A stretch of 64,000 bases of DNA. Source: Clavelina lepadiformis. Taxonomy: Eukaryota > Chordata > Ascidiacea > Aplousobranchia > Clavelinidae. The stretch covers positions 3,393,856-3,457,855 of the forward strand of contig NC_135246.1 of assembly GCF_947623445.1 (NCBI RefSeq), in the 5' to 3' direction. Shown in pieces: positions 1-64,000 of this stretch (the stretch's first letter is position 1; each line of letters begins with the position of its first letter). The notes beneath the pieces were generated by a model, which had not been told where the DNA came from, did no database searches, and was given only the letters and a program-made list of their open reading frames with translations. A program made the translations under genes and the position numbers.

Positions 1-2160
1 GGTACTTGTTTGCATTTCCTTGTGCAAAATCCATTTGAATGTGAAAGCCCTTATCACCTGCAAAATTAATACTGACTTTTCCTGCTGTGATTTTTTGAGA
101 AAATAAAGTCGAATAAAGACTTCTTCAAGAAAGTATTGTCTACAGAAAAGTATGATTGGACGACTATGTAAATTTACAAATGCTTGAACATTGTTTTGTT
201 TCCTAGTAAAATGCATTAGGCTATTTTAGTTTTCCTTGGTGTCTTGCTACTTTAGTTGTCCATGACGATAGGAATGCAAAATAATTCCATACTCCTAGTA
301 AGATATGAACCACTTTTATTTGATAAGGCTCGTTGTTCTGAAGCGTCCCGGTTTTCAATCACAAAAATATGGTATGCTTACCAAAGGGGCATCTAAATCC
401 TCTGTGGCATACATATGGTTAAAGCTATTTTTCATAGTTTCTTGTTATCCTAACTTAAATCTTATAGCACAGTACTGTGGTAAGGCAAACGTAAGCATCC
501 TCCTTCTTATCTATATCTAACTTCATTTAAACCGAAAACAACTTAAATCGACTGCTGGGATCCCTATTCTCCTAACCTAACCGTCTATGCTTAACTATGG
601 GCTGCATGACCTCTTACAGTGATGATCAGTAAAGAAGAAGTTTTACTTAAGTAGTCTACTTAAGTAGGTTCGTTCTACTTTCGCTGCTTACTTAAGTAGT
701 GTTGTTCATAGATAATTTTGCTTAACAGGTTTTTAGGCCAAAATAACGTGCTTGAGTAGGTTATCAAATACTCAATTAAAAAATAGCCAGTGTTTTAATT
801 CGAAGATTATTTGCAGTATTTTCATTTGCTATCACATCTGCATAAAACGTTTATATACAATCTACAACTTGATTTCCACGTAATAATTCTGTTACGCAAA
901 ACAAATGTATGTCTGAAACCATTTAGTTTATAACAGTATGAACTTCTCTGCAGTTGTATTGCTTTTAGCAAGCTCTTGGTAATTTGTGCTTTCACAAACT
1001 CACATAGTAGTTTTAAACAGTAATACTTCTATTTGTAGCGGATTAGATTTTTCGCGAGTAACGATACTTCTTAATTAACTTAGGTGGTTGCTTTGCCCAA
1101 CACTGACGAATTACGGTGAAATAGTCACTCTGTAAACAAAACAGACTTAAAAAAATTAGTAGGCCTATACACAGTTATACGAAAATTTTGTAGTCAAGGT
1201 AAATACATCTCATCATACCTATCATGAAACGCGATGTTTGAAGTTTTGCTAGTTCTGCGTAACTACTCTTTTATCCCTCCGTACATTCCGTACGGATTCC
1301 GTTTTTTACCTGTTCCGTGTGACGTATGCTATGGGCTAAATCCACAAGCTTAGCAGCAACCCAGCTCGAAATGTTTAAGGCAGCAGGAGCCACTCGCTTC
1401 ACGCATTTGCTAGCCAAAAAGCCTAGTAGGCTCGGCTACACCTTTATGTGTCATTGGTTGGCGTTTACCGAATTTGAAAAACGCAATTTGTGCATAAGGT
1501 ATAATTATTATTACATATTACCTAGTATTATTGAGATAACTTATGTTATGTTTATTTTAATCTGTGTGTTTTATTGAGAACAGAATGTTAAAAATAACCG
1601 GGCTTACCAAGCTAGTTGCTGAAAATACATTTTTGCTGTCTGAGTAATTGTTGTCAATTTCTTGCTTTGCAATGCTTCTCTCTGTTTGTCCGTTGCATTT
1701 CTTTCGCAAGATCTTGATAATTTGTTAATTGACTTGACTAATCCTGACCGGAATATATGCCTGACCATAACCTATCAACTAACTGATTAATTTAACTGAA
1801 ACCAACCTACTGTCAAAAAATATTTTATTAACCCTCACTACTTGTATTTTTAAACAGTTGCGATCAATTTTTTTCGCAGATGGAGTTTGTTATCCAACAA
1901 TCTCATAGTTATTTATCATGTACGTCGAAACAACAGTGAGCCTTCGAGATTTGAAGAGCAGTCAGTTGCATGTTGATTTATGTCAACCGTTCGCTGCACA
2001 TTGGTGAGTTTTAATGCACACGTCAGTGGTGCCACAACTTTTAATAGTAAAAGACTGCAATTTGAAAATGTAATTTAACTGTTTCAGCATCAGTCATCCC
2101 GTTGTTACTCTGGGAATCGGAAGCAAGTTAACAAAAATTTGAAATTAAAGTAAACAACAG
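1..2160. other. unassigned non-coding stretch
   Basis: I see no exon, RNA gene or transposon here that I can support. Around 643-700 the motif ACTTAAGTAG and its palindromic variants recur several times, which is a short local repeat only. A frame at 1326-1577 has no recognisable domain and no splice context, so I treat it as chance. The macoilin-like exons begin at 2161, so the upstream macoilin exons would be expected in this interval if the gene were complete, but I could not find them. Confidence 0.4.
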
Positions 2161-4000
2161 AGGAATCTGCGGAGAAGATGCAAAAGAAAGGAGGAGGAGG
2201 AAAATGCCAGCAGAGCAGCAGCTGCAGCTCGAAGATGTCGGTGAGTCTTTGTTTTGTTTGGTCGAGTTTAAACTATCCTGTACTAACATTCACGTAACCA
2301 TAGTTTAATAAACTATTGTTTTAATCTGTTTGTCTTCGGCCATCTTGTTATCTTACAATGTAGTCCGCCAGCCTTCTTATTTAATATGTAAATAAAAATA
2401 GCTTTCAGTATTAATCACATACAAGTTAAAATACCAAGGGTTTCAAGATATTACAACTCTTGATATATCCATGAAAAATTTCATTAGGCTTTTAGAAACT
2501 TGCTTTAGGTCTATCATTTCAATAAGCTTTTTGTTAACATTTTATAACTTATATGTACACCATTGAAATACATTAGTACTGGTCATTTGTTTAATTGTAG
2601 CCAAGTATTATTAACACCAGTATTAGTTATTCATCTGTGGTGACTTAAGAATACAAGCAAATTTGGGCTAAATATAAGCTTACCTAAACCCCTAACTTGA
2701 TCAAATACCGGTACTTATTAATTAATTTTACAAACTATATTTACTCAGCGAGAAGAAAGCGGCCGCTGTCCTGATAACAGCAAAGAAGAACTTGGAGATT
2801 GAGATAAAAATGATGCAGATGAGCCTGAAACAGAAGGAGGAGGAATGCAGCGGACTCGGAGGAAGTTCTGGTGAGTTTAGAAATCCTTGACTCAAAAACT
2901 TTATTATATTTTGTGTAAAACGTTGTGTTCTAAGTGATGAATGTCTTGTTAAAGCTGTTTATTATTTTTGAGTGTTTGTTTGAAATGAAATTACTTACCC
3001 GCCTATTTATGTGTCAATGTCTTTATTTTGATTTATTATGTCAACATCATTATTTTGTTTTAATGTTTAAGATGACTTTTGTGTCCGGGAGATTCCTGTA
3101 AATTGACTGTTGCTCTGTAAATTGTTAATATTTTAACATAGAATGATAGCCAGTCCTTGTACCTTGTTGCAAATCTTATTCGGGTAAATTAGTAATTAAT
3201 TGTTGATGTTGTGAGGAATATTTACTATTTATTGAATGTAGTAATGTTAGCTTTCCAATACATTGCTTATGATACCAATGTTGCTGTTGACCATTTAACT
3301 TTGACTTACTGCCATGACTGCTTTTACAGTGAACTGTTTCAATTTTTCCAACAACTTCAGGTCCATGATAAGTCAATCATGGAGTCAGAGACTCTGATGT
3401 CAGCCTTGGAAGCGATGCAGGAGAAGAATGCGCTGCTGGAGAAATTGCTCATTGTCGGAACATGTCTGAAGTTGGTCTTTTCTCAGCCTTGGGAGACGTG
3501 AAGCGGCAGCTAGACTTGGCGCACGGTAGGGTGGATACTTTTACTAGCAAATTATGATTTATCACTGTTGCAGTGACCTTGGTTATCATCTAATCCTACT
3601 TATTATCTCGGTTTCGGAATGAAATACAAACGGGACGCGGAGAAAGCGAGGATGTCCGATATTTTGTCAATACTACCCGAGCAGCGATTTCATTCACCCA
3701 CGCCACATTACTCGACTAACTTTTTGGGGAAGCCTATGGTCCAGATAAGTCCTACTCAGGATTACACCAATGCTTTCTGTTCCTTGTTTACCCGGCCCAC
3801 CGGTTGTCCAGGGACCAGTAGGACTTGAGCAACAGGCGATGATGAACCACCTTCAGCCTGTCCATCTTGACCTGAATGCTGCCATGTACACCCCAAACAC
3901 TTCGGAGGCGTGGAGTCCGTGTTCAGAGCAAATGTGTTTGGAGCTGTTGTGCGCTAAGGTCTTGTATTTTATTGGAAGTTTTATGCATTAAGTTCAATAT
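2161..4000 (+). pseudogene. macoilin-like C-terminal exons, partial and probably broken
   Basis: Exons at 2161-2240, 2749-2870, 3072-3097 and from 3361 splice in phase and read like the conserved C-terminal coiled coil of macoilin (MACO1/TMEM57), an ER membrane protein of neurons. The match rests on a basic, Ala-rich stretch (KRKEEEENASRAAAAARRCR), then LMSALEAMQEKNALLEKLL, then FSALGDVKRQLDLAHG, then an HSPTPHYS block and a C-terminal LDLNAAMYTPN, in the same order as in vertebrate macoilin. Two places need a change of frame: near 3475, between LKL and FSALGD, and near 3775, before the proline-rich tail. The membrane-spanning N-terminal half is not in the window. The introns show this is not a processed copy. 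A duplicated pseudogene is most likely, and assembly errors in a live gene are the alternative. The family call comes from memory of the human protein. Confidence 0.6.
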
Positions 4001-5480
4001 TCAGTTTAAAACCTTTTCTTTTCTTTACTACCGGGTACCGGCTATAAGTTTCACATTCACAAGAAATTTGCCTTTTTTTGGCCGAAAATTGCAGTTTTTA
4101 ATTTAACATTCTATTGCAAGATTAGAGATATGTGATTTTGTTAGGATTTTATGAAGTAACAGCCTAAGGCATACTAAAGTGACATTCAAAATTTTATGAG
4201 ACCCCATACGGGAGTTTTTGATTAATTGTGTTTTAAATAATTTCACTTCAATGAAATAAACAAAGAAAATTTCTTCATGCACTTCAATTTGTACTTTACG
4301 AGTCACGTGTTTGAGATAGTGTTACTTCATGAACTCATTCGATTCCTGTCATAGTCACGTGTCCACCCACTTCACTCTTGTGTCTAATTTTTGCTTTTGC
4401 AAAAACTATGCCCGCCTGCCTTTTAATCGATGTGTATTGTTGAGATGACAATAAACTATATAGAAAGTGTGAGACATCGTCGTTAGTATTTACGACATGA
4501 AATAAGGTCTTTATATTATGCACAGACATCAAACCATGTTTAAATAAAAAAGGTAGTTTCCTGCAAGAAAAAAGTTAGATTAGAAGCCAATCGTTACTTA
4601 GAACCGGTTCCTCGGCTAGCCTCGTAACATCATTAACGCACGTTAATGACGAACCCCAGAAGTAGCAGCCACAGAATCTTGCCCCATTCGCTCCAAGCAC
4701 AGGGCTAATTATTTACGTCAGCGGCAAGTAATTCCTTTATTGAAGTGTTGTATTATGAATTTATGATGTTTATGTTTGATCGCTACCTCATGGTTTTGAC
4801 ATCCTGGTTAATTCAGTCTTCATACAAACGTGTTTGTGACAAGTGTGCTTATGATGATTACAATAGAAAAGTAATTCAAAAATTGACATTTGGCGACGAG
4901 GATAAAGTAAATGATCGAAATTTCTATGTTATCTACGCTTTGACCTACCTAGAACGGCAGATCAATATTTCGGATCAGAATACGTCACTTTTGATTCAAG
5001 TTAAGTTTGATCCGAGTTTCTGTAGGACGATCAGTGATCTGATCCATGATCCGATTTCTGCATACCCAAAGTTAATAGAAAACACAAGTTGTGCGAACTA
5101 TTGGTCACATTGTTAATTGGATAATGGGAAAAAAAATTGGTCACAAATCTCTGGTTCACCAGCTATCCTTTACAACGGAAATACTTCGTTTTTGAGCATA
5201 AATTCAACAAAGAAAAATAACGAATTTAAATTAAAATAAAATATGCTTGGATAGAAGCATTCTTAATCTGGTCAGTGGTGAAACGTTTTTTTACACTGAC
5301 AAATGGAATACTTTTTATTTAAATATTAGTGAACTTCCTGGAACTGTTGATAAATGAATTGCCGTTTTGTGCAATAACTTTTACTGATAACTCATACATT
5401 GTTTTCCTATTAACTTTGGACGTACTACCCTAAAATGCATAAATTTCATCTTTATACACTTTGATTATTGTAATGTTATA
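4001..5480. other. unassigned stretch with one long anonymous frame
   Basis: The longest frame is 4745-5116 (+, 123 codons). It has no domain I recognise, no clear signal peptide and no clear splice partner. Its 3' half is rich in GATC-containing words (CGGATC, TGATCC, CGATC), which hints at local slippage more than at a gene. The rest is AT-rich sequence without features I can support. Confidence 0.3.
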
Positions 5481-5538
5481 TGTCTATGGAGTTGTGTGTA
5501 TGATTTCTATGGGTAGGGACTTCACCTCTATATATATA

Positions 5539-6515
5539 CTGTATAGGTTGTATGTCAGCTGAGTGACAGTTTATTTGAGTGACAGTTCATTTGAGTGACA
5601 TAATTGCAGTTCATTTGAGTGACACATTGATAAGTACTGTTTAATTCATTTGAGTGACACATTGATAAGGACAGTGAAATTCATTTGAGTGACAGATTGA
5701 CATTTGTTGATTAAGTTGCAGTTGCTGTTAATTAGTAAATGCACAGATGACAACACACACACGACAAGTTTAGAGAAAAAACAACTAAGAATCCTCAACC
5801 ATCTCGTCGAATTCTTCTGTTAGTTCCGCAGTTGGTCCGATCTTCAAATTACGCGCAATTCGGCAGAGAAATACTTCCTGTGGAAGGTCTTCTTGCTGGG
5901 AAAACAAATTTCCAATGCGGGTTTCTTTTTGCCTTGTCATACGCGATCGGCGCAATGGTGTCGATGCACCAAATTCAAGGCGAAAGAGTTCTTGGGAAAC
6001 TCTATGATGCTCGCTTTGAAACTCTTCAATTATTTTGAAAATGCTTTGGTGGTATCTGTTAACAATTGCATTGAAAGGGTGATGCCAGGCCTCCTGGATG
6101 TTATTTGTACGTGCAAGACCCGATTGTTGGAGTTGGCTGACACTCCAAAAATCAGGTGGGAAGAGGGGTAGGTGTCGATTTGTAGGGCGACGGTTGATTG
6201 GTCGTCCTCCTCGGCGCGTTGCGGTTTGGATTGGGCAGCTTAAACGTACACTTCTTCGAAATATCTGAAAATTTTGCCTCATTTGGTGAAGCGTCTTGTG
6301 AAAGAACTGCAAATGCAGATGGTATTGCGTCAGCCTCTAAGAAGCTTAGCGCAAACAATGTTCTGATCTTTAAATTGAAATGAACTGTCACTCAAATGAA
6401 CTATCACTCAGTTGAGCATGAATTATTTGTCACTCAAATGAAAGTTTAAAAGAATGTGTCACTCAACTGAGCTGTCACTCAAATGAAATGTCACTCAGCT
6501 GATCAACTACCACTG
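5539..6515 (-). mobile_element. Mutator-like (MULE) DNA transposon remnant
   Basis: The element is flanked by identical 8-bp TATATATA copies (5531-5538 and 6516-6523). Imperfect inverted ends share TCAGCTGAGTGACA, followed on each side by arrays of TTTGAGTGACA-type units pointing inwards (about 5556-5700 and 6386-6500). Subterminal arrays like these are common transposase-binding regions in DNA transposons. Between them lies the 3' part of a transposase on the minus strand. At 977 bp it lacks the DDE catalytic region, so it is a deleted, non-autonomous derivative. It is inserted in the left LTR of the gypsy fossil and is therefore younger than that LTR. Confidence 0.75.
5785..6391 (-). pseudogene. 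C-terminal part of a MULE transposase
   Basis: Two overlapping minus-strand frames, 6391-6152 and 6312-5785, together resemble the tail of animal MULE transposases often annotated with FLYWCH zinc fingers. The first gives ALSFLEADAIPSAF followed by PNEAKF, like the helical region after the DDE domain. The second gives LPLFPPDFWSVSQL and then ARTNNIQEAWHHPFNAIVN, matching the family's RTNNxxExWHxxFN signature. The remaining C-terminus is charged (ELTEEFDEMVEDS) and ends at a stop at 5785. The frame change between the two parts and the lack of the DDE region mean it cannot be active. No start codon is preserved. Confidence 0.7.
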
Positions 6516-9500
6516 TATATATACGATACACGTGTTTGAAGGGCAGAGAGCCTTTGAGCACTAATAAAGCTTGTTGTGTGCAATCATTGTGTGCGACGCG
6601 ACAAACAATACATGGTGTCTCAGAAACAAAGTGTCTTTTTTGCTGATCCTTGATGGAGTGATCCATGAGAACAAACTCGTTGACATATGTCCAGTCTGGA
6701 ATAAGTGTGACTGGTGAAACAGGTACAGTGGTCCTCAGTCTTCTTCCCATCAACAATTCCGCAGGACTCCATCCACACTACAGTGGAGTTGACCGGTATG
6801 ACAGCAGTGCCAGGTATGGATCTTTCGATTTCATTAGAAGACTTTTGGTTGTTTGAACGCTGCATTCAGCCTCTCCATTGCTCTGGGGATTGTGAGGACT
6901 ACTGGTAGGATGACGGAATTCATACGTTTTTGCAAACTCACGAAACTTGAACGACGAATACTCTGGCCCGTTGTCGGAGAACAGCTCTCCTAGTATCTCG
7001 TGACGGGCGAAGATAGATTTCAGATGATTGATCACGTTTTCGGAGGTGGTGTTTTGTCCCAGTAAGGCTATTTCGATATATCTCAAAACGTAATGTATTA
7101 CTAGGTATTTACGGTTATTGAATTGAAATATATCACCTGCAACTTTTTGCGAAAGATGTTTAGGAAGGTCCGAGCTAATCATTGGTTCTGTATGGGAACG
7201 ACGGTGTTTTGTGCAAACAGGGCAGTTTGTTACGAAAGCTTCCCCTTCTTGATTTAGTCCAGGCCACTATACACTGGATCTTGCAAGATCCGACATTTAA
7301 CAATGCCTTGGTGACCTTGGAGAATCTTAGAGAGTATCACGTTGCGTAAAACTGGCGGAATGTAAAGGCGATTGCCTCGTAATATCCTTGTTCAATAAAC
7401 AGCTCGCTCGAGATACGTTTAAACGGAACCAATTTATAGCAAACCTTCGACGGCCATTCGGTTTAGCAAAACTTGATTGCTTGCTGAGCTATACCATCGG
7501 ATGAAACTGCCTTTCGAATTTGCTCCAGTCGTTTGGTTGACGATGGTAAGGTCTTGATCACAGCATCGACATGCAAGTCTATTTCTTGTAAAAGTCGTTC
7601 GTCTTCTGCCGTAGTTTGGAGAAGAGCGCTTCTTAATAATGTGTCAAGTATCACCAGATTCCTTCCTGCGACATGAATAACGTCATAATCATACCACATC
7701 AAACGCTTACGAAATCTCTGGATCTTTGGAGACAGTTCATCCAGATTTTTGCTTCCCAGAAGACGAAGGAGTGGTTTGTGATTCATCTTTAGCGTGAAGG
7801 TTATGCCGATTAGATAGTCGCGAAATTTTTCACAGGCCCATGTGGACGCTAGGGCCTCCTTCTCGATCAGAACATAATGTTTCTCAGTGGCTACCATTGC
7901 TCTAGTCTAGAAGCATATGCAACTGGTAAAAGATCGTCCTATGGTCGAGAACATCGATCGTCTTTTGGTCGAGAACAGCTTCTAGGCCCCAGTAAGAAGC
8001 AGTAGACTTAGTGTAACTTTGGCGTTGACTAGATTCTGTAATACAGTACGCAAGCGATCGTCATGCTTGTTTTGAGTAGTTCCAAAAACTAAAATATCGT
8101 CCATCTTGCAGAGAACTCCTGGAAGTCCGTCCAAAGTTGTTGACATTTGTCGTTGGAAGTGCTCCGGAGCAGAAGATATTCCGAAAAGAATCTGTTAAAA
8201 CAAAATCGTGCAAAGGGCGTGAAAAATGTTGTCAGCATTTTGGAGTTTTCCGCAAGGAGTATCTATCAAAATCCTGAATTCGCGGTAATCTTAGTGAAGA
8301 CTTTAGCTCCAGCGAGTCTTCCAAGAGTTTCGTCGACAGTAGGTAGGCAGTGTCGCTCGCGGCAAATATTTTGTTCAAGTGCGTGAAGTCAACACATATT
8401 CTGACATTACCGTTCTTTTTTGGTACCACTACCAATGGTGAAAACCATTCTGTTGATTTAGTCACTTTCGTGATAACACCCTGACGTTCCATCTTCTGGA
8501 GTTCCTCCTTCACTGCATGCTCTAAGGGGATTGGTACTCGGCAAGGTGTAGACAGGCAGAACGGTTTTGCTTGAGGTTTAAGCTGTATTCGGTACTCTTC
8601 GCCTAATTTTCACAGACCTGCGAGAAGCAATGGAAATTTTTGGGTATAGTTTTTTATGTGGTTGACGGTGTTAACGTGGTCGATTGCATGAAAGACTTTG
8701 ATGGCAGGCCACCCTACGAATAGTTATTTGAAATTTTTGATGACGTAGACGTCTTGCTCCACGGAAGCATTTTTTAACCGTAACTTCACATAGAACTTCT
8801 CTTTGACCTTGAGCTTGATGTTGCTTGACCCAACCAGCATCTGTTCCACCTGATTCACGACCACATCAGGAATGGATTCAAATTCGTTTTCCCCAACCGC
8901 TGTAACATCGGAACCTGTGTGGATACGGAACTGAAGAGAAGCATTGTTAACGGAAACCTCTGCGTTCGAGGCATCCTCTATGATAGCATCGACATGCATT
9001 CTCCCTAGAAACAAGGTTTTGTTATCCCTATTCATGAGCTTCACCGAATCGATGCTACGTTTCTTTGTCATACACACTTGACGGAAGCGTCCCTTTTTTC
9101 CAAAGGTATATCACGTTGCACTTCGCCGGGCAGTTCCTTCGTTGATGTTTTACCCTATTACAGCGCTACAGGCAACCAGAAGCGTTGCTTCTCAACGGTT
9201 GTTCTCCTTCGGTTGTCAGATGCCTGGATTGTTGTGTTGGTCGTCTGCAAGTTTCGCGAATATTATCGACATCTAAACTTCTTCTGGCTTACGGAGAGAT
9301 TTTTTCTGATGCCGGATAGACTCTGTGCTGCGAACAATCTTAATTGCATTTTCTATCGTCAGATCCGAGTGTATTTGCAAGCGTTCAGATAAACTTGAGT
9401 CTAAAATGCCTACTACAATCCTATCTCTAATCATCTCGTCACGAAGGGCTCCGTAATTACAACCTCCTGAAAGAGTGTGCAAAAAATTAATGAATTCTCC

Positions 9501-9862
9501 CACTGGTTCGTGGGTTCGTGACTACTGCACTCGTCTGTTAAAGACGGCACGTTCATAAATAATGTTACGACGCAGGTTAAAATATTGATCGAAGCGCTTT
9601 TTTACGACGTTGTATGAACTCAGGGCTTCTTTAGATAGGTGAAACGAAGATGAAATATCGTCACTCTTGCTTCCCAAAGATATAGGAAAAAGTTCACCTG
9701 TTTCTCTTTTGACTCGTCGCAAAGCTTTAATGCTTGCCCATACCTTTCGAATCGACGAATCCACTTGTTCCATTCGTCTGGTGCACTGAAATCGAAGCAT
9801 TCAGGTGGAGACAATTGAAGAGACATTTGTTTCTGAGCGGCTGAGTCCTACTTCTGACACCA

Positions 9863-10360
9863 TGCAGTGTTTGTCGCGTCGCACACAATGATTGCACACA
9901 ACAAGCTTTATTAGTGCTCAAGGGTTCTCTGCCCTTCAAACACGTGTATCGTATATATATACAGGGTTGCCATACCGTCCTTATTTCTAAGATTTGTCCT
10001 TATTTTTAAGGTCCGTGTCTTAGAAAATATTTTTGTTCTTTTTATAAGAAATGTCCTTATTTTCGTCTTGTTTTTAGGACAGTGGTTCGTATTTTGGACA
10101 TTTTGACACCTTTGGTATGCCATTTTGTACCAAAGAGATACCAAAATTAAGAACATGCAGATAGTGTCCCGTTTTTGTTTTTTTTTATTTTAGGAACATT
10201 GGTTGCTTTCTCCTGTTGTGCACTGTTTGAAGTGGTATTCTTCTTTCGTTTCCTAGTCGTGCTTATTTTTGAGTTGAGACCGATGGCAACCTTGTATATA
10301 TATATAGAGATAAAGATGAAGCACGTACCCATAGAAATCATACACACAACTCTATAGACA
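9863..10360 (-). repeat. right LTR of the gypsy fossil, split by a hAT-type MITE
   Basis: Read leftwards it begins TGTCTATAGAG at 10360 and ends in CA at 9863. The primer-binding-like TGGTGTCAGAAG comes next, then a short leader before the gag-like region. It contains AATAAAGCTTG, which may serve as the poly(A) signal. The MITE at 9962-10294 sits inside it. Net length without the insert is about 157 bp, short for a gypsy LTR. Confidence 0.75.
9962..10294. mobile_element. hAT-type MITE, complete, 333 bp
   Basis: The ends are CAGGGTTGCCAT and, reversed, CAAGGTTGCCAT. Identical 8-bp TATATATA duplications lie at 9954-9961 and 10295-10302. CAGGG-type ends with 8-bp target copies are the hallmark of hAT elements. 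The interior is rich in TCCTTATTT-like blocks and has no coding capacity. It interrupts the right LTR of the gypsy fossil. Related, truncated copies lie at 32485-32702, 39149-39366 and 44232 to about 44510. Confidence 0.82.
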
Positions 10361-10700
10361 AGTAACTCTACAGTGCTAAACAGGATGATAAACGTTAATG
10401 TGACTCCGATGATGTCATATTCCATAGACCGCTAAGTCTCGTTAAGCAACACATTACGTTAACCAATCTGACAGCGTTGATATTGTTGTATTAATTAATT
10501 AAATTATTGATTCACGTCAATGCAATCATTGTTTTCAAACCACATACAAAGATATTCTTCAATGTCACTGTAAAACTAGACGCTGATCTATAAAGGGAAA
10601 CGCATTGTGCGTTGTGGTAACTGCTTACGTAACCCGCAACTAATTGAAACCTATCGCATCCCATACAAAGACTAAACTATAGCACGACGTTATAGACGTT
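10361..10700. repeat. dispersed repeat, copy A
   Basis: This block matches about 22233-22565 in the same orientation over some 330 bp. Shared landmarks are GCTAAACAGGATG, ATTACGTTAACCAA, CAGCGTTGATATTG, GTCAATGCAATCA, and a closing stretch with AGCACG.CGTT. Divergence is clearly visible, so the copies are not recent. No terminal inverted repeats or coding capacity are seen. Comparison with copy B places the right border of the gypsy fossil at about 10360. Confidence 0.65.
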
Positions 10701-12081
10701 ACATTTGTTCGACTAAAATATTCCTAAAGACCACAAATCATTGGTCTTCAAATTGCCGTTTAGCGTCAATCTACAGTGGGGATGTATCAAACTTGTGTTG
10801 TAGCGAAATTGTATTGATTGAAGCCGAAACAATTATTTTCATAAACTTTGTAATGTTACTTTCGAAGAATGAATGCGTGAAAATGAAGTGAAATATTTAA
10901 GTAAGAGTTGTCCTGGTCACCAAACAGGGGATAGCATGAATGAGAGCTTATGATAAAACCAAGAAATGAAAAGATCGATATAAGATGAAAAGCAAAGTAA
11001 CCTATTTACTAGTTTAATGATAAACGTTTTACAACAACAACTTAAACAAATATACTGTACAACAAATATTGCAAATTTGATGCTTTCTTTGTTTTTTAAT
11101 TTTGTTTTATTTGATACTTTTTTAATCTTTTAAAAATAGTTTTGACAAAATGTGATGAACTATGTGATAAGACGACAAATATAATAGAACAATACCAGTT
11201 ATAAGTCAAAGCAAGAAAAAATAAAACAAAATGTTGTAGAAGTGATGTCTCTTACAATAAACAATGGTCAAATGTTCAAATGACGTAGCTTATAATATTT
11301 ATGCTTGTGTTGGGTCGTGAATTCATGCAAAGGGTTAAAATTGTATTAAAGTTTACAAAATCAATTATCAAAGAGCGAAACATAAAGTGAAATGAAATAT
11401 AATTTGTATGTTCTTTGACAATAATCATCACACAACAAGAAAAGCTTAAACATATCTACAACAAATGAAATAAAACGATCTTGTAACTTCATTTTGCGTT
11501 CTTTTGTTTTTTAGCAAAACACATATAATTATAATATATCTTAATGCAAGCCATCAAAGCAACAAAATATAACATTGTCGTATCATGCCAACATGTCAAT
11601 AACCAATAAATAATTTTATTACTTTTTAACATCAACACTACTTGTCGCTAATAAATGACTTTTTAAGTGGCTAAAACAATTGTTAAGTTGAAGTTTGAGC
11701 GAGACAAAACTTTGGATGATTGTAGCTTTTCTAGAGCACGAAAAAAATATGAAAAAGAGAATCATTCAAACAGCAACACTTACGAAAATGTTATATTAAT
11801 TTAAATCACACCAAAATAGTTTACAGAGCAATTGGTTACATGCGGCAAAATATTTTATGTAAGTTTCTCGTCAGCCGATTAAATTCTGCAAAAAAGAAGA
11901 AACAGTCGTTTGAAAGTTTAAACTTTAAATTAAACTCAAAATTTAGACACAAATAAAGACATTAAACGCAAATAAGTTGTTTTAGAGTTAGACAATGCCA
12001 AGTAAATTTGATCGAGTAAACTTAATACTTAGGAAATGACTTTAACCTCCATCGCATCTAGGTTGGAGGGTTTGATTGCAG
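10701..12081. other. AT-rich 3' flank of the LDLa receptor gene
   Basis: No exon or transposon is evident. On the minus strand this is downstream of the receptor's stop codon and probably includes its 3' UTR. TTTATT at 11615-11620 could be a polyadenylation signal read on the minus strand, about 460 bases past the stop, but several similar AT-rich words exist. Confidence 0.35.
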
Positions 12082-15000
12082 TTAATTTGGGCGAATTCGT
12101 TTCAACAAGTATTTCACTTTCGTTTCGATGTAAGGCGAGTACAAGATGGGGTTAAATGCACTGTTGATGGGGAGGAGCACTCCTGCAGTGAATATCTCAA
12201 CTCCATCTGGAAGCTTCACTCCACTCACACTTATGTAAGCCATTATGCAGATGGGAACCCAACAAAGAAAATCGGAAACAATGATGCGAGCGATTCGTTG
12301 ATTCATTTTGGCATTTTGCTTCTGCGCGTTGTCGCTTTTTATCGGGCGATTTTTCATTTTCCAAGCGATTAAGCCGAATCCAGAGAGTACAAAGAGAAAA
12401 GAAAGGAAGTTGAAGGTTACTATGACAATGGAATAAGTCCAGAAACTATCACTGCGATTCACATATAATCGTGGCATACACACACTTGTAGTACCGTAGT
12501 AACCGATCTCACCTCTGGTAGCGTATTGGGGAAACTTATTATTTAAAAAGCTTTTAACGCTTTGCCAAGAATTTTCATTGAGATCCTGTGACGTGTTTGT
12601 AAGAATGACCAGACGACAAACAAAGTCTGTGACATAATCGTGAGTGACTGTGTCAGATAAAGAAAACTCGTTAAGAAAAAAAATTTTTGATTTAAAGTAA
12701 CGTGTGGTGTTAGATACGAGAGCAATGATGAAAGAAATTATCCAAGAACATATTGCAACAAAAATCCAAGGTTTTGCAGACGCATTACGAGCTTTGAATG
12801 GATATAAGACAGCATACAAGCGGTAACCGGTAAGAATAGCCATGAGAAAGCAGGAAGTTTGACTGGAAATCATGCACAGACTTCCGGCCAATGAGCAAAT
12901 TGTGCTCGATCTCCACTCATAATCGAATTCGGAGTATTTGCCTGAAAATTGAACATCTTTCACTAAAATAATCATCAAATATATTCCCATTAAACAGTCA
13001 GAGACAGAGAGGTTGATGATTAAAATATGGTTGCATAAAGATGCATTTCTGTTTTTACTTTCGTGCAGCTGAACAATGGAGAATATGGCGACGTAAACGT
13101 TTCCCACAATGGTGAGTATAATGATAAACCACAGCCATATTTTTAGACAGAGGTTGCTAATCATATCACGAGCGGACGAGAATATTCCTGGAAAAAATTC
13201 ATCTGACCCATCAACACAGTCTTGTTTACCATTTAGAACTGAAGACTTTGGAATCGATGTCAAATTTCCTGTCTTTGTCATACAATAATGTCGTTTGGAG
13301 CAGTTTTTTTCGTCAATTCCATCATCACAGTTTTCCCTACCATCACATTTTTGTAAGACGTCGATGCTATGCTTCTCACCAGCTTTGCATTGAAATCGCT
13401 TCGGACAGTTTCTTTCATCAAATCCTTTGGAGCAGTTTGTGTCTTGCAAGTACTTCCATGCCTCATCAATGTAACCATCGCAGTATCGATCTCCCATCGT
13501 GAAGTAAGTGCGACAAGTATCATTGCAGAATACTGCAGAATTGGGACACGATTTGCACTCATCAGAGAAGTCGATGCATTCTGGTCTTCCATCACACTGG
13601 ACAGCACGTGTGACACCCTGTTTGTTCTTGCAAATTCTTAAATCTTGATCAACTTGCAATAGTTCATTATAGTCCCTGAAAGAACGCACAGTACTAGAAA
13701 CGTCATCTGATTCAGTACTCCAGAATTCAAACAAGTTGCATTGCGATGACCCAAAGAAGATATTCAAACACTCCGGCAAAGATGGATTTTCGCAGAGACA
13801 TTCGTCTGATAGATCGAAACAATCAACGACACCATCACAGACTTGCTTAGGCGAGATGATCAAGCGATTGTCCAGACACTTAAAGCAATGAAAGGAGCCA
13901 TCACTGCTAAAACAAAGATCAGAATTATCATAACATTGTGGGATGTCGTCGTATAGATTCCATTGAGGAAGGACGCATAGAATGGTTGAGAACTTGGCCG
14001 AACACTTAAATCCAGGTTGAGAAGTTATTTCATCAGTTCCGTCATTGCAGTCCTTCTTTCCGTTGCAGAAGTTTTGATTCAAGATTATGGATTGGTCAGT
14101 ACATTGGAATATTCTGTCAGCGTTGCTAGCTGAAGTTTTTGTGCCAGAACAGAAAGAAAAGCAAACCGCGTCAGTCATGTTGCAATCATACTTACTACAT
14201 TCTAATAAAGGTACTCTTGTACAAGTGGAATTGTCACACCAAGGTGAGATACAAAAGCTTTCATTTTCTAACCTAATAACTTCAAAAGTACAAAAACCCC
14301 AACTCAGTTTGTCAAATGATTTGATATACTGTTCATCATTACGACTATCACAGTCAAACTTTCCATCGTTGACGTACTCCATCGAGATACATCCTTCCTC
14401 CACATTGCAAGTAGGAAAGTTCTTAAGGAAGCAGGAACAGGTGAATTTGTCTTCAGCACAAGAACAGTTCATTTCATCTGATGAGTCTGAGCAATCCTTT
14501 CCTGTATTACATCTTTCTATAAAAATAAAGATGTTAAATTTTGATGCACAATCTAATAGTTTTATCAATAAGTCTATTGGTTAAATCTATTTCAACGAAA
14601 ATTATGTGAAAACTGAACATATTGTCTTAAACTGATTTGTTCTTAAGCACAATGACATTCGTGTTCGCACATTGAAGTTTAACTCATATCCCTTCTATTT
14701 GTACACAAAATGAATAAGTGCGCTTGATATTCTGAACCCATTAAATGTTTACAAGTGCAGGTTCTATTTAATTGTAAATCTTATAGTAAGTATGTTTTTC
14801 ATCGTATACCCAGACTTGATTTGGCCTACTTCCTATTTGCTTAATATTTGTAACGCTTGGCACTTTTTCATCTCGTATATGTAAAACTTTGACCAAGTCG
14901 AGGAGAAGCCGCGTGAAGTCCACCTTTATGTTCGTCTTTAGTCAAATTTTTAAGTGTCTTGCGACACGTCATTATTATCTCAGTGAGCGTCGAACTGACA

Positions 15001-18000
15001 ACCTTTTGGATGTCGGCCTGCCGCTTTATGGCAATATCACGCAGCCAACTCTGATACGCCGACTCTGAGCCGATAAACGACACAAAAAGTGAAAACATAA
15101 GCTTCCAAAATCCATCTTTAAAGACCAATCGAAGGCCAGTAATGTCGATGTTGCTTTGGATTGGGAATTACCGCACCATTCACTGTGTTAATAGTTTCAA
15201 AATCGTAAACATAAATTCTGTGATAATGTGTTCTTATTATTAATTTGCTTCTAGCAAGATATTACAGAAGATTTCTTATCATACAAAGTTACATAAAGTT
15301 TGTTTAAAAACTTTTGAAGGTTCAAGTTCACAAACGGCAGTCCAACCGTGACAAAGAGGAAAAAGCAACGGTACAACCGGCATAACTGTAGATAAAGGCG
15401 GTGTTAAAAGTTAAATACAATGGAAGAACCGATTGGTTGTACACGTTAAGCCAATGGTTGAAGAATATTTCTGAATAGATTATGGCTCTGATGTTAAATC
15501 TGAAATTGCCAGGCATCTCAAACACAAACTTTCTAATCACAGAATAGGCTTTGCTGAACCGGACATTTTACCAAAGGTTTGTTATCATGGGGAAGCGCAA
15601 AAACAAACAAAGCAATAAATGAAATGAAACAAAACAAAATGAAACTAAATAAAACAAACAATGGCAACAAATCATTAATCTTCAACCGCCGCTCAGCGTA
15701 GATAACCAAATTACTCAGCAACCAAACTGGGCATAGTGGACAAGCTTCCTATAGTTTCCCCGAATGTAGCGAAGCGATCTCAAACGCCGATGACACTTTG
15801 AATGACACTAAAAGGCAGGTGTCGGTTGACGCTCAGAGTCACTTGAACGTAATCCTTGCAGCCCGAGGCATACCAAGTCCAGTATCGCTTGGTAAAGACA
15901 AACAAGGAATTCAAAATGGACGACGAAACTGCAAGGTCAAGAAGCGACATCTGACGGATCTACAATTACTTGTATCTACGTAGTGTCATTCGCTGGCTCG
16001 TAAATAAAAGACAACTCAACTGGGAGCGGATTTAGAAGAACATCGACAACTCACAAAGGAAAGACACAACAAAACCTAAGCGATGACTTCTCCGACAATA
16101 CTGAAAGACCACCAAACTTGATCGAACATTTTTCTCCATTTTTTTTCATTTTTTTTTTCTCACCTTTCTAGGGCACAGTGATAACAATAATATGATTTGG
16201 ACAGGATTCATTGTTGTTCGTTACCTATTTTTAAGAAATTGATGTTCCCTTCTTTTGGGTGAGGCCGTCACTACCACTTCTATAATTTCTATGATTTATA
16301 TATACTTTTTTATACTTCCTATAATTTCTATAACTTATAACTTCTAATTTTTTATATGGATGAAACCTCTGCCTTAAATCTATGCACTGAGGTTGTCATA
16401 CATAAGGCTGAGTTAGCGCTGACAGACTGGTTTATGAAGACGTGCATTTGAAACGTATTATTGCGCACCAAGCCTAAGATATTCTGATAATGCCAATTGT
16501 GACATGATCCTGTGGAGAATACTTGCATATGTTACAAAATGGCGTAACAATTATGTGTTTTACTGCATGTTCATTTTATCTGTGGCTAGTTGACATATAT
16601 TTGCATTATACATCTGTATGACGACATAAAAACAACTATATGAATGAATAAACAAGAGTAGCAACAAACATCAAATAATAGCTAAATATTTTCTAGTAAA
16701 TGAACCTAGTTTCTAGCATTATTTTGTCAAACTAAATCATTACAAAATAAGCAGTTAAACATCATTAAAGAAAAATACCTTTATGCTATACAGTTACGTT
16801 TTAAAACTAAAATTTCACCTACCATCATCCTTATAACATACACGTACATCACTTCCTTTACAAGAGTAATCATCAATCTTATTACAAGAGCAGCGAAGCG
16901 CTTGTGTTGAAGGACATGATGGACAATTCCACTCGTCGCTTCCATCTGGGCATTGTGCATTTCCATTGCATTTTTCTGCATAAAGTATTTTTTAATTAAT
17001 TAGGATAATTTAAAATATGTTCTTGTAATTAGTTATCAAAATAATAACATTAGTAATGAACTTCACCCACCATCGTGCTTATAACATACAGGTCCTCTTT
17101 CTTTACAAGAATAATCATGAACTTTATTACAAGCGCACTGAAGTGGCTTCATCAAGGGACATGATGAGCAATTCCATTCGTCGCTGCCATCTTCGCATTG
17201 TGCATATCCATTGCATTTATCTTCACAAAGTATTTTTAATTAATTAAGATATTTTAAAATATGTTTCTGTAATTAGCCATAAAAATGTCAACATTTATTA
17301 ACAAAAATATCGTTTGTAATGAACTTATTTACTTATTATTTATGAACTTCACCCACCCTGATGTTTATAACAACTATATTCTCTTCCTTTACAAGAAAAA
17401 TCATCAATCTTATTACAATCGCAGTGAACTGGTTTCCATATGGGGCATGAACAATTCCATTCGTCGCTGCCATCTAAACAATCTCCATATCCATCGCATT
17501 TCTCTGTAGAAAGTATTTTTAATAATTCGGATAATTTGAAAACCAAGTTAACTTTTAACGTTAAGACGTAAAACAATTTTAAGCTTTCTATTTATTCTAC
17601 AAGAATAAATTTTAATTTGCAATTTTACGTCTGTGTAGAAACCAAGTCATTTTTAACCTTATTGTGTTACAAAAGCATTGTCACCGCATTATATGAACAT
17701 ATTATTTCATATGGTTTGGTCTTAGATATAGTGACATAGTTAAGTTATATCACATGCTTTGTTTTCCCTTTCACCGTTCTTTGTAGATAATGTGTTTATA
17801 TTGGCGCTTTATACAGATTGGTCACACTTTTGTGGCTTATATAAATCATGCTGGTGGCCAGTGGTGTTCAAGCTTTTCTCACTGAGGACCATGCACGAAA
17901 AGTTTAATCAGAGTTCAGCCGACTCCGTTATCGCAAAGCTACGTATGGACAAGTCGGAAAAAAACACGCTTTTGTAACTATAACTCAACCGATCTGACGG

Positions 18001-21000
18001 GTTCATAATCCTGCCCGATCGTCTCGGTCTACTTTCATTCAATTGTGTATCAGTTCTTTCGTATCTGTTGGATCCATTTCGATAAGCTGGTATCCTTTCC
18101 GGCAGCAGGTGCGAAATTTCTTTCAAAATTCGTTAGTTTTATACTCAACAAATATTTAGAAGGCGGCACTTGTTGACCCATTTGCTTTGGTGATCAAGGT
18201 GTCAAGTCATGCACAGATACAGTTAATTCTTTGCCATCTGGATGTTAGATGCATATAGATAGCGTTTTCTTAGTGGGCTTTTAAAATTGATTGAAATTCT
18301 CTCCAAGAGCTGTGTTGCTTATATAAGATCAGTGCTTTTAAAATTATAGAACAGTGGCTTAATCTCAGCACAGATTAGACTCTGGGCAAAAATTTTCTAA
18401 AGACCGTCTAAGGTATTTTGCCTTTACGAGATAGTGTAGACGACAGATCCTAGGATGACGGAAGTTCCTGTGAAATTCCACGAGATTACTGTTGTACACG
18501 ATAATGTTGCCCCTAGAGAATTCACTCTCGAGAGCATGTCATGGGCCGCATTGATGTCCTTCCAGGTTTACGAATGATTTTGTATTAAATTTGATTCTTT
18601 TTGTAGATGTATTCACGATCTTGTACGAGAATTGTCCTACTTCAATCCTCTACTGCTGGATGCTTGAAGTCTTGATTTTATCATTCTTCTGAACACTGAA
18701 CATGTACGCTGCCGATCTTTGAGCAGTGAATGGTTTGTTATGAAAGTAACGGGCATGAGTGAACTTTTACAAACGTTTGCAAGTATCAGCTTCTACGAAA
18801 GTAGTTTTGTGGTGCAAAGAGCACGAAAGTAAAACGATTAAAAAGCACATTATGATTTTTCACGGGGCTGTTATTAATAATAGCAACAATTCTCCATTAC
18901 GGCTCGAAAAAGTTAAAAATTTAATGTTTTTTTCAATCCTATAGGTCGAGTTCTGCAGTCTAAAAATGCTTTTGATAAGTCCATGATCAGAACAAAGTCA
19001 GAAACCATCAGAAATATCTGAAAATCTGCGATTAATTACGCATCAGATATAAAGCCAATAAACAAATTGTTTTATTTGTCCTTTGTTAAAATTTACTTTA
19101 GATGGGGATATTTAGATTTAGGTGGGGATATTCCCTTGCCAACACTCCAGATGCCAAATATGACCGTACATTTACAAAACTGACCAATTCTAATCTAATT
19201 AAAATCTATGGTCTGACTTGGAACCCAACGAAATTAAGTTTGGATTCTTATTACCGAGCTTGGATTATTTCGGCGCAAGAAAAACCGGTTTGTCTTTACA
19301 TGGGGCTTGAAATGGGAAATAGTGAGTCAACCTTATATGGTTACGGCAGAGCAGGCGATTTATTTTTACCGAACTAAAAAAAAAACAAAACATAAACCGA
19401 CTTCAACAAAGAAACTAAAAGTAAACTCTAGCACAAATTTAATTCACAATACTGTGTTTGGCTAATACTGTATTTCACATTCAATAAAACTTAGCGCATA
19501 TGACGTCACAATGGATTATTGCCAAACAACGTAGAGAAATGCGGATAAAACTTAAAGAAAATTATTAACAGAACTACACCTCCTTTACAAGTGTAAGTCA
19601 TATTATTAAACAATCTTATTTGACCATGCAGTTAACATTAAGATTAAGGTGTTATTGATGAGTTAGCATCGAATGAAAAATATGATTCAAACAAAATCTA
19701 AATAACCTATGCATAGCTTTCATTTTACTTTAAAGTAATAAATTTAAATCTCAGAAAAAGTTTTAAAAATTTTGTTTAATCAACGACAACAAATTCAACT
19801 TACCCTCATCATCGTAGCATCTCCATTTATCCCCGCAAGTGTCGTTTTCTTTCTTGTAACAATCACATTTGTGTTGTGGGCAACCATCGCAAATATCTTC
19901 ATCGCTGTTATCCTTGCAATCATCATATCCATCACACTTCCATGATGCTGGTATATATCGACCATTGTTGCATTGGAATCCTCCCCTGCACTTCTCATTA
20001 TACTCATCTCTCATATTCACACAATCCAACTCTTTATTACAAACTTTATTTTCATTGATGCATTGATAAAATCTCACACCGACTCCATCATAGCACTGAT
20101 ACTCGCCAGGACCGCATCTACAATCAATTTCGTCAGCTCCATTCAAGCAATCTGGTTGTCCGTCGCAGACCCACGATTGTGGTATACACTCACGGGAATC
20201 CCCTTTTGCATCATCCTCACACCTGCAGTTGAACTCGGATGGTTGGCAGCGTGGACTGTAAAAGTGGCAATGACCTAAACACAAACAAAATATTCTTGCA
20301 GGAATATCACCATGCATCGAATATTTCCTCAGTTATATCTTACCACCATATATTACGTCATATTACCATATATTACCATATATTACGTCACATGTTATCA
20401 GGGCTAACAGACAAGGGACAGACACACGCACACCGCCTATTACGACAGTCAGTAATATGTGACGTCACATGTCGTCGTTTAAGCAGATGACGCCAGTCAA
20501 GGCTTATAACAGAATTTGTTAAAATATCAGCAAATGTTGCAATAGAGGTTTCCAATAAAATACCAGAAACTAATTAACTAAACCTGGAATTTATTCAAAC
20601 ACGTAACTATCGGACCGATATTTTCTAAACATGCAACTGACAAACCGACATAGTGCTAACAAGAAGATATGTTATGTCCAATTCTTGATGTCTTGTCTTT
20701 AACAGGCAGCCACAACACGATCACTCAGCAAAATGTGAAAATTTATAAGAGAAGCAAACAATTGTCATGATAACAAATCCGTCTGATAAACCGCCATCCC
20801 CACATGCCCAACAAGTATGAGGTGTTCATGACGTGATCATTCTTTATTGGCTATCTAGGGTAGACGTCGTATAATACTGATAATAATAATTACAAAATGC
20901 TGCTCCTTACACCGAGCGCTAAACATCAAAATCAAGTTTGATCTATTATTGTACCATTATTTCTTTCTATTCAAGAATTCATTTTGGAGCGCAAATTGTG

Positions 21001-21462
21001 TACTTAATCCAAATTTTAAAAATCAACAAAATAATCATAGTCAGAAATTGAAATAATCATGATGCGATATACAAAAGCAGTGGTACGCTTGAAATACCAG
21101 CAAGAAAATATACAGAAACCGAGATAACCAATTTTGCTTTCTTCGACGTCGACATCTCAATTGTCATCGTCACAATTGTTACAGATGAGCCAATGACTCA
21201 ATAATTAATCACTACCACAGTAGGCTAGTTGAAAGTATTTTATAAGTAGGCTTGTATACTAGTCTACTCGGAAGGTTTCCTACGTGATCCTTATATTGAC
21301 CACCAATGATCTACCCGGATCTTGTGGTCAAAAAAACAGGTCAATAAATTTACGATTTAAACCAAATTACTTACTAAAATTAAGAGTCTGTGCAAATGAA
21401 AGCTGAGGTCTTGCTTGTGCTGAGGTCAGAAGTATCATCAGAAATAAAAAGATCAATTTCAT
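12082..21462 (-). CDS. LDLa-repeat seven-transmembrane receptor (LGR-like, no LRRs)
   Basis: Six minus-strand exons keep one frame: 21375-21462, 19804-20274, 17357-17503, 17071-17220, 16823-16975 and 12082-14516. They total 3,444 bases, or 1,147 residues plus stop, and all introns are phase 1. The product starts with a signal peptide ([17 protein letters not shown]). About a dozen LDL-receptor class A modules follow, with CDGxxDCxDxSDE calcium-binding cores, for example [13 protein letters not shown]. The last exon carries seven helices: GNVYVAIF in helix 1, INLSVSD in helix 2, CWVPI in helix 6 and SAFNPILYS in helix 7. The helix set resembles glycoprotein-hormone and relaxin receptors (LGRs), and the snail receptor GRL101 also stacks LDLa modules. 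Unlike those, no leucine-rich repeats lie between LDLa and helix 1. The E/DRY position reads TGYR. It is probably a surface receptor for a peptide or lipoprotein-like ligand; the ligand is unknown. Confidence 0.87.
14517..16822. other. intron 5 of the LDLa receptor, with a GPCR relic
   Basis: This is a 2.3-kb minus-strand intron. Besides the GPCR-like relic described separately, a minus-strand frame at 14868-15128 reads protein-like ([20 protein letters not shown]) but matches nothing I know. The stretch 16100-16750 is AT-rich with poly-T near 16140 and no features. Confidence 0.5.
15330..15950 (-). pseudogene. decayed GPCR fragment inside an intron
   Basis: On the minus strand, 15950-15780 reads through [17 protein letters not shown], then [12 protein letters not shown], which fits helix 2, the WxxG turn and the conserved Cys at the top of helix 3 of a rhodopsin-like receptor. 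A second frame near 15721-15660 gives [15 protein letters not shown] third at 15540-15330 gives [18 protein letters not shown] and FIYSYAG, like helix 7. The order is right but frames change and stops intervene, so it is a relic. It may be a retrocopy or an old tandem duplicate of a different receptor. Subfamily cannot be told. Confidence 0.4.
17504..19803. other. intron 2 of the LDLa receptor
   Basis: This is a 2.3-kb minus-strand intron. An open frame at 19102-19377 (+, 91 codons) has no known domain. Around 19565-19625 the words CTCCTTTACAAG and CAATCTTATT recall the equivalent parts of the three LDLa exons at 16823-17503, so a dead fourth copy of that exon type may lie here. The rest holds nothing I can support. 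Confidence 0.4.
20275..21374. other. intron 1 of the LDLa receptor
   Basis: This is a 1.1-kb minus-strand intron between the signal-peptide exon and the first LDLa exon. It contains a short run of TATTACGTCA / CATATATTACC words near 20340-20400 and nothing else of note. Confidence 0.5.
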
Positions 21463-22232
21463 TTTTAATCTTATCTTAGAGTAAACCTTTCTGCACCTGC
21501 ACGAAAAAGATATTACTGTTATGTTAACAATGATCTTTGTAATAACCGCTGTTTGGAGTAGCGTACACCATATGACGTGATCATTGGGATATCACGTGAT
21601 CACTCATCGCATTATCATCACGTACTTACACTTTATAAACTACTCAACACAAATCAAAATATTTTGCCGTTTATACGACAACAATGACGTTATACCAGGA
21701 ACTTGATGACGTTACCATTGTGGTAACAAAAGACTTTCGCTTCTATTAAACGGTCCTGGGGCACAGAATCAAATTTGGATGATGCGACGCAAGCAAAAAA
21801 TAAATACAACGTGGGTTTATCAGAACTTGCACCAAAAAAAGTTCGATACCTGGGTTTCGAGTTGTTAGGAATCATAGACTGATATAAGCTTAAATGAGAC
21901 AAAAATGCATCTGCACTACCTGCAATAATATTCGTACCGTTTAGTCAAACCTTTCTTTGAACACACAAACTCATGCAAGTTTTGGAACAAGGTCCAAGTT
22001 TTTCTATTGTTCTGCTTTACAAACGTTTAATGCATCTGCGCATTTTCTTACAAACTGGCAATATTTCACTGGAAACTGGTAATACTTCAATATTTCACCG
22101 GAATAGAACTGTTTTATCGTCAGCCGACGCTCGTTGCCTTGACGCTCGAAGACCTTGTTGCCCATTCAACTCACTGTGCTCTGTAGTTGAGTTTAAGAGT
22201 CTGATAAATGTTGTTTATCAGTTCCTTATGAG
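21463..22232. other. 5' flank of the LDLa receptor gene
   Basis: This is immediately upstream of the minus-strand start codon. It should contain the promoter and 5' UTR, but I see no convincing TATA box or initiator. No exon or transposon is supported. Confidence 0.3.
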
Positions 22233-22565
22233 TTAACTGTACAATCTTAAAGCTAAACAGGATGTTCGTTAATATGACTGCGAGGATATCACATTCCTTA
22301 GACCGCTAAAGCTGGTTAAGCATCACATTACGTTAACCAAGCTCACAGCGTTGATATTGATGTATTATTTATTCATGTCAATGCAATCACCGCTTTCAGA
22401 CCATATTTAAAGAGATTCTTCAACGTCACTGTAACACTAGACCCTGATCCACAGATAGAAACTCATTGTGTGTTGTGGTAACAGCTTCAGTAACCTGGAT
22501 GTAATTGGAAACGGTACACATCCTAAACAAAGACCATAGAGTAGCACGGCGTTTGATATAATAAA
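22233..22565. repeat. dispersed repeat, copy B
   Basis: This is the second copy of the block at 10361-10700, in the same orientation, with the same landmark words and scattered differences. It is uninterrupted by the LTR fossil, so it preserves what the insertion-site flank looked like on one side. No coding capacity. Confidence 0.65.
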
Positions 22566-25500
22566 TAGACGTAGCCTAATATATGACTGATAATTTTAAA
22601 ATATTATTAGATCTGCACAAGCATTACGTAGAAATAAAAAAGGCTAATTTTTTCCAATATTTTGGTTTAAAGCCACATTGATGTTCTATGCAGTGTTCCC
22701 TCTCAAAAAATTTCACACTGAGCAAAAATTTGTTTTAATAAGCATAAATATTTCAAGGCTGAATTCACAGAGTTTAAATAAATTACAAACTTTGTGAGTT
22801 ATTAGAATAAGTACAAAATTGAGTCAAAATATGAACAAAGTAAGCATTTACTTCAAAGAAATTCTTCTTGATTTTGTACTTTTCTAATTTTCAAATACTT
22901 TGTCGTGGTTTCTTGCTGAGTTTTAATAGGTATAGGTTATACTTATAAAACTGTACACCGCTATACAGTATAGCTGATTCATATCAATAGACCCTTGCCG
23001 AGTTACGGTATGGTTGGCAAGATATTTTCGATCGCTTATACTTAACAATGGAAAATGTGGACCCACTTTGATTCTTCTTCAAATTGCAAGCGTTCTAGGT
23101 TTTGGATTGTAATGATTTTGCTCAGCTAAGTGGCATATGAATTTTTTTATGCAATAAAGAAAAAGTTTGAAAATATGTTGCCTAATTCGCGATGCAGGCA
23201 TAGCTCGTTGGATAAAATTAAGGAAAGACTCATCTGTTAACTGCATCTTCTGCAGAATTCCACAAACGCATTGCTTTAAATCGACTCTAGTCAAACAGCG
23301 GTTTGACTGCTTCGACAATAAAATGTCAACCCTTTTATCAGAGATGTATACTTCTGGCCTTAAGCTGGTTCCTCGCTTACCAGATAAACATTTCATGTTA
23401 ACTTGTGGCCTAATCACCTTCAAAAAGCTTAAAAAAAGTTATACAGTTGTACAGTTGAACCGTTATCCTTATTCCTAAAACCATTAATACTGATTCCCTA
23501 TTGGTCACTACAAATTCAAATCGAAAAACGCTATAAAATTTAGTTATATAGTGCGTGAAGTAATCACTATGTGGAAGTTATTCTTATCGCTTTCTGCGCA
23601 ACTCATTCACTGATCCCAGTAAACAACCACGGTTGGACCATTTGAAAAAACTGTTATCATCAATAAGCAAATGTTACAATAAGTTCATTGTTTACCTACA
23701 TTTCAATGACGTAAAGGAAATAACGAATTTAATCGTGACAAACAAACATGGAAGCCACAGATGGATCATTTTTGTGTAATTTGAAGTGACTGTGTTGTAC
23801 AGCGGAAAACCGTGAAGTACGATCTTCAATGGTTACCCGTTATTCACAAAAACGTACACTAAAAGTGTTTCAATAACCCTATAACTCAAAACCACTAAGT
23901 AATTACTATTAGCGACCAGACTAAAATGATATACCACCTCTGCTGCATTTATCATGATTGAAGGCTTTACCCATTTAATTCCGCATTCCCATTACAATAG
24001 GTAGTGCAGTGTTTATAATAAATAATGTGTTTAGTTTAGCATACATAGTCTTGTAAAAGAAATACTTTACCAAAGAATAATAATAAAGAATGCTTTTTCT
24101 TACGCTTTTATGTTTTTCCAATGTTTTAGGAGTTTTAGTAAAAGACCGTTAAGAGAAAATGATGAATTACACAAATGAAACGTTTGCAGTTATTAATACA
24201 ACTATAGTTAAAGTTGTGAGCAAAAATATCATAACTAACGATTACAGTAAATTACAACTACAGTTACAATACGATAAGATAACAATGCATTCAGAATAAG
24301 TTAAGCGCTGCCCGTGTCTGCAGATATGTATGGAGAGTGAAGTCTCACAGGAACTTGTGACTCACCTGTCATCTTGAATGCCTTGAATAGTAACCAAGGA
24401 AAGCGAATGTCTCCAGAGAGTGAAGAGTGTTTTTTAGCTCCGCGAACGGGTTGTCGCTGGTTGCAGATGAAACTTGATAAGGTTGGGTCTAGTGTTGCCT
24501 GGCGAGCAAAAGCAAAAGCCAAAAGAATCTTCATTCGAGGATGATCCTGATACTCTGTTTATTTCTGTTGTCTGGTCTGAGTTGACGTAATTAAAGATCT
24601 TCCGTTGCGGCCAATCCTGCTACACCAATCCTTGTCCCGGTATATAAATATAGTCGCAATGTTTTATCCATTTGTTGTGAAGCCATTTACATACATTTTC
24701 TCCCTGCAGTGTTTGTGGGAGCCAGTTACTTTCAGATTTCTAATTCGACGTATTAACTGTGGAACCAAACGCATTCAACTGTTTATCCGGAGTAGGTTTC
24801 CCAGCAAATCAAAGAAAAGCGGGTGTGGGAATGGGAATGAAAACATTGGAGTTAGATTAAGATTCGAAGTGGATTTAGATTTCAGTCACTCTGTAAATTT
24901 GGTTAACAAGTAAATTTGAAAATTAGCTAATTCATTTCGATTGAGTAGTGGCAGCCATTTATTTCCTAGCAATTGGGTCAGTTAGATTCATATTTTTACT
25001 TCTCCGTTTTATTTCTGAAGCCAGTTACACATACATCTGTAGTTTCCTGCTCTGTTTGTGGAAGCCAGTCACATTCAACATTTTTCAAAGTATTTCACCA
25101 TATGTAGTTCACGCAGCTTGTCGTCTAATGATGGTTAGGTGAGGAGAATGAATTTGCAAAAATTTGTTTTCAGTTGAGATGGATTTATATCAGAAGGTAG
25201 ATGTTATTTAGGTTTACATTACTCTGTAACTGAAGTTAACAAAGAAAGGCCTGTTATATCCGTGTTCAGTATTTCCCTGTGTTGGCTGTAGAATACAAGC
25301 CACTATTGCTAAATTTCAAATAAAAAACACAAGAACAGAGTCATCAGGAGCATTTTCTGAGCTTGGCAATGCTGACCATTCCAACAATTGCTCAAAAATG
25401 ACCAGTACAGGAAATTTTTAGGTCATTTGAATGACGGAAGGAAACTTTCTGCTTGTTTGACGCAGAAGTTTTTGAGTCTAAGGCTCCAAGTATGACAAAA

Positions 25501-26663
25501 CGTGGTATTCTTTTACATGTAAATCTGTCTGCAAAGTTCCACAAGAAATGAGTGCATTCGAACGAAAACGTTCATAATTTTCTAGAGGATCTTGCAGAAG
25601 CATGATCTTACAGCGCCCACCAAAAATTTCTTTTATTACTTCACAATTACTCGGATGTGTGCGAATAATGTATTTAATTATTTAGTTCGACAGAATCCAC
25701 TTCCACAGGCACTTCCTTTCACGAAAAAAACACAGTAAATTACAGAACTCATCCGACAGAGATTTAAATATCTTATGAAGTCTGAAATATTCTGCTTGAA
25801 ATCCAACGTTCATGTTGAGCCACTTATCGACGTGACAACCAGCCGGTTCGGCAAAGTTTACTCACAGCCAATAGGAAACCCTCTACTGTGATCAAAAAAT
25901 CGAAACTAAGTTTGTTACATTTTTTGGTCTCCTGATGTTTCGTCGATCTTCTGATTAACGATGATCATTGATATTTTGTAGCCTAAATTGTGACAAGAAA
26001 ATTCCGTCTTCGTAAACATTCCATTTTTTTTCTACCGCATGGTGATGCTCATGTACTACAATTTCAGTTTTCCATATATAGTATATCCACATGTGGCGTA
26101 TTCCAGAACTCATGGTGCTGCATCCTCCTACTGCTGACCATATTATTTCAAATTGTAAAATTCTAGGTTTAAATTGGTTCCCAGTCTCTCAGTTACATTG
26201 TTTATTTTGAGTGGCGGCGTAACTGCCGTTAAATGTGCCGCATATGCGACTCCTTTCCTCAGGTAATCAAGACTTCGAAATGTTTTAAAATCTTAACCTA
26301 TACGTTGCATTACGACGAAGGATCTGCAGTAATCGCGTCGTGACTGTGCGCAGCGATGGGGGTCTGGGCCTAAGCGGAAAATGTTAGTAAGACTGAAACG
26401 AACAAATTGAACTCAGTGGATGGACACTTCTATGCAAACATTTTAAGTACTAACTCTACTCAAGTATTTTCAAGCGCAAGATAGAGAAATCTATTACTAG
26501 ACCATGCGACTATTTGTTTCTTACTGGTATATAAATACACAACGTGATAAGAGAGAGAGAGAGATATGAGAGAAAGAGAAACCGGGATAAAAAAGCGCGA
26601 GCAAAACCGACTTAAAAGATTTATGCGGAGGAGATTAGAATGGTTAGGTTTAAAATTTAAACA
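22566..26663. other. unassigned interval between divergent genes
   Basis: Anonymous frames occur at 23079-23423 (-, 115 codons) and 24301-24534 (-), without domains or splice partners I can justify. A pair of related segments sits at 24655-24915 and 25000-25240 (see the separate entry). A GA-rich run lies at about 26550-26564. The right end must include the promoter of the TSP1 locus that starts at 26664. Confidence 0.35.
24655..25240. repeat. diverged local tandem duplication
   Basis: Segments near 24655-24760 and 25000-25100 share GAAGCCA.TTACA.ATACAT, a TGTTTGTGG.AGCCAGT block and TTTC.AATTTC-like tails. Both are followed about 100 bases later by a GTGGATTTA or GATGGATTTA word and ACTCTGTAA. 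Spacing between the two is about 345 bases. The copies are strongly diverged and have no evident coding function. Confidence 0.35.
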
Positions 26664-27084
26664 ATGGGTTGTTTGACGATACTGAACGTGGGTTGGCGGT
26701 TGTGGACCTGGATTCTTTTGTTTATCACAAAGTGTGTGGCAATTCCAAAGTTGTCAGTAAGTCTAACGGAGAAAGTAGCCTATTATTACTAATATGTAGT
26801 GGTTAAACAGGTTTATTGCCAAAAACGCAACAACATCGCTTAATTATGACGTGGGAGCTAGCTGCGTGACTAAAGTATATTTGGATAAAATATGAACATA
26901 ATTTTTCGTTTTTATTTAGCTGCCGCCGCTTACTCGTCTTGGAACAACTGGACACCGGGCACAGAGTTTTGCGGCGGCGGGCAACAATACCGGCACCGCG
27001 AGTGTAACAAAGTTAAAAGTTGCGATGGTCCGTACAACGACACAAGAGCATGTGCGTTAGAAGAGTGTCCGGCCACAGGTCCCA
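26664..27084 (+). CDS. 5' exons of the TSP1 locus: leader plus first TSP1 module
   Basis: A first exon at 26664-26756 starts at an ATG and encodes a hydrophobic leader (WRLWTWILLFITKCVA) before a strong GTAAGT donor. A second exon at 26920-27084 carries a thrombospondin type-1 repeat: WNNWTPGTEFCGGGQQYRHR, then ECNKVKSC, RACALEECP. It shows the W-W-C, CGGG, RxR and C-terminal Cys pattern of the fold. The exon may end at 27078 or 27084, both phase 1. As drawn, exon 1 leaves phase 0 and exon 2 needs phase 1, so a small exon or another donor is missing from my model. These exons exist only once, upstream of three copies of the downstream unit. The predicted product is secreted or type I membrane. 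Confidence 0.6.
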
Positions 27085-28011
27085 GTAAACTTAAGCATAT
27101 AACGAAGCTGCCACTTAAATCAAACTACGGTAACGAGATAATACTGTAGTCACCACCCTGTCTACATACACTACAGTGCTGTAGACTTATGTAGACATGG
27201 TCGGCGCTACCACATGCAGAGTCCAATCAGATATAACTGTAAGACGGGCCCCTTAGCCACGCTTCGCAAGAAACGAACATTGATGTTTGGTTTTATTCTC
27301 GCTACATGATATAACTCGCTAAAGCTAATGAAACGTGTTGAAACCTGGGGGGTCCGCTTTTAGCAACAAAGACAAGTTTTTCTGTTCTTATCATCCAAAA
27401 CATCGATAATTTGAAGTAGTATTAATTTTTTTGAACTACAATTTCCTGGCTTTTTCTGTTTGAAAAATATTTCAAATCATCTCAAAATCTACCTCTTTTG
27501 CAATCTGATCTGCTTTGTTTATGTTGTTTAGACGATGCGATTACACAATGTAGGGCAAGTCATGAAGTTAGAGATGTTTCACTCTTTGCTTGAGTGAGTG
27601 CGGGGCCCATTTTGGCAGGAAACGCAATTTCAAGAAATCGGCCGAAAACAAGTCCCGCAAGTAAAGATTGGATATCGTGACATATTGGAAGGTAAAATAA
27701 AGGACCATTTGTTTGGAATATTTCTTTCGTTTGTATTGTTCTATTGTTAGTGCAAAAACAGGAAATAGGGCAGGTTTGCAAGAGGAAGCTCAATTCAGCA
27801 ACATATTGTAGCTATTGTTGCAAAACGAATAAATGACATCAATTTAGTATTAACCAAGGAATAAAACGGAATTGAAATGTAAAACGACTTGTACTAAAAT
27901 GTTTTTCGAGAACCATAATTCCATTTTCTAATTCGCACTAATAACTAAAAAAGATCACAAAAACAACTTCTTCACTACTCTCATTCGTCATATTCTATGC
28001 TTATACCGAAG
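27085..28011. other. intron linking the single 5' part to unit 1
   Basis: No exon is visible. The left border of the tandem unit falls inside this intron at about 27626, where the sequence starts to match 32703 and 39367 onwards. The part before 27626 is unique in the window. Confidence 0.5.
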
Positions 28012-31000
28012 GTGTTTTGGGAGATTGGAGTGCGTGGTCAATTTGCAGCGAAACTCTCGGGCTTGGAACTCACCAAAGAACCCAAACATGTAACGAGACA
28101 AGGACTTTTAAACGTAGTTGCAACTCAAAGCTTGCTTTGGTAAGTTACGCATTCATGTTATTCAAATACTTGTTTCTCCACAGATTTAGTTTAACCATTA
28201 AACAAAACTGGCGTCACATAGCCTGAGATATTAATTCACATCAATGGATACCCAAATTACACAAATGAGTTTTTGCTCCATTACTTTTCTGTGCTTTAAT
28301 TCTTCACAGCAATTTCCAGCCGAGGAGAGCTCGTGTTCTAGATCTTGCGGAAATTGCGCTCGATCGGGTTCGTCAAATCAACGGCAGCAATGATTACAAA
28401 GATTGCACCAACGGAGAATGCGCTGCAGGTAAAGTAGAAAGCATGAACCATTCATAAACCAGGGATAAATAGTCCGCTTGCCATAGTTATGGCAATTCAA
28501 TTACTTAACTAATCCTAAATACGGTGAAAAATTCACTTTGTAAAAGAGTTGCTCCAAAAGTGGTTACAGAATACAAACCAAAAATGGACATTCCTTTCCT
28601 ACATAAGGTTGTATTTTTAGTCTAAAAACGAATGTAAAGGCACAATAGGCGTTTACACATTAGGCTTGTCGCTTTGGCTGTGTAAAGAAGCGTAACGTTG
28701 AAGAAAAATGAATAATAAAAAAAGATAAAGCAAGAAAGGGTGAAAATACCACCTGCCTAAACACGTTTTTATGCTTTGTACAGTATCGTTGGTCACATGG
28801 AGCTAAAATATCGAAAACATTCCATGTTAACAGCAATGTGTACTGCATTTAATGTAATCCTATTGTGATAGTTTGTAAAATTATTATGTGACAATTTTAC
28901 ATCTATTACGTTTAAAAGATTTTTTATGACGTAATAATAAACTAATCCATTGTTTTATTAAGGGAAAAAAAAAAAAAAATTTATTTTTGTTTTATTGCTT
29001 GGTACAGGTGCTATATCCAGATTGTTTTTCTTCTCTTGGTGAAACATAGCGCAGCAAACATCGGAAAACATGTGGCTCAGATTTAAAGTATCTTCGTTAA
29101 GTCTCCAGCAGACCCGAAGAAGTCGGAAGGTGGCACCGCAACAATTTCAAGCTGCCAGTGGTACGAAAATTTCAACCAGTGTTTCTAAAACTAATGTTTT
29201 TCATATAGGAATAAACTACCGGTAAAGGTACAATCGTTTTTCATATTTTCGCAGACAATAATGAGACTTTACTTTATTGCCTCAGTTTTTTGAGATAGTT
29301 TTAGGTGTCAGCTTGAAAAACAAACCTCTTGGAATGTCAAAATAAAGGAACAGAATTTAGTACAAAAAGCTATAGCTCACCGGTACATTTTAGAATCAAC
29401 GATCTCAAAGCATGGTCCTACTGATCCCTTACAAAGCAACCAGAGGAACGTTGTAAACCCTTCAGCTGGTTCGGAACTAGTGGAAGCTGGAGATGCAGGT
29501 GCAGTAAGTTTTCAGAAAGGGAAATTATCTTAGAATATTCTATCGCAAGAGGCTTAACTGGCTCCCAGACACTGATATGCAACCTTCAGTTAAGAAATTT
29601 CCTCCACCTTTATTCTACGCGTATGCGGTTATTTTGCTTCGCAAACTTTTGATCTTGGTAGAGCCTTTTACGCACCATTCAGCTAGCGATGAGAAAATGG
29701 TTATGCTGGTGAGCTTTTCTGTCCCAGCAAGCATGGTACACCGTTTCCCACCAATCGGAAGAGGGCATTTTTCATTTCGCCTTCTGAGTGGTGTGTGAAA
29801 GGCGCAACCATCAAGTTTGTCTTAACACGGCGGACAATATAACCTGCCAATGATATTTCTTAATTTATATGCAGGCAAAACGTACCAACCCAGCATACTG
29901 GACGAAGTTGTAGGTAAGTCAACAAATGTCTGTCGCAAATAATAACTTATTGGTTGTTTATAGACTGATAAACAAGTAGCAATAACAAATCGAAATCGAA
30001 TTATTTTGTAACTTATTTATCCAGGATGTGTAGAGGACATGATTTTGTCGGTCGTTACGGCAGAAAGATTTGAAGCCTCTTATCTCAAAGGTACGTACAG
30101 ACTCTATGATTTTATCCACAATCTAAAGTGAATCCTTATATATTGTATCATTTCCCTTTATTATGAAATTTTAATTGGTTAATCTGTTTGCAGCAGAGCG
30201 TAAATCAAGCTCTGGTGATGTAAAAAGTGACATGGAATCCATCAATGCCGCAGTTAATGGTGAGTACACAGGCACGAAAGTTTGATTTATCAAAGTATCG
30301 CTTGTTAATGAAAATGTTATAACATTATTATTATTACTATTATTACATTATTACTTATGTATTATTATTACTTATTATATTGACTTATATTAATGAAGAA
30401 ATAATTCATTTATTGTGTAATATTCAATTCAATGTTCAATATGACTTCGAATTAAAATCATTTGGTTTACAGAATGCGTTGAGCACTTGATAGAAACCGT
30501 TTCAAAAAATTGTGATCTCAACGCCAAAGTTGAAGGTAATGTACCGATGTATTTTAACACTAATCTTGAAAGTAAAACTCTGTTTAAATTGATATTTACA
30601 TATGTATTGCCATTGTAGTAATAGATTTTTCAATAACGCAGACAAGTCTTTTGTACCGTGCAAGATAATTGCAACAAGTGACGTCACATCAAACATTACA
30701 TGCCTGGCTGAATTAACAAGTAAGTTGTTGCCGGAATAACCTTAAAGAATATATAATAACCTAATAGCCTAACCTTACTTTACTGCTGGATCAACGTTCA
30801 CTTACCCTGTATTTATTTGTGTTATGAGCAGTTTCATATATTTTCATATCAAAGTACTTTAATTGCTTTGTTATTTTCATATTTTCATTGAAATAGTTTG
30901 AAGTATTAAGTGTTTTGAAATTTTTACCACGTATCAATGCGTTCTTTTCTTTCTTAGTTGCTTAAATGCTCCTAAAAAGCGGAATGTTTCTTTCATTTGT

Positions 31001-32135
31001 CTCTAATTTGCACCAAAGTTTTGTTTGTTTCACAGATTCTCAGCTTACGTCATTAGAAGATAATTCTACGAGTGAGACGGCAGAGTTGGATGTAACGGGT
31101 GAGTTTCAAGGAAAGTAATTCGAAATTCTTCTTCATTCGTCCCCAGTTGGCATCATCGTTATGAGGCGTAGTTTTACAACGTTGGAGTAATTTAGCAAAT
31201 ATTTTTATTCACGCTGGGATGATTTTATTATACAATTTCATTTTGGTAACAGTGTTTTCTATTCCGTAGATCAATTTCCAGAATGTGGCGAGATACGTTC
31301 TGCGGATGAGATTGTTTCGAGTCCCGCATCCCTGGATGCGATGAGTGGTGAGTCGCCGCTGTCCAAAAGTTACCTAGGAAGTAACGTTAGATATCAGTTT
31401 ATAGAAGAAGTTTTGCTAAATTGTTAAATGTTTTTCTGACACCCTTGTACAAAATGTTTTTAGTTTTATTTAGCTTAAATAAATAGGTTTACCTTGTAAT
31501 ATATAGGCCAATATTAATCTTATTGTAGCCATATACAAATTCCTTCAACCTAAAGTATACATGCTAAATAGCTCTTAATGTCCAACATATCCTTTACCTG
31601 TCAAACTTTCATACAAAATTATCGTTTGTCTTATAGACCACCAACTGGTATTCTGCACAAATGTTTCTTCTACGCCGGGATGCGTTGTTGCTGGTAAGTT
31701 ATTTTTATAGTTTCCAGCTATGTTTTATTTCATATACAGTTTCTTTCCATTTCTTTAACACAAGTTTTATACGCAGGGGGTTCAGGCGCGGGACACGTTG
31801 ACCTAGTCCCAAGAAATGTTCTCAATAAACCTACACTCCCTGATATGAAAAGTAAGTTCTATAATTTTTACGATTAAGTGATTCATGGGTTCAAATTTGC
31901 AGTCACTGTTAAGTTAAGTTATGTTTTGTTTCAAACATCAACAGCGATGGTACTTCACATGTGTGCTACCCTGTTGTAAAAAGCACTTTTTGAGATCGTT
32001 ATTATACGGTATTTCACTTTTTTATCTTTAGAAAAGCGAAACAAAGCCAATCTAGGCAGTTTCGTAGAAAATTTACTCTCATGCTGCTTTCCTTGGCGAA
32101 ACCGTAATTCCCGAAATCGTTCAAAGTGTTCCTGA
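28012..32135 (+). CDS. TSP1-derived gene unit 1, multi-exon, novel C-terminal part
   Basis: Exon 28012-28139 encodes a TSP1-like module (GDWSAWSICSETLG, RTQTCNETR). Exon 28310-28428 continues it (SSCSRSCGN, RSGSSNQRQQ) but meets a TGA in that frame, with DYKDCTNGEC in another. An exon at 29008-29160 has more TSP1-like fragments in mixed frames. From 29312 the exons fit without a break: 29312-29503, 29550-29790, 29875-29913, 30025-30090, 30194-30259, 30473-30535, 30642-30719, 31036-31098, 31270-31347, 31637-31693, 31777-31851 and 32032-32135. That is 373 residues, mostly phase 1, ending LLSCCFPWRNRN...RSKCS then stop. AATAAA follows at 32279. The part from 29312 has no domain I know and no clear membrane helix. 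The N-terminal half looks damaged while the C-terminal half looks intact. Confidence 0.5.
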
Positions 32136-32278
32136 AAGGAATCTCCGGCGAAGCATGACATAGTTTGCTTATGATGACAACTATACTTATTGCACTCACA
32201 GTGCGCATGCGCTGTATGTGTTTTAGTTGTAAATGTTTACTGCTCGATTATTTAAATGGTTTGATTTTTCGCGTTTTT

Positions 32279-32284
32279 AATAAA
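32279..32284 (+). promoter_or_regulatory. polyadenylation signal of unit 1
   Basis: AATAAA lies 144 bases past the unit 1 stop codon and is followed by T-rich sequence. The same signal is kept in unit 2 (about 38940, after the inserted transposon) and unit 3 (about 44028). Confidence 0.5.
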
Positions 32285-32484
32285 TATTTCTTTTATTTAC
32301 CAAATCGTGTTGATTGAAAACCGTATGTTTACGATGAGGTGTAAGCTACGCAGCAATGTTTTCATGCTTAGTTTTAAAAGCTATTTCAAAGCGTTTTAAT
32401 GTAGTTGTATAATCTATAAACGTTAAGCACGTAGTTGAAGCCATACCGGAAGCGTATTCAAGTCGTAGCAACGTAGGTTATAGT

Positions 32485-32702
32485 CATGGTTGCCATACCG
32501 GCCTTATTTCTAAAATTTGTCTTTATTTTGAAGGTCTGTGTCTTAGAAAACCTTTTTCTGCTTATTTCTAAGAAATGTCCATATTTTCACTTTGTCTTAT
32601 TTTTAGGGCAGAGGTTCCTACTTTGGGCATTTCGACACCTTTAATATACTATTTTGTACAAAAGAGATATCAAAATTAAGAACATGCAAATAGTGTCTCG
32701 TT
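32485..32702. mobile_element. truncated hAT-type MITE at junction 1
   Basis: It starts CATGGTTGCCATACCGG and matches the left two thirds of the complete MITE at 9962-10294, then stops abruptly at the tandem junction. The missing right third shows it was cut by the duplication event and is not a fresh insertion. Confidence 0.7.
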
Positions 32703-33087
32703 AATTTCCAGAAATCGGCCGAAAACAGGTCCCGCTTGTAAAAATTGGATATTGTGACATATTGGAAGGTAAAATAAAGGGTGGTTTTTTTGGAACATTT
32801 TCTTCTTTTGTATTGTTCTATTGTTAGTGCAAAAACAGGAAATAGGGCTGGTATGCAAGAGGAAGCACCATTCAGCAACATATTGTAGCTATTGTTGCAA
32901 AACGAATAAGCGATATCAGTTTTGTATTAACCAAGGAATAAAACGGGATTAAAACGTAAAACGACTTGTACTAAAATGTTTTTCCAAAACCAGAATTTAA
33001 TTTTCTAACGCGCATAAATAACTAAAAAGAGCACAAAAACAACTTCTTCACTACTCTCATTCGTCTCATTCTGTGAATATACCGAAC

Positions 33088-36000
33088 GTGTTTTGGGAGA
33101 TTGGAGTGCGCGGTCAATTTGCAGCGAAACTCTCGGGCCTGGAACTCACCAAAGAACCCAAACATGTAACGAGACAAGGACTTTTAAACGTAGTTGCAAC
33201 TCAAAGCTTGCTTTGGTAAGTTACGCATTCATGTTATTCAAATACTTGTTTCTCCACAGATTTAGTTTACCCATTAAACAAAACTGGCGTCACATAGCCT
33301 GAGATATTAATTCACATCAATGGATACCCCCAATTACACAAACGAGTTTTTGTCCCATTACTTCTCTGTGCTTTAATTCTTCACAGCAATTTCCAGCCGA
33401 GGAGAGCTCGTGTTCTAGATCTTGCGGAAATGGCGCTCGATCGGGTTCGTCAAATCAACGGCAGCAATGATTACAAAGATTGCACCAACAGAGAATGCGC
33501 TGCAGGTAAAGTAGAAAGCATGAACCATTCATAAACCAGGGATAAATAGTCGGCTTGCCATAATTATGGCAATTCAATTACTTAACTAATCCTAAACACG
33601 GTGAAAAATTCACTTCGTAAAAGAGTTGCTCCAAAAGTGGTTACAGAATATAAACCAAAAATGGACATTCCTTTCCTACATAAGGTTGTATTTTTAGTCT
33701 AAAAACGAATGTAAAGACACAATAGTCGTATACACATTAGGCTTGTCGCTTTGGCTGTGTAAAGAAGCGTAACGTTGAAGAAAAATGAATAATAAAAAAA
33801 AATAAAGCAAGAAAGGGTAAAAATACCACCTGCCTAAACACGTTTTTACGCTTTGTACAGTATCGTTGGTCACATGGAGCTAAAATATCGAAAACATTCC
33901 ATGTTAACAGCAATGTGTACTGCATTTAATGTAATCCTATTGTGATAGTTTGTAAAATTATTATGTGACAATTTTACATGTATTACGTTTAAAAGATTTT
34001 TTATGACGTAATAATAAACTAATCCATTGTTTTATTAAGGGAAAAAAACACAATTTATTTTTGTTTTATTGCTTGGTACAGGTGTTATATCCAGATTGTT
34101 TTTCTTCTCTTGGTGAAACACAGCGCAGCAAACATCGGAAAACATGTGGCTCGGATTTAAAGTATCTTCGTTAAGTCTCCAGCAGACCCGAAGAAGTCGG
34201 AAAGTGGCACCGCAACAATTTCAAGCTGCCAGTGGTACGAAAATTTCAACCAGTGTTTCTAAAACTAATATTTTTCATATAGGAATAAACTACCGGTAAA
34301 GGCGCAATCGTTTTTCATATTTTCGCAGACAACAATGTGACTTTACTTTATTGCATCGTTTTATGAGATAGTTTTAGGTGTAAGCTTGAAAAACAAACCT
34401 CTTGGAATGTCAAAATAAAGGAACAGAATTTAGTACAAAAAGCTATAGCTCACCGGTACATTTTAGAATCAACGATCTCAAAGCATGGTCCTACTGATCC
34501 TTTACAAAGCAACCAGAGGAACGTTGTAAACCCTTCAGCTGGTTCGGAACTAGTGGAAGCTGGAGATGCAGGTGCAGTAAGTTTTCAGAAAGGGAAATTA
34601 TCTTAGAATATTCTATCGCAAGAGGCTTAACTGGCTCCCAGACACTGATATGCAACCTTCAGTTAAGAAATTTCCTCCACCTTTATTCTACGCGTATGCG
34701 GTTATTTTGTTTCGCAGACTTTTGATTTTGGTAGAGTCTTTTACGCACCATTCAGCTGGCGATGAGAAAATGGTTATGCTGGTGAGCTTTTCTGTCCCAG
34801 CAAGCATGGTACACCGTTTCCCACCATTCGGAAGAAGGAATTTTTCATTGCGCCTTCTGAGTGGTGTGTGAAAGGCGCAACCATCAAGTTTGTCTTAACA
34901 CGGCGGACAATATAACCTACCAATGATATTTCCTATTTTATATGCAGGCAAAACGTACCAACCCAGCATACTGGACGAAGTTGTAGGTAAGTCAACAAAT
35001 GTCTGTCGCAAACAATAACTTATTGGTTGTTATAGACTGATAAACAAGTAGCAATAACAAATCCAAGTCGAATTATTTTGTAACTTATTTATCCAGGATG
35101 TGTAGAGGACATGATTTTGTCGGTCGTTACGGCAGAAAGATTCGAAGCCTCTTATCTCGAAGGTACATACAGACTCTATATATTTATCTACACTCTATAG
35201 TGAATCCTTATATATTGTATCATTTCCCTTTATTATGAAATTTCAATTGGTTAATCTGTTTGCTGCAGAGCGTAAATCAAGCTCTGGTGATGTAAAAAAT
35301 GACATGGAATCCATCAATGCCGCAGTTAATGGTGAGTACACAGGCACAAAAGTTTGATTTATCAAAGTATCGCTTGTTAATAAAAATGTTATAACATTAT
35401 TATTATTACTATTATTATATTATTGCTTATATGTGTATTATTATTACTTATTATATTGACTTATATTAATAAAGAAATAATTCATTTATTGTGTAATATT
35501 CAATTCAATGTTCAATATGACTTCGAATTAAAATCATTTGGTTTACAGAATGCGTTGAGCACTTGATAGAAACCGTTTCAAAAAATTGTGATCTCAACGC
35601 CAAAGTTGAAGGTAATGTACCGATGTATTTTAACACTAATCTTGAAAGTAAAACTCTGTTTAAATTGATATTTACATATGTATTGCCATTGTAGTAATAG
35701 ATTTTTCAATAACGCAGACAAGTCTTTTGTACCGTGCAAGATAATTGCAACAAGTGACGTCACATCAAGCTTTACATTCCTGGCTGAATTAACAAGTAAG
35801 TTGTTGCCGGAATAACCTTACTTTACTGCTGGATCAACGTTCTCTTACCCTGTATTTATTTGTGTTATGAGCAGTTTCATATATTTTCATATCAAAGTAC
35901 TTTTATTGCTTTGTTATTTTCATATTTTCATTGAAATAGTTTGAAGTATTAAGTGTTTTGAAATTTTTACCACGTATCAATGCGTTCTTTTCTTTCTTAG

Positions 36001-37175
36001 TTGCTTAAATGCTCCCAAAAAGCGGAATGTTTCTTTCATTTGTCTCTAATTTGCACCAAAGTTTTGTTTGTTTCACAGATTCTCAGCTTACGTCATTAGA
36101 AGATAGTTCTGCGAGTGAGACGGCAGAGTTGGATGTAACGGGTGAGTTTCAAGGAAAGTAATTCGAAATTCTTCTTCATTCGTCCCCAGTTGGCATCATC
36201 GTTATGAGGCGTAGTTTTACAACGTTGAAGTAATTTAGCAAATATTTTTATCACGCTGGGATGATTTTATAATACAATTTCATTCTTGTAATAGTTGTTT
36301 CTATTCCGCAGATCAATTTCCAGAATGTGGCGAGACACGTTCTGCGGATGAGATTGTTTCGAGTCCCGCATCCCTGGATGCGATGAGTGGTGAGTCGCCG
36401 CTGTCCAAAAGTTTCCTAAAGAGCAACGTTAGATATCAGTTTATAGAAGAAGTTTTGCTGAATTGTTAAATGTTTTTCTGACACCCTTGTACAAAATGTT
36501 TTTTGTTTTATTTGGTTTAAATTGATAGGTTTACCTTGTAATACATCGGCCAATATTAATCTTATTGCAGCCATATACAATTTCCTTCAATCTAAAGTAT
36601 ACATGCTAAATAGCTCTTAATGTCCAACATATCCTTTACATGTCAAATTTTCACAAAATTATCGTTTGTCTTATAGACCACCAGCTGGTATCCTGCACAA
36701 ATGTTTCTTCTACGCCGGGATGCGTTGTTGCTGGTAAGTTATTTTTATAGTTTCCAGCTATGTTTTATTTCATATACAGTTTCTTTCCATTTCTTTAACA
36801 CAAGTTTTATGCGCAGAGGGTTCAGGCGCGGGACACGTTGACCTAGTCCCAAGAAATGTTCTCAATAAACCTACACTCCCTGATATGAAAAGTAAGTTCT
36901 ATAATTTTTACGGTTCAGTGATTAATGGGGTCAAGATTGAAGTCACTGTTAAGTTAAGTTATGTTTTGTTTCAAACATCAACAGCGATGGTACTTCACAT
37001 GTGTGCTACCCTGTTGTAAAAAGCACTTTTTGAGATCGTTAATATACGGTATTTCACTTTTTTATCTTTAGAAAAGCGAAACAAAGCCAATCTAGGCAGT
37101 TTCGTAGAAAATTTACTCTCATGCTGCTTTCCTTGGCGAAACCGTAATTCCCGAAATCATTCGAAGTGTTCCTGA
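33088..37175 (+). CDS. TSP1-derived gene unit 2
   Basis: This is the same exon set as unit 1. The TSP1-like exon is 33088-33215, but the acceptor before it reads GAAC instead of the GAAG or CAAG of the other units, so that exon may be skipped. The second TSP1-like exon keeps SCGNGARSG, closer to the TSP1 consensus than unit 1, yet has the same in-frame TGA. The small-exon chain, about 34390 to 37175, is open throughout and ends with the same CCFPWRN...KCS tail (last exon 37072-37175). There is no private signal-peptide exon. The CACTG-ended transposon at 37291-38911 lies between the stop and the polyadenylation signal near 38940. It could be a 3' cassette of the upstream promoter, or a copy on its way to becoming a pseudogene. 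Confidence 0.42.
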
Positions 37176-37290
37176 AAGGAATCTCCGGCGAAGCATGACA
37201 TAGTTTGCTTATGATGACAACTATACTTATAGCACTCACAGTGCGCATGCGCTGTATGTGTTTTAGTTGTAAATGTTTACTGCTCGATTA

Positions 37291-38911
37291 CACTGGTCAA
37301 CAGCCAATTTGCTTCTGAAACAAATGAGGTCAATCTTGGCTAATTCGGGGTCGCTGATCACGAATATCAACTTTAAATTTGTTGATTAGCTCTAGTTTTT
37401 GAGATATGGCACCATGCCAAAATGTGCTTTACTTGCTGACGCGGAAAGATTAAGTGTGCGTTTATCTGTTATAGCTTGCATCTGCCAGATAGAGTTGGGC
37501 ACTTAATATATTTGTTGGAAGGTAAATGACGTTTGTATTCATATTATTTTTATTTTGACATATGTTTGAGTTGGGTTGTTTGCTTTCTTCTTTTGTAAAA
37601 ACTTCATGTGTTTAGTCTTGACTGCTTTTCCTGCAGATGCCTCGTAAATGCATAAAAAATGCAGACAATTTCTGCTACATTTGTGGTGAAATAACTTTTT
37701 CTTCAGAAAAGCGAAGTATAACGGCTGTGGTCAGGAAAGCAAACCTTGTATTCAACTTGTATTTTGGATGCAAAGTTGGTGATCAGGGCAAGAGTTTGGC
37801 CTCCCACATATGCTGTAACTCCTGTGGTGCAAATCTTCGGCAATGGCTAAACGGAAAAAGAAAATGTGTGCCCTTTGCTCTTCCAATGGTTTGGAGAGAA
37901 CCTATTGACCACATTAGCGATTGCTACTTTTGCATGATCCCCCAGGTTTGTAAAGGTTTGTCAAGAAAGAAGAAGCAGAGTATTCAATACACAAATATTC
38001 CATCAGCAATTCGTCCCGTACCGCATGGAGAATTACTTCCTGTTCCTGAGGCACCTAAAGAATTCACGTTACGTTGAAACATTATCTTCCAAAGAACCAC
38101 ACCTTATAACTCAAAATGAATTGCACGATCTTATCCGGGATTCGGAACTACCTAAAGTTAAATCAGAACTTTTGGGCTCTAGACTTCAGCTATGGAATCT
38201 TCTGGCAGAATCATCACCTTCGAAGACGGTGAATTTGATCAAGTGTCATTTGGCAAAGATAAAATTGCATGGGAAGCGTTTAAGTTGCTGGCCACAAAAT
38301 TCTTGGGGAACAAAAGAGCTGACAACTACACGGAATTGGTGTCCAATCTCATTAAAGCATACAGATGCATGAAGTGCAATATGTCACTGAAGATAGGCTA
38401 CACTTTTTGGACTCGCACCTGGATTTTTTCCACCAAACTGTGGAGACGTTAGTGATGAGCATGGTGAGCGATTTCACCAATGCAGATCTACAATGGAAAA
38501 GAGGTACCAGGGAAAACAGAATCAATCAATGCTTGCTGACTTTTGCTAGATGATATCTAGGGATGCTCCATTAACCGTATTCAAGCGACAGGCCAAAAGG
38601 AGAAGAACAGATAAAATAGATTAGAAATTTATATTTGAAAAGTGGCAGTTATTTGTTGCATATGCTATGCTGAAATATAAACGCATGCAATTATTACACT
38701 GTTTGTAGATTGTTACTGTTGTGTTCAATAAAGTGCACCAAGGCTTGCCATATCTAGATCAACATACAAAAATGAAAAAAGTTTTTATCTTTTAAACTAG
38801 AGCTAATCAGCAATTTTAACCGACATTTTTGGATTCAGCGTCCAAAAATGCATAAGAATCAATTGTTTTCTTATCGGAAGCAAAAAATTTTTGAAAAATT
38901 GTTGACCAGTG
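37291..38911 (+). mobile_element. CACTG-ended DNA transposon, internally deleted
   Basis: The 12-bp inverted ends are CACTGGTCAACA, with a further inner match TTTGCTTC.GA and an inverted pair around GATTAGCTCTAGTTT (37385 and 38805). TTA duplications flank it (37288-37290 and 38912-38914). Units 1 and 3 show the empty site. CACTG ends with 3-bp duplications fit the CMC (CACTA-like) superfamily; that assignment is tentative. Because it is present in only one of three near-identical units, it inserted after the triplication. Confidence 0.78.
37637..38553 (+). pseudogene. transposase-like gene of the CACTG element, deleted and shifted
   Basis: The first frame, 37637-38077, is 146 residues. It starts MPRKCIKNADNFCYICGE and has paired Cys motifs (CYICGE, ICCNSCGANL), then PMVWREPIDHISDCYFC, the N-terminal zinc-binding part of a transposon protein family common in arthropods and cnidarians. 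Shifted frames continue with ELLGSRLQLWNLLA (about 38160), FLGNKRADNYTELVSNLIKA (about 38310) and CNMSLK followed by HFLDSHLDFF (about 38380-38430), which are C-terminal parts of the same family. The middle of the family protein, normally several hundred residues including the presumed catalytic core, is missing between LLA and the FGKDKIAWEAF block. The element is therefore non-autonomous. Family recognition is from memory. Confidence 0.62.
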
Positions 38912-39148
38912 TTATTTAATTGGTTTGATTTTTCGCGTTTTTAATAAATATTTCTTTTATTTACAAATTTCTGTTGATTGAAAACCGTCTGTATACGATT
39001 AGGTGTAAGCTACGCAGCAATGTTTTCATGCTTAGTTTTAAAAGCTATTTCAAAGCGCTTTAATGTAATTGTATAATCTATAAACGTTAAGCACGTAGTT
39101 GAAGCCATACCGGGATCGTTTTCAAGTCGTAGCAACGTAGGTTATAGT

Positions 39149-39366
39149 CATGGTTGCCATACCGGCCTTATTTCTAAAATTTGTCCTTATTTTGAAGGTC
39201 TGTGTCTTAGAAAATATTTTTCTGCTTATTTCTAAGAAATGTCCATATTTTCACTTTGTCTTATTTTTAGGGCAGAGGTTCCTACTTTGGGCATTTCGAC
39301 ACCTTTAATATACTATTTTGTACAAAAGAGATATCAAAATTAAGAACATGCAAATAGTGTCTCGTT
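39149..39366. mobile_element. truncated hAT-type MITE at junction 2
   Basis: This is the same truncated MITE as at 32485-32702, with the same breakpoint, located between units 2 and 3. Confidence 0.7.
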
Positions 39367-39751
39367 AATTTCCAGAAATCGGCCTAAAACAGGTTCCGCT
39401 TGTAAAAATTGGATATTGTGACATAATGGAAGGTAAAATAAAGGGTGGTTTTTTTGGAACATTTTCTTCTTTTGTATTGTTCTATTGTTAGTGCAAAAAC
39501 AGGAAATAGGGCTGGTATGCAAGAGGAAGCACCATTCAGCAACATATTGTAGCTATTGTTGCAAAACGAATAAGCGATATCAGTTTTGTATTAACCAAGG
39601 AATAAAACGGGATTAAAACGTAAAACGACTTGTACTAAAATGTTTTTCCAAAACCAGAATTTAATTTTCTAACGCGCATAAATAACTAAAAAGAGCACAA
39701 AAACAACTTCTTCACTACTCTCATTCGTCACATTCTGTGAATGTACCCAAG

Positions 39752-42700
39752 GTGTTTTGGGAGATTGGAGTGCGCGGTCAATTTGCAGCGAAACTCGCGG
39801 ACCTGGAACTCACCAAAGAACCCAAACATGTAACGAGACAAGGACTTTTAAACGTAGTTGCAACTCAAAGCTTGCTTTGGTAAGTTACGCATTCATGTTA
39901 TTCAAATACTTGTTTCTCCACAGATTTAGTTTACCCATTAAACAAAACTGGCGTCACATAGCCTGAGATATTAATTCACATCAATGGATACCCCCAATTA
40001 CACAAACGAGTTTTTGCTCCATTACTTTTCTGTGCTTTAATTCTTCACAGCAATTTCCAGCCGAGGAGAGCTCGTGTTCTAGATCTTGCGGAAATGGCGC
40101 TCGATCGGGTTCGTCAAATCAACGGCAGCAATGATTACAAAGATTGCACCAACGGAGAATGCGCTGCAGGTAAAGTAGAAAGCATGAACCATTCATAAAC
40201 CAGGGATAAATAGTCCGCTTGCCATAGTTATGGCAATTCAATTACTTAACTAATCCTAAATACGGTGAAAAATTCACTTCGTATTAAAAGAGTTGCTCCA
40301 AAAGTGGTTACAGAATACAAACCAAAAATGGACATTCTTTTCCTAGATAAGGTTGTAATTTTAGTCTAAAAACGAATGTAAAGGCACAATAGGCGTTTAC
40401 ACATTAGGCTTGTCGCTTTGGCTGTGTAAAGAAGCGTAACGTTGAAGAAAAATGAATAATAAAAAAAGATAAAGCAAGAAAGGGTAAAAATACCACCTGC
40501 CTAAACACGTTTTTACGCTTTGTACAGTATCGTTGGTCACATGGAGCTAAAATATCGAAAACATTCCATGTTAACAGCAATGTGTACTGCATTTAATGTA
40601 ATCCTATTGTGATAGTTTGTAAAATTATTATGTGACAATTTTACATGTATTACGTTTAAAAGATTTTTTATGACGTAATAATAAACTAATCCATTGTTTT
40701 ATTAAAGGAAAAAAAACACAATTTATTTTTGTTTTATTGCTTGGTACAGGTGCTATATCCAGATTGTTTTTCTTCTCTTTGTGAAACATAGCGCAGCAAG
40801 CATCGGAAAACATGTGGCTCGGATTTAAAGTATCTTCGTTAAGTCTCCAGCTGACTCGAAGATGTCGGAAAGTGGCACCGCAACAATTTCAAGCTGCCAG
40901 TGGTACGAAAATTTCAACCAGTGTTTCTAAAACTAATATTTTTCATATAGGAATAAACTACCGGTAAAGGCGCAATCGTTTTTCATATTTTCGCAGACAA
41001 TAATGTGACTTTACTTTATTGCATCGTTTTATGGGATAGTTTTAGGTGTCAGCTTGAAAAACAAACCTCTTGGAATGTCAAAATAAAGGAACAGAATTTA
41101 GTACAAAAAGCTATAGCTCACCGGTACATTTTAGAATCAACGATCTCAAAGCATGGTCCTACTGATCCCTTACAAAGCAACCAGAGGAACGTTGTAAACC
41201 CTTCAGCTGGTTCGGAACTAGTGGAAGCTGGAGATGCAGGTGCAGTAAGTTTTCAGAAAGGGAAATTATCTTAGAATATTGTATCGCAAGAGGCTTAACT
41301 GGCTCCCAGGTAATGAAATGCAGCCTTCAGTTAAGAAAATTCCTCCACCTTTATTCTACGCGTATGCGGTTATTTTGTTTCGAAGACTTTTGATTTTGGT
41401 AGAGCCTTTTAAGCACCATTCAGCTGGCGATGAGAAAATGGTTATGCTGGTGAACTTTCCTCGCCCATGAAGCACGCGGTAATCCTTTTTCCACCAGTCG
41501 GAAGAAGGCATTTTTCTTTTCGCCTTCTGAGTGGTGTGTGAAAGGCGCAACCATCAAGTTTGTCTTAACACGGCGGTCAATATAACCTACCAATGATATT
41601 TCTTAATCTACATGCAGGCAAAACGTACCCACCCATCATACTGGCCGAAGTTGTAGGTAAGTCAACAAATGTCTGTCGCAAACAATAACTTATTGGTTGT
41701 TATAGACTGATAAACAAGTAGCAATAACAAATCCAAATGGAATTATTTTGTAACTTATTTATCCAGGATGTGTAGAGGACATGATTTTGTCGGTCGTTAC
41801 GGCAGAAAGATTTGAAGCCTCTTATCTCGAAGGTACATACAGACTCTATGATTTTATATACACTCTATAGTGAATCCTTATGTATTGTACCATTTCCCTT
41901 CATTATGAAATTTCAATTGGTTAATCTGTTTGCTGCAGAGCGTAAATCAAGCTCTGGTGATGTAAAAAATGACATGGAATCCATCAATGCCGCAGTTAAT
42001 GGTGAGTACACAGGCACAAAGGTTTGATTTACCAAAGTATCGCTTGTTAATGAAAATGTTATAACATTATTATTATTACTATTATTATATTATTACTTAT
42101 ATATTATTATTACTTATTATATTGACTTATATTAATGAAGAAATAATTCATTTGTTGTGTAATATTCAAATCAATGTTCAATATGACTTCGAATTAAAAT
42201 CATTTGGTTTACAGAATGCGTTGAGCACTTGATAGAAACCGTTTCAAAAAATTGTGATCTCAACTCCAAAGTTGAAGGTAATGTACCGATGTATTTTAAC
42301 ACTAATCTTGAAAGTAAAACTCTGTTTAAATTGATATTTACATATGTATTGCCATTGTAGTAATAGATTTTTCAATAACGCAGACAAGTCTTTTGTACCG
42401 TGCAAGATAATTGCAACAAGTGACGTCACATCAAACATTACATGCCTGGCTGAATTAACAAGTAAGTTGTTGCCGGAATAACCTTAAAGAATATATAATA
42501 ACCTAATAGCCTAACCTTACTTTACTGCTGGATCAACGTTCACTTACCCTGTATTTATTTGTGTTATGAGCAGTTTCATATATTTTCATATCAAAGTACT
42601 TTTATTGCTTTGTTATTTTCATATTTTCATTGAAATAGTTTGAAGTATTAAGTGTTTTGAAATTTTTACCACGTATCAATGCGTTCTTTTCTTTCTTAGT

Positions 42701-43882
42701 TGCTTAAATGCTCCCAAAAAGCGGAATGTTTCTTTCATTTGTCTCTAATTTGCACCAAAGTTTTGTTTGTTTCACAGATTCTCCGCTTACGTCATTAGAA
42801 GATAATTTTGCGAGTGAGACGGCAGAGTTGGATGTAACGGGTGAGTTTCAAGAAAAGTAATTCGAAATTCTTCTTCATTCGTCCCCAGTTGGCATCATCG
42901 TTATGAGGCGTAGTTTTACAACGTTGGAGTATTTTAGCAAATATTTTTATTCACGCTGGGATGATTTTATTATACAATTTCATTTTGGTAACAGTGTTTT
43001 CTATTCCGCAGATCAATTTCCAGAACGTGGCGAGACACGCTCTGCGGATGAGATTGTTTCGAGTCCCGCATCCCTGGATGCGATGAGTGGTGAGTCGCCG
43101 CTGTCCAAAAGTTACTTAAGAAGCAACGTTAGATATCAGTTTATAGAAGAAGTTTTGCTGAATTGTTAAATGTTTTTCTGACACCCTTGTACAAAATGTT
43201 TTTTGTTTTATTTGGTTTAAATTAATAGGTTTACCTTGTAATACATCGGCCAATATTAATCTTATTGCAGCCATAAGCAAATTCCTTCAATCTAAAGTAT
43301 ACATGCTAAATAGCTCTTACTGTACAAGTTATCCTTTACATGTGAAACTTTCATACAAAATTATCGTTTGTCTTATAGACCACCAGCTGGTATCCTGCAC
43401 AAATGTTTCTTCTACGCCGGGATGCGTTGTTGCTGGTAAGTTATTTTTATAGTTTCCAGCTATGTTTTATTTCATATACAGTTTCTTTCCATTTCTTTAA
43501 CCCAAGTTTTATGCGCAGAGGGTTCAGGCGCTGGACACGTTGACCTAGTCCCAAGAAATGTTCTCAATAAACCTACAATCCCTGATATGAGAAGTAAGTT
43601 CTATAATTAAATTTTTGCGGTTCAGTGATTAATGGGGTCAAGATTGAAATCACTGTTAAGTTAAGTTATGTTTTGTTTCAAACATCAACAGCGATGATAC
43701 TAGACTTTTGTGCTACCCTGTTGTAAAAAGCACTTTTTGAGATCGTTATTATACGGTATTTCACTTTTTTATCTTTAGAAAAGCGAAACAAAGCCAATCT
43801 AGGCAGTTTCGTAGAAAATTTACTCTCATGCTGCTTTCCTTGGCGAAACCGTAATTCCCGAAATCGTTCAAAGTGTTCCTGA
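39752..43882 (+). pseudogene. TSP1-derived gene unit 3, probably broken
   Basis: The exon layout is as in unit 1. The TSP1-like exon is 39752-39879, with an intact AAG acceptor. The last exon is 43779-43882 with the shared stop. In this unit one exon extends further 5' (from about 40997) and reads NNVTLLYCIVLWDSFRC straight into the LEKQTSWN block; units 1 and 2 have a stop in that part. The next exon, equivalent to 29550-29790, differs after KMVML and reaches an early TGA, so the long frame is cut there. All other small exons remain open. Each unit thus carries its own defects on top of the shared ones. No 5' leader exon is attached. Confidence 0.45.
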
Positions 43883-44231
43883 AAGGAATCTCCGGCGAAG
43901 CATGACATAGTTTGCTTATGATGACAACTATACTTATTGCACTCACAGTGCGCATGCGCTGTATGTGTTTTAGTTGTAAATGTTTACTGCTCGATTATTT
44001 AAATGGTTTGATTTTTCGCGTTTTTAATAAATATTTCTTTTATTTACCAAATCGTGTTGATTGAAAACCGTATGTTTACGATGAGGTGTAAGCTACGCAG
44101 CAATGTTTTCATGCTTAGTTTTAAAAGCTATTTCAAAGCGTTTTAATGTAGTTGTATAATCTATAAACGTTAAGCACGTAGTTGAAGCCATACCGGAAGC
44201 GTATTCAAGTCGTAGCAACGTAGGTTATAGA

Positions 44232-44510
44232 CATGGTTGCCATACCGTTCTTATTTCTAAAATTTGTCCTTATTTTGAAGGTCTGTGTCTTAGAAAATAT
44301 TTTTCTGCTTATTTCTAAGAAATGTCCATATTTTCACTTGCGTCCATATTTTTGTCTTAATTTTAGGGCAGAGGTTCTTACTTTGGGCATTTCAACATCT
44401 TTAATATACCATTTTGTACAAAAGAGACACCAAAATTAAGAACATGCAAATAGTGTCTCGTTTTTTTTAGAATCATTGATTGCCTTCTCCTTTTGTGCAC
44501 TGTTTAAGGT
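44232..44510. mobile_element. MITE copy after unit 3, nearly full
   Basis: It begins as the two junction copies do but continues past the junction point with GATTGCCTTCTCCTTTTGTG, matching the complete MITE, before fading near 44510. The terminal CAAGG-type end is not recognisable. This is the ancestral copy that was cut when the tandem units formed. Confidence 0.65.
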
Positions 44511-45022
44511 AGAAATAGTGAATCACTGTTCAGTGTTCATATAGGAGCACATCTTGTAGGCAGCAGAAACGGCTGAACCCAAAATCTTTAATCTTTAAAT
44601 AATTATTTATTTCATGGCGACCATTATCAACATGAAGAATTTTGCAACTTGGTAAAGCATTTCAATTAATTATCAATCCTAATCGTTTAGAAACAGAGAG
44701 CTGAAGCTAATATAGTAGGCTACATGGATGAACAATAAAAACGTGTTACAAACCCAGGAGCAAAAATTTTCTAACAACAATACGAAAGCCTGCTAAAAAC
44801 TTCATGATCCTCCAATCACAAATCGATCACGAGATCAATCGATCATTTCATCCAATCAATTCGCGCAAATCACGAGGATCAAGCAACTAAGTTTGGTCAG
44901 GTTCTGGATTTTTACAAAATAACTTAATGCTAAAGAGCTTGCACCTTCCGCATTTGCCAAAATTTCAAACTGACAGACTTCAAGATGGAAAATTAATTCC
45001 GGAATACCAACGCCACCAAAAT
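44511..45022. other. unassigned stretch
   Basis: No feature is supported. A cluster of AATCGATCACGAGATCAATCG-like words near 44820-44850 forms a small local palindromic repeat. The interval ends at the MITE-like element starting at 45023. Confidence 0.3.
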
Positions 45023-45761
45023 AGTGGTCGTGTTGGACAGTTTTTTTGATACCTTTTCAGTAATGGATGATTGACTAATTACAGTATAAGAAGCGTTTTT
45101 AATTAAACGCGTGTTATCTGTATGTGCATTGTGTGGCCTTGGCTTTACGTAGTCTAAGACTAGTCCTCATCAGCAACTACATTATATGCAGTTTTATTAG
45201 GCTTATTTCGCTTTTCGCTTTTCAATAATGTTCATAAATGCAAACTTTTAGGTATTACTAAATGTAAAAAACATTGTTTAACGTAACAGTTGCCTGAATA
45301 AATAAAACTTAGGTTGATTTGATTGTCAGCTAGCAGGACCGTGAGTGAAAAAAAGCTATCCACTTGCTAGGACAGTAGACAGATAAGATCAAACTTACGG
45401 TCAAGTTCAGAACCACGTGTTGTATTAGTTACTTCGTATACTGCATCTCATCTACTCAACTTGTGTTGTCAGGTTGTTCTGCACTAGACCCAACAATTGA
45501 GTGAGAGGTGTTTTGAATTTAAGGCCAAAGTTACTTTTTTAAAAACAGACGTCATGTTCCAGGGTGGAAAGTTTGCAAACTGCGCGGAGTATTTTTAATC
45601 CGCGCATTACTTTGTCTTGGTACGACCTAAAAGTTTGCATTAAAGCTAAGGCCACACAATGCACATACAGATAACACGTGTTTAATTAAAAACGATTCTT
45701 GCAAGTAGTCAATCATTCACTACCGAAAAAATATTAAAAGAAACTGTCCTACACGACCACT
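45023..45761. mobile_element. MITE-like element with long inverted arms
   Basis: The left arm, about 45023-45145, and right arm, about 45643-45761, are inverted copies of roughly 120 bases with scattered differences. They share AGTGGTCGTGT.GGACAG at the tips and GTGTTATCTGTATGTGCATT further in. AAAAT duplications flank the ends (45018-45022 and 45762-45766). The roughly 500-base middle has no coding capacity. Superfamily is not identified. Confidence 0.65.
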
Positions 45762-45766
45762 AAAAT

Positions 45767-47515
45767 CGCCGAAACGAGTCTTACAACAGCAGCTTTCCAT
45801 TGATCTCATATCAGATTGGCTGGTAAGGCCAGATATACAACATGGTTAGTGATTGAACCTGCTGTCATGCGATCTTCAACTACAGTAGCCAATAAAAAGT
45901 AAAGAACAACAGCAATAATAAAAATCGTTTTGAGATTTTTATGTAAAATTTGTGTGTTTAGCGCCAATTAACGCCACAATGAGATTGTTTAACCAAAGCA
46001 TGGTTTAAAAATCTTTGAAAAATAAACAAAAATAAAACAAACAACACAACACACTGAAGTATACTGTTATCACACACTGTGTATAAGCTCACAGGACGAC
46101 GTTGAAGCACTGAGTGCAGATAATAAAATCTGTCTAACTGCTCGAGTGTAAATGACAGAATAGCGAGACTGTGCATGTGAGTGGAGTTGATAAAAAGTTA
46201 TTAACGGGCATGGCAAAATGAACGACAAAAAACAAACCCCACTAAAAACGTTCACCTCAAATAATGGAATCTTACTTCTGTAGCCATGACAGTGTCCTAA
46301 TACACCTGGAACTCGCAAGCATTAAGGTAACGAAACAGCCGAAGATTCGCTTGAATACAAACTGAACGTTTTAAACTCTGCTTATATGTTTAAAACAAGT
46401 TAACGTCTATCAGTCAAACACTGATGGATATGACATTTTAACTGGTAATAAAAGAAGAGAAAATTGGCCCAGATTAGATTAATGCGTTAACAAGTTAAAT
46501 GTTTGATAACATAGCGATGACGTCATATTGTTAAACAGTGTGTTTATCAATGGCGGAAATTTTAGTGGTGGAATTAGTCTGGAAGACATTAATACTGGAA
46601 GGAAAAACTGGGCAAAGTCAACTCATAACGCATATGTTCACATCAAATCACTTTAAAATTATTCGGTCTTGGTTTGTTTTGATTTTTAATTTTTTGCAGC
46701 TTTACAAAACTTATTGATCGCGTACCAGTTCAAGCGCATACAGAACAGCAGCAACTTACTTACTTCCTTGTTATTCGAATATTTTTTATCGCTGGTGTAT
46801 TACCAACATGTAAAAAAGTTGTATATTTACGATGATATTGTTTCTTGATCTGAATAGATTTGATTTTTTGTTGATGAGGCTACAACAATGGTTGACTTGA
46901 TCATATTTCTATGGGTCAGCGTCATGCAAATAAAATGCACTGCAATGAACCAGAAATTACTTCCCTGTCTATATTGGTTCAAAAAGTTTCGCTTTTAGTG
47001 ATTTTTCATTGCAAATAAAACACACTCGGTACAGAGAATAGAATAAATCAATGTGTTTCATTCTTCATCAATAATCCTTTGGTTTAATGAAAGAATAAGT
47101 TCTCGGCAAAAAGAATGCATGAAAAAGCTACTTTCCAAAATTTTCTATGTTAAATGTTAGATGTCTATTAAAGGGTTGCGCAGGATAAAAATTAAATTTT
47201 CTCTGGATCACAATTTCGGTTCATTAGAGTTCATTCTTATTGAACGGGTACAACAGAAACGACATGGACAGCTTCATGCAAACACACCTCCTACTAGAGA
47301 TCGTCTTATATTCGACCTCATATGTGTAAATGACAACCGCATAACATCAGCAAAAACCGCAAAAACCAATTAAAACCTTTATCTGTGAATGATACATATA
47401 GTGGCTCACAATGAAAGTTTAAAACAAGGTTTGATAAAACGGTGTTTGCGATTATTACTGATACATTTTTGACAAAAATCGTGGTTCACATTTGGGATCA
47501 CATCCTATCCGTGGA
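45767..47515. other. unassigned stretch
   Basis: No gene can be supported. A minus-strand stretch at 46320-46260 reads GVLGHCHGYRS before a GTAAG donor, which faintly recalls the start of the first LDLa exon of the receptor upstream (GHCHFYS), but it is too short to call. Confidence 0.3.
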
Positions 47516-47816
47516 TCACATTTTTCGTGTGGCTGTTGAGAAACCGAGTAGTGCTTTCGTGGGGTCGGTTATCAAATCTGCTCCAACAGGTTTGTGTTTT
47601 TGCCAGTAGGTTTTCCAGGCTGTGTGCATATCGAAGTTACTGTTGCATGAGTTATAGAAAGGTTTGCGGCTTTTTAATCGTTTTGTGGTGGGTGCATTTT
47701 GAGTGACTTGACTGAGTGGAATGTCGTCGGGCGGGTCGTCAATTAGGCCGTGAACCCGTTGGGTGGTTTCCTGTCTTCGGAGGTGTGGTGGAGCTATAGC
47801 TACTATAGCGAGCTGA
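47516..47816 (-). mobile_element. possible LINE fragment, C-terminal end of the ORF
   Basis: The minus-strand frame ends with KPFYNSCNSNFDMHTAWKTY, then WQKH, an LITDPT block, LLGFSTATRK and a stop. The spacing of W-x-Y/W, DPT, GF and the basic end resembles the tail of non-LTR retrotransposon polyproteins, where a PGFDLPRRxW-like block precedes a zinc-binding end. No reverse transcriptase part is present. A host 3' exon with an acceptor at 47817 is the alternative. The match is weak. Confidence 0.35.
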
Positions 47817-47941
47817 ATCAAAATGACTATACACGTGTTTCATTTGCACTGGAATGTAAAACATAAGCTTCTTCGTATTTTGTTGTCGTATAACTTTAAA
47901 TTGACTTAACTTTCTACCATCTACAATTCACCACCAAAGAT

Positions 47942-50900
47942 TTAATCGTCCAGTGTGCTGCTGCTCGCGAAAGCAGTTCGCAGTGTTTCGAAGAACATCA
48001 CTTCGTCATCATTTGTTTGATCAAATCTCAGGAAGTTGTAAAATTTTCGGTTGAAAGTTCGATGAATTAATTCTGGAACGCGAGCTGGTTCTTCACCATG
48101 CCACTCCACTAATATCAGTTGATCTCTTCCGGCAGAGTGTTGAAGTTCCTGGAGCGCCGGCAACACGAATCTGAATAATAAAATATAAACGTAATTAAAA
48201 CATTTGCACTGATATTATTGGTATTTTATGCATCTCTATCCAAAACGTTATGACTACAAGTTTACTTGCAGGTCGGAGTGTCGCAAAAGTTGCCAGAAAA
48301 TATGACGATTGTTTTTCGACTCTTCGTGATAAGACGGAGAAGATTTTCATTTGGAGACATACCAGCATCGATATCACGACCAGCTAAGAGAAGTTCAATG
48401 GAAGGGTTTCCGCTAATCATCCCAGGTACCAGTTTATCATCCACCCAATCACCCAGTTCCTCATTACTGTGGTCAAAGAATACAAAAGCTTTCTTGCCTT
48501 CGTGTGCAGAATATCTTGAAGAAACATCGCTTGGTTTCAATGCTTGAACTCTGAAATATTCATTGATTTTCCGAAATATCAATCTCTTGAACCATTTGCT
48601 ATAACCAAAACTGCCGCAAAACATGAATAATACAAAGAATATTGTGAATACGATGGTGTACTTGAGATGTGTCTGCAAATCACACGATGTGTTAAATCCA
48701 TATCGCGACACAGAGCGACCACGCAAATTCAGCGGGGAATGGCACGCCACACACCCGCCATAATATTGGTCAATGTCCGAAGTGCATTCTGGATAAAAGC
48801 CAGGAAGCATGGTGTTGTCACTTGCATCAGAATTATACCAACGATAAAATTTCTGCCATTCATGACAAAAACAATCAAGTTCGTTCCATCTCATGTCTAA
48901 ATACTGAAGTGAATTCAACAAATCTTTGCCGAAAATACTTGAGTCCAGTTGATTTATGAAGTTGTGACTGAGATCAATGATTTCAAGTTTCAAATGCAAA
49001 AAGAATCCTGGTTGAATAAACTTGATTTGGTTATGAGCGATGGTAAAATGTTTCAAGTTGGGGCAAACGGTCAAGTTTCCGTTTAGATCAATGATATTAT
49101 TGAAATCTAAATTTAAGGAATGCAACTGGTTCAAGATTTTTAAAGATGTCGAAGGAAATATCGCCAAGTTGTTATGGCTTAAGTCCAAGATTTCAAGATG
49201 ATTTAAACCTTGCAACAAATAATGCAAAATAAACGAATCAATCTCGCAATTTCTAAGTACAAGGGATTTGAGTTTGGGCATAAACTTAAACAAACCTTTT
49301 CCTGTATATGTAGATTTACAACCCAAATCATTTTGCGTTATATCAAGTTCCAACAGTGATGTGTTTTCATCCAATTCACTTAATGCTTCGAAATTTACAG
49401 GAACTGTACAATCTGGCATCCACCATTTCAACTTAATTTGGGAAGAAGGATTCAAATGCAATAGAAAACTAAAATCAAGAGCTATGTCGGAGTGTTCCTC
49501 AACAAAGTCAATCCGACGAAGACTGGATAAGCTGCTAAAAGTGAAAGGATCAATTTTGTTAATAGGATTATGAGACAGATCGATGCTGCACAAATTTATC
49601 AGGTGTTTCAAATCATCTGATCTTATCGCTCTTATTTGGTTGTGTGATAAATCAAGAATAGTTGTCGTCGATAACAGAAGTTCTTTTTGTTCAGATATGG
49701 TTGTAATTTGGTTGTTAGAATAATCAAGTAAACTGTTGTCGTCGCATTCCAAGACCGGTATTTTAAAACGTTCAATTGTGTTGTCCTGTTCGTGAAGATT
49801 TCCTGGAAAAATAAATTGTTTTTGTAAAGTTTTTGCTTCTAAAATTGGAGATTTTCCTTTGCGTAAAATGTTGCCACGAAAAGTCAATTGATTGTTCCAG
49901 GCTCTGATGGATTTAAGATGACGTAATCCAGACCATGCGTCAGAGGAAATGTGCTCAACATTGCAACAGGAGATATCGATTGTGGATAGATGAGTTAAGT
50001 TTGATAATTTAGCAAAGGATTGATTGTCGATTTCATAGAATTGAACAGAATATAGGATTGCATTTAGGGCCATTTCGTCATTCCCGAAATATATTTTTTC
50101 AAGCGAAGACAAAGAAGCAAAAGTTTGTCCCAAACGAAGTAATTTGACTGCCGTTACAAAGCTTGCTGATTCCGAAGAAGCCATGTTGTTTGTGGACAAA
50201 TCAACATATCGTAGTTTTTGTAGATTGACCAAGTACGTTGGTTCGAATATTGTCAATTTTAAACTATTACAAGAAAGATCCAGGATTTCAAGATTTTTGT
50301 TGTTTTTAAATATTCCGCACGGTAAAAACTGAACCGCATTCAAGGAAAGATTGAGGTACTTGAGATGTGGGAGTGGATCAAACACACCGTCTTCTATAAT
50401 TAGCGCTTTGCGTGTGGTACAAGCAATGATGTTCAAAACTAATACTTCTAAGCTTGTTGCATTCACAAAATCATTTGTTCTCAAACGGCGGTAGGGATTC
50501 AAAGAAAGCGTAAAAATTTTTAGTTGGTTTCCAAGTAAATATCCCGGTATCATTTTCCAGTCGTTGCTATTCAAATCCAGAATTTGTAAACTGGAAGATA
50601 ATGCCTGCGTTAATGTGAAGTTTTTTGGACATACGTTTCTATAATGATCACAATTTCCCGCACTAATTAGAATACTCAAGCCGGATAACAGCCTCAGTTG
50701 TGCGGTGACGTCACCAAGTAGGGTGAAACTTATGTCCAATCCCTTTATAGAAGTCGGTAGTTGTCGCGGAAACTCACGAAGATTGTTATCAGCCAATCCC
50801 AAGAATTTCAAATGAGCAAGATGTTGCAACGCGCCTGGTTCAATGTGTAGATCGCTATTGCATGGTGGCAATATGGCGGTTTCAAATAATACAGGTAGGC

Positions 50901-51258
50901 AATTTGCATTAAAAATTAACCAAGTTATATTTGGATATGAAAGAAAATCGGACGCCCCAACTCGTCGAATCTCATTAAATCCGAGATTTAATGCTTCCAC
51001 GTTAGTTGGCAAATTTCGAGGAACCTCTGTTAGTCCTCGCCACGAGCAATTAATGTAAACAAAATTGTTATCAAGCCAAGGAGCAACTTTTAAATACACC
51101 TCTTTTTCGACGACATCTTCCATCGGGGAAAAGGCGAACTTTGACCGCAAATATATTCCAGGCACACTGTCTACTTCATCGCAGGGATTCAAGACATTTC
51201 TTGACGATCCACGACAAAACAAAAGAAATTTCAACAACAATATAAGCAACCAGCCCAT
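47942..51258 (-). CDS. Toll-like receptor
   Basis: Two exons, 48266-51258 and 47942-48170, are joined across an 95-base intron inside the TIR domain (TGCAA|GTAAAC donor, TTCAG acceptor). The product is 1,073 residues. The start is placed at 51258 because the following MGWLLILLLKFLLFCRG is a good signal peptide; nothing further upstream begins with ATG. The ectodomain has many LxxLxLxxNxL repeats, an N-terminal Cys region and a C-terminal CxC cap (ELDCFCHEWQKFYRWY). A membrane helix lies at about 867-887 (YTIVFTIFFVLFMFCGSFGY) and a TIR domain at about 920-1060 (KKAFVFFDHSNEELGDW, LLLAGRDIDAGM, KTIVIFSGNF). The BB loop reads RDIDAG where most TLRs have RDxxPG. It should act as a pattern-recognition or adhesion receptor signalling through TIR adaptors. 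Ligand and subfamily are unknown. Confidence 0.93.
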
Positions 51259-53499
51259 GTTGTGTGAAAGCAAATTACCGGCGAGCACTTGCTACAAAGT
51301 TTTAAAAACAGAAAAATACAATTAAATTTCCTTAAATTATTACCTGAAATTTTATTGATTCTTAACTTCTGAAAATATTTTTCTCGGATAAATACGTCAT
51401 AATGCTATACTGGAACTGCTAACTTAATATTTATCTTTATATGATTGCATCCTTCGTTTATTATGTATGATTTACAGTTGCTCACCTGGTTTATTTGACC
51501 TCTAATAGGCCTTTAACTTAGTATTTCTCAAAACGATGCAATTCTAATTCCAAATTTTGTTGCAAACGAATGTGCAACTCAACACTAAAACTAAATTCGA
51601 TCTTCCTTTTTACTCTAAATAATTTCTTAATTTGACTTATGCTGGACAAGGAGTGGGGAATGCAGCCTTTTCAATAGATTTGTGCGTACTTTTAACTATT
51701 TGCTTGCCTCAGAAAAAACAGCAGGAACAAAACCCAACCTAGCAGCGTTCATAGTGACGTTATCTGAAAAGTATATTCAGCTCGAAGGATTGTTTGTGAT
51801 GTAATAATTGACACAACACAAGCAACAAGGAAGTGCTTGATATTATAACAAATTTGCATAGTTGGAAGCTCTGCTGTATAAAGCTCAATGAAACTTCTGT
51901 TCCCAATGAACGAAACGCATAAGAAAAAAATATCAAAATATTGTTTTCAATATTTCCTGAATTTAAAGCCCATAACGTAACATTCTGTCGCTAAATATTC
52001 ATTTCTTTGGTATGTGTAATTATTTATGATCGAATCACTCCAAGGAATAAAAAATATATAAACGCTTTACCCTGCTTGCCCTAGTTGACCAATGGCTCGA
52101 GAAAACAAACCGCTCCTCTGCTGCATGACTCACAAGAAGTCACTGTTTCTCGATTCCACTCTGTCGCCCTGCCAAAAGATGCCGACTATATTGCCACTTT
52201 GATGGCGCCGACACTGTTCTAAAAAGCTTGGAATTCGTTCCAAGTTGGAGCTCCAAGGACTTTTAGAAGCCGAGTGGGCGCGTGAGTAGAAAAAGTTTAA
52301 GAAACACTGTTTTAGAGAATTTGTGCTTAGTTATTGACCGGATCGAAAAATAGATTTGGTTTCGTCAAAGTAGGATTGCGGTGATAGCGCTACTGTGGTT
52401 TATACCCAGAAAAAATATTGCCACCGATCACAGTTATAGTGAACAAGATATTTTACAGAAAGATTTAAATCACTGTAAAATTCTAGCGGCGAGCTCGGCT
52501 TTACCGCCTAACAAATTGTTTCGTTTACCTTCAATTGTTTGTACATCGTGGATTAAAAGACGTTGCATTCGCTGCGCTTTAAAACAATTATGACGCAAAT
52601 GTGTGTTTTTGTTCGGAGTTAATTGTGTTTGAGCTTGGCTCTGTTTGAAGCCAAAAGAGAAGTCAAGGTTAAAAGGTCATCCCATTCTGCCGCTTGCATG
52701 AAAATTCTCCGCCCATTGTATTGGAAACCACTGGACTAAATAAACACTCTTGTAGATCGTAATCTTTTAACAAAAATAAATATAATCAATGAAGACAGCA
52801 AAGCAATGATCAAATAAAAACAAAACTAGTCAGCCAAAGACTTAAACACAGTTGTTCTTCTCCACCAAGACATGGTTTGCAGATGAACTGTGCTCTTCAG
52901 TGACTGAACTTTTATCCGAGGTCCTCCCCGATTAATCGCTACTGTAAAGCGATGAAATAAAATTTATAACAACATTGTGACGTCATCAGTAATATTGAAC
53001 ACGGGTTACTGACGTTTCATCAAGCATTGGTTAATGACCTGAAATTTGTTACAATTTCTTGAATAGACGCAATAGATCTTGATCATGTTTTATCAACTAA
53101 TGTTGAACACAATAATTGGAGTCTCATTTAATTTGTCACATCGCTAGTAACACGTGGAAATTCGAAAGGAACTCGTTGGTACAACTTATTTTCACTCTTC
53201 ATATATTCACAGTCACACATTCACTTACCACAACCGACAACAAGTTACTGTTAACATGGGGCTTCTCTTAGGACATCAAACTGACAGTGTTATCCCAAGA
53301 AAGGAGAAAAAGTGATTGAATGAATAATTATATAAACTTTTGTTACTTTTAAAATATTTGATGTTGAAGTTATGTCACATGTACAACTGTCATTTAACCA
53401 GGTAGAATGAATGGGCATGCTTATAAGCAGCACCTTATTCACGTTACGTTAATGTTTTAAATCTCTAACATGCCGTTTTCTGGAGACTGCACTCAGCTT

Positions 53500-53537
53500 T
53501 CTCTCACTCTCACTCACTCACTCACTCACTCACTCAG
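53500..53537. repeat. CTCA/ACTC microsatellite
   Basis: About nine consecutive CTCA units are visible, with a CT-rich lead-in. Simple repeat with no further signal. Confidence 0.9.
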
Positions 53538-54252
53538 AGACTGGAGACCAGCTTTCCATCATCTCATATCCGATAGAAACACGCTCGAGCGCCCATAACC
53601 CGATGACGTCACATTCGCTCCCCGCACAATTTTTTGAATACGGTTTTGCCAATAACTCTTTAACGAAAAAAGATGGAGAAATTTCGTTTACATTTTCGGA
53701 ATCATCGTATTTGTACATTTTTTAAAAAAATAAGTTGAAAATGGCTTCAGTTCCCCTTAAAGGAATAATTTCCGTACTAACTTCTGAGACGTATTATCGC
53801 CCTCATGATTAATAAAACCAATAAATAAAATAAATCAATAAAACCAAAGTTACTAATTTATTTCAGTTGAGTTATTGCGTAATAACAGTTATTGCCTTTT
53901 TCTTTAAATTGATTCTAGAATCAATCGTGATGACGTTGCCAAGAACACAGAACAGCAATGTGTTACAAAACATAGTTGACCACTTGGTGTTGACAAAGCG
54001 CAATTCAGATTACGATTGCATAATCATCGCTCCTAAATAATGTGACAAATGTACTGTAGGTGGTGGATGCTAAAATGAAGCTAATGTATAGCAAAAAATG
54101 AATTGACGTTAGATGCTGACAAAGAGTAAGATACAGTTCATTCTACGCTCCTGACTTGGCTATAGCAGAACGGAAGCAAACCGGGTCAGATTAAATCTTG
54201 TTTTCATCAAAACCATGAACAATATTCTCATCTACTGTATCGTTTACCGAGC

Positions 54253-54343
54253 TTGTTAACCTTGTTAACCAGGAATGTTAACCTGTTAACTAGGAATGTT
54301 AACCTGTTAACTGGGAATGTTAACCAGCTGTTATCTAGGAATG
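54253..54343. repeat. minisatellite of GTTAACC units
   Basis: A roughly 20-base unit, AGGAATGTTAACCTGTTAAC, recurs about four times with small variations. Each unit holds two GTTAAC words. It ends in AGCTGTTATCTAGGAATG. Confidence 0.8.
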
Positions 54344-55123
54344 AGTGTAAGATTCAGACAGAATAACGTGATCGTTCGAAATTATTTACGAGTAGCGAGT
54401 TAGTAGGAAATCATTAATACAATTGGCTACACAATAGGAATTTGCGAAAAAAACAGAAAATGGTGTAAACTGTTTGTGGTCTTAAAGATCGTTAAAGTAC
54501 TCAGTCTACAACCTGTCAAAAACTATAACCGTTAAAACAAACTGAGTTTGACGAAAACATCGTCAAAATTAGCCAAAGTAAAGCGTTAACCTTTAGATAA
54601 AGCCAGTTTTTGAGCAAAACACCATGATTTGAAAACTTTTCACATGGTCGGTGGATACACGCTCTTTTAAGAAGCACCCATTTCAACAACTTGTGCCTAA
54701 GTGGGTGTGGGAAACCCCCAGTCGGCATATACACCATCTTATAACAAAGACATCGCAAGTAACAATAAATACACACTGGCAAATTTAAAAGTATATTTTA
54801 CAGAAACGTACGTTTACTACCTAAAACTGGCATATCCAACCTTTATGTTATCTCCATGTAAAATTCAATTAGTTTTGAAGAACGAACGTATTTTACGCTT
54901 AAATTAAATTCGGTGTGACGCTTAAATTAATTTCCTACCTACTTAAATGTATTTCATAAGTAGCATGAATTGCCTCATGATGACCTCTTAAAACCGTTTA
55001 ATGACGACGACACTCGCCGTTTTATGGAAAATGTGATGTGCTGTGTTCGACGAAGAGTTAAATTTAATAGTTTCAAAAGCAACTAATAAAGGATTTGTAT
55101 TAAATTTTAAACTAACGACGAAG

Positions 55124-58100
55124 ATGGATTTCTTATTTCTGGTTTCATTTCTCTTGCTTGGTAAGTCGTAAGTGGTGTTGATTGATTTAAAACTGCCTTG
55201 AGTCAATGGATGTGCTTAGATTGTCGAAACAATTTTGTATAAAATACCTCTCTAGGTTGCCTGCAATTCATAAATATGTGGAAAACTTTTCTACGCTATG
55301 GCAATCTTTGTATGTTTTTTTCTGTGACGATATACTGTACTTAGCAAAATAAACGTAAAGCTTTTGAAAAAAAAGAAAATTTCATGTCAAGCACATTTGG
55401 AATAATATTTAAAAAAATAATTTTCAACAAAGGAAAACAGAAGTATATTCTTAAAGTTTGACTGGTCTAGAATCTATTGTATATCTCAGTACAGTTTCTA
55501 AATTGTTAAAAAAGGAGGTTTTAAATTTTTTTCAGTGCCTTTGACATAGAAAAGCAGCCTGCGTTGTATATCCGTCAATTTATATGCGTTTGTACGCAGA
55601 CTCGTCGATTGTATTCGGTTTGACTTTAATAAACGAACATGCCGTGGTACGAAAAGAAGTAACAACCTATCTGAAATGCGTAGCAGATCAAGCAGATATG
55701 ACGCATGATGCGTTTAAACGGGTAATGGACACAGGTACATAGCCTAGTCTCATCCCCCGGAAAGCTAATATGATAATTGCATATTGTTAATTGGTATTAA
55801 AGCAGCTTTAAATCTCTGTTCTTGAATTGTGATTTGAAAATTGGCTTTATAATTCTGTTTCATCATTTTTTCGGAACTTACAAAACTTCTCAACCATCTT
55901 ACCCACTAGGTCAGTTTCACTGATGCTTTGTGAGTTCTAAATTGTCCAACTTCTTTTATCTTAAGTTTTTCAGTCAGTTTTTGACATACAGGAACCGGTC
56001 TAAAAATGCCCGCCATGGCCCTTGTCGGTCCTATATCACCAGAATCTTGGCCTGGAAAAAGACTTTCGTTGTTCCCAGAAGCTGGCCCCGAACGAACTGG
56101 TATATTTTCATGTGAAGCAAAAGACAAAAATACAAATATCCTGACCAAGGCCGTAGCCATCAAAATAGGTGATCCTTTGAGTTTTGGACTCTACTTGACA
56201 TGTTTAGGCTTAGCGTGTGGGTTTTACCTCGTATTAAACGGCAGCTAAATCTTCTTTTGCTTTAAAAGTACAAAAATATCGAATAATGCTGATGTAATTT
56301 CGTCTCGTTGAGAACTTTCCCACCCTAATGCTCTATTCCCAACCTTTTCTGTTATAGTTGAATTCTTTTTAGAGATTCCTTTATCTTCTAGCTTACCATT
56401 CCGTCGAATGTTTTTCACAATGTGTACCTTATAATACTTTTGACTTTGTGCAACTGTACGTGACCACACAAAAAATGTTTTACCGCATTGATTGTTAAAA
56501 TTACTGAAAGTGCTTCTTTTCATTTGCCGAGGTATATTGCATGTCAAATTACCCTACATATTTTTAATCATAATTATCTGTCTAACGTTGTTTTCAATAA
56601 GATAGGCACTGCTGGAGGAATATGGCCAAAACATTTCACATACGTCGCAAATGTCGGTGATGAGAATGTCAACTTAACTTTTAGTGCTTTTGATAAGGAC
56701 TTGGACATCGTATGGAGATTTGAAGGCGGCATAATCGCCGAATCGTCACTAAGTCATCGAATTAGGCGTGTATCGAGAAGAGACGCTGGAGTTTATGAAT
56801 GTTATTCGGCACCAAGTGACAGCAACCGGAATTCATATCGGTGGGATTTTGATTTTAAAATTACATGTATCATGTCCCTTGTATAGCTATTCCAACGGAA
56901 AATAACGCAGCTTCATATTGTTATTGTATAATGTTAGCTACTGTTACTTTTCACATATGAGCATGACTTGAACTTTATACTCATACGTTTACCGGCACCA
57001 CAAATTTAAGGGTATTTTCTTGAAATAAATTGAAATCAAAAATGATGCCAAGCCTATCAGTTTACATATGTAAATAAGTCGATTTGAATTTGTTATAATT
57101 TCACCTCCATTACTATAGCACTGTGTTGCTAAAATACAATATATACAATTTGTAAAATTGTTACATGAACATCATTTAAATTGTCGCTAATAGCCAGCTA
57201 CTTCATGGATTGACTTAGGTCACGTTAAAGTCAAGATTAGTTTTACAAGTTTCTTAAATGCAGTAAACTTTTTGTCCTCGATAGGCCCGCAGGGGGTCAA
57301 GCAATGCTTCGTCTTATTGTGAGAAATTGTCCTCCAAATAAATGGAATTGGCCAGATTGTTTGTCTGATTGCTCTTGTATAAATGGAGGAGCTTGTGATG
57401 AAGTAACCGGAGATTGTGTGTGTCCTCCTGGTTTCCATGGTAACAACTGTGACGAGGGATGTGGCGGGAACAGGTCTTTGATCATATCTACTGCTACTGC
57501 TGTGATTGTGGATATTGCCTAGGCTGCTTGTTAATTGATATTTGTTACTGCAAGAATTTCGAGACATCAAAAATTTATTCCTTTAAAAATGGATTGTATT
57601 ATTATCAGCTTTAGTGAATTTTTGTTATAGAATTGGATAATATAAGTATCGTACTAGGCACATATGTCTTATAAACAAGTAATGGTATGCTTAAGCGTAA
57701 CACAAGCAGCAAAATAACATCAAGGCTTCTATTAGAAATGTCATCTGAACTTGTCTTATGTGTTATTTTGAACCAAATGTTTTCAGTTATCTTTCCGTTA
57801 ACTTCTTTCAGTTGTACAAACCGTCAACTGCACATTGGTTTGAAAACATTGGAAGAAGTGTTGGTTTAATTTGGAGATAAAGTCTATTGTGTATCAACTA
57901 AGTATTTTTTAACGCTACTGTGTAAAGGTTCGGGTCAAAGTGTCAATTTCAGTGCAAAGCGGGTGGTTCGACGAATGGTGACGACGCTGAGGAATGCAAG
58001 GGAAGACAATTCTGTTTACCAGATCCTTACGGGTGTTCATGCGCTACCGGATTCAGTGGACTGGAATGCCTTAACGGTTGGTTGTGTGCTGTTTTGTGTA

Positions 58101-60614
58101 AAGAACAATAACTAAATGCCACAGCAATTTGAAATTTGCTATAAAAATTAAGTTTACACAGATATATAGTATGTCAATATCAATATTGTATAGGTTGAAG
58201 ACTATGTAAAAAGCAAACTAAAACATTACAACAGACAACATTTATACACCGTTTGTATAAAGAGTAAAATATCTTAACTGTTCGTGGACTAATAATGAAT
58301 TATGTTTGAGGAATATTTTATAATTATATTATCCATGACTTTTGCGTGATTAAAAGAGTATGCGTGACGAAAACATGCGTCAGTTGAAACTCATTAATCC
58401 GCCTTTTTTTACAGCGCAGTAAAATGTCCGAAGCTTAACACCGCAGCTCTTGTCAATCTCAACATAACGTTGTAGATTTAAATATATTTTTCTGTATTTT
58501 TACACATCATGAGATTGCCAGTTTAACAGGTGGGTTAAAGTAAAGACTTTCTATTTGTAGGCTGCCCCAATGGCCAATTTGGAGCAAACTGCGAGCAGAC
58601 CTGTCACTGTAAGCGTCCAGATTTATGCAATCGCTTTACCGGGTCTTGTACCATGGGATGTGCTAGCGGGTGGAAGGGACCGTCTTGTCAAACAGGTTAG
58701 TGCGCTGTTGGTGCATTGAATATCAATATCTTGCTTTGCATTTTGTCAAATCATTGTAGAGTGCCAGTCCGGCCAGTGGGGTGAAAATTGCGAGAACGAC
58801 TGTCACTGTCTGGACGGAGAAGACTGCAATTCAGTCAATGGCAAGTGCCCACGCGGATGTGAACCGCCCTACACAGGAAATAGCTGTCAGGTATAGGCAG
58901 AGACCTGTAATTGTAACCATCGCAAGTTTTGTTACGCTTCATGTCAGTGGTTTGTATTATCTTCATAATTGAATATTGCGAACCATCCTTATTGACATAA
59001 TCAAACGGTATCGGTATAGAGGTGTTGGTAAAGGGTAACTTTTGATCGGCTGGGTTCTGTTATTTGTTCTAATAATACACCTTTGAATTAGTTAATGTAA
59101 TTTTTCAATACTTAAAATATCAAGAAAGAATTTTTATTTCATCTTCTCTGACTCATAAAATTGTGTTTCAGGTCGATGCGATCGACGATTGTTCTTCCGA
59201 TCCCTGCCTCAGAGGAGGACGCTGCGTGGATGCAATAAATGAATACAAATGTGAGTGTCTCAACGGAACAGGAGGAGATAGATGCGAGACGGGTGAGACA
59301 AAATGAGAATGTTGGAAATTATTTGTCGTTTATGGAACTGAGCTTAAAAACAGTTGTTTTCGTGGCCAAGGTTTTACTGTGTTTTTGTAGTTAATACGTC
59401 ATACGTGACAGTGTTTCTTATGACAACTCTATTGATACAGTTACTTCCTTTCAGACCATGACGATTGCCAACCTAACCCATGTAGTAACGGTGGTCGATG
59501 TGAAGACACTGGTCGATTGAAATTTCTTTGTCATTGTGCGGCTGGTTTCACGGGAGAGTCTTGCGAAACCGGTAAATAAATTGCTTAATAAAATAAAGGA
59601 TTTACGTCATAAATAAGATAATTACGAAATAAATAAATTACGACGCGAGCATTTAATATGGCAGTGCAGTACTAAGAAATGTTTCATACAGTACATAAAC
59701 ATACGCATTACTATAGCTTACTTGTTGAAGAGTAATAGCTAATGCAGCGCTAACTCACAGTGTGTGTTATGCAGCTGCTTAATGTAAAATAATTAAATAA
59801 AAAACGATGTTATACGTTGCAGACATTGACGACTGCCAAAACAACAAATGCCAAAATGACGCTGGATGTGTCGACGAAGTAACAACCTATCATTGCGAAT
59901 GCGGGGAGGGGTACACCGGGAGATATTGCGAGAGTAGGTGTATTATTAGATTAGGCAACGGTGATTTAAAGCTTTAAATACGGGGCACTAGCCCAGGTAA
60001 TTGTTGAGTGTTATGCTGCTACCGGTGATAATTTTTGATAACTAGACAGATTTTTAATATACAACTTCCTTCCTTAGTTAACTTGCTCTTTGACATTTGA
60101 ATTGGCTTTAATCTTGTACTTCAATGGTTTACGATCTATAATTTGCTAAGTTTGATTAAATATAATTTTTAATAGTTAAGCTTTATTGCTTTGGATTTTT
60201 TTGTACTTTTTCAAAAATGGCAAAGATTGTGGTTCAAAAGTTACAATAAGTCCCAATTTTTTTTAGACATAAAATTCTTTTTTCAATTGGTCGTTTTTAT
60301 CTTTGCAAAGATGCCATTTGTAAAACTTTCCTGTCTAAAACTTAATAAATGCAATCAGCACAATGCAAGCCGCATAAGTAAATAAACTTTGTTTCAAGTT
60401 TAATTTCACAGAATTTTCATTTCGCTGACGCATTTTAAATTGTTCTTCAACAGCACCATTGAGCGCATCCAGTTCTCTCAACTTTATTGTGGTGGTTGCG
60501 ATCTTGCTGGGAGCTGTTGTCGTCATAGCAACGACCATAACAGTCTGGTACGTTTGGTCAAGAAAAAATAAGACCAGGCTGCAGCATATCACCGTAGGCA
60601 AATCAGCTTGGTGA
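55124..60614 (+). CDS. Tie/TEK-like receptor ectodomain without kinase
   Basis: Twelve exons keep one frame: 55124-55160, 55600-55734, 55992-56168, 56606-56866, 57293-57473, 57928-58076, 58561-58695, 58760-58890, 59172-59292, 59455-59571, 59823-59933 and 60454-60614. The sum is 1,716 bases, or 571 residues. The order is signal peptide ([13 protein letters not shown]), Ig domain (YLKCVADQ to GIFSCEAKD), second Ig ([11 protein letters not shown]), Tie-type EGF modules, three ordinary EGFs (two starting DxDDC), a membrane helix ([20 protein letters not shown]) and a 22-residue basic tail ending [23 protein letters not shown] and [15 protein letters not shown] closely match vertebrate TIE2. TIE receptors bind angiopoietins and continue with fibronectin repeats and a tyrosine kinase; both are missing here. 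It may be a decoy or adhesion receptor, or one splice form of a larger gene. A kinase would have to lie beyond 64000 or elsewhere. Confidence 0.87.
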
Positions 60615-62875
60615 ATGCACGAAGTGGATCGATACCTGCGGAGATTTACTCCCGGATATTTACGTCTGCTTTTAAACGAAGTCTCATTTTTCTTAACTTT
60701 TACTCCCGTTTAAGACATTCGTGGATTACCTTTGATACCGATGTTATTCTTATATTTTTGTTTTCGCTGTATATCCTGGGCCCTTACACACAAGGCCAGC
60801 ATGGTAGGAGTTTCTAAGAAAGGAGTCTGCACCGGCCCAGGAATGATGACATGAGCAGAATCTTTCTTACATGTAAATAACCAACGTAACAAGCTTCGCT
60901 CGATTGCACTTTAACTTATGATCAATTGATTATGCTCAGTATTTACGTTTTGACTGATAAATCGCTTAATTTCACTTGCTGGTGTCGAAGCATTTTTGCA
61001 CCCAACAAATAAACTATGGGGACCATGGAAAAATACTAAATTATTCCAATTTACGTTAAATAACACGTCTGCCATGTCGTGGCCTGCACGAAAGCCTGAT
61101 CTGTGTAGAAATGAGAGATAAAAGTGAACTACGGTAGATTAGAGTTTTCTAATATTATTTTTGTGATAAAAGATTCTTTGTCATACAGAAGAGCAGAAAA
61201 ACAATGTGATCTTCCATGATATTTATTGTAACGAAACATTGATGCAAAATTCAAATGCGCATATATTATGCTAAATCCTAAATATACACAATTATTAACT
61301 TTCAAATATTTTAATGCGTTTAAACAATTATACATTAATTAAAAAAAAGAAAAGCAAATCTACTGATTAAATCATAGCGATAAGTTGTCTCCAACAGAGC
61401 CTAAATAAAATGTAAAATTGTCAGAAACTCATCTAATGAGTTAATGTTATGATGTAGCATGTCTTCTTTTAGCTAAATAAATACATAACTTGATAATTCA
61501 ACCTTTGTGAATATGACCTTGATCAACAAGGTAATGGCCTGATGGTTAAGAACACACAAATTTGTTTAAGATATATTACCGGCAAAACGATTTGAAAGAA
61601 ATTCACACAAAGTAACCTAAAAGTTTAACTTTTAAAAAATATCACAATAATCTTAGATATCCGACCTGAATATGGCTGATATTTCAATTTCTAATTGTTT
61701 CACATAACAAAAAACAAGCAAACGATGCCAAAACATATAACCATAACACACCAAACGCAATATGTATAAAGCAGAAGGCGTATTAAAAGAAGTATTAGTT
61801 CAAATGGCGTAAAGATTTTAAATAACCGCGTCGTAAGACACGAAACAAAACTTATTATCATAGCAAGAGTTAACGAGTAACGTATAACTAAGTTCATATT
61901 ATAGAATAAACAGGTGCTTCATTATTCTTTAATCGTAATGTTAACATGTCAACGATGTTAAAATAAACAAACAATGAATGCATGGTTGGCCAATATAAAT
62001 AAGCCAGTATATTTTGTTAAACCGAAAGATGCGAATGACGTGATCAATGGCTGAGCATCGGCAGACAACATGACCGAAAATGAACGTATTTACAGAAAAA
62101 GTTATAGCTACGTTGTGATAAGCATTATCTTGCTGCTTACTAGCTGCACTTTGTATGGCGGAATTTGTTCGCGTTTGCTCATAACTGAAATGTTCTTCTC
62201 GGAAAAAATATCTTTTATAGGAGCAGCTACCTCTCACGGTTAATGCGCGAAACACTCCTCAAATCAAAATATATCCTTGATTGACGTGTGCTTGTGGTGG
62301 GTAAAGTAACGCACTGTCAGTTGCTGCAGATGGGGTTAGTTTGCACAGTTTCCATTTTCTGATACGCCTGTCAAAGTCTAGTGAAGTGTTTTGGCAATAT
62401 TAATACGATGTGAGATGCGATAATGCGATGTGATCTCAAAAAGTTGGAGATTACGCTAAAACAAACTTTCAGTATCAAACAATTTACAACAAACAACAGG
62501 CGCGTGCTTTAGCAGACGAGTACAAAATACTGTACATGCACAAAATTTGAGAGTGAACTAATGTAATTTGAGACTGTTTGAGTAAAACGTTTTTTAACTC
62601 TGCAACTAAAACCAAACATAAACTAAAAAAAAATGTAGGGCTGATGATGACTTTGCAACTTGCTTTTACCAAGCCATAAAAACCAACCTCAGCTAGGCGG
62701 GAAAGCCTCAGAAAACTTGTGTAATAGAAGTGAAGCGCTGCCAGCAAAAGATTGGTTACACTGTAAACACTTAAAAGGGTTCGATCGGCGTGAAAGTAAA
62801 CACGGCCTAATCATTGCTGACAAAGTTCCACTCGCGAAATACGCTTTGCACAAGTTGTATTTCGGATGCAATCTT
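60615..62875. other. unassigned stretch downstream of the Tie-like gene
   Basis: After the probable 3' UTR (to about 61030) no exon is supported. I looked for kinase signatures (GxGxxG, HRDLAARN, DFG) on the plus strand and saw none. A minus-strand stretch at 62860-62690 recalls a decayed C2H2 zinc finger but is not convincing. Confidence 0.4.
61008..61013 (+). promoter_or_regulatory. polyadenylation signal after the Tie-like gene
   Basis: AATAAA lies 394 bases past the stop at 60614, giving a plausible 3' UTR. It supports the gene really ending here instead of splicing on to a kinase exon. Confidence 0.45.
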
Positions 62876-63192
62876 TTAATTATTTTTGCGGTACCCAATG
62901 TAAACAACCGTGTTAAGAACTTTTCGACAGCAAGGCGTGCGGACTAGGTACATGCATCTTCGCGTACGTGTAGCAGCTGATCGCTTCTGGATGTGATTTG
63001 ATTTGGGGAAAGGTGTGTCAAACTCCTTAAAAGCAGCAGCATCTTCTACGTCAGTCAGATCGGAAATTAGGTCCTGGGCTTGAATTTTATTCTGAACGAT
63101 TTTGTACGAACTTTTACTGAAAGTAGGAAAACTTTTTTGAAACTCTCCTTCAGCTGCCAAATTCAGATTATTAGTTTCCTCTGTCCACTCAC
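62876..63192 (-). CDS. possible exon of an unknown minus-strand gene
   Basis: On the minus strand a good acceptor (CGTTTTTAG) at 63194-63193 opens onto a frame reading EWTEETNNLNLAAEGEFQKS, then FPTFSKSSYK, LISDLTDVEDAAAFKEFDTP and a basic RTRRC stretch, stopping at 62876. Composition is protein-like (acidic and hydrophilic), with no domain I know. No upstream exon was identified between 63193 and 64000, so the gene would start outside the window or this is chance. Only the region from about 62945 to 63192 looks coding. Confidence 0.3.
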
Positions 63193-63910
63193 CTAAAAAC
63201 GAGGAAGAATGTGTTATATCTTTAATAACGGTATTTCAGAAAATTTTTTACATGTAATCAACCAAGACGTCTTTTTTATTGCGGGACACTTATTAGCACC
63301 CAATGCTAATAAAAAACCCGTCCCAGCAACCGCAGTATTGTTTGCTAATGTTAGCTTTTCCAAACTGAATTGTCAGTTCAAGCTAATTCTTTCTGGCTCA
63401 ATAGATATGCCAACATAAATCAAGCGGCTTAGTAATAAGCTAATTCACAAAATGACAGGGATAAATATACCCTACAAAAAGATATAATAAAGTATATGTA
63501 AAAAATATATCATTTTTTTAATGTGTTTTCTATGTTATTCTACGTTTTAACAAGTGTTTTGTTTAATCATCATTTACGTGGAAGCGTCGACAAAGTACAC
63601 TTCGTCAAATTCATCAATTTCGCTTTAAACATACCGGTATCTACGGTATAGTTGGTATGGTTAGTCAGGTTGTGTATGTGACGTCATTATACGATGTTCG
63701 CGTGATGCAATATCCCTCGCGGGGATCAAAATTTCTTTCAAGTTAATCAACGATTTCCTGTTTGGAAGCAGCAACTACGTTTGGCGGGTTTCCAAATGTT
63801 TATGACCATATTTAAGGTTGCTTTTTGAAACACCATAGCTATCTTGTTACCAGCCGGTTAAGGCAGCTTCATTTTACACAACAATTGAATTGTTTTAACA
63901 AGTGCTGACC

Positions 63911-64000
63911 ATGGAGGATGTTATCATAAACGTGTTTAAAAAATTCGATGAAGTTAAAAAATGTAAATTTGCCGGAGTTAAAATTGAAAACAAAAAAATG
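63911..64000 (+). CDS. 5' end of an unidentified gene, cut by the window
   Basis: An ATG in good context (GCTGACCATGG) opens 30 codons without a stop up to the last base: MEDVIINVFKKFDEVKKCKF, then AGVKIENKKM. There is no signal peptide, so the product is probably intracellular, and it is lysine-rich. I do not recognise the family from this fragment. The preceding 200 bases contain TGACGTCA-like and GC-richer words that could be promoter. Confidence 0.45.
   Translation, partial: MEDVIINVFKKFDEVKKCKFAGVKIENKKM

What the first reader, a model, noticed from the sequence alone, without database searches (positions are those of the whole stretch)
55124..60614. A Tie-like receptor that ends just after the membrane, with no kinase
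The ectodomain is recognisably Tie/TEK: two Ig domains followed by the special EGF modules with [14 protein letters not shown]. The last exon supplies one membrane helix, a short basic tail and a stop, with a poly(A) signal 394 bases on. The fibronectin repeats and kinase of TIE1/TIE2 are absent, and three ordinary EGF repeats take their place. A natural kinase-less Tie could act as a ligand trap or adhesion molecule, or could show the receptor's parts before they were joined to a kinase.
Basis: partly seen in the sequence, partly recalled or inferred. Interest (0 to 1): 0.78.

Follow-up and report, generated by a model that had tools for sequence, protein, structure and literature searches.

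The report
Kinase-less Tie receptor in sea squirt
A sea squirt gene encodes the outer half of the blood-vessel receptor Tie, anchored in the membrane but with no kinase, and the same genome holds a second such gene and one Tie receptor with a kinase.

Summary
A 12-exon, 571-aa model (55124-60614) encodes a signal peptide, Ig-Ig, four Tie-type EGF modules with an exact [14 protein letters not shown], three Notch-like EGF repeats, one membrane helix and an 18-residue tyrosine-free tail. It matches the human TIE2 ectodomain at E=6.3e-41. No kinase or FN3 sequence was found in the window or 30 kb beyond it. Chromosome lengths point to Clavelina lepadiformis.

Chromosome 5 holds a kinase-bearing Tie: kinase 427 bits to TIE2, 256 to RET. 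Chromosome 7 holds a second kinase-less Tie-like gene with a long tail. The window gene is best read as one of two non-catalytic Tie paralogues beside a real Tie, in layout like FGFRL1 beside the FGFRs. "Parts before the kinase" is disfavoured, not excluded: a four-sequence tree is unresolved (56%). In the two EGFs found, the kinase-bearing Tie lacks the signature motif that both kinase-less genes keep. Decoy, co-receptor or adhesion function is inferred; no transcript, ligand or other tunicate was tested.

The parts
55124..55160 (+). exon 1: start codon (AAGATGG), signal peptide [12 protein letters not shown]
   Evidence: in-frame stop upstream at 55034 and hydropathy
55600..55734 (+). exon 2: first half of Ig1 (TTYLKCVAD)
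   Evidence: similar exon NALIKCVSD in the paralogue L032; not covered by the TIE2 alignment
55992..56168 (+). exon 3: second half of Ig1 (GIFSCEAK)
56606..56866 (+). exon 4: Ig2 (ENVNLTFS...RDAGVYECY)
   Evidence: Pfam ig E=7.8e-4, below gathering score
57293..57473 (+). exon 5: end of Ig2 ([11 protein letters not shown]2 has TRLIVRRC) and Tie-EGF1
57928..58076 (+). exon 6: Tie-EGF2 with [14 protein letters not shown]
58561..58695 (+). exon 7: Tie-EGF3
58760..58890 (+). exon 8: fourth Tie-type EGF, beyond the TIE2 alignment
   Evidence: module type by eye
59172..59292 (+). exon 9: ordinary [13 protein letters not shown] fits the calcium-binding pattern (pattern recalled)
59455..59571 (+). exon 10: ordinary EGF
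59823..59933 (+). exon 11: ordinary [13 protein letters not shown] fits the calcium-binding pattern (pattern recalled)
60454..60614 (+). exon 12: membrane helix, short basic tail [18 protein letters not shown], stop
61008..61013 (+). AATAAA poly(A) signal
   Evidence: offset 394 from 60614

Best explanation
The gene is a kinase-less Tie paralogue: a Tie-type ectodomain (Ig, Ig, Tie-EGFs) joined to extra EGF repeats, one membrane helix and a tail too short and tyrosine-free to signal by itself. It most likely works as a membrane-anchored, non-catalytic receptor. It would bind a partner, perhaps a fibrinogen-domain (angiopoietin-type) ligand or matrix, and so hold it at the surface, compete with or present it to the kinase-bearing Tie of chromosome 5, or support adhesion, much as FGFRL1 is proposed to act beside the FGFRs. 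Shown by sequence: gene model, TIE2 homology, no kinase, FN3 or third Ig found, a second kinase-less gene, and a kinase-bearing Tie in the same genome. Inferred: expression, ligand, and the decoy, co-receptor or adhesion role.
For: One consistent 12-exon frame. TIE2 ectodomain E=6.3e-41. Kinase and FN3 queries from the chromosome 5 Tie give no hit at E<=1 in the window, the next 30 kb or the paralogue locus, while they recover their own gene. In the own genome all 35 candidate stretches were scored and 25 matched: 7 are this gene, 5 lie at C7:9114425-9116000, 1 at C5:24436593, 10 on C3 and 2 on C4. The paralogue L032 keeps [14 protein letters not shown] and has its own membrane exon and a 225-aa tail piece with no Pfam family over its cut-off; no TIE2-kinase hit at E<=1 in L032, which reaches about 3 kb past that tail. 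The chromosome 5 Tie has six frames with FN3 matches (two over Pfam's cut-off), a third-Ig match below cut-off, and a kinase scoring 427 bits to TIE2 against 256 for RET; one EGFR entry lies between at 308 bits but with no stretch passing on its own. Fibrinogen-C domains, the ligand class of Tie, are abundant. FGFRL1 is a precedent proposed as a decoy (PMC2754479, abstract and Background read).
Against: No transcript, protein or binding data. Ig2, where angiopoietin binds TIE2 (recalled), is poorly conserved, so angiopoietin binding cannot be assumed. The same FGFRL1 paper reports no interaction of FGFRL1 with FGFRs in one assay and a fish phenotype not consistent with dominant-negative action, so even the precedent is not a settled decoy. 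The tree that would show descent from a kinase-bearing Tie is unresolved (56%). No second tunicate could be searched.
Confidence: 0.58

Rival explanations
1. An old family of kinase-free Tie-like adhesion proteins that predates the fusion of the ectodomain to FN3 repeats and a kinase; Clavelina keeps both the old form and the fused receptor.
For: Both kinase-less genes keep the signature EGF2 motif (14 of 14 and 13 of 14 letters as in TIE2), while the kinase-bearing gene lacks it in the two EGFs found. The two kinase-less genes are only 40.4% identical, so the form is not recent.
Against: A kinase-bearing Tie is present in the same genome, so coexistence needs no such ancestor. TIE2 itself has the motif, which puts it in the kinase-bearing lineage. 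The tree is unresolved.
Confidence: 0.2
2. A pure adhesion or scavenger receptor that borrowed the Tie ectodomain and has nothing to do with Tie signalling; the added Notch-like EGF repeats do the work.
For: Seven EGF modules, two of the last three fitting a calcium-binding pattern (recalled); short basic tail; the top PDB hit of the whole protein is DLL1, best stretch 392-522; the paralogue has a long tail without a Pfam family over cut-off.
Against: The Ig2-EGF1-3 block matches TIE2 at E=6.3e-41 and 2.1e-36 in the two genes, which suggests a constraint tied to Tie's fold or partners.
Confidence: 0.15
3. The last exon is an alternative 3' end of a longer gene, and other transcripts continue into FN3 and kinase exons.
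For: Exons under 45 aa or across locus borders were not in the Pfam scan; soluble or truncated isoforms of receptor kinases are common (recalled).
Against: 150 of 160 forward open frames of 45 aa or more gave no FN3, Ig or kinase family; the best match was a reverse transcriptase. Chromosome 5 Tie kinase and FN3 queries give no hit at E<=1.
Confidence: 0.04
4. A silent or decaying copy.
For: No expression evidence was available; three weak donors.
Against: Twelve open exons with regular EGF cysteine patterns (by eye), start codon, membrane helix and poly(A) signal present.
Confidence: 0.03

Closest known systems
TIE2/TEK and TIE1 receptor tyrosine kinases (vertebrates)
   Same: Ig1, Ig2 without the first canonical cysteine (by eye), Tie-EGF1-3 with [14 protein letters not shown] (compared with TIE2; TIE1 not compared)
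   Different: No third Ig, no FN3 repeats, no kinase; a fourth Tie-type EGF and three ordinary EGFs instead
Clavelina kinase-bearing Tie on chromosome 5 (L033)
   Same: End of Ig2 with LVVRG, EGF1 and a second EGF
   Different: Has FN3 repeats and a kinase; only two EGFs were found and its EGF2 lacks [11 protein letters not shown]; its Ig1 was not identified
Clavelina second kinase-less gene on chromosome 7 (L032)
   Same: Similar Ig1 exons, Tie-EGF1-3, a shared three-residue insertion in EGF3 relative to TIE2, more EGFs, one membrane helix, no kinase found
   Different: More EGF modules and a cytoplasmic tail of at least 225 residues
FGFRL1 / nou-darake (kinase-less relatives of FGF receptors)
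   Same: Receptor-kinase ectodomain with a membrane helix and no kinase, beside full receptors; proposed decoy (PMC2754479)
   Different: Different receptor family; three Ig loops; function itself debated

Membership tests
Tie receptor tyrosine kinase family | Ig2 to Tie-EGF3 ectodomain block homologous to TIE2 | tested here: met
   2gy5 E=6.3e-41, query 85-359
Tie receptor tyrosine kinase family | Signature [14 protein letters not shown] in EGF2 | tested here: met
   14 of 14 letters
Tie receptor tyrosine kinase family | Third Ig and FN3 repeats before the membrane | tested here: not met
   EGF modules in their place; FN3 not found downstream
Tie receptor tyrosine kinase family | Cytoplasmic tyrosine kinase | tested here: not met
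   Stop 18 residues after the helix; no kinase found in the window or next 30 kb
Tie receptor tyrosine kinase family | Binds angiopoietin | not testable with these tools
   Needs binding assay
Kinase-less receptor relatives (FGFRL1-like layout; a resemblance, not a membership) | Receptor-kinase ectodomain plus helix without kinase, with a kinase-bearing relative in the same genome | tested here: met
Kinase-less receptor relatives (FGFRL1-like layout; a resemblance, not a membership) | Binds the ligand of the full receptor | not testable with these tools
   Needs binding assay
Notch/Delta family (considered for the last EGFs) | DSL or LNR domains (feature recalled) | tested here: not met
   Neither among the 7 families listed by Pfam at E<=1

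The most novel reading that the evidence does not exclude
Tie function in tunicates is split over two kinds of chain. The kinase-less paralogues keep the conserved recognition block, while the kinase-bearing receptor no longer shows it, so binding chain and signalling chain may work together, possibly reading the very large fibrinogen-domain repertoire of this animal.
Probability: 0.12. Interest if true: 0.75.

Novelty: new variant of a known kind. Interest (0 to 1): 0.5.

Why it matters
Tie receptors stabilise vertebrate blood vessels (recalled), and their origin before vertebrates is unclear; a 2019 paper lists the ancestral bilaterian gene of TIE1/TIE2, judged by fly or worm, as 'Unknown' (PMC6389290, passages seen). 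A tunicate with one kinase-bearing Tie and two natural kinase-less Ties gives a testable system for how the receptor is regulated in a close relative of vertebrates. It also warns that 'TIE1/2 orthologues' named from transcripts, as in Botryllus (PMC8882763, section 14 read), may or may not carry a kinase.

Tried and rejected
Downstream kinase/FN3 exons: not found. Six kinase-bearing frames of the same genome gave no hit at E<0.01 in the window plus 30 kb (no positive control in that call). Pfam on 150 of 160 forward open frames of 45 aa or more gave none; the ten left out were four overlapping the last exon and 3' end, four in L009 (three in a tandem repeat, one at the locus end) and two in L011. 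Shorter exons and frames cut by locus borders were not scanned. Chromosome 5 Tie queries gave no hit at E<=1.

Kinase clusters as hosts of a Tie ectodomain: no ectodomain hit at E<=1e-3 in the 31 loci then held, 20 of them fetched for this. The true Tie kinase was not among those; it came, where 129 of 311 candidates were scored.

C3:9421900-9428400 as a third Tie-like gene: rejected, an array of MEGF-type EGF modules without the Tie motif. The two C4 matches were not fetched.

Phylogeny of four sequences: unresolved, 56% support.

Papers: nine of the ten searches bore on Tie or receptor kinases (one search was for the genome paper). None of the rows listed named a kinase-less Tie, but most lists were cut (for instance 20 of 426) and most subscription papers are not held, so this does not show that none exists. 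Passages of PMC8870065, PMC3634500 and PMC9953650 added nothing on Tie in tunicates.
Full report
What is there. The finding's gene was rebuilt from the sequence alone. Twelve GT-AG exons give an open frame of 571 residues with one stop. Most borders were set by hand; 24 combinations were tried at exons 6-8 and two stayed open. The second (570 aa) destroys an EGF module and was set aside for that reason. There is an in-frame stop upstream at 55034 and a hydrophobic signal sequence. The end has one helix, an 18-residue basic tail without tyrosine, and AATAAA 394 bases after the stop. Against solved structures the top hit is DLL1 (5.9e-55), through EGF repeats; the next is the human TIE2 ectodomain at E=6.3e-41, from Ig1's second half to EGF3. 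Pfam finds EGF repeats and only a sub-threshold Ig.

Where it is. The window lies at C7:3393856-3457855 of a 209-Mb genome. The lengths of seven contigs, C1-C5, C7 and C8, agree with the chromosome table of Clavelina lepadiformis kaClaLepa1.1 to about 0.01 Mb (PMC10884593, passages seen), so the animal is taken to be that sea squirt. C6 and C9 were not compared. The assembly here has 95 contigs; the paper gives 102 scaffolds.

Is the kinase really missing? Six kinase-bearing frames of the same genome found nothing in the window plus the next 30 kb at E<0.01. Of 160 forward open frames of at least 45 aa, 150 were scanned with Pfam: none of the 22 families listed was FN3, Ig or kinase, and the best match was a reverse transcriptase. 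Kinase and FN3 sequences of the genome's own Tie gave no hit at E<=1 there, but recovered their own gene as a control.

The rest of the family. A search of the whole genome with the ectodomain scored all 35 candidate stretches and listed 25 matches: 7 are this gene, 5 a locus at C7:9.114 Mb, 1 at C5:24.4366 Mb, 10 on C3, and 2 on C4. The C3 places are an EGF array without the Tie motif; the C4 places were not fetched. The C7:9.114 Mb locus is a second kinase-less gene: Ig exons like those of the window gene, EGF1, an EGF2 with [14 protein letters not shown], further EGFs, a membrane exon and a long tail exon with no Pfam family over its cut-off. The fetched stretch reaches about 3 kb past that tail, shows no TIE2-kinase hit at E<=1, and ends in an open frame that looks unrelated by eye. 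Its ectodomain matches TIE2 at E=2.1e-36. The C5 locus is a kinase-bearing Tie. It shows an end-of-Ig2 block, two EGFs, a third-Ig match below Pfam's cut-off, six frames with FN3 matches (two over the cut-off) and, by eye, a membrane exon. Its first Ig was not identified. Its kinase has HRD and DFG motifs and scores 427 bits to TIE2, against 256 for RET and 244 for FGFR3; an EGFR entry is listed at 308 bits but with no stretch passing on its own. It was found with a human TIE2 kinase segment recalled from memory (129 of 311 candidates scored, so other weaker relatives may be unlisted); one search then confirmed it against the PDB.

Relations. In a four-sequence alignment the window gene is 40.4% identical to the second kinase-less gene, 37.0% to TIE2 and 34.1% to the C5 Tie. 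The tree pairs the two kinase-less genes at 56% support, which settles nothing. Shared features point the same way: similar Ig1 exons with a WPG...GP block, a three-residue insertion in EGF3 relative to TIE2, extra EGFs and no kinase. The first two could not be compared with the C5 Tie, whose Ig1 and EGF3 were not found. The C5 Tie lacks, in the EGFs found, the [11 protein letters not shown] motif that both kinase-less genes (one with a single change) and TIE2 have.

How it probably works. With no kinase and no tyrosine in its short tail, the protein cannot signal as Tie does. The likeliest role is a non-catalytic partner or competitor of the kinase-bearing Tie, or an adhesion receptor built on the Tie fold. 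Fibrinogen-C domains, the class to which angiopoietins belong (recalled), are very numerous here: 150 of 521 candidate stretches were scored, with 170 matches counted. Candidate ligands therefore exist, but none was tied to this gene. FGFRL1 is the nearest precedent for the layout; it is proposed as a decoy, though the same paper cites results against a simple decoy (PMC2754479, abstract and Background read).

Literature. [quoted passage not shown] whether these carry kinases is not said in that section. In nine searches no listed row named a kinase-less Tie; most lists were cut.

Verdict. Observation confirmed. The kinase-less reading is supported by sequence; the 'before the kinase' reading is disfavoured by the kinase-bearing Tie in the same genome but not excluded. 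New variant of a known kind, interest 0.5.

Noticed in passing
window 48262-51291 (-): A 1009-aa open frame with leucine-rich repeats and the first part of a TIR domain (profile 4-73 of 179): a Toll-like receptor near the Tie-like gene, its TIR apparently continuing beyond this frame.
   Followed up: partly
window 12082-14580 and 19763-20332 (-): Open frames with LDL-receptor class A repeats; the first reads on into what looks like a seven-helix receptor by eye, but Pfam listed no such family at E<=0.001.
   Followed up: partly
window 6778-7266 (-): Retroelement-type integrase core domain.
   Followed up: no
G000, many places, mostly C3, C5, C6, C9, C2: Very large fibrinogen-C domain repertoire in this genome (lower bound).
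   Followed up: no
L034 (C3:9421900-9428400): Long array of MEGF-type EGF modules without the Tie motif.
   Followed up: partly
L028 (C7:9556000-9565000): Tyrosine-kinase-like exons with HGD in place of HRD, possibly a pseudokinase.
   Followed up: no
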